64,000 nt of DNA from Meiothermus sp. (GTDB lineage Bacteria > Deinococcota > Deinococci > Deinococcales > Thermaceae), in the NCBI RefSeq assembly GCF_026004115.1, contig NZ_BPIM01000001.1, positions 1,364,001-1,428,000 on the forward strand. The letters run 5' to 3'. Under the pieces are notes generated by a model that was not told where the DNA came from, ran no database searches, and saw nothing but the letters and a program-made list of their open reading frames with translations. Of this stretch, positions 1 through 64,000 are shown piece by piece (positions within the stretch are counted from its first letter, which is position 1; every line of letters begins with the position of its first letter). Both the position numbers and the translations under genes were made by a program.

Positions 1-754
1 GGTCAAGCGCGAGGCCTATACCGGTCGGTGCAGGCGGGGGTGGGGGAGCGGCAAGGGTTCCCTGCTCGATCTGGCGGGCCAGTTCCAGGGTCTCGGGCAG
101 CGGTTCTAGGTGTAATTCGTACCGGAGCAGATCTTTCAGCCGGGCAAAGCGGGCCAGCGCAGCCTCCCGCTCGCCCAGCAGGGCGTGCAGCCGCATGGCC
201 TCGCGGTGGTGCAGTTCTTGCAGTTCGTCTTCGCGCAGGAGCCCCAGCCGCGCCGAGAGGGCCCCCCGCAGGTCGTGGGCGGCCTCGAGGCGTTCAGCTT
301 GCCTTTGCAGGGCCTCGCGCCACAGGTGGGCCAGTTCTTCGCGCCGGGCCTCGATCCATTCGGCAAAGCCCTCCGCGCCCGAAAGCTCCAGCCCATCCAG
401 CAACGGCCCCCGGTAGAGGGCCAGGGCGGGCTCGAGTTCCCCTTCCTTCAGATGCGCCCGGAACGCGGCCACATCGGTCTGGATAGGCCCCAGTTGCAGC
501 ATGTCGCGGTCTGTTTGCAGCAGGGTTGCAATAGGCGTATGCCGCAGCCGGTTGAGCTCGCGCCGCAGGTTGCTCCGGGCGGTGGCCTCATCTTGCTCGC
601 TCCAGAACAGCCCGGCCAGCTTGCTCCGGGGGGTGGGGCCTTCCAGGGCCAGATAGGCCAGCAGCCCCAACAGCTTACGCGTGGGCAGCGCCAGCGGCCT
701 TCCCGCCTGCTCCACCACAGGCGCTCCCAGCAAACGCAGACGAACCCCGGACAT
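1..754 (-). CDS. BTAD-domain transcriptional activator (N-terminal part, cut by window edge)
   Basis: An open frame starts at the ATG read from 754 and runs off the left edge, so about 251 N-terminal residues are visible. It begins MSGVRLRLLGAPVVEQ, then a winged-helix-like stretch (LALPTRKLLGLLAYLALEG), then the helical bacterial activation domain pattern (ARSNLRRELNRLRH, then paired helices ending ELHLEPLPETLELARQIEQG). This is the order seen in SARP/BTAD regulators, which often continue into an ATPase or TPR domain; that part lies outside the window. Target genes cannot be told. The start is the first ATG of the frame. Confidence 0.75.
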   Translation of the reverse strand, partial: MSGVRLRLLGAPVVEQAGRPLALPTRKLLGLLAYLALEGPTPRSKLAGLFWSEQDEATARSNLRRELNRLRHTPIATLLQTDRDMLQLGPIQTDVAAFRAHLKEGELEPALALYRGPLLDGLELSGAEGFAEWIEARREELAHLWREALQRQAERLEAAHDLRGALSARLGLLREDELQELHHREAMRLHALLGEREAALARFARLKDLLRYELHLEPLPETLELARQIEQGTLAAPPPPPAPTGIGLALD

Positions 755-825
755 AGTTTGTTTTCAGGATAACCCACACGACGTCATGAAGCTGTTATGA
801 CCTGTCTCCACCATATCTGGGCTAC

Positions 826-1611
826 TCAAGCCCCCATGCCAGAGAACTGCCTGAGCCCCTTGCGCCACAGCCAGCGATTGATTATCCAGAACACCGCGAA
901 CCAGACCCCCAGCACCAAAAACCCCTGGGCCACACTGCCCGTTACCGGCAGCCCCGCAAACAGCGCCGCCGGGAAGTAGACCAGGTAGGGAAACGGTGTG
1001 AGGAGTGCAATACTGCGGACGGCTTCGGGGAAAACCGACAGGGGCGCAATCAGACCCGAAAGAAAGAGATAGGCCATAAACCACAGCTCCTCCACGGCGG
1101 CCCCGCGCTCGGTCCAGAAGCAAAGCATGGCGAATGTGTACTGCATCAGGAAGCGCAACAGAAAAGCGGCCACCGAGGCCACCAGCCCCAACACCACACC
1201 TTCCAGCTCGGGCACGAAGCGAGCCTGCGGATAGACCAGCAGAAAAACCGCCACAATGACGAGCCCAAAGGGCAGCCGGGTCAGGCGCTCGGCCACGTGC
1301 TGCATCAGGTGATCCCAGCCGGGGTCAATGGGCTTCAGCAGCTTGAACGAGAGCCGCCCCTGCACCACGTCGTCCTGGAACTCCCAGATCACCCACACGA
1401 TGGTGAGCTGGCGCACCAGAAACACGCATAGAAAATAGCGGGCGAACTCCTCTGCCGAAAGGGCAAAGCTGCCCCTTTCGGCAGCCTGCGTCCAGACCCC
1501 CATCAGAATCAGGGGGAGCATAGCCGAGAGGGCCCAGAGCAGCACCTCGGCGCGGTATTCCAGGAAGTAGGCGTACCAGACGGTCAAGAGGGCACGCAGC
1601 TTGCGCAGCAC
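826..1611 (-). CDS. ABC-2 type transporter permease
   Basis: 261-residue integral membrane protein with about six hydrophobic segments and the sequence FQDDVVQGRLSFKLLKPIDP near residue 80, typical of the ABC-2 permeases that export drugs or other small molecules (COG3694/COG4587-like). A GTG start at 1611 lies 6 nt after TAAACT, a -10-like hexamer, which suggests a leaderless transcript. No ATPase partner is visible here; it would have to be encoded elsewhere. The substrate is unknown. It reads in the same direction as the stress protein upstream, 28 nt away. Confidence 0.75.
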   Translation of the reverse strand: MLRKLRALLTVWYAYFLEYRAEVLLWALSAMLPLILMGVWTQAAERGSFALSAEEFARYFLCVFLVRQLTIVWVIWEFQDDVVQGRLSFKLLKPIDPGWDHLMQHVAERLTRLPFGLVIVAVFLLVYPQARFVPELEGVVLGLVASVAAFLLRFLMQYTFAMLCFWTERGAAVEELWFMAYLFLSGLIAPLSVFPEAVRSIALLTPFPYLVYFPAALFAGLPVTGSVAQGFLVLGVWFAVFWIINRWLWRKGLRQFSGMGA

Positions 1612-1639
1612 CCCTCTAGTTTACGACGGTATTTCTGGG

Positions 1640-2074
1640 TCACTTGCTCCGCAGCACCAGCACCGGCTTGTCCGAGCGGTGCAACACCGCTTCGGTCACC
1701 GAGCCCAGCATGAAGCGATCCAGCCCACTGCGCCCGTGGGTGCCCATCACGATCAGGTCGTGGTTCTTGGCTTCGGCCAGGATGGCGTCTACCGGCTTGG
1801 CCTCCACCAGCTTGGTCTCGGCCTCGACCCCGGCGGTCTGGGCCAGCTCGGCGGCCTTGCTGAGGGCTTCGCTCCCTACCCGCTTGAGGTCTTCGATCAG
1901 CTCGAGGCCATAGGGCACACTTTCAGGGCTGATCCACAGGCTCGAGCTGATGTTCTCCACCGCATACAAGAACGTCACGCTGGCCCCCATGCTTTTGGCG
2001 ACCTCGAGGCCTTCCGTAATGGCTTTCTGGCTGCAAGCACTACCATCGGTGGGCATCAGGATTTTTTTGTACAT
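1640..2074 (-). CDS. Universal stress protein, UspA family
   Basis: 144-residue single-domain Usp. It opens with MYKKILMPTDGSACSQKA, the usual beta-1/Asp start, and ends with GTHGRSGLDRFMLGSVTEAVL, matching the G-2x-G-9x-G(S/T) motif of ATP-binding Usp proteins. Such proteins are cytosolic nucleotide-binding dimers that help survival under starvation or stress. A strong ribosome site (AAGGAGGG) lies just before the ATG. It is a stand-alone gene divergent from pilT. Confidence 0.9.
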   Translation of the reverse strand: MYKKILMPTDGSACSQKAITEGLEVAKSMGASVTFLYAVENISSSLWISPESVPYGLELIEDLKRVGSEALSKAAELAQTAGVEAETKLVEAKPVDAILAEAKNHDLIVMGTHGRSGLDRFMLGSVTEAVLHRSDKPVLVLRSK

Positions 2075-2323
2075 TACGCCCTCCTTGTCCTTCTGACTCT
2101 AATCTAGCCTTCGTCTGTCAGGACGAAAGCCCCTGCGGAAGATTCCAGAAGTAACGCTCCTGTACCACCGCGTAACGCCCTCTATTTTGGGCCAAAAATC
2201 CGATAAACACAAGAGAATTCGCCCATCCGGCTGTCAAGCGCAAATAACCAAAATTAACGTAACAGTCCGCTGGTTGAGAAGCCCGATCAGCCCGCTCAAG
2301 ACCTCCTACAATCGCATTTGCCT

Positions 2324-3436
2324 ATGACCTTTCCAGAACTGCTTGCCAATCTAGTTGCCCGGGGGGTTTCCGACATCCACATGCACGTGGGGTTGCCCCT
2401 GATGGCCCGCCTGCACGGCAAACTTGGCCCCATCACCCAAAGCCCCCTCACGCCCCAGTACACTGCCGCGCTGGTCGATATGATGTGCAACGAGCGGCAG
2501 AAAGCCATTTTTGCCGAACGCAACCAGGTAGACCTGGCCTACTCAGTGCAGGGGGTGGCCCGTTTCCGCGTCAACCTGTTCCGCCAGCGCGGCTCGGTAA
2601 GCTGCGTAATGCGGGTGGTCAACTCCGACGAGAGCAAGCTCAAGATAGTCTCGCTGCCCCAGGAAACCATCAACTACTTCCGCGACAAGGAAAAAGGTCT
2701 GGTGCTGGTTACCGGCCCCACCGGCTCGGGCAAGTCCACCACCCTGGCCCGCATCCTCGACGAAATTAACCAGCACCACGCCAAAATGATCGTGACCCTG
2801 GAAGACCCCATCGAATACCTGCACCGGGGCAAAAATTCCATCGTGGTGCAGCGCGAGATTGGTCAGGATGCCCCCAGCTTCAAGGATGGGCTGGTAGCGG
2901 CTATGCGCCAGGACCCCGACGTAATCATGATCGGCGAGATTCGCGACCACGCCACGGCAACAGCAGCCCTGGAAGCGGCCCAGACCGGCCACCTGGTCTT
3001 CTCCACGCTGCACACCCTCGATACCGTGCGCACCGTCAACCGCGTGCTCGACCTCTTCCCCCCGCACGAGCGCGAGGTAGCCCGCATCCTCTTTGCCGAG
3101 TCGCTGGTAGGCATTGTCTCCCAGCGCTTGCTGCCCAGCAAGCAGGGGGGGCGGGTTTGTGCAATGGAAATCCTCAAGGGTAACCTGCGCATCCGCGACC
3201 TGATCAAAGACCCCGACCGCACCAACGAAATCTACGAGGCCCTCAAGGATTCGTCCCTCGATGGGATGCAGACCTTCGACGACCACCTGGCCGAGCTCTA
3301 TGCCCGCGACCAGATTGACCTGGAAACTGCCCTGGCCCACGCCACCAGCGCCCAGTACGTCAAGGTGAAAGCCCTGCAAATCAATGCGGCCCGCCAGACG
3401 CTTATTGATGAGTCTTCCGCTCAACACAGCAACTAA
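2324..3436 (+). CDS. pilT: Twitching motility ATPase PilT
   Basis: About 370-residue secretion-superfamily ATPase that drives retraction of type IV pili, needed for twitching and linked to natural transformation. Walker A is GPTGSGKSTT near residue 130, followed by an Asp box (EDPIEY), Walker B (DVIMIGEIRD) and a His box (STLHT). Length and order fit PilT rather than the longer PilB. The ATG at 2324 is preferred; an in-frame TTG at 2318 is the alternative. TACAAT at 2307-2312 is a likely -10 and no Shine-Dalgarno is seen, so the mRNA may be nearly leaderless. PilT and its paralogue PilU cannot be fully told apart by eye. Confidence 0.9.
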   Translation: MTFPELLANLVARGVSDIHMHVGLPLMARLHGKLGPITQSPLTPQYTAALVDMMCNERQKAIFAERNQVDLAYSVQGVARFRVNLFRQRGSVSCVMRVVNSDESKLKIVSLPQETINYFRDKEKGLVLVTGPTGSGKSTTLARILDEINQHHAKMIVTLEDPIEYLHRGKNSIVVQREIGQDAPSFKDGLVAAMRQDPDVIMIGEIRDHATATAALEAAQTGHLVFSTLHTLDTVRTVNRVLDLFPPHEREVARILFAESLVGIVSQRLLPSKQGGRVCAMEILKGNLRIRDLIKDPDRTNEIYEALKDSSLDGMQTFDDHLAELYARDQIDLETALAHATSAQYVKVKALQINAARQTLIDESSAQHSN

Positions 3437-3457
3437 AGCCGATGTACCCAGTGCCCA

Positions 3458-3478
3458 CCCCGCCTAGGGCGGGTTTTC
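3458..3478 (+). terminator. Rho-independent terminator after pilT
   Basis: A CCCGCC-TAG-GGCGGG hairpin followed by TTTT lies 22 nt after the pilT stop and before rlmB. Confidence 0.75.
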
Positions 3479-3488
3479 CTTTCTGCCC

Positions 3489-3494
3489 TAAACT
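3489..3494 (+). promoter_or_regulatory. -10 box of a leaderless rlmB transcript
   Basis: TAAACT sits exactly 6 nt before the rlmB ATG at 3501, the spacing at which transcription would start on the start codon. No ribosome site is present. The same layout recurs before other genes in this window. Confidence 0.55.
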
Positions 3495-3500
3495 GTTTCT

Positions 3501-4215
3501 ATGCTTATCTACGGGCGAAACCCGGTTTTGGAAGCTCTGCGCGAGGGGCAGGTGGGGCAGGTCTGGGTAGCCAAAGGTGTGGAAAGCTGGCTCCTGAAGG
3601 AGCTGGACAAGCTGAGGGCCCCATACAAACTGGTACCCCCGCATCGAGCTGGATCAGATGGTCAAGACCACCCAGCACCAGGGCCTGGTGGCCGAGATTG
3701 AAGAAGCCACCTATGCCGACCCCGAGGCCCCCTTTCGCCTGGCCCAACAGCGCGGCGAGCAGGTCTTGCTGGTGGTGCTGGACGGCGTGACCGACCCACG
3801 CAACTACGGAGCCCTGATCCGCAGCGCCTTTGCGCTGGGGGCACACGGGGTGGTGACCGAAGAGCGCCGCAGTGCGCCCTTATCGGCCCTGGTGCTCAAA
3901 GCCTCGGCAGGTACGGCCCGCAAGATTCCCCTGGTGCAGGTCAAGAACATTACGCGATATCTGGAACAAATTAAGCAGCAGGGGGTCTGGGTGTACGGTA
4001 CCAGCGGCAAAGCCAGCAAGACCATTGCCGAACTGGACTACCGCCGCCCCCTGGCGATTGTAATTGGCTCGGAAGGCGAGGGAATGCGTCGCCTGGTGAG
4101 TGAGCACTGCGACGAGCTGGCCAAAATTCCCCTGGCCGAAGGGGCGGAAAGCCTGAACGCGGCGGTGGCCTTGGGGGTGGTGCTGTATCAGGTGCGATTG
4201 GGACGCAGAACTTGA
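3501..4215 (+). pseudogene. rlmB: 23S rRNA (guanosine-2'-O)-methyltransferase RlmB/TrmH family, +1 frameshift
   Basis: A SpoU/TrmH-family methyltransferase split over two frames. The first frame gives MLIYGRNPVLEALREGQ up to KLVP; the second continues RIELDQMVKTTQHQGLVAEIE to the stop at 4215. Removing one C from the C5 run at 3636-3640 joins them into a full-length protein (about 237 residues) with all knot motifs: LDGVTDPRNYGALIRSA, IVIGSEGEGMRRL and IPLAEGAESLNAAVA. RlmB methylates G2251 of 23S rRNA in E. coli. Either the gene is broken, or it is intact and the run was miscalled. The catalytic C-terminal domain alone could start at the ATG at 3658. Confidence 0.85.
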
Positions 4216-4240
4216 GCTTTTTATATACAATGCTGGACAA

Positions 4241-5146
4241 ATGCCTGTACCAAACTATCAACGCTTCATGCTTCCATTGCTCCGGCTTGCCTCCGATGGC
4301 CTGGAGCATAACATGGATGAAGCCTACGAGATTTTGGCAAAACAATTTGGACTGACCCCAGAGGAAAGGACAGAACTATTGCCAAGTGGGGGGCAGAGCC
4401 GGTATGAAAACCGTGTTGGATGGGCCAGAACCTATTTGACAAAGGCTGGTTTGCTGGAGTCTCCTGCACGGGGGAGATTCCGGATCACCCAACTGGGTGT
4501 GCAGACCTTGCAATCTGGAGTTGCCGAGATAGATAACACATATCTCAGGCAGTTTCCTGGGTTTGTTGAGTTTAGAAAAAAGGAACGCTCCGAGGTCGAA
4601 GGTGAGTTGGGTGGAGAGGAAAATAGTACTAGCACGCCAGACGAACAACTCGAGCAGCTACACCTTTTGCTTCAAAAGCAGTTGGCACAAGACCTTTTGG
4701 ATCGAGTTAGGCAGTGCTCGCCCGCTTTCTTCGAGCGACTGGTTGTACAACTATTAGTAGCCATGGGATATGGAGGCTCGGTGAGCGATGCTGGAAAAGC
4801 TGTAGGACGTAGTGGCGATGATGGCATAGACGGGATTATCAAACAGGATAGGCTTGGCCTGGATAACATCTACATTCAAGCAAAGCGATGGAACAACACC
4901 GTTTCGAGCGAAGTTGTTCGCACCTTTGCAGGAAGTCTTGCGGTACAAAAAGCCAATCGGGGTGTAATCATTACCACATCAGATTTTTCAAGCAGTGCCA
5001 AAGAAACAGCTAAAACGCTGGGGAATATCGTATTGATAGATGGGGAGACCCTGGCCCGATACATGATTGAATACAATGTGGGCGTCACGGTAGCTGCTCG
5101 CTATGAGATAAAAAGAGTAGATAGAGACTTTTTTGAGGAAGACTAG
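4241..5146 (+). CDS. mrr: Mrr-type restriction endonuclease (modified-DNA nuclease)
   Basis: 301 residues with an N-terminal winged-helix Mrr_N domain (residues 5-100: YQRFMLPLL, YENRVGWARTYLTKAGLL) and a C-terminal PD-(D/E)xK domain (FFERLVVQLLVAMGYGG, then GDDGIDGII, then the QAKRW motif carrying the catalytic Gln-x-Lys). Mrr enzymes cut foreign or methylated DNA. The gene is clearly lower in GC than its neighbours and full of rarer codons, which suggests transfer. TACAAT at 4226-4231, 9 nt before the ATG, is a possible -10. No partner methylase is present, as expected for a type IV enzyme. It converges on mltG with a 4-nt overlap of stops. Confidence 0.88.
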   Translation: MPVPNYQRFMLPLLRLASDGLEHNMDEAYEILAKQFGLTPEERTELLPSGGQSRYENRVGWARTYLTKAGLLESPARGRFRITQLGVQTLQSGVAEIDNTYLRQFPGFVEFRKKERSEVEGELGGEENSTSTPDEQLEQLHLLLQKQLAQDLLDRVRQCSPAFFERLVVQLLVAMGYGGSVSDAGKAVGRSGDDGIDGIIKQDRLGLDNIYIQAKRWNNTVSSEVVRTFAGSLAVQKANRGVIITTSDFSSSAKETAKTLGNIVLIDGETLARYMIEYNVGVTVAARYEIKRVDRDFFEED

Positions 5147-6219
5147 CGATAGTACTTTGCCGTATCGCGCAGATGTCCCTGGAAGTCCACGTTCAGGAAC
5201 AAACGCCCCTGGGCGTGCAGGAAGTACAGGTATTTTTGGCCTTTGTCGTTGGTGCGCACGGGGTTAAGAACGGCCTGCAGGGCTTCGGCGCCGGGGTTGC
5301 CAATGGCACCGGGGGGCAGGCCGCGCCGGGTGTAGCTGTTGTAGGGGGTGTCCTTTTCGAAGTCGCCCGCGCTGCGGTTGAGTTCGGGCAGACGCTTGCC
5401 CAGGCCGTAGGCCACCGTGGGGTCGGCCTGGAGGGGCATCCCGATTTCCAGACGGTTGAGGAAGATGCCGGCGATAACGGGCTTTTCGCTGCTGTTGGCG
5501 GCCTCGGCCTGCACGATGGAGGCCAGCGTGACCCAGTCGTGGATGCTTTTTAGCCCAAGCTGCTTCAGGCGGCTCAGGGCCTGGGGCGTGAACTCCTGTT
5601 GCATGCGGCGGGTCATGGCGCGGATTACGTCTTCGGCGGTGTAGTCGAGGGGGAAATCGTAGGTAGCGGGGAAGAGGTAGCCCTCGAGGCTGGGCCCACT
5701 GGCCTCTACGGGACGCAGCTCGGCGGTAGGGTTATTAACCAGCTCGAGGAAGCGGGGGCCGTCCAGGTTGTTGTCACTCAGGCGCTGGGCCATGTCCACC
5801 GCCCGCCAGCCTTCGGGAAAGGTGATGCGTACCGTGAGGGGGCGCGACTCGTCGGTGATGGCCAGGGCGATGGCCCGCAGACCCTTGCCCTCGAGCTTGT
5901 AGTAGCCAGGCTTGAGTTCTTTGTCCTGCCCCGAAAAGCGCAGGTACAAAGCAAACAGGTAGCCCGAGCGCACCAGCCCGGCCTGCTCGAGCAAACGCCC
6001 CACGGCGGTGGCCCCGCTGCCTTTGGGAATTCGAATCTCGGCGGTGGTGCCGGTAGGGCCCATCAGGTACAGGGCGTAGCCCAACACCACCGCCACCAGC
6101 ACAAACATGAACAGCACCCCCCGCAGAATCCAGCGGGTGGGCGACTTGCCCCGTTCCCGGGGGCCGTCGGGGGCCGTCGGGGGTGTCTCTGAAAGGGAGG
6201 TCTTGTTGGGCTCATCCAT
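5143..6219 (-). CDS. mltG: Endolytic murein transglycosylase MltG (YceG)
   Basis: 358 residues: a Pro-rich cytosolic N-terminus, one transmembrane helix (residues about 29-55, WILRGVLFMFVLVAVVLGYALYL), a LysM-like region (IRIPKGSGATAVGRLL) and the YceG catalytic domain with the conserved Glu in TLASIVQAEAAN and the NPGAEALQAVLNP motif. MltG cuts nascent glycan strands in the inner membrane and sets peptidoglycan chain length. It follows ruvX by 24 nt, so alaS, ruvX and mltG point the same way and may be partly co-transcribed. Confidence 0.93.
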   Translation of the reverse strand: MDEPNKTSLSETPPTAPDGPRERGKSPTRWILRGVLFMFVLVAVVLGYALYLMGPTGTTAEIRIPKGSGATAVGRLLEQAGLVRSGYLFALYLRFSGQDKELKPGYYKLEGKGLRAIALAITDESRPLTVRITFPEGWRAVDMAQRLSDNNLDGPRFLELVNNPTAELRPVEASGPSLEGYLFPATYDFPLDYTAEDVIRAMTRRMQQEFTPQALSRLKQLGLKSIHDWVTLASIVQAEAANSSEKPVIAGIFLNRLEIGMPLQADPTVAYGLGKRLPELNRSAGDFEKDTPYNSYTRRGLPPGAIGNPGAEALQAVLNPVRTNDKGQKYLYFLHAQGRLFLNVDFQGHLRDTAKYYR

Positions 6220-6243
6220 GCTACATACTCCGAAATACGCGGC

Positions 6244-6648
6244 TTATGCACCTGCCAAATAAGACTCGAGCAGCGCAATGGCTGCGGCTTCGTCTAGCTT
6301 ACCCTTCTCTTGCCGGATGCGCTTGGGGGCGTTCCTCAGGCGGTGCTGACCCAGCTTGGTGGTGTAGCGCTCGTCCAAAAGCTCGACGTGCAGGCCCTGC
6401 TCGCGCATGGCCTCGACCAAGGCCAGCACCGATTCGGCCTGCGTACTCAGGCTGCCGTCGGTGCGCAGGGGGAGCCCCACCACAAAGCGCTCGGCCCGCT
6501 CCTGTTCGGCCAGGGCCGCCAGGGCTTTGAGGTCGGCCTCGAGGCCCTTGCGAACCAGGTAGCCCCGGCCAAAAGCCCAGGGTGAGCCCGTCTCGCCGAC
6601 CGCCAGGCCAATCCGGGCTTCCCCTACGTCCAGCGCCACTACTTTCAT
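6244..6648 (-). CDS. ruvX: Holliday junction resolvase-like protein RuvX/YqgF
   Basis: 134 residues from the ATG read at 6648 ([18 protein letters not shown]). It has the RNase H-like fold signatures: first Asp in [26 protein letters not shown], and [13 protein letters not shown] at the C-terminus. Family members act in 16S rRNA 5'-end maturation and possibly junction resolution. The frame stays open upstream to 6840, but those codons read through MITE-1 sequence and are not coding; MKVVALD is the conserved family start. Confidence 0.9.
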
Positions 6649-6727
6649 CCTGTCTATTATTTCGCCTGGCTGGCTAGAGAAAATGAGGATACACTGCCAA
6701 GTTTCGAATTTGTGCTTTTGTCGTCTG

Positions 6728-6962
6728 ATTCCGGATTCAAAAAGATAATCATCCAAACCAAAGATCCCCCAGAGGCTATCTTTTTGAATCCTAGAGCACA
6801 CCCCCCCGAACGGTCGGCGAAAAAAGCGCCTCCCTTCCAAAGGGGCTTACGCCCTCCGCTACGCGGATAACTTCCAAAGGGCGGTATCGCCCTCCGCTAC
6901 GCGGATAACTTCGGCCCTGTTGGTTCGGCGCCGGATGGCGGCGAACTAACCGAATCTGGTAT
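6728..6962 (-). repeat. MITE-1 element, long form (copy A)
   Basis: 235-bp element with imperfect 11-bp terminal inverted repeats (ATtCCGGATTC at the left, GAATCTGGTAT at the right). It holds two tandem copies of a GTTATCCGCGTAGCGGAGGGC module. The layout matches the copy at 62675-62907 in inverted orientation; shorter copies at 9693 and 59245 lack the internal 110 bp. It fills the gap between alaS and ruvX and has no coding capacity. Confidence 0.85.
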
Positions 6963-7029
6963 CAGGGCCTGTGGCGCCTGGCCCGGGGTATGCGGGGGGG
7001 CTGGAGCGGTCTTGAGGGGGTCGTAGGCC

Positions 7030-9681
7030 CTACCTCAGCGCTGCCTCGAGCGCCGCAAAGGCCTTGTCCAGGTCGAAGCCCCCGCCCTGGGCCAGCGCTC
7101 CTTTACCGCCGCCGCGCCCCCCGGCGGCCTCCGAAAGCTTCTTCATCACCGCGCCGGCATCCAGGCCCTTGCTCTGGGCGGCCTTACCCACCTTGATGAC
7201 CAGGTTCTGCCCCGACCCCACCGCCACCAGGTCGGCCTTGTACTTGTTCAGCAGCTCGTCGGCTGCGCCGCGCAGGGCGCCGGCCTCGATGCCCTCGAGC
7301 TTCACCGCCAGGTAGGTGTAGCCGTTCGCCTCCTGCAGCCGGGCCCCCGCCGAGCCGCCCCCAAGCTGGGCTCGAGCCAGCTCCAGCTTGAGCTTCTCAA
7401 CTTCCTTTTCCCGCGTCTTGAGCTCGTCTTGCAGTTTGCGCACCCGCTCCGGCAGGCTTTCGGGGGCCGCACCCAGCTCGCGGGACAAGCCGTTTACCCG
7501 ATCCAGCATCTCGCGCACGTAGCGCACCGCCCCGCTGCCAGTGAGGGCCTCAACCCGCCGCACCCCCGCCGCCACCGACTCCTCGGCTACAATCACAAAG
7601 GCCCCAATCTCGCCGGTGCGCCGCACATGGCAGCCGCCGCACAGCTCCTTGGAGGTCACGTTGTCCACCGCGCCCTCCACGCTCACCACCCGCACCACAT
7701 CACCGTACTTTTCACCGAACAGGGCCATGGCCCCTTCCTTGCGGGCTTCTTCCAGGGGCTTGTAGGTGTAGCTGACCGGGAAGTCGGCCTGAATCCAGCG
7801 GTTGACCAGCAGCTCGACCCGGGCCAGGTCTTTGGCGGCAATGGGTTCAAACTGGCTAAAGTCGAAGCGCAGGCGGTCGGGCCCCACGTAGCTTCCTTTT
7901 TGCTGAACGTGCGTGCCCAGCACGGCCCGCAGAGCGGCGTGCAGCAGGTGGGTGGCGGTGTGGTTTTTCTCGGTATCGCGCCGGTGCGGGTCCACCAGAG
8001 CCCGCACCACCGTGCCGGCCCTCAGGGTGCCCTCTTCTACCCGGGCCAGATGCAAAAAGATGCCATCGGGGTTTTTCTGGGTAGTGGAAACCTTGGCCCA
8101 GCCCCCCTCCCACTCCAGAATGCCCGCATCCCCCACCTGCCCACCCCCTTCGGCATAGAAGGGGGTCTTGTCCAGCACCACCTGCACCTCGGATCCGGCA
8201 GGGGCTTCTTGCAGGGTCTGCTCGCCTACCAGCAAGAGCTTGACCCGGACCTGGGCTTCCAGGTTCTCGTAGCCCACAAAGTTGGTGCTCCCGTAGTCGG
8301 CGGCCAGGGCGGCCAGGGCTTCGTTGGATTTTTTGAAGAGTTCCTTGTCGAAGGCCATGCGCTGACGAGCCAGCTCCTGGGCCTCTTCCAGGGCTTTCTC
8401 GTAGCCCTCGGTGTCCACCTTGATGCCGCGCTCGTCGGCAATCTCCAGCGTAAGGTCGAGCGGGAAGCCATAGGTGTCGTAAAGGGTGAAGGCGTCCCGG
8501 CCCGCAAGGGTGTCGCCCGGCTGCAGGCCGGCCAGCATGCTGTCCAGGCGTTTGATGCCGCTTTCCAGGGTGCGCAAAAACTGCTCCTCTTCGATTCGGA
8601 TCTGCTTTTGCACGCTCTCGAGGTTCTCTTTGAGCTCGGGGTAGACCCCGCCCATCACCTCCGCCACCACCTCAGCCAGCTTGTACATGAAGGGCTCGCG
8701 CAGGCCCAGCAGGTAGCCAAAGCGCACCGCCCGGCGCAACAATCGCCGCACCACATAGCCGCGCCCGGTGTTGGAGAAGTGGGCCCCATCGGCCAGGATA
8801 AAGGCCACCGCGCGGGCATGTTCGGAAATCACCCGGTGCGCCACCGAACTGGGGCCTTCATAACTGACGCCGGTCAGCTCCACAATTTTGGCAATCAGGG
8901 GCTGGAACTCGTCGGTCTCGTAAAAGTCGGTCACGCCCTGCAAGACCATGGCCACCCGGGCCAGGCCCATGCCGGTGTCGATGTTGGGCTTGGGCAAAGG
9001 TTCCAGGATGCCCCCGTCTTTGCGGTCGTACTGGGGGAAAACCAGGTTCCAGATCTCCACAAAGCGGTTGGACTCGCGGGTCTCGTAGTAGTCGGCCCAG
9101 GTATCGCTGCCAAACGCGGGCCCCCGGTCGTAGTAGATTTCGCTGCACGGCCCGCAGGGGCCGTTGGGGCCTTTGGTGGGGGCGTTTTGCGGCCAGAAGT
9201 TTTCGTCGGCATCGAAGCGATGGATTTTTTCCGGGGGTACGCCCACCCGCGTCCAGTGTTCGAAGGCCTCGTCGTCGTCCTTGTAGATGGTCACATAGAT
9301 GCGTTCGGGGTCCAGCCCCAGCCACTTTGGGTCGGTCAGGAACTCCCAGGCCCACTCGATGGCCTCTTTTTTGAAGTAGTCGCCAAAACTGAAGTTGCCC
9401 AACATCTCAAAGACCGTCTGGTGTCGGTTGGTGCGCCCCACGTTCTCGATGTCGCCGGTGCGCACCGACTTCTGGCAGGTGGTCACCCGATACCACTCGC
9501 CCTCGTGGCCGGGAAAAACCGGTTTTTTGCCCAAAAAGTAGGGCTTGAGGGGGGTCATACCGGCGTTGATGAAGAGCAGCGTAGGGTCGTCCTGGGGGAT
9601 CACGCTAAAGCTCGGCAGGCGCAAATGCCCCTTGGACTCGAAGAACTGAAGAAATTTCTCGCGGATTTCGGCGGTTTTCAT
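7030..9681 (-). CDS. alaS: Alanyl-tRNA synthetase
   Basis: 883 residues, the usual length. The N-terminal class II catalytic core starts MKTAEIREKFLQFFESKGH; the editing domain has HTATHLLHAAL and the CGGCHVRRTGEIG zinc/editing motif; the C-terminal C-Ala/oligomerisation domain has a glycine-rich end (GGRGGGKGALAQGGG). It charges tRNA-Ala and clears mischarged Ser and Gly. A GAGAGG ribosome site precedes the ATG. A MITE-1 copy begins only 12 bp upstream of the start codon, so the promoter must lie in or beyond that repeat. Confidence 0.98.
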   Translation of the reverse strand: MKTAEIREKFLQFFESKGHLRLPSFSVIPQDDPTLLFINAGMTPLKPYFLGKKPVFPGHEGEWYRVTTCQKSVRTGDIENVGRTNRHQTVFEMLGNFSFGDYFKKEAIEWAWEFLTDPKWLGLDPERIYVTIYKDDDEAFEHWTRVGVPPEKIHRFDADENFWPQNAPTKGPNGPCGPCSEIYYDRGPAFGSDTWADYYETRESNRFVEIWNLVFPQYDRKDGGILEPLPKPNIDTGMGLARVAMVLQGVTDFYETDEFQPLIAKIVELTGVSYEGPSSVAHRVISEHARAVAFILADGAHFSNTGRGYVVRRLLRRAVRFGYLLGLREPFMYKLAEVVAEVMGGVYPELKENLESVQKQIRIEEEQFLRTLESGIKRLDSMLAGLQPGDTLAGRDAFTLYDTYGFPLDLTLEIADERGIKVDTEGYEKALEEAQELARQRMAFDKELFKKSNEALAALAADYGSTNFVGYENLEAQVRVKLLLVGEQTLQEAPAGSEVQVVLDKTPFYAEGGGQVGDAGILEWEGGWAKVSTTQKNPDGIFLHLARVEEGTLRAGTVVRALVDPHRRDTEKNHTATHLLHAALRAVLGTHVQQKGSYVGPDRLRFDFSQFEPIAAKDLARVELLVNRWIQADFPVSYTYKPLEEARKEGAMALFGEKYGDVVRVVSVEGAVDNVTSKELCGGCHVRRTGEIGAFVIVAEESVAAGVRRVEALTGSGAVRYVREMLDRVNGLSRELGAAPESLPERVRKLQDELKTREKEVEKLKLELARAQLGGGSAGARLQEANGYTYLAVKLEGIEAGALRGAADELLNKYKADLVAVGSGQNLVIKVGKAAQSKGLDAGAVMKKLSEAAGGRGGGKGALAQGGGFDLDKAFAALEAALR

Positions 9682-9692
9682 CGTGGCCTCTC

Positions 9693-9819
9693 ATACCAGA
9701 TTCGGTTAGTTCGTCACTGAAGGGTGACGAACTAACCCGACCGAAGGGAGTGCTCTAGGATTCAAAAAGACAGCCTCTGGTGTTTTTAGTTTTGTAAACT
9801 GTCCTTTTGAATCCGGTAT
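9693..9819 (+). repeat. MITE-1 element, short form (copy B)
   Basis: 127-bp element with terminal inverted repeats ATACCAGATTC / GAATCCGGTAT. Two internal hairpins are visible: one around GTTAGTTCGTCAC, one formed by GATTCAAAAAGACAG and a near-complement at the right end. It lies directly in the 5' region of alaS. Confidence 0.85.
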
Positions 9820-9959
9820 CAAACCCATTCAGCATAAAAATGATACCCCGCCAGGCAAACCCCCGCCGACCCCTTCATAGCGAAGGGATGCATCCAGCAG
9901 GTGGCTCGAGCAGCGGCCCACCGGCAATTATGCAGATTGCTTGTGCCTTTTGTAAGGCC

Positions 9960-10120
9960 GGGGTCGGTGCGTGAACCCTAGCAAACCTCAGCCAGGGGCG
10001 CTTCAGACGCCTGGGGTTGCAAAAATGCTCGTAGCAAGGCGAGATGGCTGGGTGTTATGCCCCCACCTAGCCTCCCCCGTTGGGGGAGGAAGGCGTGGCT
10101 TTACTTTATGCACCAGCCCT
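9960..10120 (-). repeat. R2 element (161 bp), inverted copy
   Basis: A copy of the R2 family, bounded by GGGGTCGGTGC and GCACCAGCCCT, in the opposite orientation to the copies at 14996 and 28638. Inside is a strong hairpin (CCTCCCCCGTTGGGGGAGG). It lies just upstream of the IMPDH-like gene and keeps that frame open, but it is not coding. The flanks show only a weak possible target duplication. Confidence 0.85.
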
Positions 10121-10174
10121 GCAAGGGCAGGATGTCCTCGTTGGATGCCCGGCGCTTTGGTAGAATACCCTTTC

Positions 10175-11287
10175 GTGAACTACGGCATTTTCGACGATAT
10201 CGCCCAGGCCGCCCTGGAAAAAACCCAGGCCGATCTGGCCCGGTATCCCTACGAACGCTTCGAAACTTATTACACCTTCGCCGACAAAACCATCATCCCC
10301 ACCTTCCTGACCCAGCCGGTCTCGCGCACCCAGGTCAACACCCGGCAGTTGTTCCATACCACCAAGGGCACCCTGGAGCTCTTCCCCGCCTTTGGGGCCT
10401 CCATGAGCATGATGCGCAGCCGCTTCGCCCGCGACGTGTGGGACGAGGGCAAGGGGGGGGTACACGTTTTGCCCAGAGTAGGGCTATCCGACGACGAACG
10501 CCTTGCAGATGTACGGGCCAGTGCTCCCGCCCTGGTGGGGGCGGCGCTCGGTATTAACGAGAAAGAAGAATTCCTGGCCGAGCTCTTCGCGGAACCCAAC
10601 CTGATTTTCGCTTCGATTGACATTGCCCACGGGGCCAATGCGGCGGTGCTGCCGGTGCTGCACAAGATACGCGGGTTGGGCCTCGACAGCGGTATCATCC
10701 TGGGCAACGTGGGCTCCATCGAGGGCTTTGCCTACGCCTACTGGCTGATGAAGCTCTCGGGCTTCCGGCACTTCATCCTCAAGGTGGGGGTGGGGCCAGG
10801 TTCGGTCTGTACCACCCGCATCAACACCGGCGTGGGGGTGGGGCAGCTTTCGTTGCTGGAAGAAATACGTCGGTTCCAGTCGGTGGTGGGCTATGCCGAC
10901 GTTCAGATAATCGCCGATGGTGGGGTGAACAGCTCGGGCGACTTCGTGAAGGCCCTGGCCTACAGCGACGGGGTGATGATGGGTAAGTTCTTTGCCTCCG
11001 GCAGCTTCGAGGACGAGGTTTTGATCAAAAAAGATGGGCACCTCGAGGGCGTCTTGCTCTACGGCATGGCCTCCTCGCTGGTCACCGAAAAGCGCAACTT
11101 CATCGAGGGCTCCTCGCAGACCCTGCGGGCCTTCCACCACACCGCCCAGGAAGCCATTGCCCGCCTGCGCGAGGGCTTGCAAAGCGCCATGACCTACGTC
11201 AACGCCACCAACCTGACCGAGTTCAGGGGCAACGTGCGCTTTGCCAGGAACTCGGCGGCGGCCATCACCGAGGCCGGGGTGCACTAA
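10175..11287 (+). CDS. IMP dehydrogenase / GMP reductase family protein
   Basis: About 370 residues forming a TIM barrel with the IMPDH/GMPR signature: KVGVGPGSVCTTRINTG, with the catalytic Cys, and a phosphate-binding IADGGVNSSGDFVKALAYSDGVMMG. No CBS domains are present, so it is shorter than typical GuaB and closer to GMP reductases or GuaB1-like proteins; the exact reaction cannot be fixed by eye. GTG at 10175 is chosen because TAGAAT at 10161-10166 lies 8 nt before it and conserved sequence begins there. An upstream in-frame start would read through the R2 repeat. Confidence 0.8.
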   Translation: MNYGIFDDIAQAALEKTQADLARYPYERFETYYTFADKTIIPTFLTQPVSRTQVNTRQLFHTTKGTLELFPAFGASMSMMRSRFARDVWDEGKGGVHVLPRVGLSDDERLADVRASAPALVGAALGINEKEEFLAELFAEPNLIFASIDIAHGANAAVLPVLHKIRGLGLDSGIILGNVGSIEGFAYAYWLMKLSGFRHFILKVGVGPGSVCTTRINTGVGVGQLSLLEEIRRFQSVVGYADVQIIADGGVNSSGDFVKALAYSDGVMMGKFFASGSFEDEVLIKKDGHLEGVLLYGMASSLVTEKRNFIEGSSQTLRAFHHTAQEAIARLREGLQSAMTYVNATNLTEFRGNVRFARNSAAAITEAGVH

Positions 11288-11566
11288 TCAGCCGTCGGTC
11301 TGCTCCAGGCCATAAATACCCAGGTACCGCCGGATTCTTGCCTCCAGCGTCGGCAACGGCGCGACCTCGCCACAAACCCAGTCCGGGGTGTAGTTGCGGC
11401 AGACCTGCGGGCGCAATGGGTAGATGGTGCACGCACACCCGGCGTCCAGATGTTTGCAGGGCACGCCCAGGGGCTTTTGCAAGGCGGTGATGTCGGGAGC
11501 GGCACAGCAGGCCCCACACAGGCTGCACTCCTGGCGCCAGAAGCTAGAAGGATAAACCGGGTTCAT
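11288..11566 (-). CDS. YkgJ-type zinc/iron-chelating cysteine-cluster protein
   Basis: 92 residues from MNPVYPSSFW with a dense Cys pattern: CSLCGACCAAPDI, CKHLDAGCACTIYPLRPQVCRNY. This is the CxxCxxCC family (UPF0153/YkgJ), thought to bind Zn or an Fe-S cluster; the biochemical role is unknown. Its ATG overlaps the stop of the DinB-like gene upstream (ATGA), so the two are translationally coupled. It converges on the IMPDH-like gene without a gap. Confidence 0.85.
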   Translation of the reverse strand: MNPVYPSSFWRQECSLCGACCAAPDITALQKPLGVPCKHLDAGCACTIYPLRPQVCRNYTPDWVCGEVAPLPTLEARIRRYLGIYGLEQTDG

Positions 11567-12037
11567 CGGGCCTGCTGCAATACCTCGCGAATGCGCCAGA
11601 AAGCCAGGTAAAGGTGGTGGGCCTCGTGCACCAGGAAGAGCTCGAGCCACTCCCGCAGGGGCATCGGGCCCGCTGCGCTGTGGATGCCCACCCGCTCCAG
11701 TTGGGCTTCGCTCAGGGCCGCGACTTGCTGATTGAGCTGGGTCCTAAGCTTTTTGAGTTCGGCCAGCACCTCTTGGGGCGAGCGCTCTAGCAGCAACAAA
11801 AAGGCCGGTTCGGTGTCGGGTTTGAGCCGCTCGATCAGGGGGGCCCTCTTCCTGCAGGATGCGGGCCATGCGATCCTGGGTGACCAGGGTGAAGTGGGCC
11901 AGGTGGGCCAAGTTCTCGAGGGCCGACCACTTCTCGGGCAGACTGCGCTGGCGCAGTTGCTCGGGGGTCGCTTTGCCCACAATTTGCGGTAGTCCGGCCA
12001 GGGATAGCTCAAAACGGGTCAACAGGGTGCTTTTCAT
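11563..12037 (-). pseudogene. DinB-family protein, +1 frameshift
   Basis: The first frame starts MKSTLLTRFELSLAGLPQIVGK and runs to ARILQEEGP; the second continues LIERLKPDTEPAFLLLLER and ends VHEAHHLYLAFWRIREVLQQAR. Dropping one base from the G6 run at 11838-11843 restores a single protein of about 157 residues with the DinB/YfiT four-helix pattern (HLAHFTLVTQDRMARIL, LVHEAHHLYLAFWRIR metal-ligand histidines). Such proteins are metal-dependent and often thiol-transferase-like; the role here is unknown. It may be a true frameshift or a homopolymer miscall. Confidence 0.8.
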
Positions 12038-12164
12038 GCCTCTAGCTTAGGTCAAATGGGAATGTCCAACCGGATATTATTCCAGGTTTCGCCCCCGTCC
12101 CTCTCTTCGAATACCCCACACCCGGGCACATACCCCACTTTTTTCAGCGTTTGCGGTTATTCTG

Positions 12165-13310
12165 ATGGGCGTGGAAGTTCTGGCACTGGTCTATCGCAAC
12201 CTACGGGCGCGGCCCATTCGTAGCATTTTGACTTTGCTGGGAATTGTGGTCTCGACGGCCTCGATGGTGCTTTTTTTGTCGTTTGGAGAGGGGCTGCGCA
12301 AGGCCCTGGGGGCGGAGTTGTCCAATGTGGGGCCGGCCATTCTGGTGCTTCCCGAAGGCGTGGAGGCCATCAGCCCCGGCTACCCCGAGCTGCGCCCCGA
12401 CACCTTACGGCAGATTCAATCTGTGGCGGCGGAACTGGGCATCACCCAGGTGATTCCCACGGCCACTTTTGCCCGGGGGGGCTTTGATCCCTCGAGCAGC
12501 TTCATCTTTCAGGGCCTGCCCCAGGGGTTCGGGCCCAAAGACCTCTATCCAAACGCCGAGCTCGAGTCCGGCAGCCCCACCCCCGGAGTGTCCGGTGCGG
12601 TGGTGGGTGGGGGCATTGCCCAGCGCAACAACCTTTCGCTGGGGAAGACCTTGCGGCTCAGTCCACAGGTTTCGCTCAAGGTGGTGGGGGTGCTACAGAA
12701 GACCGGTGGCATTACCGATAGCTTCATCTTTGTTCCCATAGAGTCGGTGCAGGCCGTGCTCAATACCGAAAACTACACCTCGATTCTGGTCTCCATAGAC
12801 CCGGGTCGTCGGGCGGAAGAGGTGGCCCGCGGGCTTAAGGAAAAAATCTCCGGCGTGGAAGCACAAACCGCGGGTGATGTGATGCGCTTCGCCGAGCGGG
12901 CGGTGCGGATTTCCGACCTGGTGCGCTTTGGCATCAGCCTGGTGGCGCTGGTGGTGGGCGGTCTGTTGGTGGCCAACACGGTGATGATGTCGGTCTACGA
13001 GCGCATCCGCGAGTTTGGCCTGATGCGGGCTTTGGGGGCCAAGCGGGGTTTCATCTTTGGCCTGGTGCTGCTGGAAGCCTTGCTGCTGGGTGTGGTGGGA
13101 GGGTTGCTGGGCCTGGTGTTGGGGCAGGCGGCCTCGGGGCTGGTCAACTGGTACACTGGCCGTGAGGTGGGTATTGCCCTCTCGGCCGTGACCTTCCGCC
13201 TGGCCTCCTTTGCCCTGCTGGTGGCGGTGGTGCTGGGCCTGCTGGCCGGGTTTTTGCCGGCCCGCACCGCCAGCCGACTGAAGGTGGTCGAGGCGTTGGG
13301 GAGGGTTTGA
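12165..13310 (+). CDS. MacB/FtsX-like ABC transporter permease
   Basis: 381 residues: an N-terminal transmembrane helix (residues about 15-40), a large extracytoplasmic MacB-like domain (about 45-250), then three C-terminal helices ending in [23 protein letters not shown], the conserved FtsX-family tail with the PARxAS..P/V.EALR pattern. It forms a mechanotransmission-type exporter with the ATPase that follows (TGATG overlap at 13308-13312). The substrate is unknown; relatives export lipoproteins, peptides or macrolides. Confidence 0.88.
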
Positions 13311-14020
13311 TGCTCGAGGCCATTAACCTGCACAAGCGCTACCACCAGGGTGAGATTGACGTGGTGGCGGTGGATCATTTCACCTATCGCTTCCCCGCCG
13401 GCCTGACCGCCATTGTGGGGCCTTCGGGTTCGGGCAAGACCACCCTCCTGAATCTGCTGGCCGGCTTCGACGTGCCCAGCGAAGGTGAGGTGCGGCTCGA
13501 TACCACCCCGCTTTCGACCCTCTCCGAGGATGGCCGCTCGGAAGTGCGCCTCAAGCACATGGGCTTCGTGTTTCAGCAGTGGAACCTGATTCCCACCCTG
13601 ACTGCCCTGGAAAACGTGGCCTTCCCCATGATGCTGGCGGGCTACGGCTTCAAGGCGCGCACCGACCGGGCCGCCCATCTGCTGGAAGCCGTGGGATTGG
13701 GCCCGCGGGGCAGCCATCTGCCCAGCAAGCTATCGGGCGGGGAGCAGCAGCGCGTAGCCATTGCCCGCGCCCTGGCCCTGAACCCACCCATCCTGTTTGC
13801 CGACGAGCCTACCGGCAACCTCGACTCGGTTTCGGGGGCCCGGGTGGTGGAGTTGCTTTTGCAGCAGGCGCAGGAGGGCCGCACGGTAATTCTGGTCACG
13901 CACGACCTCGAGCTCGCCCGCAAGGCCGAGCGCATCCTGCACCTCAAGGATGGCAGGCTCTTGCGGGTGGAAGAGTTCACCGCAGCAGCCGTGCTGGCCC
14001 ACACCGCAGAACAGGTCTAG
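13310..14020 (+). CDS. ABC transporter ATP-binding protein, LolD/MacB type
   Basis: 236-residue ATPase: Walker [18 protein letters not shown]-loop [12 protein letters not shown], signature [16 protein letters not shown], Walker [14 protein letters not shown]-loop VTHD. The [10 protein letters not shown] form is typical of the LolD/MacB/FtsE branch and fits the FtsX-like permease with which it shares overlapping stop/start codons. GGGAGGG upstream is the ribosome site and supports the ATG at 13310. Confidence 0.95.
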
Positions 14021-14058
14021 TGGTCTGGTAACCTAGAACGCAGTATGCACTTTAGTGC

Positions 14059-14187
14059 AGCGTCGTATAGACCCCCATACACTGCCTGCCCTCTCCTGGC
14101 AGGGGAGGGCAAGGGTGGGGTTGGTGGGGTTGCCATAGAAGGGCAAATCCCCAGGTACCCAGGTATAGCCATCTCTACGACGCTGTA
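14059..14187. repeat. MITE-like element with 8-bp target duplication
   Basis: About 129 bp between two copies of TTTAGTGC (14051-14058 and 14188-14195). The ends carry inverted AGCGTCGTA / TACGACGCT. A GC-rich hairpin (GCCCTCTCCTGGCAGGGGAGGGC) lies inside. No second copy was noticed in the window, so membership in a mobile family is inferred from the ends and flanks only. Confidence 0.5.
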
Positions 14188-14298
14188 TTTAGTGCCTCCC
14201 AATGAGCCGTTCATCGCAATTATGGGTAATCAACGTGCTTTAAAACATGCCACACAATAAGTTACCGGTGCACTAGCCCCACCTCCGAGAGGTCCGCC

Positions 14299-14841
14299 AT
14301 GAAACAGCAATCCGAAGAACTCCTCCGTGTGCTCAAAAGCCGTTTCGAGCAACACCCGCACCGCCACCCCGGGCTCAAGTGGGCCGATATCGAGGCCCGG
14401 CTCCTGGCCCAGCCACACAAGCTGGCCTCGCTGCTGCAAATGGAAAACACCGGCGGGGAGCCGGATGTGGTGGGCTACGACGCAACGAGCGGTGCGCTTT
14501 TGTTTTTCGACTGCTCGCCCGAAAGCCCTAAAGGCCGCCGCAGCCTCTGCTACGACCGAGCGGCCCTCGAGGCCCGCAAGGCAAACAAACCGGCGGGCTC
14601 GGCATTGGAGATGGCTGCCGCTATGGGCCTCGAGCTGCTGACCGAAGAGCAGTACCGGGCCCTGCAACAACTGGGCCCCTTCGATACCAAGACCTCGAGC
14701 TGGCTACAAACCCCCAAACCCATCCGAAAACTTGGCGGGGCCCTCTTTGGCGACCGCCGCTATAACTGCGTGTTCGTGTACCACAACGGGGCCGAGTCGT
14801 ACTACGCCGCGAGGGGCTTTCGCGGCTGTTTGCGTGTGTAA
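14299..14841 (+). CDS. DUF4256 family protein
   Basis: 180 residues. The pattern LLRVLKSRFEQHPHRHPGLKW, GGEPDVVGYD, FDCSPESPKGRRSLCYDRAALE, KPAGSALEMAAAMGLELLTEEQYRALQQLGPFDTKTSSWL and GDRRYN matches the DUF4256 family as I know it. No function is established. There are no signal peptide or membrane segments, so it is likely cytosolic. It stands alone between a repeat and tRNA-Leu. Confidence 0.8.
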   Translation: MKQQSEELLRVLKSRFEQHPHRHPGLKWADIEARLLAQPHKLASLLQMENTGGEPDVVGYDATSGALLFFDCSPESPKGRRSLCYDRAALEARKANKPAGSALEMAAAMGLELLTEEQYRALQQLGPFDTKTSSWLQTPKPIRKLGGALFGDRRYNCVFVYHNGAESYYAARGFRGCLRV

Positions 14842-14849
14842 CTGTTTGC

Positions 14850-14936
14850 TGGTGCCGGGAGCGGGACTTGAACCCGCACAGGCTTGCGCCCGCTACCCCC
14901 TCAAGATAGTGTGTCTACCAGTTCCACCATCCCGGC
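14850..14936 (-). tRNA. tRNA-Leu (anticodon GAG)
   Basis: 87 nt with the CCA end encoded. Acceptor stem GCCGGGA/TCCCGGC, anticodon stem CTATC/GGTAG around loop TTGAGGG (anticodon GAG), a long class II variable arm as required for Leu, and T loop GGTTCAAGTCC. Confidence 0.95.
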
Positions 14937-14995
14937 AGGCAAACATTAGGTTAGTGGGGCTTGGGGCGCTTGTCAAGGAGACCTTCCCAGTGCAC

Positions 14996-15158
14996 AGGGC
15001 TGGTGCATAAAGTAAAACCTCTCCTTCCTCCCCCAACGGGGGAGGCTAGGTGGGGGCCTAATACCCGGCCTGGTCGCCTGTCTACGAGCATTATTTTGCA
15101 ACACTGGCTATCTAGAGCGCACTAAGCTAAGGTTTGCAGGGGTTTACGCACCGACCCT
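14996..15158 (+). repeat. R2 element, full copy with target duplication
   Basis: 163 bp between AGGGCTGGTGC and GCACCGACCCT (imperfect 11-bp terminal inverted repeats). The flanks TTCCCAGTGCAC (14984-14995) and GTCCCAGTGCAC (15159-15170) match at 11 of 12 bases, as expected for a 12-bp target site duplication. It lies 54 bp upstream of CRISPR leader 1. Confidence 0.88.
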
Positions 15159-15212
15159 GTCCCAGTGCACCGGTGCAGCCCCGACAAAACCCCTCGCCCC
15201 CACCCGGCCAGC

Positions 15213-15590
15213 CCCCGTTACCAAAGGCGTTACCCCCCCTTTAGCCCCCAAAAACCCCGCCGCAACCGCACCCCCTTGTGGCCCAAAGCCCACAAAAGCG
15301 CCCATCCCCACACAGTGTAAGCAACTTCCAAAAATGACCCATTATGTTTTGCGCAAAATGCTATAATGCCTTTGTCAAGCTTCTCGACAGCGCTTCTTGA
15401 AAACCAAAACGTGCGATAAAAAAGGCAAACCCGCGCTATAAAAAATCCAAAAGTGCGGATTTGTAAGCACCCATCGCAAAAACTGCCATTTTCTACCCAG
15501 TTATCCACAGCCCCCCTGTGGATAACTCGATTTTCTCATAAATACCCCCCTCCAGCCCCCTGTACAGGACGGCATTTAACGGGGTATGCT
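15213..15590 (+). promoter_or_regulatory. CRISPR leader 1
   Basis: A 378-bp non-coding stretch nearly identical to the leaders of arrays 2 and 3. It contains a perfect 12-bp palindrome TTTTGCGCAAAA (15347-15358) directly followed by extended -10 TGCTATAAT (15359-15367). Closer to the array is a 12-bp inverted repeat AGTTATCCACAG / CTGTGGATAACT (15499-15527) holding two perfect DnaA boxes. It ends directly at the first repeat. The position fits the leader where new spacers are added and the pre-crRNA starts. Confidence 0.85.
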
Positions 15591-16216
15591 GTCGCAAAAC
15601 CTTAGCCCCGAAAGGGGATTGCAACTCGAATGTAGCAGCGGCCGGGCGAGCGTGCCCGACCGCGTGTCGCAAAACCTTAGCCCCGAAAGGGGATTGCAAC
15701 GGGCGGGCAGATGCTCGCCCTGCGCCGACGCTACCAGGTCGCAAAACCTTAGCCCCGAAAGGGGATTGCAACATCTGAAGAGGTGAGGGCGGCCTCGGCT
15801 GCAGCGCGGGGGTCGCAAAACCTTAGCCCCGAAAGGGGATTGCAACAGGTTCTTTTGCTCTCGCGCTTCGACGATAGCTGGGGAAGAGTCGCAAAACCTT
15901 AGCCCCGAAAGGGGATTGCAACTATACAGCGCTGCTTGGTGTAACTAGCCAAACCTCTAATCGCAAAACCTTAGCCCCGAAAGGGGATTGCAACCATCAA
16001 ATACGGATTGCCGGCTTTACTAATACGCGGATATCGCAAAACCTTAGCCCCGAAAGGGGATTGCAACCCCGAAAATGTTTTTGAGTTTGGGTGCCATGTT
16101 TACTCCATCGCAAAACCTTAGCCCCGAAAGGGGATTGCAACCGCTTAAAGTGATGTGTACCAACCCCACCACCGCCACCGAATCGCAAAACCTTAGCCCC
16201 GAAAGGGGATTGCAAC
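15591..16216 (+). CRISPR. CRISPR array 1 (9 repeats, 8 spacers)
   Basis: 35-nt repeats begin GTCGCAAAACCTTAG and end GGGGATTGCAAC, with CCCC-GAAA-GGGG at the centre. Starts are 15591, 15666, 15738, 15812, 15888, 15960, 16033, 16107 and 16182; spacers are 36-41 nt. The final ATTGCAAC resembles the 8-nt 5' tag of type III crRNAs, so transcription is on the + strand from leader 1. Repeats 1-5 start with G, repeats 6-9 with A. Spacer 1 overlaps a spacer of array 2. Confidence 0.98.
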
Positions 16217-16270
16217 CTGTCCAGGCAGCTTATCCACTGTTGGCCAGGCCCGAAGGGTAGGGTTTGTTTT

Positions 16271-16301
16271 TTGACCCTTGGGGCTGTTTTTTTGATATAC
16301 C
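16271..16301 (+). promoter_or_regulatory. Promoter of the array-1 CARF gene
   Basis: TTGACC (16271-16276), a 19-nt spacer and TATACC (16296-16301), with the ATG 6 nt later and no Shine-Dalgarno, indicate a leaderless transcript independent of the array. Confidence 0.55.
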
Positions 16302-16307
16302 TGTGAC

Positions 16308-17534
16308 ATGGAAGCCCAAACCCGCAAAGTGCTCATCCTGACTGTGGGGCAGACCCTCGAGCCCCTGGAGTTCTCCCTCACCGAACACACCCCGGAGGGG
16401 GTAGTTTTTGTGGCCAGCCAGGGGAGCCAGCCGGTCGCGGGGGAGCTGGTGCGGCGCTATGGCGATGCACTGCGCTTTCATACCCTGCTTCTGGACGACC
16501 CCGAGGACATGGGCGAAATTTTCCGCAAGGCACGGGAGGCCCTGCGCAAAGCACTGGACTGGGAAGCCCAGGTGATCGTTGCCGACATTACCGGCGGCAC
16601 CAAGACCATGGCGGCGGGTGTGGTGCTGGCGCTAAGCGGGCAGGGGGTCACCTTCAGCTACGTGGGCGGCGCCAAGCGCGACGACAGGGGGCGGGTGGTG
16701 AGCGGCTCCGAGCAGATGCGCTTCCTGGAAGACCCCACCCAGCGCTACGGCCTGCGCGAGTGGGAGGGCTTCCGGCGGGCCTGGAACCAGTGCGACTACC
16801 GCGCTGCGCAGGAGTTTTTGAGCGAGCTGCTGGCCCGGCCCCTCACCCCCTCCGAGCAGCGCTTTTACCAGCACCTCAAAGGTGTGAGCGAGGCTATGCA
16901 GGACTGGGATCTCTTCCACCACAAGACAGCCTGGCAGAACCTGGAGGAACACCTCGAGCCCGCCCTGACCGTTGCCGAGGCCTGGGGGCATGGGGCCAAG
17001 GTGCGGGTGTTGCAGGCTTTGAAGGAGGCCAAAGCCCGCCTGCGCCAAATTCTGGACAAGGAAGGCAAGCCCACCCTGGCCCTGCTGGCGGACTTGCTGG
17101 CCAACGCCGAGCGGCGGGCGGCCCGGGGGCGCTTTGACGATGCCCTGGCCCGGCTGTACCGGGCCATCGAGATGGCCGTAGAGGCCGATATCCTCGAGCG
17201 CACCGGGGTGCTGCTGGATGACGAGAAGACCTTCACCGAGGCCTACGAAAAGCATCTTTCCCTTGCCAAACGCTACCAAGAAGCGTCGGGGCTGCGCGAA
17301 GCGCTCAGTGTTGCGTCGGCTTTCGATGGGGCCCTGGGAGCGACCAACACCCTGGCCCAGCGGCTCTATGCCGATTACACCGACAAAGGCCAGCTCGGCA
17401 ATCTCCTGACAGCGCGCAACCAGAGCATCCTGGCCCACGGCCATCAGCCGGTGAGCGAGGCCCACTACACCGACCTGCGGGATTATCTGCGTGGTTTTGG
17501 CCTCGAGGCCGCCCCGGCCTGGCCCAACTGGTAA
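16308..17534 (+). CDS. TIGR02710-type CRISPR-associated CARF-HEPN protein (Csm6/Csx1-like)
   Basis: 408 residues. The N-terminal Rossmann-like CARF domain opens KVLILTVGQTLEPLEFSL and has the ligand motif ADITGGTKTMAAG near residues 91-103. The helical C-terminal part ends with RNQSILAHGH (Arg370, His377), matching the HEPN Rx4-6H RNase motif. CARF-HEPN proteins of type III systems are switched on by cyclic oligoadenylate made by Cas10 and cleave RNA. This copy stands alone 91 bp after array 1, 17 kb from csm1, with its own promoter. A paralogue is encoded at 41704. Family assignment is from motifs, not a search. Confidence 0.85.
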   Translation: MEAQTRKVLILTVGQTLEPLEFSLTEHTPEGVVFVASQGSQPVAGELVRRYGDALRFHTLLLDDPEDMGEIFRKAREALRKALDWEAQVIVADITGGTKTMAAGVVLALSGQGVTFSYVGGAKRDDRGRVVSGSEQMRFLEDPTQRYGLREWEGFRRAWNQCDYRAAQEFLSELLARPLTPSEQRFYQHLKGVSEAMQDWDLFHHKTAWQNLEEHLEPALTVAEAWGHGAKVRVLQALKEAKARLRQILDKEGKPTLALLADLLANAERRAARGRFDDALARLYRAIEMAVEADILERTGVLLDDEKTFTEAYEKHLSLAKRYQEASGLREALSVASAFDGALGATNTLAQRLYADYTDKGQLGNLLTARNQSILAHGHQPVSEAHYTDLRDYLRGFGLEAAPAWPNW

Positions 17535-17604
17535 CAGGGCTTGAAGGGGCCCGGTCTTGGGTGTAGGGTGTACCTGGGGCCCGCTAGGGCTCACACAACC
17601 CGGC

Positions 17605-17745
17605 CAAGTTTTGGTGCTTGGGCGCGTAGCCCAGGCTTAAAGTGGGGAAGTCCGGTGAAAATCCGGCACTGTCGCGCAGCGGTAACGGCGCACTGGGGTG
17701 GCCCAGCCACCACCGCCCGAAGTCCGAATACCTGCCAAAACGCCC
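17605..17745 (+). ncRNA. Cobalamin riboswitch
   Basis: The core elements appear in order: TTTTGGTGCTTG, then GGGAAGTCCGGTGAAAATCC, GGCACTGTCGCGCAGCGGTAA (the B12 box region, GCCACTG form) and GAAGTCCGAATACCTGCC at the 3' side. It precedes the B12 uptake and salvage operon. CGCCCTCC just after the aptamer can pair with a nearby GGAGGGC or with the terminator arm GAGGGCG at 17827, so it probably switches transcription termination when adenosylcobalamin binds. Confidence 0.93.
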
Positions 17746-17813
17746 TCCCACCCGATACGGAGGGCACCTCTCGCAAGAAGGGGGAGTTTCGGGGAATTAC
17801 TAGTTTTTGGTAG

Positions 17814-17841
17814 CGTCCTCACTCCCGAGGGCGTTTTTTTT
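17814..17841 (+). terminator. Riboswitch-controlled terminator
   Basis: CGTCCTC and GAGGGCG form a 7-bp stem around ACTCCC, followed by eight T. It lies between the cobalamin aptamer and btuF. Alternative pairing of its right arm with CGCCCTC at 17741-17747 would give an antiterminator. Confidence 0.7.
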
Positions 17842-17912
17842 CGCCCTGTGGCGCATAGCCCGCCACCGAAAAAACGCCCCTCACGCGAAGCCGGGTTGGG
17901 AAAGGACGCAAT

Positions 17913-18788
17913 GTGAAGAGATGGTTTTTATGGTTGTTTTTGGTTTTGGGTCTTCAGCTTTCGGCTTTGGGCTTGGCCCAGTACCCCCGCACCCTCACCG
18001 ACGACCTCGGCCGCAGCGTCACCCTCAAGGCCGCACCCCAGCGCATCGTAACCCTGCTGCCCTCGGTTACCGAGACCCTTTGCGCCATGAACGCTTGTGG
18101 GCGGCTGGTGGGCGTGGACGACTTTTCCGACTTTCCCGAGGCGGTCAAGCGGCTGCCCAAGGTGGGGGGGTATTTCAACCCGAACCTCGAGGCCATGGTG
18201 GCCCTCAAGCCCGACCTGGTGATTGTTTCGATTTACGGCAAGCTGCATGAGTCGCTGGAGAAAGCCGGGGTGGCCAGCTTTGCCGTCCGGGCCGAAACCT
18301 ACGACGACATCTTCCGCACCACGCGGCTTTTGGGCCGGGTGCTGGGCCTGGAGTCGCAGGCCGAGCGGCTGGTGGCCCGCATCCAGCAAGAGGTATATGC
18401 AGTCGAGAGCAAGGCCGCCAAGGCCACCACACGGCCCACCGTCTACTACGAGATAGACCCCACCCCCTACACGGTGGGCCCCGACTCCTTTATCGGGGTA
18501 CTTATCGCCAAGGCCCGGGGGCAGAACATTGTGCCCAGGGAGCTGGGGCCCTTCCCCCAGATCAGCCCCGAGCTGGTGGTGCAAAAGAACCCCGCCATCA
18601 TCGTGCTGACCCATCCGGGGGCTGCCGACCTGCCCAGGCGGGCGGGCTGGAGCAACCTGGCGGCCATCCGCAACAAGCGGATCTGTGCCTACACCGGCGA
18701 GCAGGACAACCTGCTCTCGCGCCCCGGCCCCCGGGTGGCCCAGGGCTTGCAACTGCTGGTGGGGTGTTTCCATCCTGACCTACGGTAG
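17913..18788 (+). CDS. btuF: Cobalamin ABC transporter, substrate-binding protein
   Basis: 291 residues with a signal peptide (MKRWFLWLFLVLGLQLSALGLAQ, cleaved near residue 23) and the two-lobed class III binding-protein fold: RIVTLLPSVTETLCAMNACGRLVGVDD, then PDLVIVSIYG and NPAIIVLTHPG. BtuF captures B12 or cobinamide in the periplasm and delivers it to BtuCD. It is the first gene behind the cobalamin riboswitch, which strongly supports the ligand. The start is at GAAAGGACGCAATGTGAAGAG; GTG at 17913 is in frame with the signal peptide. Confidence 0.9.
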   Translation: MKRWFLWLFLVLGLQLSALGLAQYPRTLTDDLGRSVTLKAAPQRIVTLLPSVTETLCAMNACGRLVGVDDFSDFPEAVKRLPKVGGYFNPNLEAMVALKPDLVIVSIYGKLHESLEKAGVASFAVRAETYDDIFRTTRLLGRVLGLESQAERLVARIQQEVYAVESKAAKATTRPTVYYEIDPTPYTVGPDSFIGVLIAKARGQNIVPRELGPFPQISPELVVQKNPAIIVLTHPGAADLPRRAGWSNLAAIRNKRICAYTGEQDNLLSRPGPRVAQGLQLLVGCFHPDLR

Positions 18789-18802
18789 GTTTGCACACGG
18801 CC

Positions 18803-19873
18803 ATGCAAAAAAGCTCCTATGCTGCCCCACAGGCTTCCTTGGCCCAAGGAGGAGGCGGGCACTGGCGTGCTCGCAGGCTGCTGGTGTTTGGGGGCTTGTT
18901 GGTGCTATTGGCGCTGAGTTTGGTGCTGGGGGTGGGGCAAGGGGCGGTGGCCACTGCACCCAAAGAGGTGGTGCGGGCTTTGCTGGGCCTGCACGAAAAC
19001 CCCATCATCACCGAACTGCGCCTGCCCCGCGTGCTGGCGGCCATGCTGGTGGGGGCGGCGTTGGGCCTCTCGGGGGCGGCTTTCCAGGGCCTGTTCCGCA
19101 ACCCCCTGGCCGACCCCTACCTGATGGGATCGGCGGCGGGAGCGGCCTTTGGGGTCACGCTGGCGGTGAGCGCTTTGGGCGGGCTTTCGGGGGCCTTTGC
19201 CCAGCACGAGGTGTTTGCTTTCTTGCCGGCTTCCGCTACGCTTTTTGGCTTTCTGGGCGCGGTAGGGGCGGTGGCCCTGACGCTCCTCTTATCGGGGGGT
19301 GCCAGCCGCACCAGCGACCTGATTCTGGCCGGGGTGGTGGTGGGGAGCGTGCTGGTTAGCCTGACCAGCTACCTGATGTTGCAGGACGCCGACCGGGTGC
19401 GGGCGGTGTTTGCCTACACCCTGGGCAACCTGGCCTTCGTGGGCTGGAGCGGGGTGGGGTCGTTGGCGCTGTATCTGTTTGGCACGCTCCCCATCTTTTT
19501 GCTGCTGGGGCGCACCCTCAACGCCCTCTCGCTGGGCGAAGAAACCGCCCGCAGCCTGGGTCTGCCGCTGGGCTGGCTTAAGCTCTGTATCATCGGGGCC
19601 GTCACCTTGCTCACGGCGGCGGCGGTGGCCCAGGCGGGCATCATCGGCTTTGTGGGGCTGGTGGCCCCGCACATCCTGCGCCGGTTGGGGGGCGGCGACT
19701 ACCGCTACCTGCTGCCGGCCTCGGCCCTGGGGGGGGCGGTTTTGCTGGCGCTGGCCGACCTGCTGGCCCGTACCCTGATCGCCCCCGCCGAACTGCCGGT
19801 GGGCATCCTGACCACGCTGTTGGGGGGGCCCTTCTTTTTGTACCTGCTGTGGCAGGGGAGGCGCAAGGCATGA
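18803..19873 (+). CDS. btuC: Cobalamin ABC transporter permease (FecCD family)
   Basis: About 356 residues with some nine to ten transmembrane helices and the FecCD hallmarks: LRLPRVLAAMLVGAALGLSGAAFQGLFRNPLADPYLMG and GFVGLVAPHILRRLGGGDYRYLLPASALGGAVLLALADLLAR. It forms the membrane channel of the B12 importer. ATG 18803 is chosen; an in-frame TTG at 18791 is possible. Its stop overlaps the btuD start (ATGA). Confidence 0.92.
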   Translation: MQKSSYAAPQASLAQGGGGHWRARRLLVFGGLLVLLALSLVLGVGQGAVATAPKEVVRALLGLHENPIITELRLPRVLAAMLVGAALGLSGAAFQGLFRNPLADPYLMGSAAGAAFGVTLAVSALGGLSGAFAQHEVFAFLPASATLFGFLGAVGAVALTLLLSGGASRTSDLILAGVVVGSVLVSLTSYLMLQDADRVRAVFAYTLGNLAFVGWSGVGSLALYLFGTLPIFLLLGRTLNALSLGEETARSLGLPLGWLKLCIIGAVTLLTAAAVAQAGIIGFVGLVAPHILRRLGGGDYRYLLPASALGGAVLLALADLLARTLIAPAELPVGILTTLLGGPFFLYLLWQGRRKA

Positions 19874-20685
19874 CCGGCGAAGTGCAACTACCCAGCCCAG
19901 GCCCGGTGGACGGGGCCCTTCATCCAGGGCTCTGGGCCCGTGGCCTGTCTTTTTCCTACCGCAACCGGGCGGTGTTGCGGGAGGTGAGCCTCGAGCTTCG
20001 CCCCGGCGAGTGGCTGGCCCTTTTGGGCCCCAACGGGGTGGGGAAGAGCACCCTGCTGCGGCTGATGGCAGGGCTGCTCAGGCCAACTGCGGGCGAGGTG
20101 CGGCTGGGAGGGGAGCGCCTGGAGCGGCTGTCGAGCTGGGCGCGGGGCCAGCAGATTGCCTTTCTGCCCCAAAACGGGGGCTACCCCGAAGACCTCACCG
20201 TAGAGGAGGTGGTGTTGCTGGGGCGCACCCCCCACCTGGGGTTGCTGGGCCGGGCCGGGAAGGCCGATGCCGAGGCCGCCGACTGGGCCATGGCGCAAAC
20301 CCAGGTAACCGAGTTTCGCCACCGCCTGCTGCCCACCCTTTCCGGCGGGGAGCGCCAGCGGGCGCTGCTGGCCCGGGCGCTGGCGGCGCGTCCGCGGTTT
20401 CTGCTTCTAGACGAGCCCACCAACCACCTCGACCTGCACCACCAGGCCGAGTTTATCTGTTTGCTGGCGAATCTGCGGGCCCAGGACATCGGCATCCTGA
20501 CGGTGCTGCACGACCCCAACCTGGCCCGCCTTGCGGATCGGGTGGCCTTTATGCAGGAGGGTCGGCTGATGGCTTTGGGCACACCGCTCGAGGTGCTCCA
20601 GGAGCCCCTTTTGCAGTCGGTGTATGGCGGCTGGGTGCGGGTGCACGCGGTGGACGGTGAGCCGGTGGTGCTTCTGGGAGGGTAG
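19870..20685 (+). CDS. btuD: Cobalamin ABC transporter ATP-binding protein
   Basis: 271-residue ATPase: Walker A GPNGVGKSTLLRLMAG, Q-loop AFLPQNGGYPEDLTV, signature LSGGERQRALLARALA, Walker B FLLLDEPTNHLD, H-loop VLHDPNLARLADRV. This is the FecE/BtuD class that energises FecCD permeases. An ATGA overlap with btuC supports the start at 19870. Confidence 0.93.
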   Translation: MTGEVQLPSPGPVDGALHPGLWARGLSFSYRNRAVLREVSLELRPGEWLALLGPNGVGKSTLLRLMAGLLRPTAGEVRLGGERLERLSSWARGQQIAFLPQNGGYPEDLTVEEVVLLGRTPHLGLLGRAGKADAEAADWAMAQTQVTEFRHRLLPTLSGGERQRALLARALAARPRFLLLDEPTNHLDLHHQAEFICLLANLRAQDIGILTVLHDPNLARLADRVAFMQEGRLMALGTPLEVLQEPLLQSVYGGWVRVHAVDGEPVVLLGG

Positions 20686-21018
20686 ATGCAGGCCAGCCTC
20701 AAAGTGACCCCCACGCTCTTGCTATTAGACCTGGGCGAAGTGCGCCGCCTTATCACCCAGGATGGCCCCCGGCTGGCCCGCTATATTGCAGTGCTGCGCG
20801 AGCCGCACGCCCGCTGTGTGCGCTTGCGGGGGGTGGGGGTTTCGGCCCTGATGCGAAAGGGCATTCCGCCAGGCGAGACCCTGCTCTACACCCTGCCGGA
20901 CGACCCGCTGGACTTCGAGCAAGAGGGTCCCAGCCTGCACCTGCCGGGGCTTCGGCTGTATTTGGGCGGCCCTCCGGCGTTTGTCGAAACCCCCTTCTAT
21001 GCTTGGGTGGAACCATGA
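20686..21018 (+). CDS. Uncharacterised small protein in the B12 operon
   Basis: 110 residues (MQASLKVTPTLLLLDLGEVRRLITQDGPRLARYIAVLREP...), not recognised. It has no signal peptide or membrane segments, and is rich in Leu, Pro and Arg. It starts at the base after the btuD stop and overlaps the cobC start by 4 nt, so it is firmly inside the riboswitch operon and translated with its neighbours. A role in cobamide handling is implied by position only. Confidence 0.75.
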   Translation: MQASLKVTPTLLLLDLGEVRRLITQDGPRLARYIAVLREPHARCVRLRGVGVSALMRKGIPPGETLLYTLPDDPLDFEQEGPSLHLPGLRLYLGGPPAFVETPFYAWVEP

Positions 21019-21563
21019 GCGAACTCTGGCTGGTGCGCCACGGGCAGACGACCTGGAATGTGGAGGGCCGGCTGACCGGCTGGACCGATGTGCCCCTTAC
21101 CCCTCTGGGGGAGCAGCAGGCCCGGGCTTTGGCTGGGTGGCTTGGGCAGGAGGGCTTCGATGGGGTGCTGGCCTCGGATCTACAGCGTGCGGTGCACACC
21201 GCACGGCTGGCCTATGGCGAGCCCCAGGCCCGGCTGCCTGAGCTGCGCGAGCTGCACTTTGGCGACCTCGAGGGCCTGCGCTGGGCCGAGCTGCCCGAAG
21301 CCCAGCAGAAGGCCCTGCTGGCCTTCGAGGGCTTCCAGGCCCCCGGCGGAGAGGCCACCGCAACCCTGCGGGAGCGGGTGTACGGCTTCTTTGACCGCCT
21401 ACCCCCAGGCCGCCATCTGGTCTTCACCCACGGGGGGGTGCTGCGGATGGTGCTGCGCGAGTTTGACCAGGATCGTTTCCTGCCGCCCTGTGCGGTGCTG
21501 GGGCTGGACTGGGCCCACAAGCGGGTGCTGTTTGTGCGCGGGGAGGGGGCCGATGCAAGCTAG
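21015..21563 (+). CDS. cobC: Histidine phosphatase, likely alpha-ribazole phosphatase
   Basis: 182 residues of the phosphoglycerate-mutase superfamily: catalytic LVRHGQTTWNVEGRLTG at the N-terminus, the acceptor region ELRELHFGDLEGL, and second His motif FTHGG. In B12 operons this enzyme removes the phosphate from alpha-ribazole 5'-phosphate. The superfamily is broad; the role rests on lying between btuD and cobU. ATG 21015 overlaps the upstream stop. Confidence 0.85.
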   Translation: MSELWLVRHGQTTWNVEGRLTGWTDVPLTPLGEQQARALAGWLGQEGFDGVLASDLQRAVHTARLAYGEPQARLPELRELHFGDLEGLRWAELPEAQQKALLAFEGFQAPGGEATATLRERVYGFFDRLPPGRHLVFTHGGVLRMVLREFDQDRFLPPCAVLGLDWAHKRVLFVRGEGADAS

Positions 21564-22065
21564 GCTCATCCTGGTGACGGGGGGCGCCCGTGCGGGCAAG
21601 AGTGCTTTTGCCCAGGAGTGGGCCCAGGCCCTGGGTGAGCCGGTCAGTTTTATCGCCACCGCCCAGGCCCTCGACGAAGAGATGCGCCAGCGCATTGCAC
21701 GCCACCAGGCCGAGCGCCCCCCGGGCTGGGAGACCCTGGAAGAGCCCCTCGAGGTGCCCCAGGCCCTCGCACGCGCCTTGGGCCGGGTGGTGCTGCTGGA
21801 CTGCCTGACCTTGTGGGTTTCCAACCTGATGCTGGCCGGGCGCGAGGTCTTGCCGGAGCTGGAGAACCTTCTGGCGCTCTGGGCCGAGACCGGCAAAACC
21901 CTGCTGGTGGTCAGCAACGAGGTGGGCATGGGCATCGTGCCCGACAATGCCCTGGCCCGGCGCTACCGCGACCTGCTGGGCGCGGCCAACCGTCGCATAG
22001 CCGAGGAGGCCGATGTGGTGTACCTGCTGGTTGCGGGGATTCCCCTGAAGCTTAAGTCGTTGTAA
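21553..22065 (+). CDS. cobU: Adenosylcobinamide kinase / guanylyltransferase
   Basis: 170 residues. P-loop GGARAGKSAFAQEWA at residues 9-23, then FIATAQALDEEMRQRIARHQAERP (the guanylylated-His region), VLLDCLTLWVSNLM (Walker B-like) and VVSNEVGMGIVPDNALARRYRDLLG. It phosphorylates adenosylcobinamide and attaches GMP. The start ATG at 21553 overlaps the cobC end by 11 nt. The length fits CobU. Confidence 0.96.
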   Translation: MQARLILVTGGARAGKSAFAQEWAQALGEPVSFIATAQALDEEMRQRIARHQAERPPGWETLEEPLEVPQALARALGRVVLLDCLTLWVSNLMLAGREVLPELENLLALWAETGKTLLVVSNEVGMGIVPDNALARRYRDLLGAANRRIAEEADVVYLLVAGIPLKLKSL

Positions 22066-22080
22066 ACAAAGCGGAAGACC

Positions 22081-23136
22081 ATGTTTAACATCCAACCTGT
22101 CTCGCAAGACTGGCTGCAAAGGGCCCTCGAGTACCACCACACCCTGACCAAGCCACCTGGCTCCCTGGGCTATTTGGAGGTGCTGGGCTGTCGGCTGGCG
22201 GCCATCCAGCAAACCCTGCACCCCCGCCTGGGCAAGGGCGCGGTGGTGGTCTGCGCCGCCGACCACGGCGTGGCCGCCGAGGGGGTCTCGGCCTACCCGC
22301 CAGAGGTCACGGCGCAGATGGTGCTCAACTTTCAGGCCGGTGGAGCGGCGATTAATCAGATTGCCCGAGCCGCCGAAGCCGAGGTCTGGGTGGTGGATGT
22401 GGGGGTGAAGGCCCCTCAGCCCCTGAGCCCAGGAGGCCCAGGCCACCGGGTTCGCCAGGGAAGCGGCAATATTCAAAGGGAGCCCGCCATGCGCCAGGCC
22501 GAGGCCCTGGAGGCTATCCAGGTGGGCGCCGAAGCCGCCAGGGCCGCCGTTGCAAAGGGGGCAAACATCCTCGCAGCGGGCGACATGGGCATCGGCAACA
22601 CCACCGCCGCAGCGGCCCTCACGGCGGCCTTGCTGGGCTTGAGCGCGGAAGCGGTCACGGGGCGCGGCACCGGGGTAGACGATGCGCGGTACGGGCACAA
22701 GCTCGAGGTCGTCCGGGCCGCTTTAGCGCGAGCCCAGGCCAGGCTGGGCGAGCTGTCTAAAGCTGACCCATTGGCGGTGCTGGCGGAGCTGGGGGGCCTG
22801 GAAATCGCGGCCATTGCCGGGGTGTTTTTGGCCGGAGCCGAGGCGGGCTTGCCCCTGGTGACCGACGGCTTCCCGGTGACCGCCGGAGCTTTGCTGGCCT
22901 GCCGCATCGAGCCCCGGGTGCAGGGGTATCTGTTTGCTGGGCATCGCTCGGTGGAGCCGGGGCACACCCGGCAGCTAGAAGCCCTGGGGCTCAGGCCCAT
23001 CCTGGAGCTCGATTTGCGCTTAGGCGAGGGCACCGGGGCGGTGCTCAGCTTTCCGCTTTTGCGGGCGGCGGCGGCAGTGATGGCAGGTATGGCTACATTT
23101 TCCCAGGCGGGGGTGTCGCAGACTGGAAAGCCGTAG
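22081..23136 (+). CDS. cobT: Nicotinate-nucleotide-dimethylbenzimidazole phosphoribosyltransferase
   Basis: 351 residues, the usual length. Motifs: LTKPPGSLGYLE near the N-terminus, CAADHGVAAEGVSAYPPEVTAQMVLNF, GDMGIGNTTAAAALTAALLG, GRGTGVDD, and C-terminal RLGEGTGAVLSFPLL with the catalytic Glu. It makes alpha-ribazole 5'-phosphate, the lower ligand of B12. It follows cobU by 15 nt. Confidence 0.97.
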   Translation: MFNIQPVSQDWLQRALEYHHTLTKPPGSLGYLEVLGCRLAAIQQTLHPRLGKGAVVVCAADHGVAAEGVSAYPPEVTAQMVLNFQAGGAAINQIARAAEAEVWVVDVGVKAPQPLSPGGPGHRVRQGSGNIQREPAMRQAEALEAIQVGAEAARAAVAKGANILAAGDMGIGNTTAAAALTAALLGLSAEAVTGRGTGVDDARYGHKLEVVRAALARAQARLGELSKADPLAVLAELGGLEIAAIAGVFLAGAEAGLPLVTDGFPVTAGALLACRIEPRVQGYLFAGHRSVEPGHTRQLEALGLRPILELDLRLGEGTGAVLSFPLLRAAAAVMAGMATFSQAGVSQTGKP

Positions 23137-23297
23137 AAATCTCGTCCTGGGCGAGATAGACATCCGTAGAGAGTCTGAAGCTCAAGGCGGAAAACAATCT
23201 CTGGATATTCTTTGGGCCAAAGACCCTCGAGGGTTCAGCGCTTCGGCGGGCGAACAAACATAGGCTGGATGGATATTCAGTGCAAAAAAATCTGTAG

Positions 23298-23552
<255 letters not shown>

Positions 23553-23553
23553 T

Positions 23554-24255
23554 GTGCGCCCTTTCTGGTTAGCCGTTGGATTTCTGACCGTCTTTCCCAT
23601 TCCCCATTTGGGCGAGGTCAAAGGCGGGGAGATGAAGGCGGCTTCGGCCTTTTACCCGGTGGCCGGCTACCTAATCGGGGGGGTGCTGGCCCTGGTGGCC
23701 TGGCTCACGGCGGGCCTCCCCGACGGTTTGCAAGGTGCGCTTTTGCTGGCGGTCTGGCTGGCCTCTACGGGTATGCTGCATCTGGACGGCCTGCTGGACT
23801 CTGCCGATGCACTCCTGGCCATGAAGCCCCCCGCCGAGCGCCTGCGGATTCTGGGCGATGTGCATATGGGCAGCTTTGCCTTTGGGGTGGGGTTTGTGGT
23901 GCTGCTCCTCAAGTGGCAATTGCTATCGGCTGCGCCTGAGCCGTGGCTGCTTTTGGCCCTGCCCGCGCTAACGCGCTTCGCTCTGCTTTTGCCCATGAAC
24001 CTGTTCCCCGCCGCCCGCCCAGAGGGGCTGGGGGCCCGGAGCCGCGAGGGGAGAATCTTGCCGGCCTTGCTGTTTGTCTTGCCGGCTATCTATTTCTTCC
24101 CCTGGGTGGCGCTGTTAGCCATAACGTTGATGCTGCTACTGGCTTTTTGGGCCGCAAGAAGGCTGGGGGGTGGGCTTTCCGGCGATGTGTACGGAGCCTT
24201 GGTAGAGCTGGGGGAGGTGGCGGGGCTTTTGGTCGGGGTATTAATAAAGGCGTAA
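23554..24255 (+). CDS. cobS: Adenosylcobinamide-GDP ribazoletransferase (cobalamin synthase)
   Basis: 233-residue membrane protein of the CobS family: N-terminal AVGFLTVFPIPHLGEV, then FYPVAGYLIGG and the metal-binding HLDGLLDSADALLAMKPPAERLRILGDVHMGSFAF motif. It joins adenosylcobinamide-GDP and alpha-ribazole in the inner membrane, the last salvage step. The start is a GTG 1 nt after the DUF5522 stop. It is the last gene of the operon. Confidence 0.95.
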   Translation: MRPFWLAVGFLTVFPIPHLGEVKGGEMKAASAFYPVAGYLIGGVLALVAWLTAGLPDGLQGALLLAVWLASTGMLHLDGLLDSADALLAMKPPAERLRILGDVHMGSFAFGVGFVVLLLKWQLLSAAPEPWLLLALPALTRFALLLPMNLFPAARPEGLGARSREGRILPALLFVLPAIYFFPWVALLAITLMLLLAFWAARRLGGGLSGDVYGALVELGEVAGLLVGVLIKA

Positions 24256-24262
24256 ATGTAGT

Positions 24263-24298
24263 TTGAGATACACATTGGGGGGGGGGGGGGGATAGACT
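24263..24298 (+). promoter_or_regulatory. Poly-G15 tract between possible -35 and -10 boxes
   Basis: TTGAGA (24263-24268) and TAGACT (24293-24298) are 24 nt apart; 15 of those bases are an unbroken G run (24277-24291). Loss of about 7 G would give the normal 17-nt spacing. It lies 33 nt before the ATG of a lipoprotein gene with ribosome site AGGAGG. Promoter boxes are assigned by eye. Confidence 0.4.
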
Positions 24299-24330
24299 TA
24301 AGCTGGAAAAATCATTTCAGGAGGTGCATT

Positions 24331-25089
24331 ATGCATAACCGAAAAGCGCTGGCTTGGCTGATGGTGGCGTTGCTGGTATTGGCGGGGTGCTCGAGCACGC
24401 CCAGGGTAGTGGAAACAAAGCCAAACCCAACCGCTGTATCCCCCGAAATCCGGGCGCAAATAGAGGCCAATCCGGAATTCCAACTCGTAGCGCGTCTGGC
24501 GGCACAGGAAGGAAAATACCTTGACTGGTCGGATTCAAGATTATCCAAAGATTCCTCGCACGGAACTTTGGTCTACATCCCGCTTTTGCTTGCTCAAGAC
24601 CGCGTTCAACTGGTTGTTGTAAACTATAGTGAAAATAACATCAACATAACTGTTACGAGCGGAGATATTATCAATAACGAAGAAATGATTCTGCGCACCG
24701 TAGATTTTGACCGCAACGTGGTCGCAATGGTGCGGATTACTTCGGAATTGAGTGCCTTTTCCTCGACCTCAGTCAAGATGTACGAAATCGGAAGCATAAA
24801 TAATCAGGCACAATCTCTTGATGAACTTTTCAGGCCAGTAGGGTCGAAAAAAGTGAACCTTGATGAAGTAAGTCAACAGCAGAGGCCCTGTGGTCGGGAA
24901 GAAGCACTTGTGGCAGCTGCTAGTGCCGCATATGCTGCTGCACAAGCAGCTGTAGGGCCAGCGTGCGGTTGGGGAGCACTTTTTTGGACTCCTCAATGTT
25001 GGATTGCTATAGGGGTTCTTGCATCGGCATCCATTTACCTAGGGGTTGCTTTAGGCGATTTACGTAACTGCTATGCTAGGAATGGATAG
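24331..25089 (+). CDS. Uncharacterised lipoprotein
   Basis: 252 residues with a lipoprotein signal peptide (MHNRKALAWLMVALLVLAGCSS, lipobox LAGC, Cys at residue 20). The middle part is lower in GC and unlike the neighbours in codon use. The C-terminus has an Ala-rich stretch and a hydrophobic helix (CWIAIGVLASASIYLGVALGD) between cysteines. No family is recognised. Ribosome site AGGAGG at 24319-24324. It is followed by a small membrane protein and a second lipoprotein, probably one operon. Confidence 0.75.
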   Translation: MHNRKALAWLMVALLVLAGCSSTPRVVETKPNPTAVSPEIRAQIEANPEFQLVARLAAQEGKYLDWSDSRLSKDSSHGTLVYIPLLLAQDRVQLVVVNYSENNINITVTSGDIINNEEMILRTVDFDRNVVAMVRITSELSAFSSTSVKMYEIGSINNQAQSLDELFRPVGSKKVNLDEVSQQQRPCGREEALVAAASAAYAAAQAAVGPACGWGALFWTPQCWIAIGVLASASIYLGVALGDLRNCYARNG

Positions 25090-25108
25090 TAATTGTCAGG
25101 AGGCTGCC

Positions 25109-25405
25109 GTGTTTGCTGTAAGAAATCCTAAGGTACTCAACGAGGTAAGCAAGTATCTATTCAGGCTGGCTGCAAGTTTCTTCCTCATCAATGTTTTCAC
25201 CAACCTGGTAATTCTCCGCAAATCGCCGGTTCTCACTGATTTTTTGTATCTTGTCATGGCGGTGGGGCTGCTGGTTTTATCGTTTACTACCATCGGTAAG
25301 GCGAAACATCCCGATCCGGATTTGCAGCCGTTCGTAGATGTATCTCTGCTCATTAGCGGCCTGCTGGTTCTGATTTCCTCGCTCATCGTAATTTTTGCAG
25401 GCTAG
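25109..25405 (+). CDS. Small membrane protein
   Basis: 98 residues with three hydrophobic segments (LFRLAASFFLINVFTNLVIL, FLYLVMAVGLLVLSFTTI, LLISGLLVLISSLIVIFAG). Not recognised. GTG at 25109 is chosen because AGGAGG (25098-25103) lies 5 nt before it; an upstream ATG in the same frame at 25082 lacks such a site and overlaps the preceding gene. Confidence 0.7.
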   Translation: MFAVRNPKVLNEVSKYLFRLAASFFLINVFTNLVILRKSPVLTDFLYLVMAVGLLVLSFTTIGKAKHPDPDLQPFVDVSLLISGLLVLISSLIVIFAG

Positions 25406-25413
25406 GAAGTATT

Positions 25414-26280
25414 ATGCTACACAACTGCAAAGCGACAGTTTGGCTTGTCATGGGTTTATTTGTACTGTCCGGTTGCGTGGCGCCTGTCCCGGTTCCTCAA
25501 CCGGGGCGCACGTACCAGGCCCAGCTTGAAGAACTGCGTGGGATGTCGCGCCTCGAGGTGAGTCCCGGCGAGGCTGTCCAGGCCGTTATGCAAGCTGTAC
25601 GGGAGACCTCGCCCGAGTACTGGCGGCAGACCTTACCGCCGGAGATTCTGAGCGGTATCACTGCTCCTGATGGACGGTTGGATGCGGCTAGGGTTCGCCT
25701 CGAGACGCCGCTTAGGGTGGAAAGTCTGGTGCGCCCTACCCCCGATGAGGTGATGCAGCTCGCCGCGCTCAACCGCTCAGAGGCTCTACAGATTGCCCAG
25801 GCTACGCCTGATCTGGCTCGCTTGCGTGCGGAGAACCCCCAGGAATTCGAAGCCATGGTGGAACTCATTGCCCTGGAAAAAGCCCGTGCCCTCGAGGTGG
25901 CCTACTCGGGCTACTACGTTTTTCCCGTCCGGGTCGAAGGGGTGGGCCTGGTGGGTGAGGTTTACGTGAGCCTGGCCCGGCTGGAGGGCCGCGCGCCGAG
26001 CCTTGCGGCTGCTCAGTACCCGGCGCCCCGTTCGAGCCTGCCTTACCTGAGCCTGGCGCAGGCCCAGCAACTGTCTGGCAGTGCGCAGGGGGGGCGGCTC
26101 GTGAGCCTGTCCGGTCTGGTGGAGGGTCTCACCCGCGAGGCCATCTGGCTGTTTGGCGAGGTGGCTGTACACGCCAAGAGCGGTCAACGCTACCGGCTGA
26201 CGCGCAAGCTCGAGGCTGCTGGCCTTACCGTTAGCGCTCGGGGCTTCAGGCTGGCGGTTGGGCTCGAGGTGCTTCCATGA
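25414..26280 (+). CDS. Uncharacterised lipoprotein
   Basis: 288 residues starting MLHNCKATVWLVMGLFVLSGCVAP (lipobox LSGC). The mature part is mostly helical and Ala/Glu/Arg rich, with no recognised domain. The start resembles the lipoprotein two genes upstream (MHNRKALAWLMV), suggesting related export signals. It is 8 nt after the small membrane protein. Confidence 0.75.
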   Translation: MLHNCKATVWLVMGLFVLSGCVAPVPVPQPGRTYQAQLEELRGMSRLEVSPGEAVQAVMQAVRETSPEYWRQTLPPEILSGITAPDGRLDAARVRLETPLRVESLVRPTPDEVMQLAALNRSEALQIAQATPDLARLRAENPQEFEAMVELIALEKARALEVAYSGYYVFPVRVEGVGLVGEVYVSLARLEGRAPSLAAAQYPAPRSSLPYLSLAQAQQLSGSAQGGRLVSLSGLVEGLTREAIWLFGEVAVHAKSGQRYRLTRKLEAAGLTVSARGFRLAVGLEVLP

Positions 26281-26410
26281 GCAAGTGGTGGCGAACGTTG
26301 TTGCCGCGTTCCTCCTTTCAACACGGCGACACCCCAGTCCACAGTAAATGCCCAGCACGGCGGTTTTTCGCCGTACTGGGCAGTCTGCGGTGTCTCTGGC
26401 TAATACCCCG

Positions 26411-27718
26411 TCACGCCCCCAAGGGCAGGGCGGGTCGCAAGGTTTCGGAACGGGGGATCGAATAGGTGAGCGCGCGGGCTTGCAAGACTTCGCGGGCGGC
26501 CCGCCGTCCGCTGGCATAAGCCCCGTGTACGGTGGCGGCCCAGGCGTTGGAGGCGGTGTGCTCTCCGGCAAAGAAGAGCCGGTTGCCCACCGGCTGGGCC
26601 AGGATGCGGCGGGCCTGGGAGGCCCCCACGCTGGCCTTGCTGTAGGCCCCCAGGATGTGGGGTTCGTCCTGCCAGTGGGCCAGCCGGGCCTTGCTGGGGG
26701 TCAGGTCGGGGCGGCCCAGGGCCTGGCGCAAGGTTTGCAGGGCGTTTTTGAGGGCGGCTTCCTCCGGCAGAGCCAGCAGCTCGCGGGCCTTATCGCCGGT
26801 GGCCAGGGCGGTCAGGATCTCCACCCCTACCCCATGACCGGCGGTGCTGCTCCACCACTCGTCGGGGTTGGCCCCGGGCACGTAAAGCTCCACGATGCCC
26901 TCGGGAAAGATACGCTCTTCGAAGTGGAAGAAGAGCTTGACCGCATCGGCAATGCCCAGTTGGGCAATGGCCACCTGCTTCTCCTCGGGCAGCTCGGGGA
27001 TAAAACGCACCCGTCCGGCTTTCAAAATGCCCAAAGGCAAGGTAACAACGGCCTGGTCGGCCCGGAAGACCCGCCCGTCGGTGGTGCGGGCCTTCACGCC
27101 GAAGGGGCCCCACTCGAGCGTCTCCACCACGGCCCCGAGCCGTATATCAAGCCCGGTGGCTAGCTTTATCGCCAGTCAATCGTAGCCGTCCAGGATGCGA
27201 AAATCGCCCTCCTCGGCTGATTTGTCGTACAGGAACTCGAGCGCCGCCTGGGCGCTCAATCGCCTGGGGTTGTCGAAGTCGGAGATATATTCTTGTAGCT
27301 TGTAGGGGATTTTCTGGCCCGATAGCTGATTGCGCTGCAAGTATTCAGCCAGCGACTCCTCGCCTGAAGCCGCGGGCCAGTCCACCATCCGAATATTGTT
27401 GTAGCCTCGCTCCTGGCAGCCTACCTGGGCAATGGTGCGCAGGCTTCCGTCCGGCAGGCGCACCAGGGTGTCCTCCTGCTGGTTGAAATAGTGGGTACGC
27501 AGGCCGAATTGTGCGGGGAGGGGATAGGTGGGAACCTGGCTGCTATGGATGAACTCCGCGCCAAGTTCGATGGGTACAGCGGCAAAGCTTCTATCGGTGC
27601 GGATGCGTCCTCCGACGCGGTGTTGGGCTTCTAGTACGGTAACCTGATGGTTCGCTTTCTGTAGGTCTTGGGCCGCGGCCAGACCGGCGGCTCCGGCGCC
27701 TATGACGAGCGTTTTCAT
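26411..27718 (-). pseudogene. Flavin amine oxidase (MAO-like), in-frame TGA stop
   Basis: The N-terminal part has the FAD dinucleotide motif GAGAAGLAAAQDLQKANHQVTVLEAQHRVGGRIRT and ends FRILDGYD at a TGA (27176-27178). The same frame continues without shift through VVTLPLGILKAGRV and ends with the FAD-binding RLFFAGEHTASNAWAATVHGAYASGRRAAREV, a normal amine-oxidase end. Read through, it is about 435 residues, the family length. The stop falls in the conserved GYD(x)L substrate/FAD loop. CGA or TGG to TGA would explain it. As it stands the gene is split. Confidence 0.85.
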
Positions 27719-28225
27719 GCAAATCTACCTTTTTACACTTCTGGTAACCTTTCTCCCGAGAATTGTTCTGGATGCTCGGGCATCACCCTGCCGACTTAGT
27801 CGCTCCATCGCACGGTGGCATACCGTGTGGTGGCAGTTCGTCGTGTTGCTTACGTAGCGGTGTAATCTCCCAACAAGGTTCGATTAACGTTACTGCCGAC
27901 CTGTCAACCACCTCCCTTTGAACCCGATTACCCCCGTAGGGGTACATACAGTCTAGCGCGGGCCGGGTAAGCTCGATGAAGGATTACCCACAATTGGTGC
28001 CAGAAACCGTATTTTTAGCGATAGGGCAGTGAAGGAATAAGTGAATCCAGAACGGCATATCGCTTTATGTCCCAAATAAATATTTATGCAATCGGGCCGG
28101 TGTTCTATACGGGAGGCAAGCGAACCGTCCAGGACGAATAGTTATGGGGCGCTCAGTCCAGACAAGAGCGCTTGCAGGCTGACAGGGCATGCACAAAAGC
28201 GCCGGTGGATTGCCGTTTATATGCA
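27719..28225. other. Gene-free stretch
   Basis: About 500 bp between the amine oxidase start and the end of the R2-split gene. I see no coding frame, tRNA or repeat copy. One small hairpin (CACGGT / ACCGTG at 27811-27827) and a few A/T-rich patches (AATAAATATTTATG near 28075) are all that stand out. Confidence 0.5.
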
Positions 28226-28902
28226 TTAAAGCCTTTTGGGCAGGGGCAGGCCCAGCAGTCCGAATATCTTCTCGAGCCGTTCTTGCTCGTACAAGAAGCC
28301 CAGGCCCTTTCGGCGTACCAGCCACGAGCGCACGGCCTGGGTGTGCTGAGGTACGCCCCGCAAGCGGCAAAGCTCATCCAAACCGTGTATTTCGGCCCCG
28401 ACGGTCTCGCTGCTGTATGAGCACACCCGGCAGCCCAGGTACATGGGGTTGGCGTCATACATGAAAACCAACTGCCCCTGATAATAAGCCCAAATCAGGA
28501 GCGCACCGTCCTCGAGGTTCACCACCCCCAGGGCCGTGCACCCCAGGTGCTGGGAGAGCTGGGCGGTTAGAGCAGCAAAGCGGTCTTGCTGGGAAGAAAG
28601 GTTTTCCAGGGACATCTCGAGCTTGGGGTACACCCCCAGGGCTGGTGCATAAAGTAAATCCACGCCTTCCTCCCCCAACGGGGGAGGCTAGGTGGGGGCA
28701 TAACACCCAGCCATCTCGCCTTGCTACGAGCATTTTTGCAACCCCAGGCGTCTGAAACACCCCTGGCTGAGGTTTGTGAGGGTTCACGCACCGACCCTGG
28801 GTACACCCCCAGGTGAGCACCGAGTGCACTGGCCTCGAGTTCCCCCAGTACCGCTCGGGCCGCCTCGAGGCGCACATGGCACAAAAGGATGCTCTGGTAC
28901 AC
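28226..28902 (-). pseudogene. Uncharacterised protein gene split by an R2 element
   Basis: The first part (GTG read from 28902) encodes MYQSILLCHVRLEAARAVLGELEASALGAHLGVYP; the second, in another frame, resumes LGVYPKLEMSLENLSSQQDRF and ends FGLLGLPLPKRL. Removing 173 bp (the 161-bp R2 element plus one 12-bp duplication) restores one 167-codon frame. The protein is not recognised; it has a Cys pair (GCRVCSYSSE) and looks cytosolic. A good leaderless promoter precedes it, so the short first part may still be made. Confidence 0.88.
28638..28798 (+). mobile_element. R2 element inserted in a gene, perfect 12-bp target duplication
   Basis: 161 bp bounded by AGGGCTGGTGC and GCACCGACCCT, flanked on both sides by GGGTACACCCCC (28626-28637 and 28799-28810). 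It carries no coding capacity, so any movement must rely on a transposase encoded elsewhere. Internal hairpin CCTCCCCCAACGGGGGAGG. Confidence 0.92.
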
Positions 28903-28907
28903 GACTG

Positions 28908-28936
28908 ATTATAGAGCCAAAAAGAAAGCGCCCCAA
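28908..28936 (-). promoter_or_regulatory. Leaderless promoter of the R2-split gene
   Basis: On the minus strand: TTGGGG, a 17-nt spacer, TATAAT, then 5 nt to the GTG start at 28902. The -35 box overlaps the hairpin of the bc1 operon terminator. Confidence 0.6.
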
Positions 28937-28949
28937 AAGGGCGCTTTCT
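28924..28949 (-). terminator. Terminator of the bc1 operon
   Basis: Perfect stem GAAAGCGCCC / GGGCGCTTTC followed, on the minus strand, by TTTTT, 14 nt after the fbcB stop. Confidence 0.85.
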
Positions 28950-28962
28950 GGCGGGGGGTGTG

Positions 28963-30252
28963 TCAATCGTCGGCGGCGGAGCCTTTGCCGATGAGCTTAA
29001 CCTCGACCTCCTGGTTCCAGTCCTTGCCGTAGACCGCCTTCATGATGATGTACGAGACTACCCCGGTGATGACGGGCACGATGAAGACCAGTACCCACAG
29101 CAGACCGTTGGAAAGGCTTAGGTCTACCTTGTACCCGGCCAGGGTGCTCATGATGTAAAACATCAGCATCCCGATCACAAAGCTGGTGCGGAAGGGGTGC
29201 TGGCTGGGGAGCTCGAGATAGCGCTGCTTGTTCTTGGCGTAGTCCAGGAAGGGAATCGCCAGCGCCCCCAGGATGATGATGGTGGGCACCAGGATGCCCC
29301 CCCAGAACTGCGGGCCAAAGGTAGCCCCCAGAAACTCAAAGCGCCAGTTGGCAGGAATAATCTGCAAAATCCCGTAAATCCACATGAAGTACCAGTCGGG
29401 CTTCACCGGCGGGGTGTTGGCGGTAGGGGGGCCAAAGGCCTGCACCGGGTGGGCCAGGAAAGCCCCGGCGATAAAGGTAGTGACTGCTATGTAAACCAGG
29501 AACAGAATGCCCATCATGGCCGCCTGCTGCGGGAAGAGCGGCACCCCCACAATCTTGCCCGGCGCAACCTTCTCGGCGTACTTGGGCTGGGTGTGCTTTT
29601 GCTTGATCATGATGGTCAGGTGGGCGCCGATCAGCCCGATCAGGGCCAGCGGTAGCCACAGCACGTGGATGGGGAAGAGCCGGGGGATGGTCTGGGCGTT
29701 GGTGGGCGAAAGTTCGCCCGCAAAGAGGATATCCGAAAGAAGCTTGCCCACCCAGGGGGCCGCGGCCCCAATCTCGTAGCCAATCTTGGTGGCGGTGAGG
29801 GCGTAGTTGTCGAAGGGCAGGGCGTAGCCGGTGAAAGCAGTGATGATGGAAAGCACCAGCAAAAACACCCCCACAATCCAGTTCAGCTCGCGGGGGTTCT
29901 TGTAGGCCCCGGTCAGGTGGATGCGCAGCATGTGCAAAAAGGCCGCGGCAATCATGATGTGGGCGGCCCAGTGGTGCAGCGAGCGCAGCACCGCCCCAAA
30001 CGGCAGCGAGTCGATGTAGAGAATGGAGTAGTAGGCGGCCGGTACTTCTTGCCCCCCGGAGAGCGAACCCGAGACCGGGCGGATGGAAGGCTCGTAGTTG
30101 AGGGTCAGGAAAATGCCGGTTAGCACCAGGGTGATAAAGGAAAAGAGGGTAATCTCGCCCAGAAAGAACGAGTGGTGCACCGGGAAGGCCTTGCGGAAAG
30201 CCTTGGCATAAAGCTTTCCAATGCTCAAGCGATCGTCTAGCCACTGATACAT
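28963..30252 (-). CDS. fbcB: Cytochrome b subunit of the bc1 complex
   Basis: 429 residues with eight or more membrane helices. Haem-ligand helices are visible as SLHHWAAHIMIAAAFLHMLRIHLTGAY and FPIHVLWLPLALIGLIGAHLTIM, and the Qo-site PPxxxPDWY equivalent as TPPVKPDWYFMWIYGI. It carries quinol oxidation and both b haems. It is last in the order fbcC-fbcX-fbcF-fbcB, as described for Thermus thermophilus. It follows the Rieske gene by 9 nt. Confidence 0.95.
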   Translation of the reverse strand: MYQWLDDRLSIGKLYAKAFRKAFPVHHSFFLGEITLFSFITLVLTGIFLTLNYEPSIRPVSGSLSGGQEVPAAYYSILYIDSLPFGAVLRSLHHWAAHIMIAAAFLHMLRIHLTGAYKNPRELNWIVGVFLLVLSIITAFTGYALPFDNYALTATKIGYEIGAAAPWVGKLLSDILFAGELSPTNAQTIPRLFPIHVLWLPLALIGLIGAHLTIMIKQKHTQPKYAEKVAPGKIVGVPLFPQQAAMMGILFLVYIAVTTFIAGAFLAHPVQAFGPPTANTPPVKPDWYFMWIYGILQIIPANWRFEFLGATFGPQFWGGILVPTIIILGALAIPFLDYAKNKQRYLELPSQHPFRTSFVIGMLMFYIMSTLAGYKVDLSLSNGLLWVLVFIVPVITGVVSYIIMKAVYGKDWNQEVEVKLIGKGSAADD

Positions 30253-30261
30253 GCTTCCTCC

Positions 30262-30906
30262 CTAGACATCGGCCCCTGGCTTGCCCAAAAACTCGCCCGC
30301 CACCACTACCTTGCCCCCTTCGACCTTGATGGGCAGTTGGGGAACGGGCGCGGGTACAGGCCCACCTACCACCTTGGCCTGGTTGTAGATGTCGTACTTA
30401 CCACCGTGGCAGGGGCAAAGCCAGGTGTCGTTTTGCCACTGGCTGACGGTGCAGCCGAGGTGTTTGCATACCGCCGAGTAGGCCAGCACCCCCTCGGGCG
30501 AGGCATACTGCTTGGTTTCGGGGCTCATTTTGGCCGGGTCGGCCAGAATCACCATTAGGGTGTTGGTGATCAGGTCTTTTTTGACTACATTCTCGGGGCT
30601 TTTGGGGAAAGCGATAATGAACGGTATTTTTTCGCCTTGCGCAGCCCGCAGGTCGTCCAGGGTGATCTCCTGTTCGGCCTTGGGGCCGGTGGCAAATACC
30701 AGAATGTCGCCTGCGGCCACGGGTTCTTTGCTGGGAATCTTTTCCTCGCGCGGCACCAGGCCCGCCCCCACCCACAGGGTGGAAAGTACCGCAGCACCCG
30801 CGCTTACCCCGATGGCTGCCTGCAGAATGGCCCGACGGGTGGCTTGGGCCTGCGGGTCTTCGGGGTGGTGCTCGTGGTGATGGGCTGTGGCTTCGTGATC
30901 AGCCAT
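30262..30906 (-). CDS. fbcF: Rieske iron-sulfur protein
   Basis: 214 residues: a His-rich N-terminus, Tat-like arginine pair before one membrane helix (QATRRAILQAAIGVSAGAAVLSTLWVGAGLV), then the 2Fe-2S domain with CKHLGC and CPCHGGKYD, giving the two Cys and two His ligands. It passes electrons from quinol to cytochrome c1. GGAGGAG before the ATG at 30906 sets the start; a further upstream start would read through this site. Confidence 0.96.
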   Translation of the reverse strand: MADHEATAHHHEHHPEDPQAQATRRAILQAAIGVSAGAAVLSTLWVGAGLVPREEKIPSKEPVAAGDILVFATGPKAEQEITLDDLRAAQGEKIPFIIAFPKSPENVVKKDLITNTLMVILADPAKMSPETKQYASPEGVLAYSAVCKHLGCTVSQWQNDTWLCPCHGGKYDIYNQAKVVGGPVPAPVPQLPIKVEGGKVVVAGEFLGKPGADV

Positions 30907-30955
30907 TCTTAACTCCTCCAATTCGCAGTTGTTTCAAGCTTCGGGTTTGCTGTGG

Positions 30956-31447
30956 TCACCAGGGGAAGTCGCCTTTTTCGTCCTCGGCCAGGACTTCCTC
31001 TTGCATAAAGAATTTTTTGTAGATGGCAATCAAGATCGCGAGGATGAGCATCATTGCGCCAAAAACCCCTGCTTGTAAGGTGGTGGCGTTGTAGTAACCG
31101 ATCTCAGGGTTGTTGGCAAAGACTAGGGTGCGCACAAAGAAGCCCGAAAGCACCACCAGCAGGATCGAGAGCACTACCCCCGCCACCATGGGCAGGCTGC
31201 TGGGTTCGGGGTCGTGCATGCCGGGGCGCAGTTCGGAGCCCTCGAGCCAGTTGCTCAAGAGCCCGATGAAGCCATAGGTGAAGAGCACGATGGCGAAGGC
31301 AATCAGCCCAATGTTACCCACGGTGAGGTGAGGCACGACCCCGGCCTCGTGGACGACCCGCATCTGGTTGTTCAGGTAAGCCATCAGAAACAGGGCCGCC
31401 GAAAAAACCAGGGCAAAGTAGGGCACTACGGTGTCATTCCGATACAT
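30956..31447 (-). CDS. fbcX: FbcX, small membrane subunit of the bc1 complex
   Basis: 163 residues with four hydrophobic helices (VVPYFALVFSAALFLMAYL, GNIGLIAFAIVLFTYGFIGLL, MVAGVVLSILLVVLSGFFV, AGVFGAMMLILAILIAIYKKFF) and an acidic tail. It matches the position and character of FbcX, reported in the Thermus bc1 operon, whose role is unclear. It lies between fbcC and fbcF in a tight operon. Confidence 0.85.
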   Translation of the reverse strand: MYRNDTVVPYFALVFSAALFLMAYLNNQMRVVHEAGVVPHLTVGNIGLIAFAIVLFTYGFIGLLSNWLEGSELRPGMHDPEPSSLPMVAGVVLSILLVVLSGFFVRTLVFANNPEIGYYNATTLQAGVFGAMMLILAILIAIYKKFFMQEEVLAEDEKGDFPW

Positions 31448-31461
31448 GTCCCCTCCAGGGC

Positions 31462-32217
31462 TTAGCGGGCCGCCTTGAACTCATCGGGCGTCACCCCGCC
31501 GAACTTGTTGCTCCAGCTGTTCTTGATGTAGGTAGCCACGCCGGCGAGTTCCTCGTCGGAAAGTTGGGCGAAGGCGGGCATCCCGCCCTTGCCTTTGAGC
31601 AGGATGTTGATGGTGTAGGCCTTGTCGGCCACGTTTTTGCTGCCATCCAGGGCCGGGAAGACCCCCGGCAGCCCTTTGCCGGTGGCCTGGTGGCAGCCGG
31701 CGCAGCTGGCGCTGTAAACGGCCTCGCCCTTGGTTTTGAGGGCTTCGTCTACCGCAGCGACAGCGCCCCCGTGGTCGCCCCCATGTGCCCCGGCCTCGGC
31801 GGCGGCGGGGGGTTTGGCCACTTCCTCGAGGGTCTTATTGGTCACGCCGGTGGCGGCAAAGAAGAGCCAGACCCCACCCAGGATGGCCGCGGTGGCAATG
31901 GCCGCCCCCAGCCCCGGGAAGCGTTCGCGGGTGGGCTTGACATCCGGGTCGGCGACCCGCAGGGTTACGTCCAGGGTGCCCGAGACTTCTTTGCCCTCCT
32001 CGAGGCCCTGCAGCAGCACCCCGGGGGTGTTGGCCACCTTGAAGGGCACTTCCTTTACTTCTTTGGTCCCATTGGTGTAGTGGGTGACTACTCGAAGCAG
32101 GTGCTCCCCATCGCTTAGCGAGCGGGTGTCGTAGGTTACTTTGAAGGGGGGTTGGGTGAGCACCTGCACGGGCTCGGTGCCACCATCTAGATAGACTTCG
32201 ATACGCTCAATTGGCAT
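31462..32217 (-). CDS. fbcC: Cytochrome c subunit of the bc1 complex
   Basis: 251 residues with an unusual build: an N-terminal Ig-like domain without a signal peptide (MPIERIEVYLDGGTEPVQVLTQPPFKV), one internal membrane helix (GLGAAIATAAILGGVWLFFAATG, about residues 103-125), and a C-terminal cytochrome c domain with CAGCH and a likely Met ligand in GGMPAF. It takes the place of cytochrome c1. Ribosome site AGGAGG precedes the ATG. It is the first gene of the operon. Confidence 0.92.
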   Translation of the reverse strand: MPIERIEVYLDGGTEPVQVLTQPPFKVTYDTRSLSDGEHLLRVVTHYTNGTKEVKEVPFKVANTPGVLLQGLEEGKEVSGTLDVTLRVADPDVKPTRERFPGLGAAIATAAILGGVWLFFAATGVTNKTLEEVAKPPAAAEAGAHGGDHGGAVAAVDEALKTKGEAVYSASCAGCHQATGKGLPGVFPALDGSKNVADKAYTINILLKGKGGMPAFAQLSDEELAGVATYIKNSWSNKFGGVTPDEFKAAR

Positions 32218-32416
32218 TGCTCGGTTCCTCCTGGCCAGACCTGCTTTGGGGGCCTAGGCACTGTTCCCAAGACTACCAGAAAATTAGGGGCTTATGCCCC
32301 TGTTGGTTAATCATAAAAACTTATTGTTGGGGCAAATGTCCCTAAAGCAAACTGTAACGATAAAAGATTGATGTCCTTACTACATTGTTTGGAATGATTT
32401 TTATAAATTTTTGAAA

Positions 32417-33184
32417 CTAGTCCAAATTTTTTCCGAGCAATAAAGCTACGCTCTGGCGCACACCCGCTTCGCCGCCGGTGACCTCGAGGGCCGCCGTTCC
32501 TGCAAACCCCTCCAGCGCCCCCCGCACCCAGTCCCAGTCCACCGCACCCTTGCCGCAGGGCAGGTGATCGTCCTGGTGGCCGTGGTTGTCGTGCAGGTGA
32601 AGATGTAGCAGGCGGCTGCCCACTAGGCGGTGGTATTCTTGCGGGCCGCTGGGGCCGCGCTGGATAAGGGCGTGCCCCACGTCCAAACAGAAGCCATACC
32701 GAGGGTGGGTCTCCAGCAGCTCTGCTAGATCGCTTGGGGTTTCCAGCAGATCGGCTTCGCTTAGGCCCAGGTTTTCCAGCGCTACCGGTATGGCCAACTC
32801 CAGCCGCTCGAGTGCTTCGTTTATCAGTTGGTGGGCATGCGCGACCGCCTCGGGCAGGCGCAGGGGCACCAAGCCGGTGTGCAGTACCCCGCAGGCGGCC
32901 CCTATCTCGGCCCCAAAGGCAATAGCCCGCTGGGTGCGCTCGAGGGAAAGCTGCTGCATTTGCGGCACCAGCGAGGCGATGTTCCAGTCCACAAACGGCA
33001 GGTGCAGCGTAAAGCCCACCCCGGCTGCTCGGCCCATCTCGGCTAGCTCGCGGGCCCCGGGCAGCCGAGGGTCTATCTCGTGTTGGTCGTAGGCAATCTC
33101 CAGAAAAAGGCCAAGCTGCGCTGCCAGATCGAGGGATTTGGGGTAGCTAAGGCCAGCGGTAAGGGGGCTAAAACCTAGCTTCAT
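32417..33184 (-). CDS. Sugar phosphate isomerase/epimerase family (xylose isomerase-like TIM barrel)
   Basis: 255 residues from MKLGFSPLTAGLSYPKSLDLAAQLGLFLEIAYDQ. AP-endonuclease-2/IolE-type barrel features: TLHLPFVDWNIASL, CGVLHTG, ALENLGLSEADLLE, YGFCLDVGHAL (metal ligands) and LLHLHLHDNHGHQDDHLPCGKGAVDW. The substrate is unknown. TATAAT (minus strand, about 33198-33203) lies upstream. It is a single gene between the bc1 operon and CRISPR array 2. Confidence 0.82.
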   Translation of the reverse strand: MKLGFSPLTAGLSYPKSLDLAAQLGLFLEIAYDQHEIDPRLPGARELAEMGRAAGVGFTLHLPFVDWNIASLVPQMQQLSLERTQRAIAFGAEIGAACGVLHTGLVPLRLPEAVAHAHQLINEALERLELAIPVALENLGLSEADLLETPSDLAELLETHPRYGFCLDVGHALIQRGPSGPQEYHRLVGSRLLHLHLHDNHGHQDDHLPCGKGAVDWDWVRGALEGFAGTAALEVTGGEAGVRQSVALLLGKNLD

Positions 33185-33249
33185 ACAAGGTGCGGTGCGG
33201 ATTATACCCCTTTGGCCTGAAGTGCATAGCGTTACGCAGGTGGGGTATG

Positions 33250-33409
33250 GGGGTCGGTGCGTGAACCCTCGCAAACCTTAGCCGGGAGCGCTTCAAACGC
33301 TTGGTGTTGCAAAAATGCTCGTAGGTAGGCGCCTGGCTTGGGGTTATGCCCCCACCTAGCCTTCCCCGCTGGGGGAGGAAGGCGTGGTTTTACTTTATGC
33401 ACCGGTTCT
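33250..33409 (-). repeat. R2 element, inverted copy
   Basis: 160 bp, bounded by GGGGTCGGTGC and GCACCGGTTCT. The flanks (AGGTGGGGTATG and GGTAGGGGTATA) look like a decayed target duplication. It lies 129 bp upstream of CRISPR leader 2. Confidence 0.82.
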
Positions 33410-33538
33410 GGTAGGGGTATAGGGCTTCTATTGTGGGTGTGAATGGCTGGTACTGGCCTTCCTGGCAGCAGCACCCCGGGAGACCACCTGTACCTGCTCA
33501 AAGGCCACGCCATGAGCGCCATCCGTCATGGGCCATAG

Positions 33539-33915
33539 CCCCGTTACCAAAGGCGTTACCCCCCCTTTAGCCCCCAAAAACCCCGCCGCAACCGCACCCC
33601 CTTGTGGCCCAAAGCCCACAAAAGCGCCCATTCCCACACAGTGGAAGCAACTTCCAAAAATGACCCATTATGTTTTGCGCAAAATGCTATAATGCCTTTG
33701 TCGGGCTTCTCGACGGCGCTTCTTGAAAACCAAAACGTGTGATAAAAAAGGCAAACCCGCGCTATAAAAAATCCAAAAGTGCGGATTTGTAAGCATTCAT
33801 CGCAAAAACTGCCATTTTCTACCCAGTTATCCACAGCCCCCTGTGGATAACTCGATTTTCTCATAAATACCCCCTTCCAGCCCCCTGTACAGGACGGCAT
33901 TTAACGGGGTATGCT
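33539..33915 (+). promoter_or_regulatory. CRISPR leader 2
   Basis: A near-identical copy of leader 1. Palindrome TTTTGCGCAAAA at 33673-33684, extended -10 TGCTATAAT ending 33693, and AGTTATCCACAG / CTGTGGATAACT at 33825-33852 with two DnaA boxes. The loop of that inverted repeat is one C shorter than in leader 1. Confidence 0.85.
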
Positions 33916-34551
33916 GTCGCAAAACCTTAGCCCCGAAAGGGGATTGCAACTCGGGCTGCCAAGAACAAGACCCCAGCCCCCATCCCCGCTAAGTCGCAAA
34001 ACCTTAGCCCCGAAAGGGGATTGCAACTGAGCGTGCCCGACCGCGTGAATAAGGGCCGCGGCTGCCGTCGCAAAACCTTAGCCCCGAAAGGGGATTGCAA
34101 CTTACGTCGGCAAGGACGTAAGCCCGACCAATAGGCCGGATAAGTCGCAAAACCTTAGCCCCGAAAGGGGATTGCAACCCGTACCGACCGTCAATGTAGG
34201 TAAGGCGCTCGAGAACGTGTCGCAAAACCTTAGCCCCGAAAGGGGATTGCAACTGGTAGCACGCTGATACTTCGGCTTCGGTGACGCGGGTCGCAAAACC
34301 TTAGCCCCGAAAGGGGATTGCAACGGGTCGAACATCGCCGCGGCCGGCCTTGCATGGCCGGTTGGTCGCAAAACCTTAGCCCCGAAAGGGGATTGCAACA
34401 GAATTATTATCATATTCCCTCCAAGCCCCCGCGGATAGAGGGTCGCAAAACCTTAGCCCCGAAAGGGGATTGCAACTCAGCCCTACACTGAGCGGGTTAC
34501 GGTTAGGTTTAGAAGTGTCGCAAAACCTTAGCCCCGAAAGGGGAGTGCAGC
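33916..34551 (+). CRISPR. CRISPR array 2 (9 repeats, 8 spacers)
   Basis: The same 35-nt repeat as array 1. Starts are 33916, 33993, 34067, 34144, 34219, 34290, 34365, 34442 and 34517. The last repeat is degenerate at its 3' end (GAGTGCAGC in place of GATTGCAAC), marking the leader-distal end. Spacer 2 (34028-34066) shares 18 nt with spacer 1 of array 1; spacer 6 (34325-34364) is a diverged relative of the same target. The array lies directly upstream of csm1. Confidence 0.98.
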
Positions 34552-34699
34552 TCGGAGGTTACGGGGCTTTGTGTGTGTTGAAAAATTCAACAAAAGGGGC
34601 ATTTGGACGGTGTGGAGGGTCTCGCGCGTTGAATGATGTCAACTAGCAAATGTAAAAGTAAACCGTAGTGACAAAATACCCGGCCAGTTGAAAAGCAAA

Positions 34700-34708
34700 T
34701 GCTATAAA
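34700..34708 (+). promoter_or_regulatory. Extended -10 promoter of the csm operon
   Basis: TGCTATAAA lies 9 nt before the csm1 ATG with no ribosome site. The context AAATGCTATAA is the same as in the CRISPR leader promoters (AAATGCTATAAT), but the TTTTGCGCAAAA palindrome is absent. Confidence 0.5.
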
Positions 34709-34717
34709 TCTTGCAGA

Positions 34718-37132
34718 ATGGACTCGAACACTCCAAATAAACTTGCGCTGGCAGGGCTTCTGCACGACCTGGGCAAGGTTTACCAGCGGGCTTATTGGGG
34801 GCAGCCGCCTGAAGGCATTTCGGACTGGAGCCACCCGGCCTATACCGAGTGGGCCATTCGCAAATGGAAACGGCTTTTTTCCGACAACGAATGGTTGGCC
34901 CAGACAGCAGCCCGCCACCACGAGGGCTGGCGGGAAAAGCCCCAGTGGCAGCCCCAGACTCCGGAGCAGTGGTGCGTGGCCCTGGCCGATACCTATGCCT
35001 CAAAAGAGCGTAGGGAAGTGGACGAGAAGGGTGGGCATCCTATAGCAACCCCTCTCGAGCCGGTGCTAGCAGGCTTGCGGGTGCAAGAGGCGTATGGCCA
35101 GCGGGGTTGGGGCTACAGCATGGTGCGGGCCAGCCAGGAAGTGGGCCAGAAACCGGGCGAAGCCTACCCGGAGGCAAAGCCCAACATTTCGGGCGACACC
35201 TACTGGCGGGTGGCCGAGCGGCTCGAGGCGCGTCTGGCGGAGCTGGACAAGCTCAACCTGAACCTTGGGGCTTTAGTATCTAACCTGCAGGGCATTTTTC
35301 AAGAGCTTTTGTGGAACGTGCCCTCGGACACCCAGGGTGAACCGGGCGTTTCGCTTTACGACCACCTGCGGCTAACCGGAGCCATTTCAGCGGCGCTTTG
35401 GGCTTATCACGGCGGGTCGCCGAGCATCGAAGCCCTTCGGGACGAGAACCCCGAAAAGTTCTTGCTGGTGCTGGGTGATCTGGGCGGCATCCAGAGCCAT
35501 ATTTACCGCATCCAGGGGGCCCAGACTGGGGTGGGCGGCCTTGCTAAACGGCTTCGGGCGCGCAGCCTCGAGGTCTCCCTGGCCGCTGAGGCTATGGGCC
35601 TGGAACTCCTGCGGCGCACCGGTTTGACCACTTTACAGCGCATCATGAGCGCAGGGGGCAAGTTCTACCTGCTTTTGCCCAATACCCCAGAAGTTCAGCA
35701 GGCCCTAACCGAGGTGCGCCGGGAGTGGGAAGCATGGGCCTTGCAGCAAGGAGCTACTTTGCTACCTTTCCTGGCTGCGCATGCTTTTGCCCCGGCAGGC
35801 TTCAAGGCTTTTAGCCAGGTGCTTCAGGAAGCCCACCGCAAGCTATCCGAGGCCAAGCTCAAGCCCCTGCAAAGCCGGCTCGATGACTTTTATCTGAGCA
35901 AAGGTACGCAGAGCTTGCGCCCCTGCCGGGCCTGCGGGGTGCGGCCCGCCAAGTCCGCTACCGACGAGCTCTGCTATGGCTGTGAGCGCGATGCGCACTT
36001 GGGCCGCCTGATTCCTAAGCGGCAAGAGATCGGCTTTTTCTCTCAAAACGCCCCTGAGCCCCACTACCGCTTTCCCGGCCTGCGGGTAGCGCTGAAGGGT
36101 TCCAGTGATCACACCCTGCGCACCCGCCCGGACTTCACCCCCGCTGCCCACCCCTGGGAGGTGCGGCTTCTGGCCGGGCATGTCCCCACGCTAAAAGACG
36201 CCCTGGGCGCGGGGCGTTGGTGCGATCTGAACGAGTACCAGGTTTGGGCTAAGGAACAGAAGCTCTGGGAGGAGGAGGAAGGCGGGCGCGAAGCCAGCGA
36301 CCCCCTCACCCTGGCCGAGCTGGCCGAGTTCTCTACTGGGGCAAAGTACCTGGGGGCCCTGATGCTGGACGCCGACCGCATGGGCGAGGCCTTTGCCACC
36401 GGCTTTGTGGATGAAAAGGGCCAAGACCACAGCAGCCCCAGCCGCATGGCAAGCCTTTCGCGGATGCTCGAGCTCTTCTTCGCGGGCGAGGTGCTGGAGC
36501 TGATCAAGAACCCCAAAACCTACCAGCAACGCTTGGGCTGGGACGATCTAACCGCTGGGGAAAAAGTCCGACGCTACCCCCTCATCTACTCGGTCTATGC
36601 CGGGGGCGACGACCTCTTCTTGCTGGGGCCGTGGGATGTGCTCTTGGAGTTTGCCCTGGATCTGGAAGCCCTCTACCGGCTGTTTACCCAGCACCCCAAG
36701 CTCACCCTTTCGGGCGGCTTTGTGCTGGTAAACCCCTCGCTGCCCATCCCGCTTTTGGCCGAGGCGGTGCAGGAAGCCGAGAAGGCCGCCAAAGCTGCCG
36801 GGCGCGACCGGCTCCACCTGTTCGGTCAGAGCGTGCCCTGGGCCGAGCTGCGCGGCCTGGTGGGGTGGGTGCGGGATTTCCGCAGTCATCTGCAAGCCGA
36901 GGGCAAGGAAGGCATGACCAGCGCCTTGGCCTACCGGCTGCTTCGGCTGTGGCGGCAACACCAGCAAGGCGACCCGGCCCAGCAAATGCGCTACAAGCCC
37001 TTGCTGGCCTACACCCTGCGCGAGCGGAAGGAGGAGATACGCCAGCACTACCTACGGCTAACCGACCATACCCATACAGCCTGGGCGCACCTGCCGGTGT
37101 GGGTGCAGTGGGGGCTTTATCTGGAGCGCTAA
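34718..37132 (+). CDS. cas10: Type III-A Cas10/Csm1
   Basis: 804 residues. N-terminal HD nuclease domain with LAGLLHDLGKV (His16-Asp17); first palm domain; zinc ribbon CRACGVRPAKSATDELCYGCERD near residues 405-428; second palm domain with YAGGDDLFLLG (GGDD near residue 630), the site that makes cyclic oligoadenylate from ATP; and a C-terminal helical domain. It is the large subunit of the Csm complex and is activated by target RNA. Both HD and GGDD motifs are intact. The ATG at 34718 is chosen over an upstream in-frame TTG. csm2 follows after 9 nt. Confidence 0.96.
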   Translation: MDSNTPNKLALAGLLHDLGKVYQRAYWGQPPEGISDWSHPAYTEWAIRKWKRLFSDNEWLAQTAARHHEGWREKPQWQPQTPEQWCVALADTYASKERREVDEKGGHPIATPLEPVLAGLRVQEAYGQRGWGYSMVRASQEVGQKPGEAYPEAKPNISGDTYWRVAERLEARLAELDKLNLNLGALVSNLQGIFQELLWNVPSDTQGEPGVSLYDHLRLTGAISAALWAYHGGSPSIEALRDENPEKFLLVLGDLGGIQSHIYRIQGAQTGVGGLAKRLRARSLEVSLAAEAMGLELLRRTGLTTLQRIMSAGGKFYLLLPNTPEVQQALTEVRREWEAWALQQGATLLPFLAAHAFAPAGFKAFSQVLQEAHRKLSEAKLKPLQSRLDDFYLSKGTQSLRPCRACGVRPAKSATDELCYGCERDAHLGRLIPKRQEIGFFSQNAPEPHYRFPGLRVALKGSSDHTLRTRPDFTPAAHPWEVRLLAGHVPTLKDALGAGRWCDLNEYQVWAKEQKLWEEEEGGREASDPLTLAELAEFSTGAKYLGALMLDADRMGEAFATGFVDEKGQDHSSPSRMASLSRMLELFFAGEVLELIKNPKTYQQRLGWDDLTAGEKVRRYPLIYSVYAGGDDLFLLGPWDVLLEFALDLEALYRLFTQHPKLTLSGGFVLVNPSLPIPLLAEAVQEAEKAAKAAGRDRLHLFGQSVPWAELRGLVGWVRDFRSHLQAEGKEGMTSALAYRLLRLWRQHQQGDPAQQMRYKPLLAYTLRERKEEIRQHYLRLTDHTHTAWAHLPVWVQWGLYLER

Positions 37133-37141
37133 GGAGGAGAT

Positions 37142-37624
37142 ATGGAGTTCTTTGAGAACCTGGAGAAAGGCGTTTACAGGAAGGGGCTTTTTGACGAGGA
37201 CGCCAAACGTTGGGCGCAGGAACTGAGGAACGAGGGCCAGGGTCAAGACAAACTTAAGTCGAGCCAGTTCCGTAACTATTTCCACGAGTTCCGCAGGCTC
37301 GAGGACGCCTTCGAGCGTTACAAGCGCGAGGCTGGGGGCGATGAGGCGCTGGCCTGGAGTCGGCTCACCTCCCAAATCGAGCTGCTGAGGGCAAAGTTGG
37401 CCTATGGGGGGCGCTCAAACGGCGGTCCTCTGCAAAAGCTTCCCAAGTTCCGAGAGAAGATGGACGAACTCTTATCAGATGCCAAGACAAGCCCCAAGCA
37501 CTTCGCCGTGGTCATGTTGTTTTTGGAGGCAGTATTGGCCTATTTCTATGGTCTGGAAGGAGAGCGTGGGGGCGAAGCTGCCCCCCGTAGTCCAGAGCGG
37601 CCTGCTCAGGGGAGGAGGTACTAA
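37142..37624 (+). CDS. csm2: Csm2, small subunit of the Csm complex
   Basis: 160 residues, helical and basic, with the family-typical LKSSQFRNYFHEFRRLEDAFER near residues 38-60 and FAVVMLFLEAVLAYFYG near the C-terminus. Csm2 lines the target RNA along the Csm3 backbone. Ribosome site AAGGAGGAG. The stop overlaps the csm3 start (TAATG). The last 20 residues are Pro/Arg/Glu rich and likely disordered. Confidence 0.92.
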   Translation: MEFFENLEKGVYRKGLFDEDAKRWAQELRNEGQGQDKLKSSQFRNYFHEFRRLEDAFERYKREAGGDEALAWSRLTSQIELLRAKLAYGGRSNGGPLQKLPKFREKMDELLSDAKTSPKHFAVVMLFLEAVLAYFYGLEGERGGEAAPRSPERPAQGRRY

Positions 37625-38301
37625 TGAAATTACTCGGCTACAAGCGCATCTACGGCATCATCCGGCTCAAAAGCGGGCTGCGGATTGGCATGAGCAAGGA
37701 CCAGATGGCCATCGGGGACGTGGACAACCCGGTGATCCGCAACCCCCTGACCGAGGAGCCCTACATCCCCGGTTCCTCGCTTAAGGGGAAGATGCGGTAT
37801 TTGCTCGAGTGGCACCTAGGGGGTGACTATATTTCCCGCTCGACCGAGAGAAATGTCTACGTGCCTGACGACCCGAAAGATCCGGTTGGTCGTATCTTTG
37901 GTAGCGCGCCTAGTAACGAGGCCCAGCGCCGAATTGCCCAAAAGCGCGGCCCCACCCGCCTGCTGGTGCGCGATGCCTACCTGACGCCTGAGTCCAAACG
38001 GGCCCTCGAGGCCATGACCGCCCGGGGCGGCTACCTGACCGAGGTCAAGCAGGAGGTGTTTATTCCCCGCATCGGCGGCAACGCCAACCCCCGCACCGCC
38101 GAGCGCGTGCCTGCCGGGGCCGAGTTCGCCTTCGAGATCGTCTACCGGGTGATGGACACCGGCGACGGCGGACAGACCGACCGAGAGAACTTCAAGCACG
38201 TACAAAAGGCCCTCGAGCTTCTGCAACTCGATGGGCTGGGGGGCTACATCAGCCGGGGCTATGGGCAGGTAGAACTCGACTACCGGGTTGAGGACAAATG
38301 A
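37624..38301 (+). CDS. csm3: Csm3, backbone RNase subunit of the Csm complex
   Basis: 225-residue RAMP protein. GDVDNPVIRNPLTEEPYIPGSSLKGKMRYLL carries the catalytic Asp34 (equivalent to Asp33 in well-studied Csm3) and the IPGSSLKG motif; the Gly-rich loop GLGGYISRGYGQVEL is at the C-terminus. Repeated Csm3 subunits cut target RNA at 6-nt steps. The active-site residue is intact. It overlaps csm2 and csm4. Confidence 0.96.
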   Translation: MKLLGYKRIYGIIRLKSGLRIGMSKDQMAIGDVDNPVIRNPLTEEPYIPGSSLKGKMRYLLEWHLGGDYISRSTERNVYVPDDPKDPVGRIFGSAPSNEAQRRIAQKRGPTRLLVRDAYLTPESKRALEAMTARGGYLTEVKQEVFIPRIGGNANPRTAERVPAGAEFAFEIVYRVMDTGDGGQTDRENFKHVQKALELLQLDGLGGYISRGYGQVELDYRVEDK

Positions 38302-39173
38302 GGGTCAAGGCCTTTCACCTGGCGCTAAGAAGCATCAGCGCTCCGCCGAGCGCACCCACCCTCTGGGGCCACCTGGCCTGGTGGGTGCGCTACACGCAGG
38401 GGGAAGCGGCGCTAATAGAGTGGCTCGAGGCCTTCCGTCAGGATCCACCCTTTCTCATCTCCTCGGCCTTTCCCAGGGGCTACCTGCCCCGCCCCCTGCT
38501 GCCCCAGCTCCAAGAGAGCGACACAGAACGGCGCAAAGCACTCAAGGGTATCCGCTACCTGAGCCTCGAGACCTTCGGGCAGGTGATTCAGAAAGGCGAG
38601 CAAGCCTTGCTGGAATCACCGGAACTCAAAGAGAAGAAGGCTCCCAAGGCGACCCTCGCCACCCAGACCCGGGTGGGCATCAACCGTACTACCGGCACCG
38701 CCCAGGAGGGCATCCTGTTTACCGACCAGGTGCACTGGCTGGGTGAGCGGGAATGGACGGTGTACGTGCGGCTTCGGCGAGAGGCCGACTACCTGGCGGA
38801 AGCCTTGGCGCACATCGGCACCTTTGGCTATGGTGGTAAGGCCAGCGTGGGGCTGGGGCGCTTTGAGGTGGTGGATACCCAGGAGATGGACTTACCCGAG
38901 GCCGATAACCCCACCCACTACGTCACCCTTTCCCCCACCTTGCCCAAGGGTGAGGGGTACTGGGCCCTGGAAACCTACTGGGGCCGCCTGGGGGGTCACT
39001 ACGCCCAGGCCGAGACCCCCTTCAAGCGCCCTTACCTGCGGGCCAAGGAGGGCAGCGTGTTCAAGGTGCAGCCCACAGCGGGCCTCCTGGACGTGACGCC
39101 CGAACCGGCCCCGGAAGTAGGGGTGCGGGTGTGGGAATACCTATGGGCCTTTCCATTGGGGGTGCGGGTATGA
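38298..39173 (+). CDS. csm4: Csm4, crRNA 5'-handle binding subunit
   Basis: 291-residue RAMP protein (MRVKAFHLALRSISAPPSAPTLWGHLAWWVRY; TRVGINRTTGTAQEGILFT; GTFGYGGKASVGLGRFEV). Csm4 holds the crRNA 5' tag and contacts Cas10. An ATGA overlap with csm3 and with csm5 shows tight translational coupling. Confidence 0.93.
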   Translation: MRVKAFHLALRSISAPPSAPTLWGHLAWWVRYTQGEAALIEWLEAFRQDPPFLISSAFPRGYLPRPLLPQLQESDTERRKALKGIRYLSLETFGQVIQKGEQALLESPELKEKKAPKATLATQTRVGINRTTGTAQEGILFTDQVHWLGEREWTVYVRLRREADYLAEALAHIGTFGYGGKASVGLGRFEVVDTQEMDLPEADNPTHYVTLSPTLPKGEGYWALETYWGRLGGHYAQAETPFKRPYLRAKEGSVFKVQPTAGLLDVTPEPAPEVGVRVWEYLWAFPLGVRV

Positions 39174-40300
39174 GCTTTCTGGAGAGCTACCGCTTAGAAC
39201 TCGAGACCTTGGGCCCCATTCACGTAGGCATCGGGGAGGCTTTTCCGGCCTACAGCTACCTGGTAGACGAAGCCAAGAAGGAAGCCCTGATCCTGGACGC
39301 GGGGCGGCTCTTGGAGCTTCTTTCTCCCGAGCAGCAACAGAACTACCTGCTAGCCGTGGCCCAGGGTCCCAAGCAAGCCCAAAAGAGCCTGCAGTCCCTG
39401 TGGAACAGCGGCCTGCTAGACCCTACCCCGGCCATCGTGCGCCGCCTCCCCGTGACCCCAGCCTTCATCAATACCGTCAAGAACGCTACCGACGCCGCGG
39501 GCCTGGAGTTCCGCACCCTACCCAGGAGCCCGCTGGGGGCTTACCTGCCGGGCTCGAGCCTCAAGGGGGCTTTGCGCACGGCCTGGCTGTTCAAGCGGGC
39601 AGTGCAGCAAGGGCGGGATATCGAATACAAAGGTCGCTGGCAATGGGGCCAGAAGGTTCACGGAGGCGAGTGGCCCCTCATCCAGCCGCCCGAGAGGATA
39701 TCAACCCCTGTTGCACAGGCCTTTGAGGCCCTGGTGCTGGATTACGCGACCGAGCGTAGCCCCAACCTTTACCGCGACCCCTTCCGCCAAGTGCGTGTGG
39801 GCGACAGCGAACCCAGCGAGAACCTTTTGCTCAACCGCATCGGGGTGTTCCACCCCAGGGGTCAGATGGACCAGACCGTAATCCTGGCCGAGATGTTCCG
39901 AGTGGGAACCAAGCTCCAAGTCACCCTGCGCCTGCACACCGGTTTAGCCCAGCAAAGGCACAAAGACACGGTTTCCCACGTCATTTCAGCCCAAGCGCTG
40001 GCCGAGGCTTGCCGGGAGTATTACCTCGAGGTGCTTCACCTCGAGCGAGAATACGCGCAAAATCACGGTCTTGCACAGGCGCTCAAGGTCTACGAGGCCC
40101 TGGATAAGCGGCTGAACCAGGATAGCCGCCTCTTCCCCCTGCGCATTGGCTTTGGCAGCGGGCGCATGTCCATCCGGCTGGCGCTCCTGCTCGATGGGGA
40201 GGAGGGTCAGGAGCCCAAAACCCGCAAGACCGCTGGGCACTCCAATCCCAAAGATGGCTTCCCGCTGGGCTGGGCCATTGCCAGGCTCGAGCCTTACTGA
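39170..40300 (+). CDS. csm5: Csm5, crRNA 3'-end subunit
   Basis: 376-residue RAMP protein from MSFLESYRLELETLGPIHVGIGEAFPAYSYLVD, with LGAYLPGSSLKGALRTAW in the middle and a Gly-rich C-terminal stretch (RIGFGSGRMSIRLA). Csm5 caps the 3' side of the complex and guides crRNA trimming. The ATG at 39170 overlaps the csm4 stop. A 30-nt gap with a new promoter separates it from vapB. Confidence 0.93.
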   Translation: MSFLESYRLELETLGPIHVGIGEAFPAYSYLVDEAKKEALILDAGRLLELLSPEQQQNYLLAVAQGPKQAQKSLQSLWNSGLLDPTPAIVRRLPVTPAFINTVKNATDAAGLEFRTLPRSPLGAYLPGSSLKGALRTAWLFKRAVQQGRDIEYKGRWQWGQKVHGGEWPLIQPPERISTPVAQAFEALVLDYATERSPNLYRDPFRQVRVGDSEPSENLLLNRIGVFHPRGQMDQTVILAEMFRVGTKLQVTLRLHTGLAQQRHKDTVSHVISAQALAEACREYYLEVLHLEREYAQNHGLAQALKVYEALDKRLNQDSRLFPLRIGFGSGRMSIRLALLLDGEEGQEPKTRKTAGHSNPKDGFPLGWAIARLEPY

Positions 40301-40318
40301 AAGCCTGTTTTTTCAGCC

Positions 40319-40324
40319 TATACT
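40319..40324 (+). promoter_or_regulatory. -10 box of the vapBC-cas6 sub-operon
   Basis: TATACT lies exactly 6 nt before the vapB ATG, with no Shine-Dalgarno. TTACTG at 40294-40299 (19-nt spacer) is a weak -35. This would let vapBC, cas6 and downstream genes be transcribed apart from csm1-5. Confidence 0.5.
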
Positions 40325-40330
40325 GAATCC

Positions 40331-40585
40331 ATGGCCCTGACCGTCAAAAACCCCGAGGTCGAACGCCTGGCCGAGGAGGTAGCCCGCCTGGCGGGCGAGA
40401 CCAAGACCGAGGCCATCCGTAAGGCCCTCCTGGAGCGCAAGGCCCGGCTGGCCCGCCCCGAGCGCCCGCGCAGCGAGGTCATCGAGGAGTTTCTGCGTGA
40501 TATGCAAGACTTACTGCCCAAGGGCCGCCGTCCTACTAAAGAAGAAGAGGAAGAGATCCTGGGCTTTGGCCCGGAGGGCTACTGA
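40331..40585 (+). CDS. vapB: VapB-like antitoxin
   Basis: 84 residues: MALTVKNPEVERLAEEVARLAGETKTEAIRKALLERKARL is the PSK/VapB-type ribbon-helix-helix-like N-terminus, followed by an acidic tail (PTKEEEEEILGFGPEGY) of the kind that wraps the toxin. It lies between csm5 and cas6 and overlaps vapC by 1 nt (TGATG). It would bind its own promoter at the TATACT box together with the toxin. Confidence 0.88.
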   Translation: MALTVKNPEVERLAEEVARLAGETKTEAIRKALLERKARLARPERPRSEVIEEFLRDMQDLLPKGRRPTKEEEEEILGFGPEGY

Positions 40586-40965
40586 TGGTGCTGGACAGCT
40601 CGGTGCTGCTGCATATTCTTTTCCGCGAGCCGGGTTACCCGGAGGTTGCGCGCAAGCTGAACGGGGCTTCGCAGCTTTTGGTAGGGGCTCCAACCCTAGT
40701 CGAAACGGCCATGGTGCTGATTCATCGGGAAGGTGATACACAGTTACTTGTACTGGAAGACTTTTTGCGCCGCCTCCGGGTAGAAGTGGTGCCTTTTACC
40801 GAGGAGCATTACCATGAAGCCCTCGCGGCTTTCCGGCGCTTTGGCAAAGGCCGCCACCCCGCGGCCCTCAACTTTGGCGACTGCCTGAGCTACGCGGTGG
40901 CCAAGGTGAGCGGCCTGCCCCTGGCCTACGTGGGCGACGACTTCGCCCAGACCGACTTGTCATGA
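40585..40965 (+). CDS. vapC: VapC-like PIN-domain toxin
   Basis: 126 residues with PIN-domain acidic residues in MVLDSSVLLHILF (Asp4), LVETAMVL (Glu40), NFGDCLSYAVAK (Asp near 99) and YVGDDFAQTD (Asp 116/117), so all ligands for the metal site are present. VapC toxins cut tRNA or rRNA when VapB is lost. Its stop overlaps the cas6 ATG (ATGA), so toxin and Cas6 are translated in a coupled way. Confidence 0.9.
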   Translation: MVLDSSVLLHILFREPGYPEVARKLNGASQLLVGAPTLVETAMVLIHREGDTQLLVLEDFLRRLRVEVVPFTEEHYHEALAAFRRFGKGRHPAALNFGDCLSYAVAKVSGLPLAYVGDDFAQTDLS

Positions 40966-41765
40966 TACTCGCGGCCCTCGTCCTCCCCTTAGAAGGCCCC
41001 GCCCGCCCCGACCCCGACGGCTGGCGCGGCCTGGTGTACGGCATGCTCAAGGAAATAGACCCCGAACTGCACGCGGCTCAGTCTAACCCTTTTAGCCTGG
41101 GGCTTGGTGGGGCCGAGGGGCAGTGGTGGGTGCGGATTGGCCTTCTGGATGAGGGGCTGTATGCCCGCCTCTCGCCCCGCTTGTTTGGCCTGGTGGGTCA
41201 GAGCGTCAAGGTGAAGGCGCCCTTCAGGGTCCAGGCTGTGTTGCAGGAAGAGCACCCCTGGGCCGGCGTGAGCACCTATTCCCGGCTTTTCCAGGGGCAG
41301 GCTTCGGCCAGCCTGGGCCTGCACTTTGCCAGCCCCACCTTCTTCCGCCGCAAGGGAAACAGCTACCCTCTGCCTGAGCCTAAGCTGGTCTTCGACTCGC
41401 TCACCCAGCGCTGGAACGCCTTTGCCCCGGTCAAAGTACCCCCCGAACTGGCCGAAACCTGGGAGCGGGCGACCATCACCCGCTTCCAGGGCCACACCCA
41501 GGCCATCCGGCCCAACCCGGACGAACGGGGGGTGGGTTTTGTGGGCCGGGTGGTGTACCACCTGCCCGCTGCCAAGCCCACCGAGGCCCAGTGGATGCAG
41601 GCTTTGGGGCGGTTTGCTTTTTATGCCGGGGTGGGGGCCAAGACCAGCCTGGGGTTTGGGCGGGTACGGGGGTTTGATCCCATGCGGAAGGAGAAATCTG
41701 CCAATGGAAGACTTGAAGCAGAAGATTCATCAAGTTTGGCAACACCTCAAGACCCAGGAGCTTGA
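40962..41765 (+). CDS. cas6: CRISPR endoribonuclease Cas6
   Basis: 267 residues: two ferredoxin-like folds, with a possible catalytic His37 in PELHAAQSNPFSLG and the C-terminal glycine-rich loop YAGVGAKTSLGFGRVRGF. Cas6 cuts pre-crRNA within repeats, leaving the 8-nt ATTGCAAC tag. It starts inside the vapC stop and overlaps the following CARF gene by 62 nt, a long overlap that again points to coupled translation. Confidence 0.93.
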   Translation: MILAALVLPLEGPARPDPDGWRGLVYGMLKEIDPELHAAQSNPFSLGLGGAEGQWWVRIGLLDEGLYARLSPRLFGLVGQSVKVKAPFRVQAVLQEEHPWAGVSTYSRLFQGQASASLGLHFASPTFFRRKGNSYPLPEPKLVFDSLTQRWNAFAPVKVPPELAETWERATITRFQGHTQAIRPNPDERGVGFVGRVVYHLPAAKPTEAQWMQALGRFAFYAGVGAKTSLGFGRVRGFDPMRKEKSANGRLEAEDSSSLATPQDPGA

Positions 41766-43104
41766 AGGCGCAAAGGCGCAGCATTTTTACAACCAAAATA
41801 TCTGGCCGTTGTTGCTCGATCTCTGGCGGCAGGAGCCCCAGGTACACCCTTTTCGGGAGAACTTCGATGTATCCATCCACACCCTGGGCACCAGTCCGGA
41901 AGCCACCACCCTGGCCGCTTTGGGTCTGGGCGCTTCAGAGGTGTACGTTTTGCACACCCCAGAGAGCAAGCACTACCTAGCTCAGCTTCAGAAAGACCTG
42001 GGCCGCGAGATCTACCCTATCCAGATAGGTAAAAGCGATGTTACCCGGCTCTACCAGGCAGTCGGCGAGCAAGTACGCCAGCATCCGGGCAAAAAAATTG
42101 CCCTGGACCTCACCAGTGGTACCAAGGCCATGAGCGCAGGGATGGCCGCAGCGGGTTACTTCTTGCAAAGGGTGCACCCCAGTTTGCGGGTGGCTTATGT
42201 GGATAACGATGACTTCGATGCGATTTTGCGTAAACCAGTAGCCGGCACCGAGAAACTGATTCTGCTGCCCAACCCCCACGAGGTACTGGGCGACCTTGAC
42301 GAGCACCTGGCTCAGGAGTTTTACAAAGCGCGGGAGTTCGGCAAGGCCGCCGACCGCTACAACGAACTTCGCCGAAAGACCGGTCAGGGCGGCTTTGAGG
42401 TGTATGCAGCGCTGTGCGATATGTACCAGCGGTGGTACGCCTTGGACTTTGAGGGCGCGCTGAGCAATGCGGAGCGCCTGTTGAAATTTTTGAGCCAGGA
42501 TGCTTACCGCAATCATCCGCTAAACCTTCGCGCCAAACGCATAAAAGAGCAGAAAGAAGGCCTCGAGGGCATCGTTAGTCTGCTTGAGTCGCAAAGTTTT
42601 ACCGAGAAAAAGGACATTCTTTGGTTGACTGCAACGCTGCTACAACTGGGTGATGAGCGCAAAGAACGGCAGCCGGTCTTGGCGGCGCTCTACTTTTATC
42701 GGGCCCTCGAGCTCATCTTGCAGCACCGTATTGCTGTTAACGGCAGAAGCAACGACAATCCAGTACTGACCCCCGAGGAGCAAGACCACCTGCGCCAAAG
42801 CCTGGCCAGATGGCTGAAAAAATCTTTGGAGGAGATAAAGCCCATCAAAAAGTTGGGTTTGCTAGAGAGTATGGCCCTATTGCGTTATTTGGAAGACCCC
42901 CTACTTGATAATTTCTCCGAAAATGATTTGCAGGGCTACCAAGGGATGTTGCAAAGCCGCAACAAAAGCCTTCTCATCCATGGTCTCGAGGTGAGCAAAA
43001 AAGGCGATGTGGAAAAACTTCAGCAGTTTGCGCGAAAGCTGTACCTAACCACACGCGAAGAGGCCAAGCTGGCGTTGTCGGTTGAACCGGTAGAGCTGAT
43101 GTGA
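41704..43104 (+). CDS. TIGR02710-type CARF-HEPN protein, second copy
   Basis: 466 residues from MEDLKQKIHQVWQHLKTQELEG. CARF domain with the nucleotide-loop motif ALDLTSGTKAMSAGMAAAG near residues 133-151; HEPN-like C-terminus with LQSRNKSLLIHG (Arg419, His426), matching Rx4-6H. It is probably a cyclic-oligoadenylate-activated RNase working downstream of Cas10. It differs clearly from the array-1 paralogue but shares the same order of motifs. The start at 41704 is the ATG after GGAGAAATC. Its stop overlaps the cas1 GTG. Confidence 0.87.
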   Translation: MEDLKQKIHQVWQHLKTQELEGAKAQHFYNQNIWPLLLDLWRQEPQVHPFRENFDVSIHTLGTSPEATTLAALGLGASEVYVLHTPESKHYLAQLQKDLGREIYPIQIGKSDVTRLYQAVGEQVRQHPGKKIALDLTSGTKAMSAGMAAAGYFLQRVHPSLRVAYVDNDDFDAILRKPVAGTEKLILLPNPHEVLGDLDEHLAQEFYKAREFGKAADRYNELRRKTGQGGFEVYAALCDMYQRWYALDFEGALSNAERLLKFLSQDAYRNHPLNLRAKRIKEQKEGLEGIVSLLESQSFTEKKDILWLTATLLQLGDERKERQPVLAALYFYRALELILQHRIAVNGRSNDNPVLTPEEQDHLRQSLARWLKKSLEEIKPIKKLGLLESMALLRYLEDPLLDNFSENDLQGYQGMLQSRNKSLLIHGLEVSKKGDVEKLQQFARKLYLTTREEAKLALSVEPVELM

Positions 43105-43684
43105 CCCTCCACCTCACCGAGCAGTCGGCTACCCTGCGCCTACGCCAGGGCCGCTTGATGGTGGATCTCGACGGACAAACGCTGGCCCAGCTCCCCGCCC
43201 GTAAGGTGCGGGGGGTGGTGGTCTGGGGCAACGTGCGGCTCACCACCCTACCGATGCCGTGAACGCAGCGCTTTCGTATGGCTACATGGTTTTGTTGGGC
43301 CGCGTCCTGCTGGCCTTGCACCTGGCGGGCCTGCACCCCGAGCTGGGCCTTTTGCATGCCGAGGGCCGCCGCGCCCCTGCCCTGGCCTTCGATCTGATGG
43401 AGGAGTTTCGCGTGCCGGTGGTGGATGCTGTGGTGGTGGGGGCCTTTTTGCGCGCCGAGCTAACCCCCGAAAAGCACAGCGAAGCCCGCAATGGCGGGGT
43501 ATACCTCAACGATGCCGGTCGCAAAACCTTGCTGCGCCTGCTGGAGACCCGCTTTGCCCAGGAGGCCCAGCACCCCAAGGGTTTTCGTAAACCCTACCAG
43601 CAACTCATCGAGACCCAGGCTGCCCGGCTCAAGGCGGCCATCCTGGATCGCGCTACCTACACGCCCTTCTACCTGTGGAGATAA
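43101..43684 (+). pseudogene. cas1: Cas1 with internal deletion and frameshift
   Basis: The N-terminal piece (GTG 43101: TLHLTEQSATLRLRQGRLMVDL to VVVWGNVRLTT) ends at a TGA at 43260-43262. The C-terminal piece resumes in another frame as TDAVNAALSYGYMVLLGRVLLALHLAG, LGLLHAEGRRAPALAFDLMEEFRVPV and ends KAAILDRATYTPFYLWR. About 190 codons remain of the usual 320-330. The lost middle should carry the conserved Glu metal ligand (the xEGxxAxxYF region); the His and Asp ligands remain in the C-terminal piece. It cannot make a working integrase. The junction is at about 43244-43256. Confidence 0.92.
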
Positions 43685-43685
43685 T

Positions 43686-43964
43686 ATGCCCACCGACTCG
43701 CACTTTTTCACCATTACCTACGACATCCCCGACGATGGCCGCCGGGTTAAGGTGGCCAACACCCTCAAAAGTTTTGGCGAGCGGGTACAGCTTTCGGTAT
43801 TCGAGTGCTGGCTGAGCCCGGCCCAACTTGCCGAACTAAAGAAGCTGCTGCAAAAGAAAGCGAAGCTCTCCCAGGACAGCATCCGCATCTACCCCATTGG
43901 GGGCACGGTAGAGGTACTGGGCACGGGCCAAATCGCTGAAGACCCCGACTTCCTGATTCTCTAG
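43686..43964 (+). CDS. cas2: Cas2
   Basis: 92 residues with the ferredoxin-like start FFTITYDIPDDGRRVKVANTLKSFGERVQLSVFECWLS, including the conserved Asp after the first strand, and the IRIYPIGG strand. Cas2 bridges Cas1 dimers for spacer integration. It looks intact, but its partner just upstream is broken. The ATG at 43686 lies 1 nt after the cas1 stop. Confidence 0.95.
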   Translation: MPTDSHFFTITYDIPDDGRRVKVANTLKSFGERVQLSVFECWLSPAQLAELKKLLQKKAKLSQDSIRIYPIGGTVEVLGTGQIAEDPDFLIL

Positions 43965-44009
43965 CCTGCGTTAAGCAAACCGTTACACGGCCCCCAACCC
44001 CCACAAATG

Positions 44010-44343
44010 CCGCCGCAACCGCACCCCCTTGTGGCCCAAAGCCCACAAAATCGCCCATCCCCACACAGTGGAAGCAACTTCCAAAAATGACCCATTATGT
44101 TTTGCGCAAAATGCTATAATACCTTTGTCGGGCTTCTCGACGGCGCTTCTTGAAAACCAAAACGTGCGATAAAAAAGGCAAACCCGCGCTATAAAAAATC
44201 CAAAAGTGCGGATTTGTAAGCACCCATCGCAAAAACTACCATTTTCTACCCAGTTATCCACAACCCCCCTGTGGATAACTCGATTTTCTCATAAATACCC
44301 CCCTCCAGCCCCCTGTACAGGACGGCATTTAACGGGGTATGCT
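44010..44343 (+). promoter_or_regulatory. CRISPR leader 3
   Basis: Nearly identical to leaders 1 and 2 from about 44014 on, diverging at its far end. Palindrome TTTTGCGCAAAA at 44100-44111, TGCTATAAT ending 44120, DnaA boxes TTATCCACA (44254-44262) and TGTGGATAA (44270-44278). One base next to the left box differs (CACAA for CACAG), outside the 9-bp box. Confidence 0.85.
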
Positions 44344-45479
44344 GTCGCAAAACCTTAGCCCCGAAAGGGGATTGCAACCAGGCGAGGAAGGCGGCGGTAA
44401 AGCCTAGAAAAAACCAAGTCGCAAAACCTTAGCCCCGAAAGGGGATTGCAACATAAAAAAAGAAGATATAGAATATTTTGCAGATTTTGTGTCGCAAAAC
44501 CTTAGCCCCGAAAGGGGATTGCAACGGCCTCAAAATAGGGCGCTGGCTGCCGTCCTTGCCAAGTCGCAAAACCTTAGCCCCGAAAGGGGATTGCAACTTT
44601 CTTTCATCCGCCGAGCCAGGGCCTCGGCGGCCCCCCCGGTCGCAAAACCTTAGCCCCGAAAGGGGATTGCAACTCACGGGTAGAGCTTTTGGTTTCGCGG
44701 CGGCGGGTGTAGTCGCAAAACCTTAGCCCCGAAAGGGGATTGCAACACTTCTACATCACGTATACCCAACGTGACTTTAGGGCTATGTCGCAAAACCTTA
44801 GCCCCGAAAGGGGATTGCAACTCCAGAGCAGCCGGGGGCAGCCATGAGCGGTCAACCAATGTCGCAAAACCTTAGCCCCGAAAGGGGATTGCAACCTCGC
44901 CCAAGCGTGGGTACTTGGCCATGAACTCCTCCAGTCGCAAAACCTTAGCCCCGAAAGGGGATTGCAACCCGGAGGACTACCTGCCCATCCACAGCTGGTT
45001 TGATGCTTGTCGCAAAACCTTAGCCCCGAAAGGGGATTGCAACCTTGACGTCACTAGTGACGTGCACGCCGTCACCCAAAAGTCGCAAAACCTTAGCCCC
45101 GAAAGGGGATTGCAACAGTGGTGTACAGGTGTACGCACCCCATGATTGGCAACGTGTCGCAAAACCTTAGCCCCGAAAGGGGATTGCAACACGTTGCTAC
45201 CGAAATGCAATAGAAATTGACAAAGTCGCAAAACCTTAGCCCCGAAAGGGGATTGCAACTTCAGGTCCCCGTCGTTGGCCTGGGCAGCCTCGAACCGGTC
45301 GCAAAACCTTAGCCCCGAAAGGGGATTGCAACTACAGGCCAGCAAACCCGAGGCAGTGAACGAGCTATGTCGCAAAACCTTAGCCCCGAAAGGGGATTGC
45401 AACCCTCTGGGGGAGAAGAAGGATCCTTAGCCGCATCGTACCGTGTCGCAAAACCTTAGCCCCGAAAGGGGATTGCAAT
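44344..45479 (+). CRISPR. CRISPR array 3 (16 repeats, 15 spacers)
   Basis: The same 35-nt repeat. Starts are 44344, 44418, 44491, 44563, 44639, 44712, 44787, 44861, 44934, 45009, 45082, 45156, 45225, 45298, 45369 and 45445. The last repeat ends ATTGCAAT instead of ATTGCAAC. Spacers are about 34-41 nt; spacer 2 is very A/T rich, unlike the rest. It follows cas2 and its leader. Confidence 0.98.
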
Positions 45480-45520
45480 TTTGTGTCTTGATTGAGCTTT
45501 GGAAGAGATAATGCAAAATA

Positions 45521-45550
45521 CAAACCCCCGGTTTGGCGCGGGGGTTTGTT
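45521..45550 (-). terminator. Terminator of the 45.6-48.1 kb operon
   Basis: CAAACCCCCG / CGGGGGTTTG stem; on the minus strand it is followed by TATTTT. It may also stop read-through from array 3. Confidence 0.7.
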
Positions 45551-45570
45551 GGGAGGCTTTTCGATTTGCT

Positions 45571-47445
45571 CTAGAACTCTTCGTCCCACTCCACGATGGT
45601 CTCGCTGGTGAGGCCGGGGTTGGGCTTGGCAGCGGATGTGCCTGCGGTGGCTGCGGCGGTGGGTACTGTGGGCCTTTGGGCGCGCCGCAGGGGGGTGCGT
45701 TGGTTTTGTAGCAGGCCAAACTGGGCAGCGATGCCCCGCAGGCCAATGGTGGCAAAAATAATCACCAAAAACACCGTAAGTCCCCAGAACAACTGCGCTA
45801 CCAGGTTTTGTTGGATGGAAAGGTTGGTGAGGACACCCAGGAAAGGCAACCGCCCGTAGCGAGAGTCGGAAAGAATAGAACCGATGTAAGAAAGGCCTTC
45901 CATCATGGCCGGGAGCAGCAGGAAGAAGAAGGCCAGCCCCAGGAAACGCCAGTAGATGTTGCGTCCCCCGAAGGTGAGGGTTAGCAGATACAGCGGAAAG
46001 AAGGCCAGCATCCCCGCCAGGATGAACAGAAAAGCCCGGGGGATGCCCAGAATGGTCTGCAGCAGCCAGACCTGTACGTCGTGGAAGGCACCCAGGCTTT
46101 GGCCCTCCAGGGCCAGGCCGTTCTCGAGCAGCTCCCCCGAGAGCACCGTAAAGTCGCTGGTGCGCAGGCCTACTGCATTTTCGGCCAGGGCAAAGACCCG
46201 GCTGGTGCGCTGGGCCAGCTCGGGTCGCAGGGCCTCGACCAGGGGCTGCACGGCGGTTTTGTAGCGAGCGTTGACCTGAGCCAGAGTACGGCGGGCGGTG
46301 TCGCTCTGGCCGGTCTCGGCCTGGGCCTGGGCCTCCAGCAGGCGACCGCGCACCTCGAGCAAGGCCCGCTTCCAGTCGTCGATGCTGTAGATGCCGGCTC
46401 CAGAGAGACTATCGGCGATCCGCTCCAGCTTGCGGTTGTCTTTGATCAGGAAGCGCAGGTCACCCAGCAACTGCTGATAGGCGTCGGTGGTGGGCGTGGG
46501 CGTAGGAGCCGCAGCTTGAACCGGACGTGGCGCAGGGGCAGGTTTGGGCGTGGCGGGGACAACGGGGCGGGCAGCAGGCTGGGCTGCGGCGGCCCTGGCC
46601 GGGGTTGCCTCCCTGGGCGCCGGGGGGGTGCGGGGTGCCTCTAGGCGAACCCCCCCAGCAGCGGGGGGGTTTTGGGCGGTAGTGGTGGGGTTACTTCGCC
46701 GCTGGCTTTGCGGGGCCGAGGCGGCTTTGAGAAAGTTCTGGGCCTGAGTGACCAGCGCTTGCACGTCGGTTTTGAAGCCGTTGAGGTTGCCGCTGGAAAG
46801 CTTGCCCAGGGCATCCACGAACCCCTTGGCCGTGAGGCCCTGGGCGCGGGGGGAGTCCTGCACGATCAGGTACAGGGCATAGGCCCGGGTGGCCTCGAGG
46901 TAAGCCTGCACGGCACTGGTCTGGGCCTGGGCCCGCTGGAGGGCGTTGGTAATGCCCTGGGCATAGGTGCGCTCAAACAGGCGACGCAGGCCGTCGAGGT
47001 TGTTGGCGGCGGCCAGGGTCTGGGCCTGGGCTTGCAGGCTATTGGGCAGCCCGCTGGCCGAGAGCACCTTGGGCAGCAGGCGGCTGGCGTCGGCGCTATT
47101 GCCGGCAGCCAGGGCGCTGAAGTAGTTGTCGTAGAGGGCCTTGCCCATAATGGCCTTGATGATCTGGATGCGGGCCTCGAGGTCGGTGTTGCTGCGGCGG
47201 GCCAGGGCCTGGCGAGCATCGGCCAACGATTGCTGCACCCCCTCGCGCAGCACCGGGGCCAGTTCGCTCGCTCCCTTGCGGAAGTCGTCTTCGGCTTTGG
47301 ACAAAAGCTCTAAGGCCCGCGCAGGGTTGCTGTTTTGCAGCGAACGCACCTGATCCAGCGTGGGCGCGAGCTGGTCGTACAAGGTGAGGGCCGGAGCGGC
47401 CCAGGCCACGCTCCACAGAGCGAGTATCGCAAACCAACGCTTCAT
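45571..47445 (-). CDS. Uncharacterised exported membrane protein
   Basis: 624 residues: signal peptide (MKRWFAILALWSVAWAAPA), a long helical Ala/Gln/Leu-rich extracytoplasmic region (about 20-250), a Pro/Ala-rich linker (about 255-325), a second helical region, and four hydrophobic helices near the C-terminus (about 455-590). No family is recognised. AGGAGG lies 8 nt before the ATG at 47445 and only 2 nt before another ATG at 47451, so the former is preferred. It follows the next gene by 12 nt in one operon. Confidence 0.75.
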   Translation of the reverse strand: MKRWFAILALWSVAWAAPALTLYDQLAPTLDQVRSLQNSNPARALELLSKAEDDFRKGASELAPVLREGVQQSLADARQALARRSNTDLEARIQIIKAIMGKALYDNYFSALAAGNSADASRLLPKVLSASGLPNSLQAQAQTLAAANNLDGLRRLFERTYAQGITNALQRAQAQTSAVQAYLEATRAYALYLIVQDSPRAQGLTAKGFVDALGKLSSGNLNGFKTDVQALVTQAQNFLKAASAPQSQRRSNPTTTAQNPPAAGGVRLEAPRTPPAPREATPARAAAAQPAARPVVPATPKPAPAPRPVQAAAPTPTPTTDAYQQLLGDLRFLIKDNRKLERIADSLSGAGIYSIDDWKRALLEVRGRLLEAQAQAETGQSDTARRTLAQVNARYKTAVQPLVEALRPELAQRTSRVFALAENAVGLRTSDFTVLSGELLENGLALEGQSLGAFHDVQVWLLQTILGIPRAFLFILAGMLAFFPLYLLTLTFGGRNIYWRFLGLAFFFLLLPAMMEGLSYIGSILSDSRYGRLPFLGVLTNLSIQQNLVAQLFWGLTVFLVIIFATIGLRGIAAQFGLLQNQRTPLRRAQRPTVPTAAATAGTSAAKPNPGLTSETIVEWDEEF

Positions 47446-47457
47446 CGTCATAACCTC

Positions 47458-48093
47458 CTAACGCTCCCCCACCTGGATGGCTTCAATCTTGCTCATTCGA
47501 TACAGCAGTTGCCCCAGATTGGTGTCGTTGCGTGTGAGCACAGCCAGGTAACCACGGTCAAGCGGGCGTAGTACCAGCTGAGCTTCCCTGAACACAGTGT
47601 AAAACACCTTGTAACTCCCTTTACGTTCAAGTAACCGATGCACGGTGGTCAACAGGCTTACCAGACTCTCATTATAAACTCCCAGACGGCATTCTTGACC
47701 GTAACTGGACTCCAGCACCACCGCCAGCACCCCCTCTCCCCGGGCCAGATCCAGTACCAGGGCCTGGCGGTCTTGCTCGCGTTCTAGGTCCACGTACTCG
47801 GTCAGGTCGGTGGTCTCGAGGGTGGGCCGGGTGGAGTTGCGCACCACCTCGACGCTGGGGGTCTGGGCCTTGAGCTGGCGCACCAGCTTTTGCAGGTCGG
47901 GCATCAGTCCACTCACAGGAAGAACGCCCATCAGCTCACGCTGCAAGGATCCCTCGATGAGCTCTGCCCAACTGCGGGGCCCCAGCAAATCCGGCGACTG
48001 CCCCCGCAGGGCCCGCTTGAGCAGGTTGTGGGCGGCCACAGGCGAGATCACCCGCGACAGGGCCTCGATAATTTTCTGCTCGGTATCGTTCAA
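47458..48093 (-). CDS. Uncharacterised protein, possible Roadblock/LC7-like C-terminus
   Basis: 211 residues. The N-terminal half is helical (MNDTEQKIIEALSRVISPVAAHNLLKRAL). The C-terminal half (GVLAVVLESSYGQECRLGVYNESLVSLLTTVHRLLERKGSYKVFY, then LDRGYLAVLTRNDTNLGQLLYRMSKIE) has the strand-helix rhythm of Roadblock domains, which regulate small GTPases such as MglA in bacteria. This likeness is by eye only. It is co-directional with the exported protein that follows. Confidence 0.6.
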   Translation of the reverse strand: MNDTEQKIIEALSRVISPVAAHNLLKRALRGQSPDLLGPRSWAELIEGSLQRELMGVLPVSGLMPDLQKLVRQLKAQTPSVEVVRNSTRPTLETTDLTEYVDLEREQDRQALVLDLARGEGVLAVVLESSYGQECRLGVYNESLVSLLTTVHRLLERKGSYKVFYTVFREAQLVLRPLDRGYLAVLTRNDTNLGQLLYRMSKIEAIQVGER

Positions 48094-48220
48094 CTATGCC
48101 CTCCAGGGGTGTTTATGGGCCGAAACACACAAGGCCTGTGGAAGATTATAGTGAAGCCCTTGTCAAAACCAGGGTCATCTTGTACCATACCCGTTGCCTG
48201 CTTGAACAGGCTCCGCGTTT

Positions 48221-48294
48221 TGGGGCATCGTCTAACGGCAGGACTACGGATTCTGGCTCCGTCAATCGTGGTTCGAATCCACGTGCCCCAGCCA
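48221..48294 (+). tRNA. tRNA-Gln (anticodon CTG)
   Basis: 74 nt. Acceptor TGGGGCA/TGCCCCA, anticodon stem ACGGA/TCCGT around TTCTGGC (anticodon CTG), T arm CGTGGTTCGAATCCACG, CCA encoded. Confidence 0.95.
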
Positions 48295-48358
48295 GATTTA
48301 TCTTGAAGGCTGCGTCTTGTGCCATGCGCTGGGAAGCGTCCTCAAGATAAACCCAACT

Positions 48359-48433
48359 GGCCCCATCGACTAGCGGTTAGGTCACCGCCCTTTCAAGGCG
48401 GCGGCAGGGGTTCGAATCCCCTTGGGGTCACCA
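48359..48433 (+). tRNA. tRNA-Glu (anticodon TTC)
   Basis: 75 nt. Acceptor GGCCCCA/TGGGGTC, anticodon stem CCGCC/GGCGG around CTTTCAA (anticodon TTC), T arm GGGGTTCGAATCCCC, CCA encoded. 64 nt after tRNA-Gln, likely one transcript. Confidence 0.95.
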
Positions 48434-48434
48434 G

Positions 48435-48462
48435 AAAACCCCCGGCACGCACCGGGGGTTTT
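48435..48462 (+). terminator. Terminator after the tRNA pair
   Basis: AAAACCCCCGG / CCGGGGGTTTT stem around CACGCA, directly after tRNA-Glu. Confidence 0.8.
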
Positions 48463-48510
48463 AGTTTTGAAGGTCTATAGGCTGTTGTCAGTCTGGGTTT
48501 TGGCCCGTTT

Positions 48511-49611
48511 ATGAGTCTGCCTATCCATCCTTTGGCCCGCGCCCGCCTTACCTGGGGCAGTGCCCTGGGCCTGTTCATGACCGGGGCCATTGGGGCGTCG
48601 GTAGGGGCGGTCATTCCGCAGTGGCAGGCCGAGTTTGGCGTGGGCCCGGAGCTGGCCTGGTACTTCAACCTTTTTTTTGTGGGGGCTTTGCTGGGTATCT
48701 TTTTGGGCAGCCGGATGCGCCGACGCCACCCCTGGCTTCCCCTGGCCCTGCTGGCCGAGGGGCTGGGACTGCTGCTCATTGCCCTAACCCCCCAGATGGG
48801 CGGGGTGTTTGGGGCTGCCTTGCTGATGGGCCTGGGGGTGGCGGTGGCCAACTTTCATTGCAACGCGCTTCCGCTCGAGCTCTACCCCAAGGGCCAACTG
48901 GTTGTGCTTTACCGGGTCAACACCGCGTTTGGGGTGGGGGCGGTGCTGGCCCCTTTGCTGATGGTGGGGCTGCCCTGGCGCTGGGGCTATGGGGTGCTGG
49001 CCCTGGTGGCCCTGGTGGCGGCGGGATTGCTGTGGAAAACGCCGGCGGCTCGAGCGCGCACCGAGGCCCCCGAGGCCCGGCAGTCGTGGGGTTTGCTGCC
49101 CTTCGTGCTGCTGGCGGCGGTGTCGTATGTGGCGGTGGAGCTGGTCATCTCGAGCTTCTCCGGGGTCTACCTGCGCCACCTGGGCTACGACCCCCGCTGG
49201 CTGGGGGTGCTGCTCTCGTTGTACTGGGTGGCCCTCACCCTGGGGCGCTGGTTGCTGGCCGATTTTGTAGCGGCCAGACCCCTGGCCCGGCTGGTTGGGC
49301 TGCACCTGGGGGCGGTGCTGGTGGCGCTGTGCTACCTGGTGCCTCCTTTGGCCTGGCTCTTTCCGCTGGTGGGGTTCTGGGTAGCCCCCACCTTTCCCAC
49401 CCTGTATGCCTTTACCGAGCGCACCATTGGCTACGGGGGGCTGGCTTTTTTGTTCTACGCCGCGGCGGTGGGCAGCAACCTGGTTCCGGCGGCTTTTGCC
49501 CTGCTGCCCCGAGAGGCCCTGGCCCCGGGTATGCTGCTGGTGGTGGGCTGGATGACCGCCATGACCTACCTGCTCTGGAGAAAGAGTGAAGCTCGAGGCC
49601 CTGTTATTTGA
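48511..49611 (+). CDS. Major facilitator superfamily transporter
   Basis: 366 residues with about twelve hydrophobic helices, an MFS-like loop GSRMRRRHPWLPL after helix 2 and a basic/acidic mid loop (RARTEAPEARQSW). The substrate is unknown; the helix layout resembles small sugar or drug MFS proteins. The downstream HAD gene starts inside its last 26 nt, so both are probably translated together. Confidence 0.8.
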   Translation: MSLPIHPLARARLTWGSALGLFMTGAIGASVGAVIPQWQAEFGVGPELAWYFNLFFVGALLGIFLGSRMRRRHPWLPLALLAEGLGLLLIALTPQMGGVFGAALLMGLGVAVANFHCNALPLELYPKGQLVVLYRVNTAFGVGAVLAPLLMVGLPWRWGYGVLALVALVAAGLLWKTPAARARTEAPEARQSWGLLPFVLLAAVSYVAVELVISSFSGVYLRHLGYDPRWLGVLLSLYWVALTLGRWLLADFVAARPLARLVGLHLGAVLVALCYLVPPLAWLFPLVGFWVAPTFPTLYAFTERTIGYGGLAFLFYAAAVGSNLVPAAFALLPREALAPGMLLVVGWMTAMTYLLWRKSEARGPVI

Positions 49612-50248
49612 CCTGGACGGCACCCTGGCCGATACCGACCGCCTGCACGAGCAGGCCTGGCTCGAGGGCCTGGCCCGCTACGGCATCCAGGCCGACCACG
49701 CCTACTACCAGACCCAGATCAGCGGGGGCCTGAACCCCGAGATTGTGCGGCGCCTGCTGCCCCAGCTCCCCTGGGCCGAAGGCGAAGCCTTCCTGGCGCA
49801 AAAGGAGGCCCGCTTCCGTGAGCTGGCTGCCGGGGTGGGGCCCTTACCCGGTTTGCGGGCGCTGTGGAACTGGGCCACCAAGCGGGGGCTCCGCAGGGCC
49901 CTGGTGAGCAACGCCCCCAGGGTGAATGCCCTGTTCATGCTCGAGCGGCTCGAGCTCAGTTTCGACTGCGTGGTGCTGTCGGAAGAGCTGCCCGCCGGTA
50001 AGCCCGACCCGCTGCCGTACCGCAGGGCGCTCGAGCTACTCGGGATAAGCCCGGACGAGGCCCTGGCCTTCGAGGACTCCCCCTCGGGCGTGCGGTCTGC
50101 CGTGGGGGCCGGTATCCGCGCCGTGGCCCTGACTACCGGACACCGGCCCGAAGCCCTAAAGCGAGCGGGGGCCTTCTTGTGCATTGCCGACTTCACCGAT
50201 GAGCACCTGTGGGGCTGGCTGAAAAGCCATGAGCCAGCAGTGCCCTAA
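49586..50248 (+). CDS. HAD-family phosphatase (beta-phosphoglucomutase-like)
   Basis: 220 residues: motif I LLFDLDGTLADTD with both catalytic Asp, a helical cap, motif II RALVSNAPR, and motif III/IV GKPDPLPYRRALELLGISPDEALAFEDSPSGVRSAVGAG. This fits the phosphoglucomutase/phosphatase subgroup; the substrate is unknown, possibly a sugar phosphate given the MFS gene in front. GTG start at 49586 with GGAGAAAG upstream. Confidence 0.88.
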   Translation: MKLEALLFDLDGTLADTDRLHEQAWLEGLARYGIQADHAYYQTQISGGLNPEIVRRLLPQLPWAEGEAFLAQKEARFRELAAGVGPLPGLRALWNWATKRGLRRALVSNAPRVNALFMLERLELSFDCVVLSEELPAGKPDPLPYRRALELLGISPDEALAFEDSPSGVRSAVGAGIRAVALTTGHRPEALKRAGAFLCIADFTDEHLWGWLKSHEPAVP

Positions 50249-50700
50249 TAAACCCAGGGAATCAGCTTTTTGACCCGGCCCCGGTAGCTTGGGTAGTCGG
50301 GGTAGCGCTCTTGCAGAAAGCGCTCCTCGAGGCCTGCCTTGCGGTCGAGCAAACCGAACAAAAGCCCGCTCAACAAAAGCGTCCAGGGGTTAAGGTGCGC
50401 CAGGCTGCTCCCAATGGCCCACAGCAGCACCCCGCAGTAGATGGGGTGCCGCACCACCCGGTAGAGCCCGGTTTGTACCAGGTAGCCCTCAGGCCTGGGC
50501 TTGGGTAGGGCGGTCAGGTTGCGCCCGAGTTGCCACGCCGCCAGGAGCAGCACCAGGAGCCCCCCCCAGGCCAGCCCCTGCCCCAACCCGGTAAGCCAGG
50601 GCGGGCTAAAAGAAGGTGTGAACCACAAAGCCAGCCCCAGCAGGCCCAGCAGGCCAAACTGCCCCACCACGTACCACTCACCCCGCTCGCCGAAGCGCAT
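50245..50700 (-). CDS. Isoprenylcysteine carboxyl methyltransferase-like membrane protein
   Basis: 151 residues from MRFGERGEWYVV: three to four hydrophobic helices and the C-terminal pattern GLYRVVRHPIYCGVLLWAIG ... GLEERFLQERYPDYPSYRGRVKKLIPWVY, typical of the ICMT/PEMT phospholipid-methyltransferase fold with an S-adenosylmethionine site. The substrate is unknown. TATCCT lies 6 nt before this ATG (leaderless type); an in-frame TTG at 50727 would sit on an AGGAGG and is less likely. Confidence 0.8.
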   Translation of the reverse strand: MRFGERGEWYVVGQFGLLGLLGLALWFTPSFSPPWLTGLGQGLAWGGLLVLLLAAWQLGRNLTALPKPRPEGYLVQTGLYRVVRHPIYCGVLLWAIGSSLAHLNPWTLLLSGLLFGLLDRKAGLEERFLQERYPDYPSYRGRVKKLIPWVY

Positions 50701-50752
50701 AGGGATAGGATACCGGAACCTCCTCAAAGTGTTCGTAGACTAAGTTGCACCC

Positions 50753-50848
50753 AGGGCCGGATAAAATAAAACCACTCCTTCCTCCCCCGATGGGGAAGGT
50801 TAGGTGGGGGCATAACACCCAGTCAGGTTACCTCCCTACGAGCATTAG
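50753..50848 (+). repeat. R2 element, truncated copy
   Basis: The first 96 bp of R2 (AGGGCCGG through GGGGGCATAACACCCAG to CTACGAGCATT), missing the right part. It abuts the broken lnt-like gene, whose stop codon lies in it. Confidence 0.8.
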
Positions 50849-51054
50849 TAGCCCTGCCCCCACAGCTCCACACCGGTGGCCGAGGCCAGGCTCGAGAGCA
50901 CCCTGGGCATCAGCCAGAACTGCGCCAGCAGCATAGGCAGCAGAACCACCCAGGCCAGCGGCCAGAGGTTGTAGGGCGGGTAGACCAGCACCAAGAGGCT
51001 CCCGCTCAAGGAAGCAAGGCCCAAGCCCACCAAGAGGCGCAGCAGACCGCTCAC
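50845..51054 (-). pseudogene. Truncated apolipoprotein N-acyltransferase-like gene (N-terminal fragment)
   Basis: 69 codons: two hydrophobic helices with YPPYNLWPLAWVVLLPMLLAQFW, resembling the N-terminus of Lnt-type membrane acyltransferases, then ending at a TAA that lies in the truncated R2 copy. Nothing of the nitrilase-like catalytic part is nearby. It is most likely the remnant of an insertion plus deletion. The family call rests on a short stretch and is tentative. Confidence 0.45.
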
Positions 51055-51119
51055 ACTTTACATGTAGCCCCGCTCAGTTACCGAGGCATTACCTTGTCGG
51101 GGGACGGTAGCGGGTTCGC

Positions 51120-51773
51120 TCAGTTGCGCCGCAAGACCTCGGCATCGGCGGGGCGCTTGCGCAGGATTTGGGGGGTCAGGTTGGCGCGGCGGAAGTTGCT
51201 AAAGCTGAGGTCGGCCAGAACTTTATTGCTGTTGTCGCGCAGGGTAATGGCCAGGGGGCGCGGGTCGGACTTGAGCACCAGAATTTCCATGCTGGCAAAG
51301 CCCAGCGAGGCGTCCTTGGGGCTGCCGCCAATGCGCCAGGCAGCCCCGGCGGGGGTGTTTTGCTCGCCCAGTAGCCTGAGGGTGACCCGCTCGGCCAGCT
51401 GGTCGAAGTCGCCCAAGTCGGTCAGGTTGATGCCCAGGCCCTCTATGCGGGCCTTGGCTCGAGGTTGGATGATGACCTGGTTGGTCAGAAACAGGTAGTT
51501 CCAGACTTCTTTATCCGAAATCACCACGAAGTTGCCCTCGAGGGCAGCGGGTTTTTTGAACTCCACCCGGGCCAGTTGCTCCTTGCCTGGAATCACCTGA
51601 AGCCGGAACTCGGCGTCCTGGCTGCTGCCGTCGGGCAGTTGAACCCTGCCGGTGATGGTGGCCTCCCAGGGTGAGCGATCCAGGTTGGCCTGCACCTGGC
51701 GGGTGATCTCGGCGATGGTCTGGGCCGCTACCAGGCCAAAGGATACAAGGGCGATTGCCAGCAACTTTTTCAT
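51120..51773 (-). CDS. LolA-like outer-membrane lipoprotein-sorting protein
   Basis: 217 residues with a signal peptide (MKKLLAIALVSFGLVAAQ) and a LolA/LolB-like beta fold (VEFKKPAALEGNFVVISDKEVWNYLFLTNQVIIQPRAKAR). Such proteins carry lipids or lipoproteins across the periplasm. It overlaps the upstream barrel-protein gene by 4 nt, so the two are made together and probably work on the outer envelope. Confidence 0.8.
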   Translation of the reverse strand: MKKLLAIALVSFGLVAAQTIAEITRQVQANLDRSPWEATITGRVQLPDGSSQDAEFRLQVIPGKEQLARVEFKKPAALEGNFVVISDKEVWNYLFLTNQVIIQPRAKARIEGLGINLTDLGDFDQLAERVTLRLLGEQNTPAGAAWRIGGSPKDASLGFASMEILVLKSDPRPLAITLRDNSNKVLADLSFSNFRRANLTPQILRKRPADAEVLRRN

Positions 51774-52621
51774 TCAGTGCCTCCAAAACTGAGCGTGTAG
51801 CGTAACCATAGCGAAAACCCACCGTCGTAGCTTGCGTCGGCGCGGAAGCGGTAGGCTTCCACTCCCAAGCTAGCAGCCCAGGGGTAGGCGGCGGTTAGGC
51901 GCAGCTTAAGATTGTTGAGTTCCTCGTCCAGGGGTGCGGTGAGGGCGGCCTCGAGCCGCCAGAGCTGCCCGGCCCGCAGGGTGGTCTCGAGCAACGTCCC
52001 GGCCTCGTCGAGCTCGCCCCGCCAGCCCAGCAGGGCATACAGGCGCGAATCATCTACCCCCAGGCCAAGGGTATAGGTCTGCTCCTGGCGCAAGGCATAG
52101 CTAAGCTCGCCCGAGCCGCTGGCAAGGCCGGCCAGGCTGCGCTTATAGCCCAGCCCCAGGCCCAAGGTTTCCCGAGGGCTCAGGCGGTAGCGCCCCAAAA
52201 GGCCCACCCTGAGCCCCCCCAGGGCCTCGTCCCCCACCCACAAAGCCGAGCGCTGGGTGGTGCTGTACAGGGCCTCGAGGCTGGCCGCTACCGGCCCGAA
52301 GGTTCCACCGATGCGGCTTTCGACGCCCCAACCCGCAAACCCCAGGCCGGCCCGCACCCGGTAGCTCAGGCGTCCCAGGGCGCTAAACTCGAGGGTGCGT
52401 GCAAGACCTACCCCCAGTGCATCGCGTTGAAATCGGGCCTCCAGCGCAAAGTCCCCCAGCGGCAGGGTGGCTTCTGCGGTAGGCGTCAGGGCGTCGGGCA
52501 GGCGGCCAAAAAGCCCCATGGTAAGGGATTGGGCCAGGCCAAAGGCCGAAAGCTGAAGGCCCAGGACGATAAGGACGAAGTGCAACAAGCGCCGGTATTG
52601 GTGAAATCCCATCTGAATCAT
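51770..52621 (-). CDS. Predicted outer-membrane beta-barrel protein
   Basis: 283 residues from MIQMGFHQYRRLLHFVLIVLGLQLSAFGLAQ, a signal peptide, then alternating amphipathic strands with many Gly, Leu, Arg and aromatic residues and a C-terminus ending in SLWLRYTLSF, as in barrel proteins. No named family is recognised. GAAGGGA lies before the ATG at 52621. It heads a two-gene unit with the LolA-like gene. Confidence 0.65.
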   Translation of the reverse strand: MIQMGFHQYRRLLHFVLIVLGLQLSAFGLAQSLTMGLFGRLPDALTPTAEATLPLGDFALEARFQRDALGVGLARTLEFSALGRLSYRVRAGLGFAGWGVESRIGGTFGPVAASLEALYSTTQRSALWVGDEALGGLRVGLLGRYRLSPRETLGLGLGYKRSLAGLASGSGELSYALRQEQTYTLGLGVDDSRLYALLGWRGELDEAGTLLETTLRAGQLWRLEAALTAPLDEELNNLKLRLTAAYPWAASLGVEAYRFRADASYDGGFSLWLRYTLSFGGTE

Positions 52622-52792
52622 GTGATTCCCTTCTATCGGGCTAAAGATTACCCCGACCAAATGTCGTTTGAGCTTTCCTGGGTGGCTTCCTGGGTCTGGA
52701 GCTTCCATGTAGATTTCGGCCTGGGGCAAGGATCCACGGATTCCATGATGACCTGTGACCTGAGATTGAGCGAATGAAGCTGATCATGTCCT

Positions 52793-53914
52793 TTATGCGG
52801 CCAGCCGCTTACCAAAGCGCAGGCTGGCTAAGCCTAGCACGGCCACGCTAAAAATGCTTAGCGCCAGCAGGTCAATCCAGAGGGTCTCGAGGCCCGCCCC
52901 CCGCAGCATCACCCCGCGCGTACCGTCAATCAGATAGCGGGCCGGAATGACTGCCGACAACGCCTTGAAAAAGAGGGGCATTCCGTCCACTGGGAACACA
53001 AACCCCGACAAAAAGATGGTGGGCAGAATATAGGCAAAGGTGCCAAACACCGCCTGAATCTGGGTGCGGGCCAGGGTGGAAATGAGCACCCCCACCCCCA
53101 GTGAGCCCAGCACAAAAAGCACAATTAGCCCAAAGAGCAGCAGAAGGCTGCCGCGCACCGGCACGCCGAATACAAAATGCCCCAGCGCAAGCACCACCAG
53201 GCTGACCAGGGTGGCGATGACAAAATAAGGCAGCACCTTCCCCAGCACCACCTCGTAGGGCTGGATGGGGCTGGCAATCAGGGCCTCCATGGTGCGGCCC
53301 TCGTTTTCCCGCACAATCGAGAGGGCCGTGAGCAACACGGTAAAAATGGTCATGATCAGGCCGATAATGCCGGGGATGGTGAACCAGGCGGTTTTGTTGT
53401 CGGGGTTGTAGAGGGTGTGCAGGGTAGGGGTGAGGGGCGGGGTGGTGGCGGTTCCGGCCAGTACCTTGCCGGCCAGCAGCCTGCTGTTCACATCGCCCAG
53501 TACCTTGCGCAAAGCAGCCTGGGTCTGAAAGGCAAAGTTGGGGTCGGAGCCGTCCACGTAGACCTCGAGCGTCACCGCTTTATCCTGCCGCACGGCTTGC
53601 AGGGCGCCAGCCGGTATCACCAACCCCACCCGGGCCCGGTTTTGCTGAATAGCCTGTGGAACCTGCGCCGGGTCTTGAGCAATGTGGGTGAGGGTGAAGC
53701 GATTTTCTTTTTGTAGCTCTTGCAGCAGGTACTGGCTGATGCGGTCTTGCGAGCCATCGTAAACCGAGAGCCGAATGCCCGAGAGGGTGAAGTTGATGGC
53801 ATAGCCAAACAACAGGGTCATGACGATGGGCAGACCCACAATCAGCCGCGAGAGCACATGGTCGCGCCGGATCTGGGTGAACTCCTTTTGGGCCAGGGCG
53901 GCAATGCGGTTCAC
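52793..53914 (-). CDS. ABC-2 exporter permease (YbhS/YhhJ type)
   Basis: 373 residues: helix 1 (LIVGLPIVMTLLFGYAINFTLSG), a large periplasmic domain (about 45-170), then five C-terminal helices with the family motif ENEGRTMEALIASPIQPYEVVLGKVLPYFVIA. It pairs with the ATPase just upstream (ATGA-type overlap) under a TetR regulator, a layout common for drug or toxic-compound export. Confidence 0.9.
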   Translation of the reverse strand: MNRIAALAQKEFTQIRRDHVLSRLIVGLPIVMTLLFGYAINFTLSGIRLSVYDGSQDRISQYLLQELQKENRFTLTHIAQDPAQVPQAIQQNRARVGLVIPAGALQAVRQDKAVTLEVYVDGSDPNFAFQTQAALRKVLGDVNSRLLAGKVLAGTATTPPLTPTLHTLYNPDNKTAWFTIPGIIGLIMTIFTVLLTALSIVRENEGRTMEALIASPIQPYEVVLGKVLPYFVIATLVSLVVLALGHFVFGVPVRGSLLLLFGLIVLFVLGSLGVGVLISTLARTQIQAVFGTFAYILPTIFLSGFVFPVDGMPLFFKALSAVIPARYLIDGTRGVMLRGAGLETLWIDLLALSIFSVAVLGLASLRFGKRLAA

Positions 53915-54786
53915 GCTGCACCTCCTTTTTGGCGAGTCAGGATGATAAACACGTCTTCCAGGTTGGGGTACACGGTTTGGAGGGGTAGGGGCGGGGTGGC
54001 CTGTTTATCCAAAATCAGCCGCACCCCGTTGCCGCTGGGCCAACCATCCAGCACACCGGGCAGGGAGCGAATTTGTTCCAGGGGCAAGCTGGTCTCGCTG
54101 TAGACCACCTGGGCACTTTGCAGGGCCAGCTGCTCGAGTTCGTGGGGGGTTCCCTGGGCAATCACCTGGCCGCCAAAGAGCAGCGCCAGCCGGTGGCAGC
54201 GCTCGGCCTCGTCCATGTAGTGGGTGGTGACCAGCACCACAGCGCCTCGAGCGGCTTCCTGGTGAATCAGATCCCAGATGATGCGACGCGAGACCGGATC
54301 GAGGCCGGTGGTGGGCTCGTCCAGAAACACCACCTGGGGCCCGTGTACCACCGCCTGCGCCAGGGCCAGCCGTTGCCGCCACCCTCCCGAGAGGGCCCCG
54401 GCCAGCTGGTGGGCGAAATCCTGCAAGCCAAAGCGCCGAATGGTCTCCTCAACTGCGTAGGGTACGGCTCTGGCGTCCAGGTAGAGCCGGGCGCGGAACT
54501 CCAGGTTCTCCCGCACCGTGAGGTCGCGGTAGACGCTGGCTTCCTGGGTGGCATAGCCGATGGCGGCCTTGACCTGTTCGGGGTTGCGGCGCACGTCCAG
54601 CCCGGCCACCAGGGCCCCGCCGGCGCTGGGCAGCAAGACCCCGCTCAGGATGCGGATGAGGGTGGTTTTGCCCGAACCGTTGGGGCCCAGCAGGCCAAAC
54701 ACCTCGCCGGGACGCACCTGCAAGCTCACCTTGTCCAGGGCCACCAGGTTGCCAAACCGCCTCGAGACCTGCTCAACGCTGACCAC
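53911..54786 (-). CDS. ABC exporter ATP-binding protein
   Basis: 291-residue ATPase: Walker A GPNGSGKTTLIRILSG, Q-loop ATQEASVYRDL, signature LSGGWRQRLALAQAVV, Walker B VVFLDEPTTGLD, H-loop TTHYMDEAERC. This is the drug-export (CcmA/YbhF-like) class. It overlaps the tetR gene by 14 nt and the permease by 4 nt, forming a three-gene operon. Confidence 0.95.
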   Translation of the reverse strand: MVSVEQVSRRFGNLVALDKVSLQVRPGEVFGLLGPNGSGKTTLIRILSGVLLPSAGGALVAGLDVRRNPEQVKAAIGYATQEASVYRDLTVRENLEFRARLYLDARAVPYAVEETIRRFGLQDFAHQLAGALSGGWRQRLALAQAVVHGPQVVFLDEPTTGLDPVSRRIIWDLIHQEAARGAVVLVTTHYMDEAERCHRLALLFGGQVIAQGTPHELEQLALQSAQVVYSETSLPLEQIRSLPGVLDGWPSGNGVRLILDKQATPPLPLQTVYPNLEDVFIILTRQKGGAA

Positions 54787-55366
54787 GCTGCCTCCCTTCC
54801 AGAAAACCCCGCACGTGGGCCTGCAAATCGAACGGGGGCTGAATCCCCATGGCCCCCAACATCAACACCCGGGCAAAAAGCGGTCCCAGCAGCGCTATGG
54901 CTGCTTGTGAAGGGGTCTCCTCCGCACGCAGACAGGCTTGTTTTTGCAGCTCGGCAAAAAATTCGAACACCCTCGACATGGCCTTGCGCAAACCCAGGGG
55001 CCCGGTTTCGCCGCGCAGCTCGGGGTGACGGGCCAGCTCGGGCAGCAAGCGTACCAGCAAACCCTGGTTGGCCTCGAGCATCTGCAGGTAGCGCTCGGTC
55101 AGGTACAGCAGGTCGGCCTCGAGGTTGCCCGAAAGCCGGGGCAAGACCTGCTCTACCGGAGGGTGTAACTTCTGCACGGCCTCGTGCAACAGGGCTTCCT
55201 TGCTACCAAACTGCCGAAACAGCGTGACCTCGGAGACCCCAGCCCGGGCCGCGATTTCGCGGGTGGTGGCGCCTTTGTAGCCCTTTTCCGCTAGGAGCTC
55301 CAGCCCCGAACGCATCAAGGTTGTGCGGGTGGCGTCGGCCTCCTCAAAGCTTGAAAGTAAGTACAT
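54773..55366 (-). CDS. TetR-family transcriptional regulator
   Basis: 197 residues: N-terminal helix-turn-helix (GATTREIAARAGVSEVTLFRQFGSKEALLHEAV) and a helical ligand-binding C-terminal domain. It is the first gene of the exporter operon and probably its repressor. The start codon lies within a perfect inverted repeat (55357-55372), which suggests autoregulation on a leaderless or near-leaderless mRNA. Confidence 0.93.
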   Translation of the reverse strand: MYLLSSFEEADATRTTLMRSGLELLAEKGYKGATTREIAARAGVSEVTLFRQFGSKEALLHEAVQKLHPPVEQVLPRLSGNLEADLLYLTERYLQMLEANQGLLVRLLPELARHPELRGETGPLGLRKAMSRVFEFFAELQKQACLRAEETPSQAAIALLGPLFARVLMLGAMGIQPPFDLQAHVRGFLEGRQRGQR

Positions 55367-55372
55367 ACTTAC
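55357..55372. promoter_or_regulatory. Probable TetR operator
   Basis: GTAAGTA-CA-TACTTAC, a perfect 7-bp inverted repeat with a 2-bp centre. The tetR start codon (minus strand, 55364-55366) is inside it. Binding here would block transcription or initiation of the exporter operon. Confidence 0.6.
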
Positions 55373-55474
55373 ATCTAGCCTAGCCTACAGACCCTCTTGG
55401 GTCAAGCTGTGCAGAGCACGCTTTGTCGAGAAGCCTTTGCCGCTTTTGCCTGCGGATGTCAGAATGGGTGCGCT

Positions 55475-56014
55475 ATGGCGAATCTCAAGAACCTGCCTGT
55501 TGGTAAAAAGGCCCCCGAAATTGTCCATATGGTCATCGAAGTGCCGCGTGGTTCTTCCAACAAGTACGAGTACGACCCCGACCTCGAGGCCATCAAGCTC
55601 GACCGAGTGCTGCCCACGGCCCAGTTTTATCCGGGCGACTACGGCTTTATTCCCTCCACCCTGGCCGAGGACGGCGACCCCCTCGATGGCGTCATCCTCT
55701 CCACCTACCCCCTCTTGCCCGGCGTGGTGGTCGATGTGCGGGTGGTGGGCATGGTGGATATGCAAGACGAAAAGGGCGGGGATGCCAAAATTATCGGGGT
55801 GGTGGCCGAAGACCCGCGCTGGGACTATATCCAGAACCTGAACGACGTGCCTACCGCCTTTAAGCAGGAAATCCAGAATTTCTTCGAGACCTACAAGGCC
55901 CTGGAGGCCCACAAGGGCAAGTGGGTCAAGGTTTCGGGCTGGAAAGACAAGGCCGGTGCAGTGGCCGAGGTGCAGGCCTGTATCGAGCGCTTCAAAGAGG
56001 TCAAAGATCGCTAG
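55475..56014 (+). CDS. ppa: Inorganic pyrophosphatase
   Basis: 179 residues, the family I length. Motifs: VIEVPRGSSNKYEYD, YPGDYGFIPSTLAEDGDPLDGVIL with the metal-binding Asp triad, DEKGGDAKIIGVV, and KWVKVSGWKDKAGA at the C-terminus. It splits pyrophosphate to drive biosynthesis. The ATG at 55475 starts the conserved MANLKNLPVG sequence; CAGAAT 9 nt upstream may be the -10. Confidence 0.97.
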   Translation: MANLKNLPVGKKAPEIVHMVIEVPRGSSNKYEYDPDLEAIKLDRVLPTAQFYPGDYGFIPSTLAEDGDPLDGVILSTYPLLPGVVVDVRVVGMVDMQDEKGGDAKIIGVVAEDPRWDYIQNLNDVPTAFKQEIQNFFETYKALEAHKGKWVKVSGWKDKAGAVAEVQACIERFKEVKDR

Positions 56015-56126
56015 ACCTACCGCATTTTTGCGGGTTGTGTGTCTTGCGAAAGGTCGCAATGCGGGATGTTTGAAATGGCTTGACCAGCCAGGGGCCTTTG
56101 TGGTTATGTAATCGAACGAGCTATCT

Positions 56127-56558
56127 ATGGCCTTGCAGCAGCGGATCGAATCTTTATTGAAGGCGCTGGAGGTGCCCGACCTGGGGGTCGAGATGCCCCA
56201 GGTGAACGACGAGGAGGGTTTCCTCGAGGCCCTGGAAGCGGCCATCCGTAGTTTTATCGAGGACGGCGAAGACGACGAAAGCCCCCTGGGCTTAATTGAG
56301 TCCGACCCTTCCGCCTACGACCTTAGCGATGAGCCCGATACCGAAGAACTGCAAAACGCCGTCAAAGACTTCATGAACGCCGGCGACTCCCAGCTCACCC
56401 TCATCACCCCCGAGAGCCCCCTCCAGCCCGATGGCGGCGAAAACCCCAACAAGTTCTGGGTGTTCTTGCTCCAGATGCCCACCCTTTCCGAGCACCGCTG
56501 GTGGGCCATTGTGGACAAAAACGGGCGGAACGAAACCTATAACTACGGGATTATCTAG
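56127..56558 (+). CDS. Uncharacterised acidic protein
   Basis: 143 residues, strongly acidic in the middle ([31 protein letters not shown]), ending in [35 protein letters not shown]. No signal peptide or membrane segment and no recognised family. Good codon use and the absence of long rival frames support it as coding. It is downstream of ppa and may share its transcript. Confidence 0.7.
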
Positions 56559-56701
56559 CGATCTGACTAACAAGAGGTTATGCAGTTGACCGGCGCGGTG
56601 GAGTACCAGAAGCTGCTGCTTTGGCCTGGGTTGCTCGCAAAAGCCGGTGTGCCTGACCTATTCGTACACCTCATGCCAGATAGGCCGCCCGGTGTAGAAC
56701 G

Positions 56702-57697
56702 TTACCCCCCAATCCCCACCATAACCCGCTCGCGTAAAGTGGGGAGGGTGTTGCCAAAAGCAGGCTTACGGTCGGTGGCCAGCAGAATGGCATCTACCAG
56801 AGCTTCAACAGGGTTGGGGGCCTCGAAGGCCCAGGCGATGTCCATTTCCAGGTCGGTCAGCAGGCAAGGCCTTAGTTTCTTATCGGCCGTGAGGCGCAAG
56901 CGGGAGCACTTGGAGCAAAAAGCCTCGGTGACCGGGTTAATAAAGCCCACTGTACCCACCGCACCGGGAATACGGTAAACCCGGGCCGGGGCGGTGGGGT
57001 CGTTTTCTACCTTTTCCAATGGGCCGAAGTGGGCCTCGATTCTGGCCCTGGTCTCGGCCCCGGCGATGAAGCGCTGCTGGTAAAGCTGGGGGTTGGAGTT
57101 ATCGAGGTGCATATACTCCAGAAAGCGCACCTCCAGCGGCTTGTCCAGCGAGAGTGAAGCCAGGGGGATCACCTCGTCGTCGTTCATACCCCGGATCATC
57201 ACCGCGTTGATTTTCACCGGATGCAACCCCAGCGCCCAGGCGGTCTCGATGGCGTCCCAGACCTTCTCGACCTGCCCACCTCGGGTCATGGCTTTGAAGA
57301 CCTCGGGGGTCACGGCGTCCATCGAGAGATTTATCCGCTTGAGACCGGCGTTCATCAGTTCTTTGGCTTTGCGGGCAAACAGAAGCCCATTGGTGGTAAT
57401 GGCAATGTCCTGGATACCCAGCTCTTTTGCCACGGCAATCATCTGCGGCAGCTCCTTGCGCACCAGCGGCTCGCCTCCGGTAAAGCGCACCGACTCCAGG
57501 CCCAGCATCTGCATGGCCTGCAGGAAGTGGTGGGTATCCTCGACCGAGATGGTGCCCGGGGGCTCGGACTGCTCCCAGCCTAGCGGATGACAGTACAGGC
57601 AGTGCAGGTTGCAGCGCGGCGTAACCGAAAGCCGAAGGTCTTTGATGATGCGTCCGTAGTTATCAATCAGCTTCACTGTGATGACCCCGTGTTGCAT
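56702..57697 (-). CDS. moaA: GTP 3',8-cyclase MoaA (radical SAM)
   Basis: 331 residues. Radical-SAM cluster C29xxxC33xxC36 (CNLHCLYC), SAM-binding VRFTGGEPLVRKEL, and the C-terminal 4Fe-4S site CSKCSRLRLTADKKLRPCL. It ends in GIGG; the terminal Gly-Gly is needed for GTP cyclisation. It performs the first step of molybdenum cofactor synthesis. No other moa gene is in view. Confidence 0.96.
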   Translation of the reverse strand: MQHGVITVKLIDNYGRIIKDLRLSVTPRCNLHCLYCHPLGWEQSEPPGTISVEDTHHFLQAMQMLGLESVRFTGGEPLVRKELPQMIAVAKELGIQDIAITTNGLLFARKAKELMNAGLKRINLSMDAVTPEVFKAMTRGGQVEKVWDAIETAWALGLHPVKINAVMIRGMNDDEVIPLASLSLDKPLEVRFLEYMHLDNSNPQLYQQRFIAGAETRARIEAHFGPLEKVENDPTAPARVYRIPGAVGTVGFINPVTEAFCSKCSRLRLTADKKLRPCLLTDLEMDIAWAFEAPNPVEALVDAILLATDRKPAFGNTLPTLRERVMVGIGG

Positions 57698-57889
57698 ATT
57701 CTAGCAACACGGTCGACTTATGGCGCAAGAGGGGTTACAAATATCCCGGTAGGGGTCGAGAGTCGAGGATTCCAATATCACTGGTCTATATCGCTGGAGA
57801 AGCAACAAATCTCAGGTCAGAGGTGCAGTTTATTTAGCTTTCCAACTCTATCCACACTCCCAGGGGCCAAACTGAAATAAACTGAAATT

Positions 57890-58294
57890 ATGAAGGTCAT
57901 CGTGTTGTTTGATGGGCTGTGCAATCTCTGCAACAGCACGGTGCAGTTCATCATTCGCCACGATCCTTCGGGGCGTTTCGGGTTCGCCTCGCAGCAGTCC
58001 GAGATTGGGCAGAAATTGCTCGCGCAGCACAATATCTCAACTGCGCAGGCCCTAGCGGATAGTGTGGTGGTACTGGAAGGCGATAAGGTCTGGCTCGAGT
58101 CGGACGCGGTGTTTCACATCCTCTACCGGCTGGGTGGCATCTGGAGCATCCCGGCGGTGCTGTGGTTTTTACCCAAGCGGCTGCGGGACTGGGCCTACCG
58201 CAGGGTAGCGAAGCACCGCTACCGCATTTTCGGCAAACGTGAGCATTGCATGGTGCCCACTCCAGAACTCAAACAGCGCTTCCTGGACGTGTAA
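57890..58294 (+). CDS. DCC-family thiol-disulfide oxidoreductase (DUF393)
   Basis: 134 residues starting MKVIVLFDGLCNLCNSTVQFIIRHDPSGRFGFASQQS, which carries the DxxCxxC motif that names the family. Members are thioredoxin-like; the partner is unknown. TAAACT at 57878-57883 lies 6 nt before the ATG and no ribosome site is seen, so the mRNA is probably leaderless. Confidence 0.9.
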   Translation: MKVIVLFDGLCNLCNSTVQFIIRHDPSGRFGFASQQSEIGQKLLAQHNISTAQALADSVVVLEGDKVWLESDAVFHILYRLGGIWSIPAVLWFLPKRLRDWAYRRVAKHRYRIFGKREHCMVPTPELKQRFLDV

Positions 58295-58417
58295 ATTTGG
58301 ATATCCTCGAGTCTGGTTCTCTGCCACCGCATAGCAAACGCGCTACCGGCTATGTATAGACCATCGGAATTCTTGAAACGGATAGTGCAAAACCGAAGGG
58401 TGGTTTAGCCTGGAGAT

Positions 58418-59245
58418 ATGGCCGATTATAAACGCTTTGGCCTGGCCCTGGGGGGTGGAGGGGCCAGGGGGTACGCCCACATTGGGGTGATGCGGGTCCT
58501 GGAGCGCGAGGGCTTTAAGCCCAGCGTGATTGCCGGCACCAGCATGGGCAGCCTGATGGGGGCCATGTTTGCCAGTGGGCACACCGCCGATGAGGTGCAG
58601 GAAGTGCTCTCCCAGGTATCTTTCTGGCGTTTTCTGGACTGGAACCCCCTGAGCGATATGCTCAACTACAGCGAGCTGGTGCGATTCTTGGAGCCCCATA
58701 TCCCCCGCCAGATGGAGGATTTTCCCATTCCTCTGGGCATCACCGCCACCGACCTGATCACCGGCGCCGAGGTCTATTTTCGCCAGGGCGATGTGTTCCA
58801 GGCCATTCGGGCTTCCATTGCCTATCCGGGGGCCATCAATCCCATCTGGGTGGGAAACCAACTTTTGGCCGACGGGGGCATCCTGAACCAGATTCCGGTA
58901 GATCTGGTGCGCTTTTTGGGTGCCGAGCGGGTGATTGCGGTGGACGTGACCCCCCTCGAGGTTCTGCGCGAACAGCCCCACAAGAAAAGCTGGTGGGAAC
59001 AGATTTTTCGCCGTGGTATTGATGCCAACCCCATCCAGAACGTGTACCGCGCCGTCGAGATCATGCAGATTCGGCTGGCCGAGGTCAAGCTGGCGGTATC
59101 GCGCCCCGACCTGGTGCTGCGGCCCAAGCTCGAGGGCATCGGGCTCTTCAGCTTCCAGCAGTTGGAGCAGGCCATCCAGGATGGGGAAGCGGCGGCCTTA
59201 GGCAAGCTCGAGGAGATTCAAGCGCTGCTTACTACCGAGGCTTGA
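58418..59245 (+). CDS. Patatin-like phospholipase
   Basis: 275 residues: oxyanion motif GGGGARGYAHIG near residues 13-24, nucleophile elbow GTSMGS (catalytic Ser), and DGGILNQIP with the catalytic Asp. This is the RssA/NTE-type lipid acyl hydrolase family. Its TGA shares its last base with the first base of a MITE-1 copy, so the native C-terminus may have been changed by the insertion. Confidence 0.92.
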   Translation: MADYKRFGLALGGGGARGYAHIGVMRVLEREGFKPSVIAGTSMGSLMGAMFASGHTADEVQEVLSQVSFWRFLDWNPLSDMLNYSELVRFLEPHIPRQMEDFPIPLGITATDLITGAEVYFRQGDVFQAIRASIAYPGAINPIWVGNQLLADGGILNQIPVDLVRFLGAERVIAVDVTPLEVLREQPHKKSWWEQIFRRGIDANPIQNVYRAVEIMQIRLAEVKLAVSRPDLVLRPKLEGIGLFSFQQLEQAIQDGEAAALGKLEEIQALLTTEA

Positions 59246-59370
59246 TACCGGATTCAAAAAGACAGTTCACAAAACCAAAAAACCATAGGTTGTCTTTTTG
59301 AATCCTAGAGCACTCCCTTCGGTCGGGTTGATTCTTTACCCAACGGTAACGAATCAACCGAATCTGGTAT
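59245..59370 (-). repeat. MITE-1 element, short form (copy C)
   Basis: 126 bp with ends ATACCGGATTC / GAATCTGGTAT. It lies between the convergent patatin and pyrD genes and overlaps both coding ends: it supplies the final base of the patatin stop and the last 21 codons plus stop of pyrD. Confidence 0.88.
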
Positions 59371-60423
59371 GCGTTCTTGTAGGCGGCTCATCCCTTCCTG
59401 CTCCAGTCTTTGTAGCAACCCCCGGCACAGCTTTTTCGCCATAAAAGGCCCCTCGTAGACCAAGCCAGTGTACACCTGTACCAGCGTGGCCCCGCCTGCA
59501 AGCCGCTCCCACACGTCCTCAGCGCTGAAGATGCCCCCCACCGAGATAATGGGCAAACGGCCCTGTAGCCTTGTGTGCAGGTACCGGAGCACCTCGAGCG
59601 AACGCGCTCGCAGCGGCTTGCCCGACAGCCCGCCGGCCTCGTCTGTGGGCGTAGTCAGCCCTGCGCGGCTGGTGGTGGTGTTGGTAGCAATCAGCCCGGA
59701 AAGCCGGTACTGTTCCACCAGCGCCAGAATCTGGTCTATCTGCGCCCAGGTTAGGTCGGGGGCAATTTTGAGCAGCAGGGGTTTGCGGCCCTGGACAAAG
59801 CCCACAAGCGCCGCAAGCAGCTCTTCCAGCCGGTCTTTGTCCTGCAAGGCCCTAAGCCCCGGCGTGTTGGGAGAGCTGACGTTAACGACAAAGTAATCGC
59901 CATAGGGCCAGAGGATAGAGAGGCTTTGCAGGTAGTCCTTTGGCGCTTCTTCCAAAGGGGTTGCTTTCGACTTCCCCAGGTTGATGCCTATGGGCACCGT
60001 GAGCTTGCCGAAGGTTTGCTGCAAGTGCTTCAGCCGAGCGGCAATGGCCTCGGCCCCCTCGTTGTTAAAGCCCATGCGGTTGATGAGGGCCTGGTCCTGG
60101 GGCAGCCGAAAAAGGCGAGGCTTATCGTTGCCTGGTTGGGGCAGTGCCGTTACCGAGCCGATTTCCACATGCCCAAACCCCAGCGCCGCCCAGGCCCGTA
60201 CCGCCACCGCGTTTTTGTCGAAGCCCGCCGCCAGTCCGATGGGGTTGGGGAAGCGCAGGCCAAAGGCCGTGACTGCGAGGCGCTCGTCCTGCACCGCGCA
60301 GAGCCGACGCATGAGCTCGAGGGTAGGCCCCCGCTGTCCCAGCCAGGCCAGGCCGTGCATCACCCGTTCGTGAATGGTCTCGGGATCCTGGCGAAACAAC
60401 CAGGGTTTGAATAGTTCGTACAC
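59305..60423 (-). CDS. pyrD: Dihydroorotate dehydrogenase (quinone), class 2
   Basis: 372 residues. N-terminal membrane-association helices (MYELFKPWLFRQDPETIHERVMHGLAWL), FMN barrel motifs NPIGLAAGFDKNA, INRMGFNNEGAE, NVSSPNTPGLRALQ (catalytic Ser) and IISVGGIFSAEDVWERLAGGATLVQVYTGLVYEGP. It makes orotate and passes electrons to quinone. The normal end would be near LEQEGMSRLQER; the last 21 residues (from IPDSVDS) are encoded by the MITE-1 copy. Confidence 0.96.
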   Translation of the reverse strand: MYELFKPWLFRQDPETIHERVMHGLAWLGQRGPTLELMRRLCAVQDERLAVTAFGLRFPNPIGLAAGFDKNAVAVRAWAALGFGHVEIGSVTALPQPGNDKPRLFRLPQDQALINRMGFNNEGAEAIAARLKHLQQTFGKLTVPIGINLGKSKATPLEEAPKDYLQSLSILWPYGDYFVVNVSSPNTPGLRALQDKDRLEELLAALVGFVQGRKPLLLKIAPDLTWAQIDQILALVEQYRLSGLIATNTTTSRAGLTTPTDEAGGLSGKPLRARSLEVLRYLHTRLQGRLPIISVGGIFSAEDVWERLAGGATLVQVYTGLVYEGPFMAKKLCRGLLQRLEQEGMSRLQERIPDSVDSLPLGKESTRPKGVL

Positions 60424-60550
60424 GGGGAAAGAATAGCAGGAGCAAGGGGGTACCTGGGAGCAGAGGCCCGGGGGCAGGAGAAAAGAAAAAGGGACTGAAG
60501 ACAGTCCCCTGCGAGCTTTTCGGATTCCTTTGCCCTGCTCCCTGCACCCT

Positions 60551-61735
60551 CTATCTGTACTGGGCCAGCAGGTTTTTGGCGATGATGACCTTCAGGACCT
60601 CGCTGGTGCCCTCGCCGATGCGGGTCAGACGGGCGTCGCGCCAGTAGCGCTCCACCGGGTACTCCTGGATGTAGCCATAGCCACCCAGAATCTGGATGGC
60701 CTCGTCGCAGGCCCGCACACCTGCTTCCGAGGCAAATAGCTTGGCCTGGGCCGCGGCCTGACCAAAGGGCCTGCCGGCATCGCGCAGCTCGGCGGCCTTG
60801 AGATATAAAAGGCGTGCGGCCTCGAGTTCGGTCGCCATGTCCGCCAGCTTGTGCGAGACGGCCTGGAAAAAGGCGATGGGCTTGCCAAACTGCTCGCGCT
60901 CCAAAGCATATTTGGCCGCAAACTCCATTGCGGCCCGCCCCAGCCCCACCGCCATAGCAGCGATGCCGATGCGGCCCCCTTCCAGTACCTTCATCACGTC
61001 GTAGAAGCCCTTGCCCCGCTCGCCCAGCAGGGCTTCTTTGGGCAGGTGGATGTCTTCGAAAATGAGCTGGGCGGTGTCGGAAGCGTTGAGCCCGAGCTTT
61101 TTTTCCTTGCGCCCAATGCGCAAGCCCTGAATGGGCGCCTCGAAGACCACCGCCGAGAGCCCCAGGTGTTTTTTCTCTTCGCTGGGCGCGGCATCGGTGC
61201 GGGCGTTGACCACATAAATGCCTGCCACCGACCCCTGGGTGATGAATTGTTTGGAGCCGTTCAGCACCCAGCCCGAAGCGGTCTCTTCGGCCCGGGTGCG
61301 CATAGCGGCCGCGTCCGAACCGCTGCCCGGTTCGGTCAGGCCCCAGGCCCCCAGTACCTCGCCCGAGGCCAGCCGGGGGAGAAACTGCCGCTTCTGCTGC
61401 TCGTTGCCCGCCAGCAAAATGTGCCCGGTACAAAGGCTGTTGTGCGAGGCCACCGTGAGGGCCAGGGCACCGTCTACCGCTGCAACTTCTTCAATGATGC
61501 GGGCAAAAACACGCGTCGAGAGCCCCGCCCCGCCATACTGCTCGGGCACCTGGGCCCCCATCACGCCCATCTCGCCCAGCTTTTTCACAATCTCAAAGGG
61601 AAATGCGCCTGTCTGGTCACGCTCGGTGGCGGTGGGGGCCACCTCGGCCTGTAAAAAGTCCCGCAGTGCGCCGATAATCTGTCGCTCCTCGCTGTCCAGC
61701 TCGAACCACAAGTCCCTGGGGCGGTCTGCAATCAT
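60551..61735 (-). CDS. Acyl-CoA dehydrogenase
   Basis: 394 residues with the family signature [21 protein letters not shown] (FAD/substrate), the second signature [51 protein letters not shown] including the catalytic Glu in GEGTSE. It removes two hydrogens from an acyl-CoA and passes electrons to ETF. Chain-length preference is unknown. GGAGGAA before the ATG is the ribosome site. Confidence 0.95.
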
Positions 61736-61947
61736 TGGGGGTTCCTCCGTACAACCAATATATCACTTTTTATAACAGGTGTTGGAAATACGTTACAAAA
61801 CACTCGAGGCCGATGGCGGTTTTGCTCGGTGTTCTGGATGCGCTTCGCAGTGAAATAAGCCGCAGGTGATATAGTGAATCATCGTGAATCCCTACAGCTT
61901 TAGTACACTTGTGTTGGGATTTCGAGTCGTTTTGGAGGAACGCCTGA

Positions 61948-62337
61948 ATGGAGCTTGAAGCCGGTGCAATTGTAGAAGGTCGCGTCACGCGAATCATGGA
62001 GTTTGGGGCTTTTATCGAGTTTCCCACGGGAGAATCGGGGCTGGTACACATCTCGCAGGTGGCCCACGAGTTTGTCAAGAACATCCGCGATCACCTGAAC
62101 GAAGGCGATGTGGTCTCGGTGCTGGTGCTGGGCCGCGACGACAAGGGCCGCCTCGACCTCTCCATCAAGGAGCTCACCCCAGCCCCCGTCGAACCCCCCC
62201 GGCCCAAGCGCTTACCCCGCCAGGCCCCCGAGTTTGAAAACAAACTCAAAAGCTTTTTGCGCGGCTCAGGTGGTTTTGGTGGCGGTGGAGGCAGCAAAAA
62301 GCCGGGCGGTGGAAAGGGTGGGCGCAAGCGCCGCTAA
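61948..62337 (+). CDS. S1-domain RNA-binding protein (GSP13-like)
   Basis: 129 residues: one S1 domain (MELEAGAIVEGRVTRIMEFGAFIEFPTGESGLVHISQVAHEFVKNI, then VSVLVLGRDDKGRLDLSIK) and a basic, Gly-rich tail (GGFGGGGGSKKPGGGKGGRKRR) that likely adds unspecific RNA binding. Similar small proteins bind ribosomes or mRNA under stress. GGAGGA precedes the ATG. Confidence 0.9.
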   Translation: MELEAGAIVEGRVTRIMEFGAFIEFPTGESGLVHISQVAHEFVKNIRDHLNEGDVVSVLVLGRDDKGRLDLSIKELTPAPVEPPRPKRLPRQAPEFENKLKSFLRGSGGFGGGGGSKKPGGGKGGRKRR

Positions 62338-62674
62338 GGCATTGGCGCATATATTTTGAAGGATGACCCGACCGGCCAGCCCTTAGGGTTTACGACAGCA
62401 CAGGTTGAAATGAGAATCCAAAGCGGAGTTGGCCCCACTTCTTTGGTTTTTTCCGCCCACGTATTGCCAGGCGGCTTCGGATTGTCCTCATTCAAAATGG
62501 ACAGCGTCTTGGGCGCCATCCGGCCCGTTGCACATGCAAATGACAAAGGTGGGCGGTGTGCCTTTGCTAGAAGCTTTCAGCCATGAACCTTTGTGAGCCC
62601 TGCTTGCTCCAGGGTCAAGGCAGGAACCAATGAGCGAGGAACCAAAACCCTCTAGCGGTAGTGTCCTACGGGTA
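62338..62674. other. Gene-free stretch
   Basis: About 340 bp between the S1 gene and a MITE-1 copy. A short open frame (62356-62586) has no ribosome site and poor codon character. No tRNA, terminator or repeat was recognised; the sequence could be a decayed gene. Confidence 0.4.
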
Positions 62675-62907
62675 ATACCAGATTCGGTTAGTTCGCCACC
62701 CTTCGGTGACGAACTAACAGGGCCGAAGTTATCCGCGTAGCGGAGGGCGATACCGCCCCTTGGAAGTTATCCGCGTAGCGGAGGGCGTAAGCCCCTTTGG
62801 AAGGGAGACGCTTTTTTCGCCGACCGTTCGGGAGGGGTGTGCTCTAGGATTCAAAAAGACAACCTATGGGATTTTGGTCTTTTGAACTGTCTTTTTGAAT
62901 CCGGTAT
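62675..62907 (+). repeat. MITE-1 element, long form (copy D)
   Basis: 233 bp with ends ATACCAGATTC / GAATCCGGTAT and two tandem GTTATCCGCGTAGCGGAGGGC modules, the inverted counterpart of copy A at 6728. It ends 8 bp before the fabI stop codon, so it lies in the 3' region of fabI. Confidence 0.85.
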
Positions 62908-62915
62908 AACCCATA

Positions 62916-63710
62916 TCAGGCTCCTTCTTCATCAAAGCTCATGCCCATGATGCTGTAGCCTGCATCCACGTATACCGTCTGGCCGGTGGTTCCGCTGGAC
63001 AGGGGAGAGAGCAGGTACAGGCCCAGGTTCCCCACCTCCTCGTGGGTAATCATGCGCCCCAGGGGGGCGGTGGCGTTGTACTTGGCCACCATCTTGCGAA
63101 AGCCGGGGATGCTCATGGCGGCAACGGTGCGGATGGCCCCTGCGCTGACCGCATTGACCCGGATGTTCTTCTTACCGAGCTCGTAGGCCAGGTAGCGTAC
63201 GCTGGCTTCCAGGGCGGCCTTGGCAATGCCCATCACGTTGTATTTGGGCACCACCTTCTCGGAAGCGTAGTAGGTTAGGGTAACCAGACTGCCCCCTTCG
63301 CGCAGGAGCGGCTCGGCCTCGCGGGCCACCGCCACCAGCGAATAGGCCGAGACTTGCAGGGCAGTGTTCCAGTCAGCGGCGGTGGTATCAATAAACCGCC
63401 CTTCCATGGCCGGGCGGGGGGCAAAGGCAACCGAATGCACTAGATAATCCAGTCCTCCCCAGGCGCTCTGCAGATCGGCAAACATGGCCTTGAGGGCGGT
63501 TTCGTCGGTTACGTCCACCTGATACAGGCGCTGGTTGGGGCGCCCGGCGGTGAGCTTTTCGAGTTTTTCCCGCAGCCTCTCCCCCTGGTAGCTAAAGGCT
63601 ATTTCGGCCCCAGCAGCATGCAGTTTTTCGGCGATGGCCCAGCCCAGGCTGTGCTCGTTGGTTACGCCCATGACCAGGGCTTTCTTGCCGGACAAGTCAA
63701 TACAGACCAT
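62916..63710 (-). CDS. fabI: Enoyl-[acyl-carrier-protein] reductase (NADH)
   Basis: 264 residues, short-chain dehydrogenase fold: NAD site GVTNEHSLGWAIAEKL, VHSVAFAPRPAMEGRF, active site YYASEKVVPKYNVMGIAKAALE (Tyr and Lys), and IRTVAAMSIPGFRKM. It performs the last reduction of each fatty-acid elongation round. Length and motifs fit FabI rather than FabG. Confidence 0.96.
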   Translation of the reverse strand: MVCIDLSGKKALVMGVTNEHSLGWAIAEKLHAAGAEIAFSYQGERLREKLEKLTAGRPNQRLYQVDVTDETALKAMFADLQSAWGGLDYLVHSVAFAPRPAMEGRFIDTTAADWNTALQVSAYSLVAVAREAEPLLREGGSLVTLTYYASEKVVPKYNVMGIAKAALEASVRYLAYELGKKNIRVNAVSAGAIRTVAAMSIPGFRKMVAKYNATAPLGRMITHEEVGNLGLYLLSPLSSGTTGQTVYVDAGYSIMGMSFDEEGA

Positions 63711-63981
63711 AACCCCCGTATCTTACCCGCACCGCCTCGAGGATTGGCAATCCCTTGGTGGAGTTTCGAACAGATTCCGACCGCTTCCTGGCAAAGCGTT
63801 CCGCAGGTTGCTTTTACGCCTCTGAACCAATCCTCATAAAACCCTATTAGAATAATGTCTACAACAGGTTGTTTAGATTATTACCAATAGTGGGACATTT
63901 CTCACTACCGCAGGTGACAATCCTGAGACTATAAACATTCTTCAAATGCACGAATCTCTTTCGGCAGCAAGGGAGGTAGAT

Positions 63982-64000
63982 ATGCAGACGCTCCAACAGG
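63982..64000 (+). CDS. Start of a gene cut by the right edge
   Basis: ATG at 63982 (MQTLQQ...) preceded by GGGAGGT at 63971-63977, a good ribosome site. Only six codons are visible, so the product is unknown. The 270 bp between it and fabI shows no other feature. Confidence 0.6.

Follow-up and report, generated by a model that had tools for sequence, protein, structure and literature searches.

A candidate DnaA operator in the type III-A CRISPR leaders of Meiothermus and related genera

The leaders of type III-A CRISPR arrays in Meiothermus and its relatives contain two 9-bp DnaA boxes that face each other across 6 or 7 nt, and comparison of these leaders among genomes makes it fairly likely that the pair is a DnaA operator built into the leader of this group. 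We analyzed a 64,000-nucleotide stretch of a Meiothermus genome (hereafter, the window), for which an earlier note had claimed facing perfect boxes in each of three CRISPR leaders. The arrangement TTATCCACA-N6/7-TGTGGATAA was indeed found in all three III-A leaders of the window, and its coordinates were confirmed (Table 1). The note had also placed the only nearby change in leader 3 just outside a 9-mer, and this too was correct: an A replaces a G at 44263, at the inside edge of the loop, at the cost of one stem pair but without altering either 9-mer. The window contained seven perfect boxes, compared with 0.14 expected from shuffled sequences. Moreover, in the 3.35-Mb genome facing pairs with a gap of 4–9 nt occurred three times, each time in one of these III-A leaders, and a reversed-control motif yielded no such pair in the same genome. 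Because the three leaders of the window are near-identical paralogues, they represent one origin rather than three independent ones, and the real evidence for the box pair comes from other species. (The seventh perfect box, at 42198 on the minus strand, falls within a CARF-HEPN gene and is unrelated to the leader pairs.)

Table 1. Positions of leader elements, repeats and cas genes, counted from the first nucleotide of the window.
Feature	Position	Strand	Basis or remark
Extended -10 TGCTATAAT, putative leader promoter	15359..15367	+	alignment; start inferred
Start of presumed leader RNA: 5′ hairpin	15374..15388	+	compensatory changes across species
DnaA box 1, leader 1 (TTATCCACA)	15501..15509	+	0 changes, 9 columns, 36 aligned leaders
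DnaA box 2, leader 1 (TTATCCACA on minus strand)	15517..15525	-	2 changes in 9 columns
TCTCATAAA	15534..15542	+	9-column stretch with no change; 8 bp past box 2
First CRISPR repeat, array 1	15591..15625	+	65 nt past box 2
DnaA box 1, leader 2	33827..33835	+	perfect match
DnaA box 2, leader 2 (6-nt loop)	33842..33850	-	perfect match
First CRISPR repeat, array 2	33916..33950	+	
cas10/csm1, csm2, csm3, csm4, csm5 (type III-A), after array 2	34688..40300	+	NCBIfam/Pfam
cas6	40962..41765	+	NCBIfam/Pfam
Reading frame with cas2 (domain in 3′ part), directly before leader 3	43491..43964	+	domain match
DnaA box 1, leader 3	44254..44262	+	perfect match
DnaA box 2, leader 3	44270..44278	-	perfect match
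First CRISPR repeat, array 3	44344..44378	+	

The locus around the arrays is of type III-A and comprises cas10/csm1–csm5, cas6, CARF-HEPN (Csm6-like) genes and cas2. Two Csm6-type HEPN genes lie at 16308–17534 and 41326–43104, a PIN-domain gene of the III-A operon at 40585–40965 and a cobalamin riboswitch at 17595–17753. A cas1 remnant at 43107–43546 covers Pfam positions 1–47 and 177–282 only, similar to fragments of cas1 that, in Thermus, were reported to precede inactive type III arrays (PMC7515739), and an intact cas1 (G000:C1:3219198) is found beside a different repeat type. Tandem pairs of a 37–38 bp unit (6834–6912 and 62725–62803), mutually inverted, flank the CRISPR region.

Conservation and distribution of the box pair

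We searched for the leader in 50 genomes of the family, read out the matches and aligned them. The alignment comprised 38 leaders and spanned 17 genomes in three genera (g1–g3, comprising Meiothermus and relatives). In 36 of the 38 leaders the 9-mers on both arms were perfect DnaA boxes, matching the DnaA-site consensus TTATNCACA, with the remaining two having one substitution each (TTATTCACA in genome G006, which still fits the consensus, and TTATCCACC in G002). By parsimony, on a tree built from the leader minus the boxes and loop, box 1 had changed 0 times, box 2 twice and the 7-nt loop 32 times, and the other 295 leader columns had a mean of 3.25 changes per column; none of 100,000 random draws of 18 columns was as conserved as the two boxes. 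The edges of this constraint coincided with the ends of the 9-mers, beyond which the first bases varied freely. Loop length switched between 7 and 6 nt in separate lineages with the boxes unchanged.

Whether related leaders would keep the 9-bp boxes or the pairing alone had been the deciding comparison of the earlier note, and it came out on the side of the boxes. Across the 38 leaders, no compensatory change was found in the nine pairs of the box stem, each of the two substitutions broke the pairing without compensation, and the stem pairs flanking the boxes, at -1 and -2, were unpaired in eight leaders each. The box palindrome is thus conserved as sequence and not as pairing.

The same leaders provided an internal contrast, as a second hairpin, of 5–6 bp and located 6 nt past the extended -10, did covary across Meiothermus-like and Thermus leaders, with the compensatory stems GTCGAG/TTCGAC, GTTGGG/CCCAAT and GCCGGG/CCCGGC; conserved RNA pairing therefore looks different from what was seen at the boxes. 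On its own, this 5′ hairpin of leader 1 folded no better than shuffled sequences (z +0.88), and its support is the cross-species covariation only. Together, TGCTATAAT and the covarying hairpin, which are present in all three leaders of the window, probably mark where the leader RNA begins, at a conserved 5′ end, and a conserved CTTGAAA comes next. A sigma-70 scan returned no promoter with a -35 element, such that the promoter reading derives from the conserved extended -10, and the transcription start was placed by this element and the covarying hairpin only. Just before the -10, at 15347–15358, is a palindrome, TTTTGCGCAAAA, which hardly varies among Meiothermus-like leaders, is missing from those of Thermus, and is possibly an activator site.

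The position of the pair within the leader was nearly fixed. The distance from the extended -10 to box 1 was 133 bp (range 132–134), that from box 2 to the first repeat was 65 nt (66 in two leaders), and that from box 2 to TCTCATAAA, which apart from box 1 is the only unchanged 9-column stretch and is mostly retained in Thermus, was 8 bp in all leaders measured. With the promoter-side and repeat-side distances both rigid, spacing fails to separate control of transcription from control of integration.

We also searched for leaders independently of the boxes, using a profile that began just past box 2 and ended with the first repeat, and applying it to 111 genomes of the class. This profile recovered 37 full-length intact leaders in g1–g3, and all 37 carried the pair. 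Two relic leaders (L274 and L275, on contig 24 of G021), each with one repeat and lacking an array, had lost both the boxes and TCTCATAAA. Conversely, when perfect pairs with a 6–7 nt gap were collected from the 50 genomes of the family, all 36 proved to be in leaders of one repeat family.

The distribution also has limits. The homologous leaders of g4 (Thermus by inference) and g5 had no DnaA box within one mismatch (38 leaders from 22 genomes), and the box slot of Thermus leaders L276–L313 holds TTATnCGcC-N7-TATTCCAag, ~34 nt before TCTCA. The genome has arrays of two further CRISPR types, and no box pair was found beside them; among 80 sampled loci with the pair from a genome collection, none outside Meiothermus adjoined an array, the only known leaders being two from Meiothermus. 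(One chance three-copy repeat, in L163, lies 1.7 kb from the pair.) The box pair is thus neither universal for this leader family nor general to CRISPR leaders, and its absence from Thermus leaders of the same family indicates that basic leader function does not depend on it. Of what the earlier note had proposed, the identity of the 9-mers as DnaA boxes stood, the 9-mers being kept and a facing pair being found also at the dnaA promoter, and the suggested link of spacer acquisition or array transcription to replication is a reasonable hypothesis.

DnaA boxes at oriC and upstream of dnaA

The genome encodes a complete DnaA of 450 amino acids (E 2.6e-138 to 8btg), the domain IV of which matches 1j1v and contains the box-reading GRDHTT motif. 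TTATCCACA occurs 45 times in the genome, compared with five times for the reversed control, and the oriC, between dnaN and dnaA, has eight perfect boxes, most of which have the same 3′ G as the leader boxes. Direct double boxes 2–3 nt apart are present elsewhere in the genome.

When we listed facing pairs of perfect boxes with gaps of 0–30 nt in 18 genomes of the genus, 31 of the 44 fell in CRISPR leaders, 10 in dnaA promoters and three elsewhere. Six of the dnaA-promoter assignments were confirmed by tblastn or gene reading and four (in G007, G009, G010 and G018) were placed by their distance from oriC; tblastn ruled out two further 14–15 nt pairs, on C40 of G006 and C114 of G012, as dnaA promoters. 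That 41 of the 44 pairs were in leaders or dnaA promoters points to a DnaA operator, and the leaders would then share a layout that is otherwise characteristic of dnaA, a gene presumed to be under autoregulation by DnaA. The gap differed between the two settings, at 6–7 nt in leader pairs versus 14–15 nt in dnaA-promoter pairs.

In the genome studied, facing boxes 14 nt apart lie directly upstream of dnaA (G000:C1:1310073-1310104; L314:2474-2505). This pair, which is kept in ten genomes of the genus, is probably an autoregulatory operator. Intergenic clusters of three perfect boxes at G000:C1:1192649-1192690 and G000:C1:1455368-1455399 may likewise be DnaA targets or titration sites, and a cluster arranged like the former recurs in many species of the genus.

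Possible roles of the pair in the leader

These observations make it likely that DnaA binds both boxes. A less secure proposal is what binding would do. Given that the presumed leader transcript reaches the pair after ~130 bp, the likeliest effect of bound DnaA would be to throttle transcription of the pre-crRNA, either as a road-block or by promoter-proximal repression. The supply of crRNA would then track how much DnaA there is, or its ATP-state, and through this the initiation of replication, in the way expected of dnaA expression itself. We put this coupling of crRNA supply to DnaA at somewhat under an even chance. Control of transcription is favored by the location of the boxes in the presumed transcript, by the road-blocking that DnaA has been reported to cause within transcribed regions of E. 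coli (PMC11317965), and by Thermus arrays working without the boxes. Thermus type III arrays are both transcribed and able to acquire spacers (PMC7515739), yet no boxes occur in the Thermus leaders that we read, which makes the element look like a regulatory addition.

The next most likely use, although a doubtful one in our estimation, would lie in spacer integration, with the pair as an architectural site for a host factor; DnaA, or the bend that it introduces, would shape the leader for Cas1–Cas2 at the first repeat, as IHF does in type I-E systems, and acquisition would be tied to the DnaA cycle. The fixed distances to the repeat and to TCTCATAAA, the high conservation throughout the region from the boxes to the repeat, and the joint loss of boxes and TCTCATAAA from the two array-less relics are all consistent with this idea, as is the report that Cas1–Cas2 foci need ongoing replication initiation in E. 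coli dnaA46 cells (PMC13244154). However, the promoter-side distance is about equally rigid (133 ± 1 bp), so that spacing does not single out integration, the spacer acquisition by Thermus arrays would proceed with box-less leaders, and the cas1 beside leader 3 is internally deleted, with the intact copy 1.8 Mb away and associated with another repeat type. A structural explanation, in which the element acts as a hairpin in RNA (in the leader RNA it might be an attenuator or a terminator) or as a DNA cruciform and resembles DnaA boxes only secondarily, seems improbable. The plus strand does fold into a stem of 11–12 bp (-14.5 to -17.2 kcal/mol, z -6 to -8), and a scan called one leader of the window terminator-like, with TTTT after the stem; facing identical boxes are also necessarily able to pair. 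However, neither the uncompensated changes in the box stem nor its contrast with the covarying 5′ hairpin fits this explanation. The T tract is not conserved (with tails such as TGGTAGTTCTC and CAGCAGCTCTC), and we rejected an intrinsic terminator as a mechanical scan match only. The box hairpin may still be stable as an RNA stem, as a side effect.

Dimeric helix-turn-helix regulators typically bind facing half-sites whose separation is constant, and the different conserved sequence in the Thermus slot looks as if different proteins had used that slot, as would be expected if some other dimeric regulator, with a half-site coinciding with the DnaA box, bound the palindrome. We regard this as quite improbable, given that the constraint stops at the 9-mer edges and that the same 9-mer with its 3′ G is the oriC box of these genomes; in addition, the loop differs by 1 bp in separate lineages with the boxes kept, as is easier to reconcile with two monomers that bind separately than with a rigid dimer. 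The leaders are 69–100 kb from oriC in the genome studied, and a leader of this family is 11–22 kb from dnaA/oriC in each of G005, G009, G017, G018 and G021, as might be the case for titration or DnaA-recycling sites (datA- or DARS-like) that happen to sit in leaders. Each leader, however, contributes two boxes compared with the eight perfect ones at oriC, leaders distant from oriC carry boxes equally, and the pair is tied to leaders of one repeat family only, which together leave such a role very improbable indeed.

If DnaA does bind, the leader pair would differ from its E. coli sites in geometry as well as setting. Like the DnaA-regulated promoters of E. coli (nrdA, dnaA, rpoH and mioC; PMC11317965), these leaders have paired perfect TTATCCACA near a promoter, and the dnaA promoter of the genome studied also has a facing pair. 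Nonetheless, the target here is a CRISPR leader, the sites are putative, and the boxes, facing and 6–7 nt apart, depart both from the direct double boxes 2–3 bp apart that E. coli DnaA favors (PMC11317965) and from the 14–15 nt gap at dnaA. In E. coli, 19 of 32 single perfect boxes were unbound by DnaA (PMC11317965). Control of array expression within the leader, past the promoter, has a counterpart in the Rho/PhrS system of the P. aeruginosa CRISPR2 leader (PMC6700203), although that system is RNA-based and Rho-dependent and has no DnaA boxes. The Thermus type III leaders (PMC7515739) are homologous to those described here, sharing the promoter element, 5′ hairpin, CTTGAAA, TCTCAnAAA and repeat, and differ in the conserved sequence that occupies the box-pair slot.

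A phased leader site for a host chromosomal DNA-binding protein is also known from the IHF sites of type I-E and I-F leaders; the site here is a DnaA box, farther from the repeat (-66 to -90) and in a type III-A system, and any role in integration would be hypothetical. In the A-site of the R6K ABC-primosome, a DnaA box lies within a hairpin stem, and the boxes described here could likewise form one, yet we saw no sign of a single-stranded leader or of helicase loading. Besides Cas proteins and general transcription regulators, nucleoid proteins, IHF among them, are known to act at leaders. DnaA regulation and leader host factors are both familiar. The presence of a conserved DnaA operator within a CRISPR leader seems to be undescribed in the open-access literature, where we found no earlier report linking DnaA to such a leader.

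DnaA might then be a built-in host factor of the leader, with its ATP/ADP state gating crRNA supply or spacer integration and coupling CRISPR memory to replication, a possibility that we hold tentatively, at slightly less than even. If it is true, Thermus either replaced DnaA control in the same leader slot or never gained it, and the contrast between Meiothermus and Thermus at this one slot is testable by swapping a few bases. A conserved DnaA site would bear on the timing of both spacer acquisition and crRNA output relative to replication. The near-constancy of exact 9-base sites over 17 genomes, while their surroundings changed, suggests that CRISPR memory or its expression may be tied to the replication cycle, and a conserved initiator site in the leader would connect CRISPR immunity to the cell cycle directly, at the molecular level.
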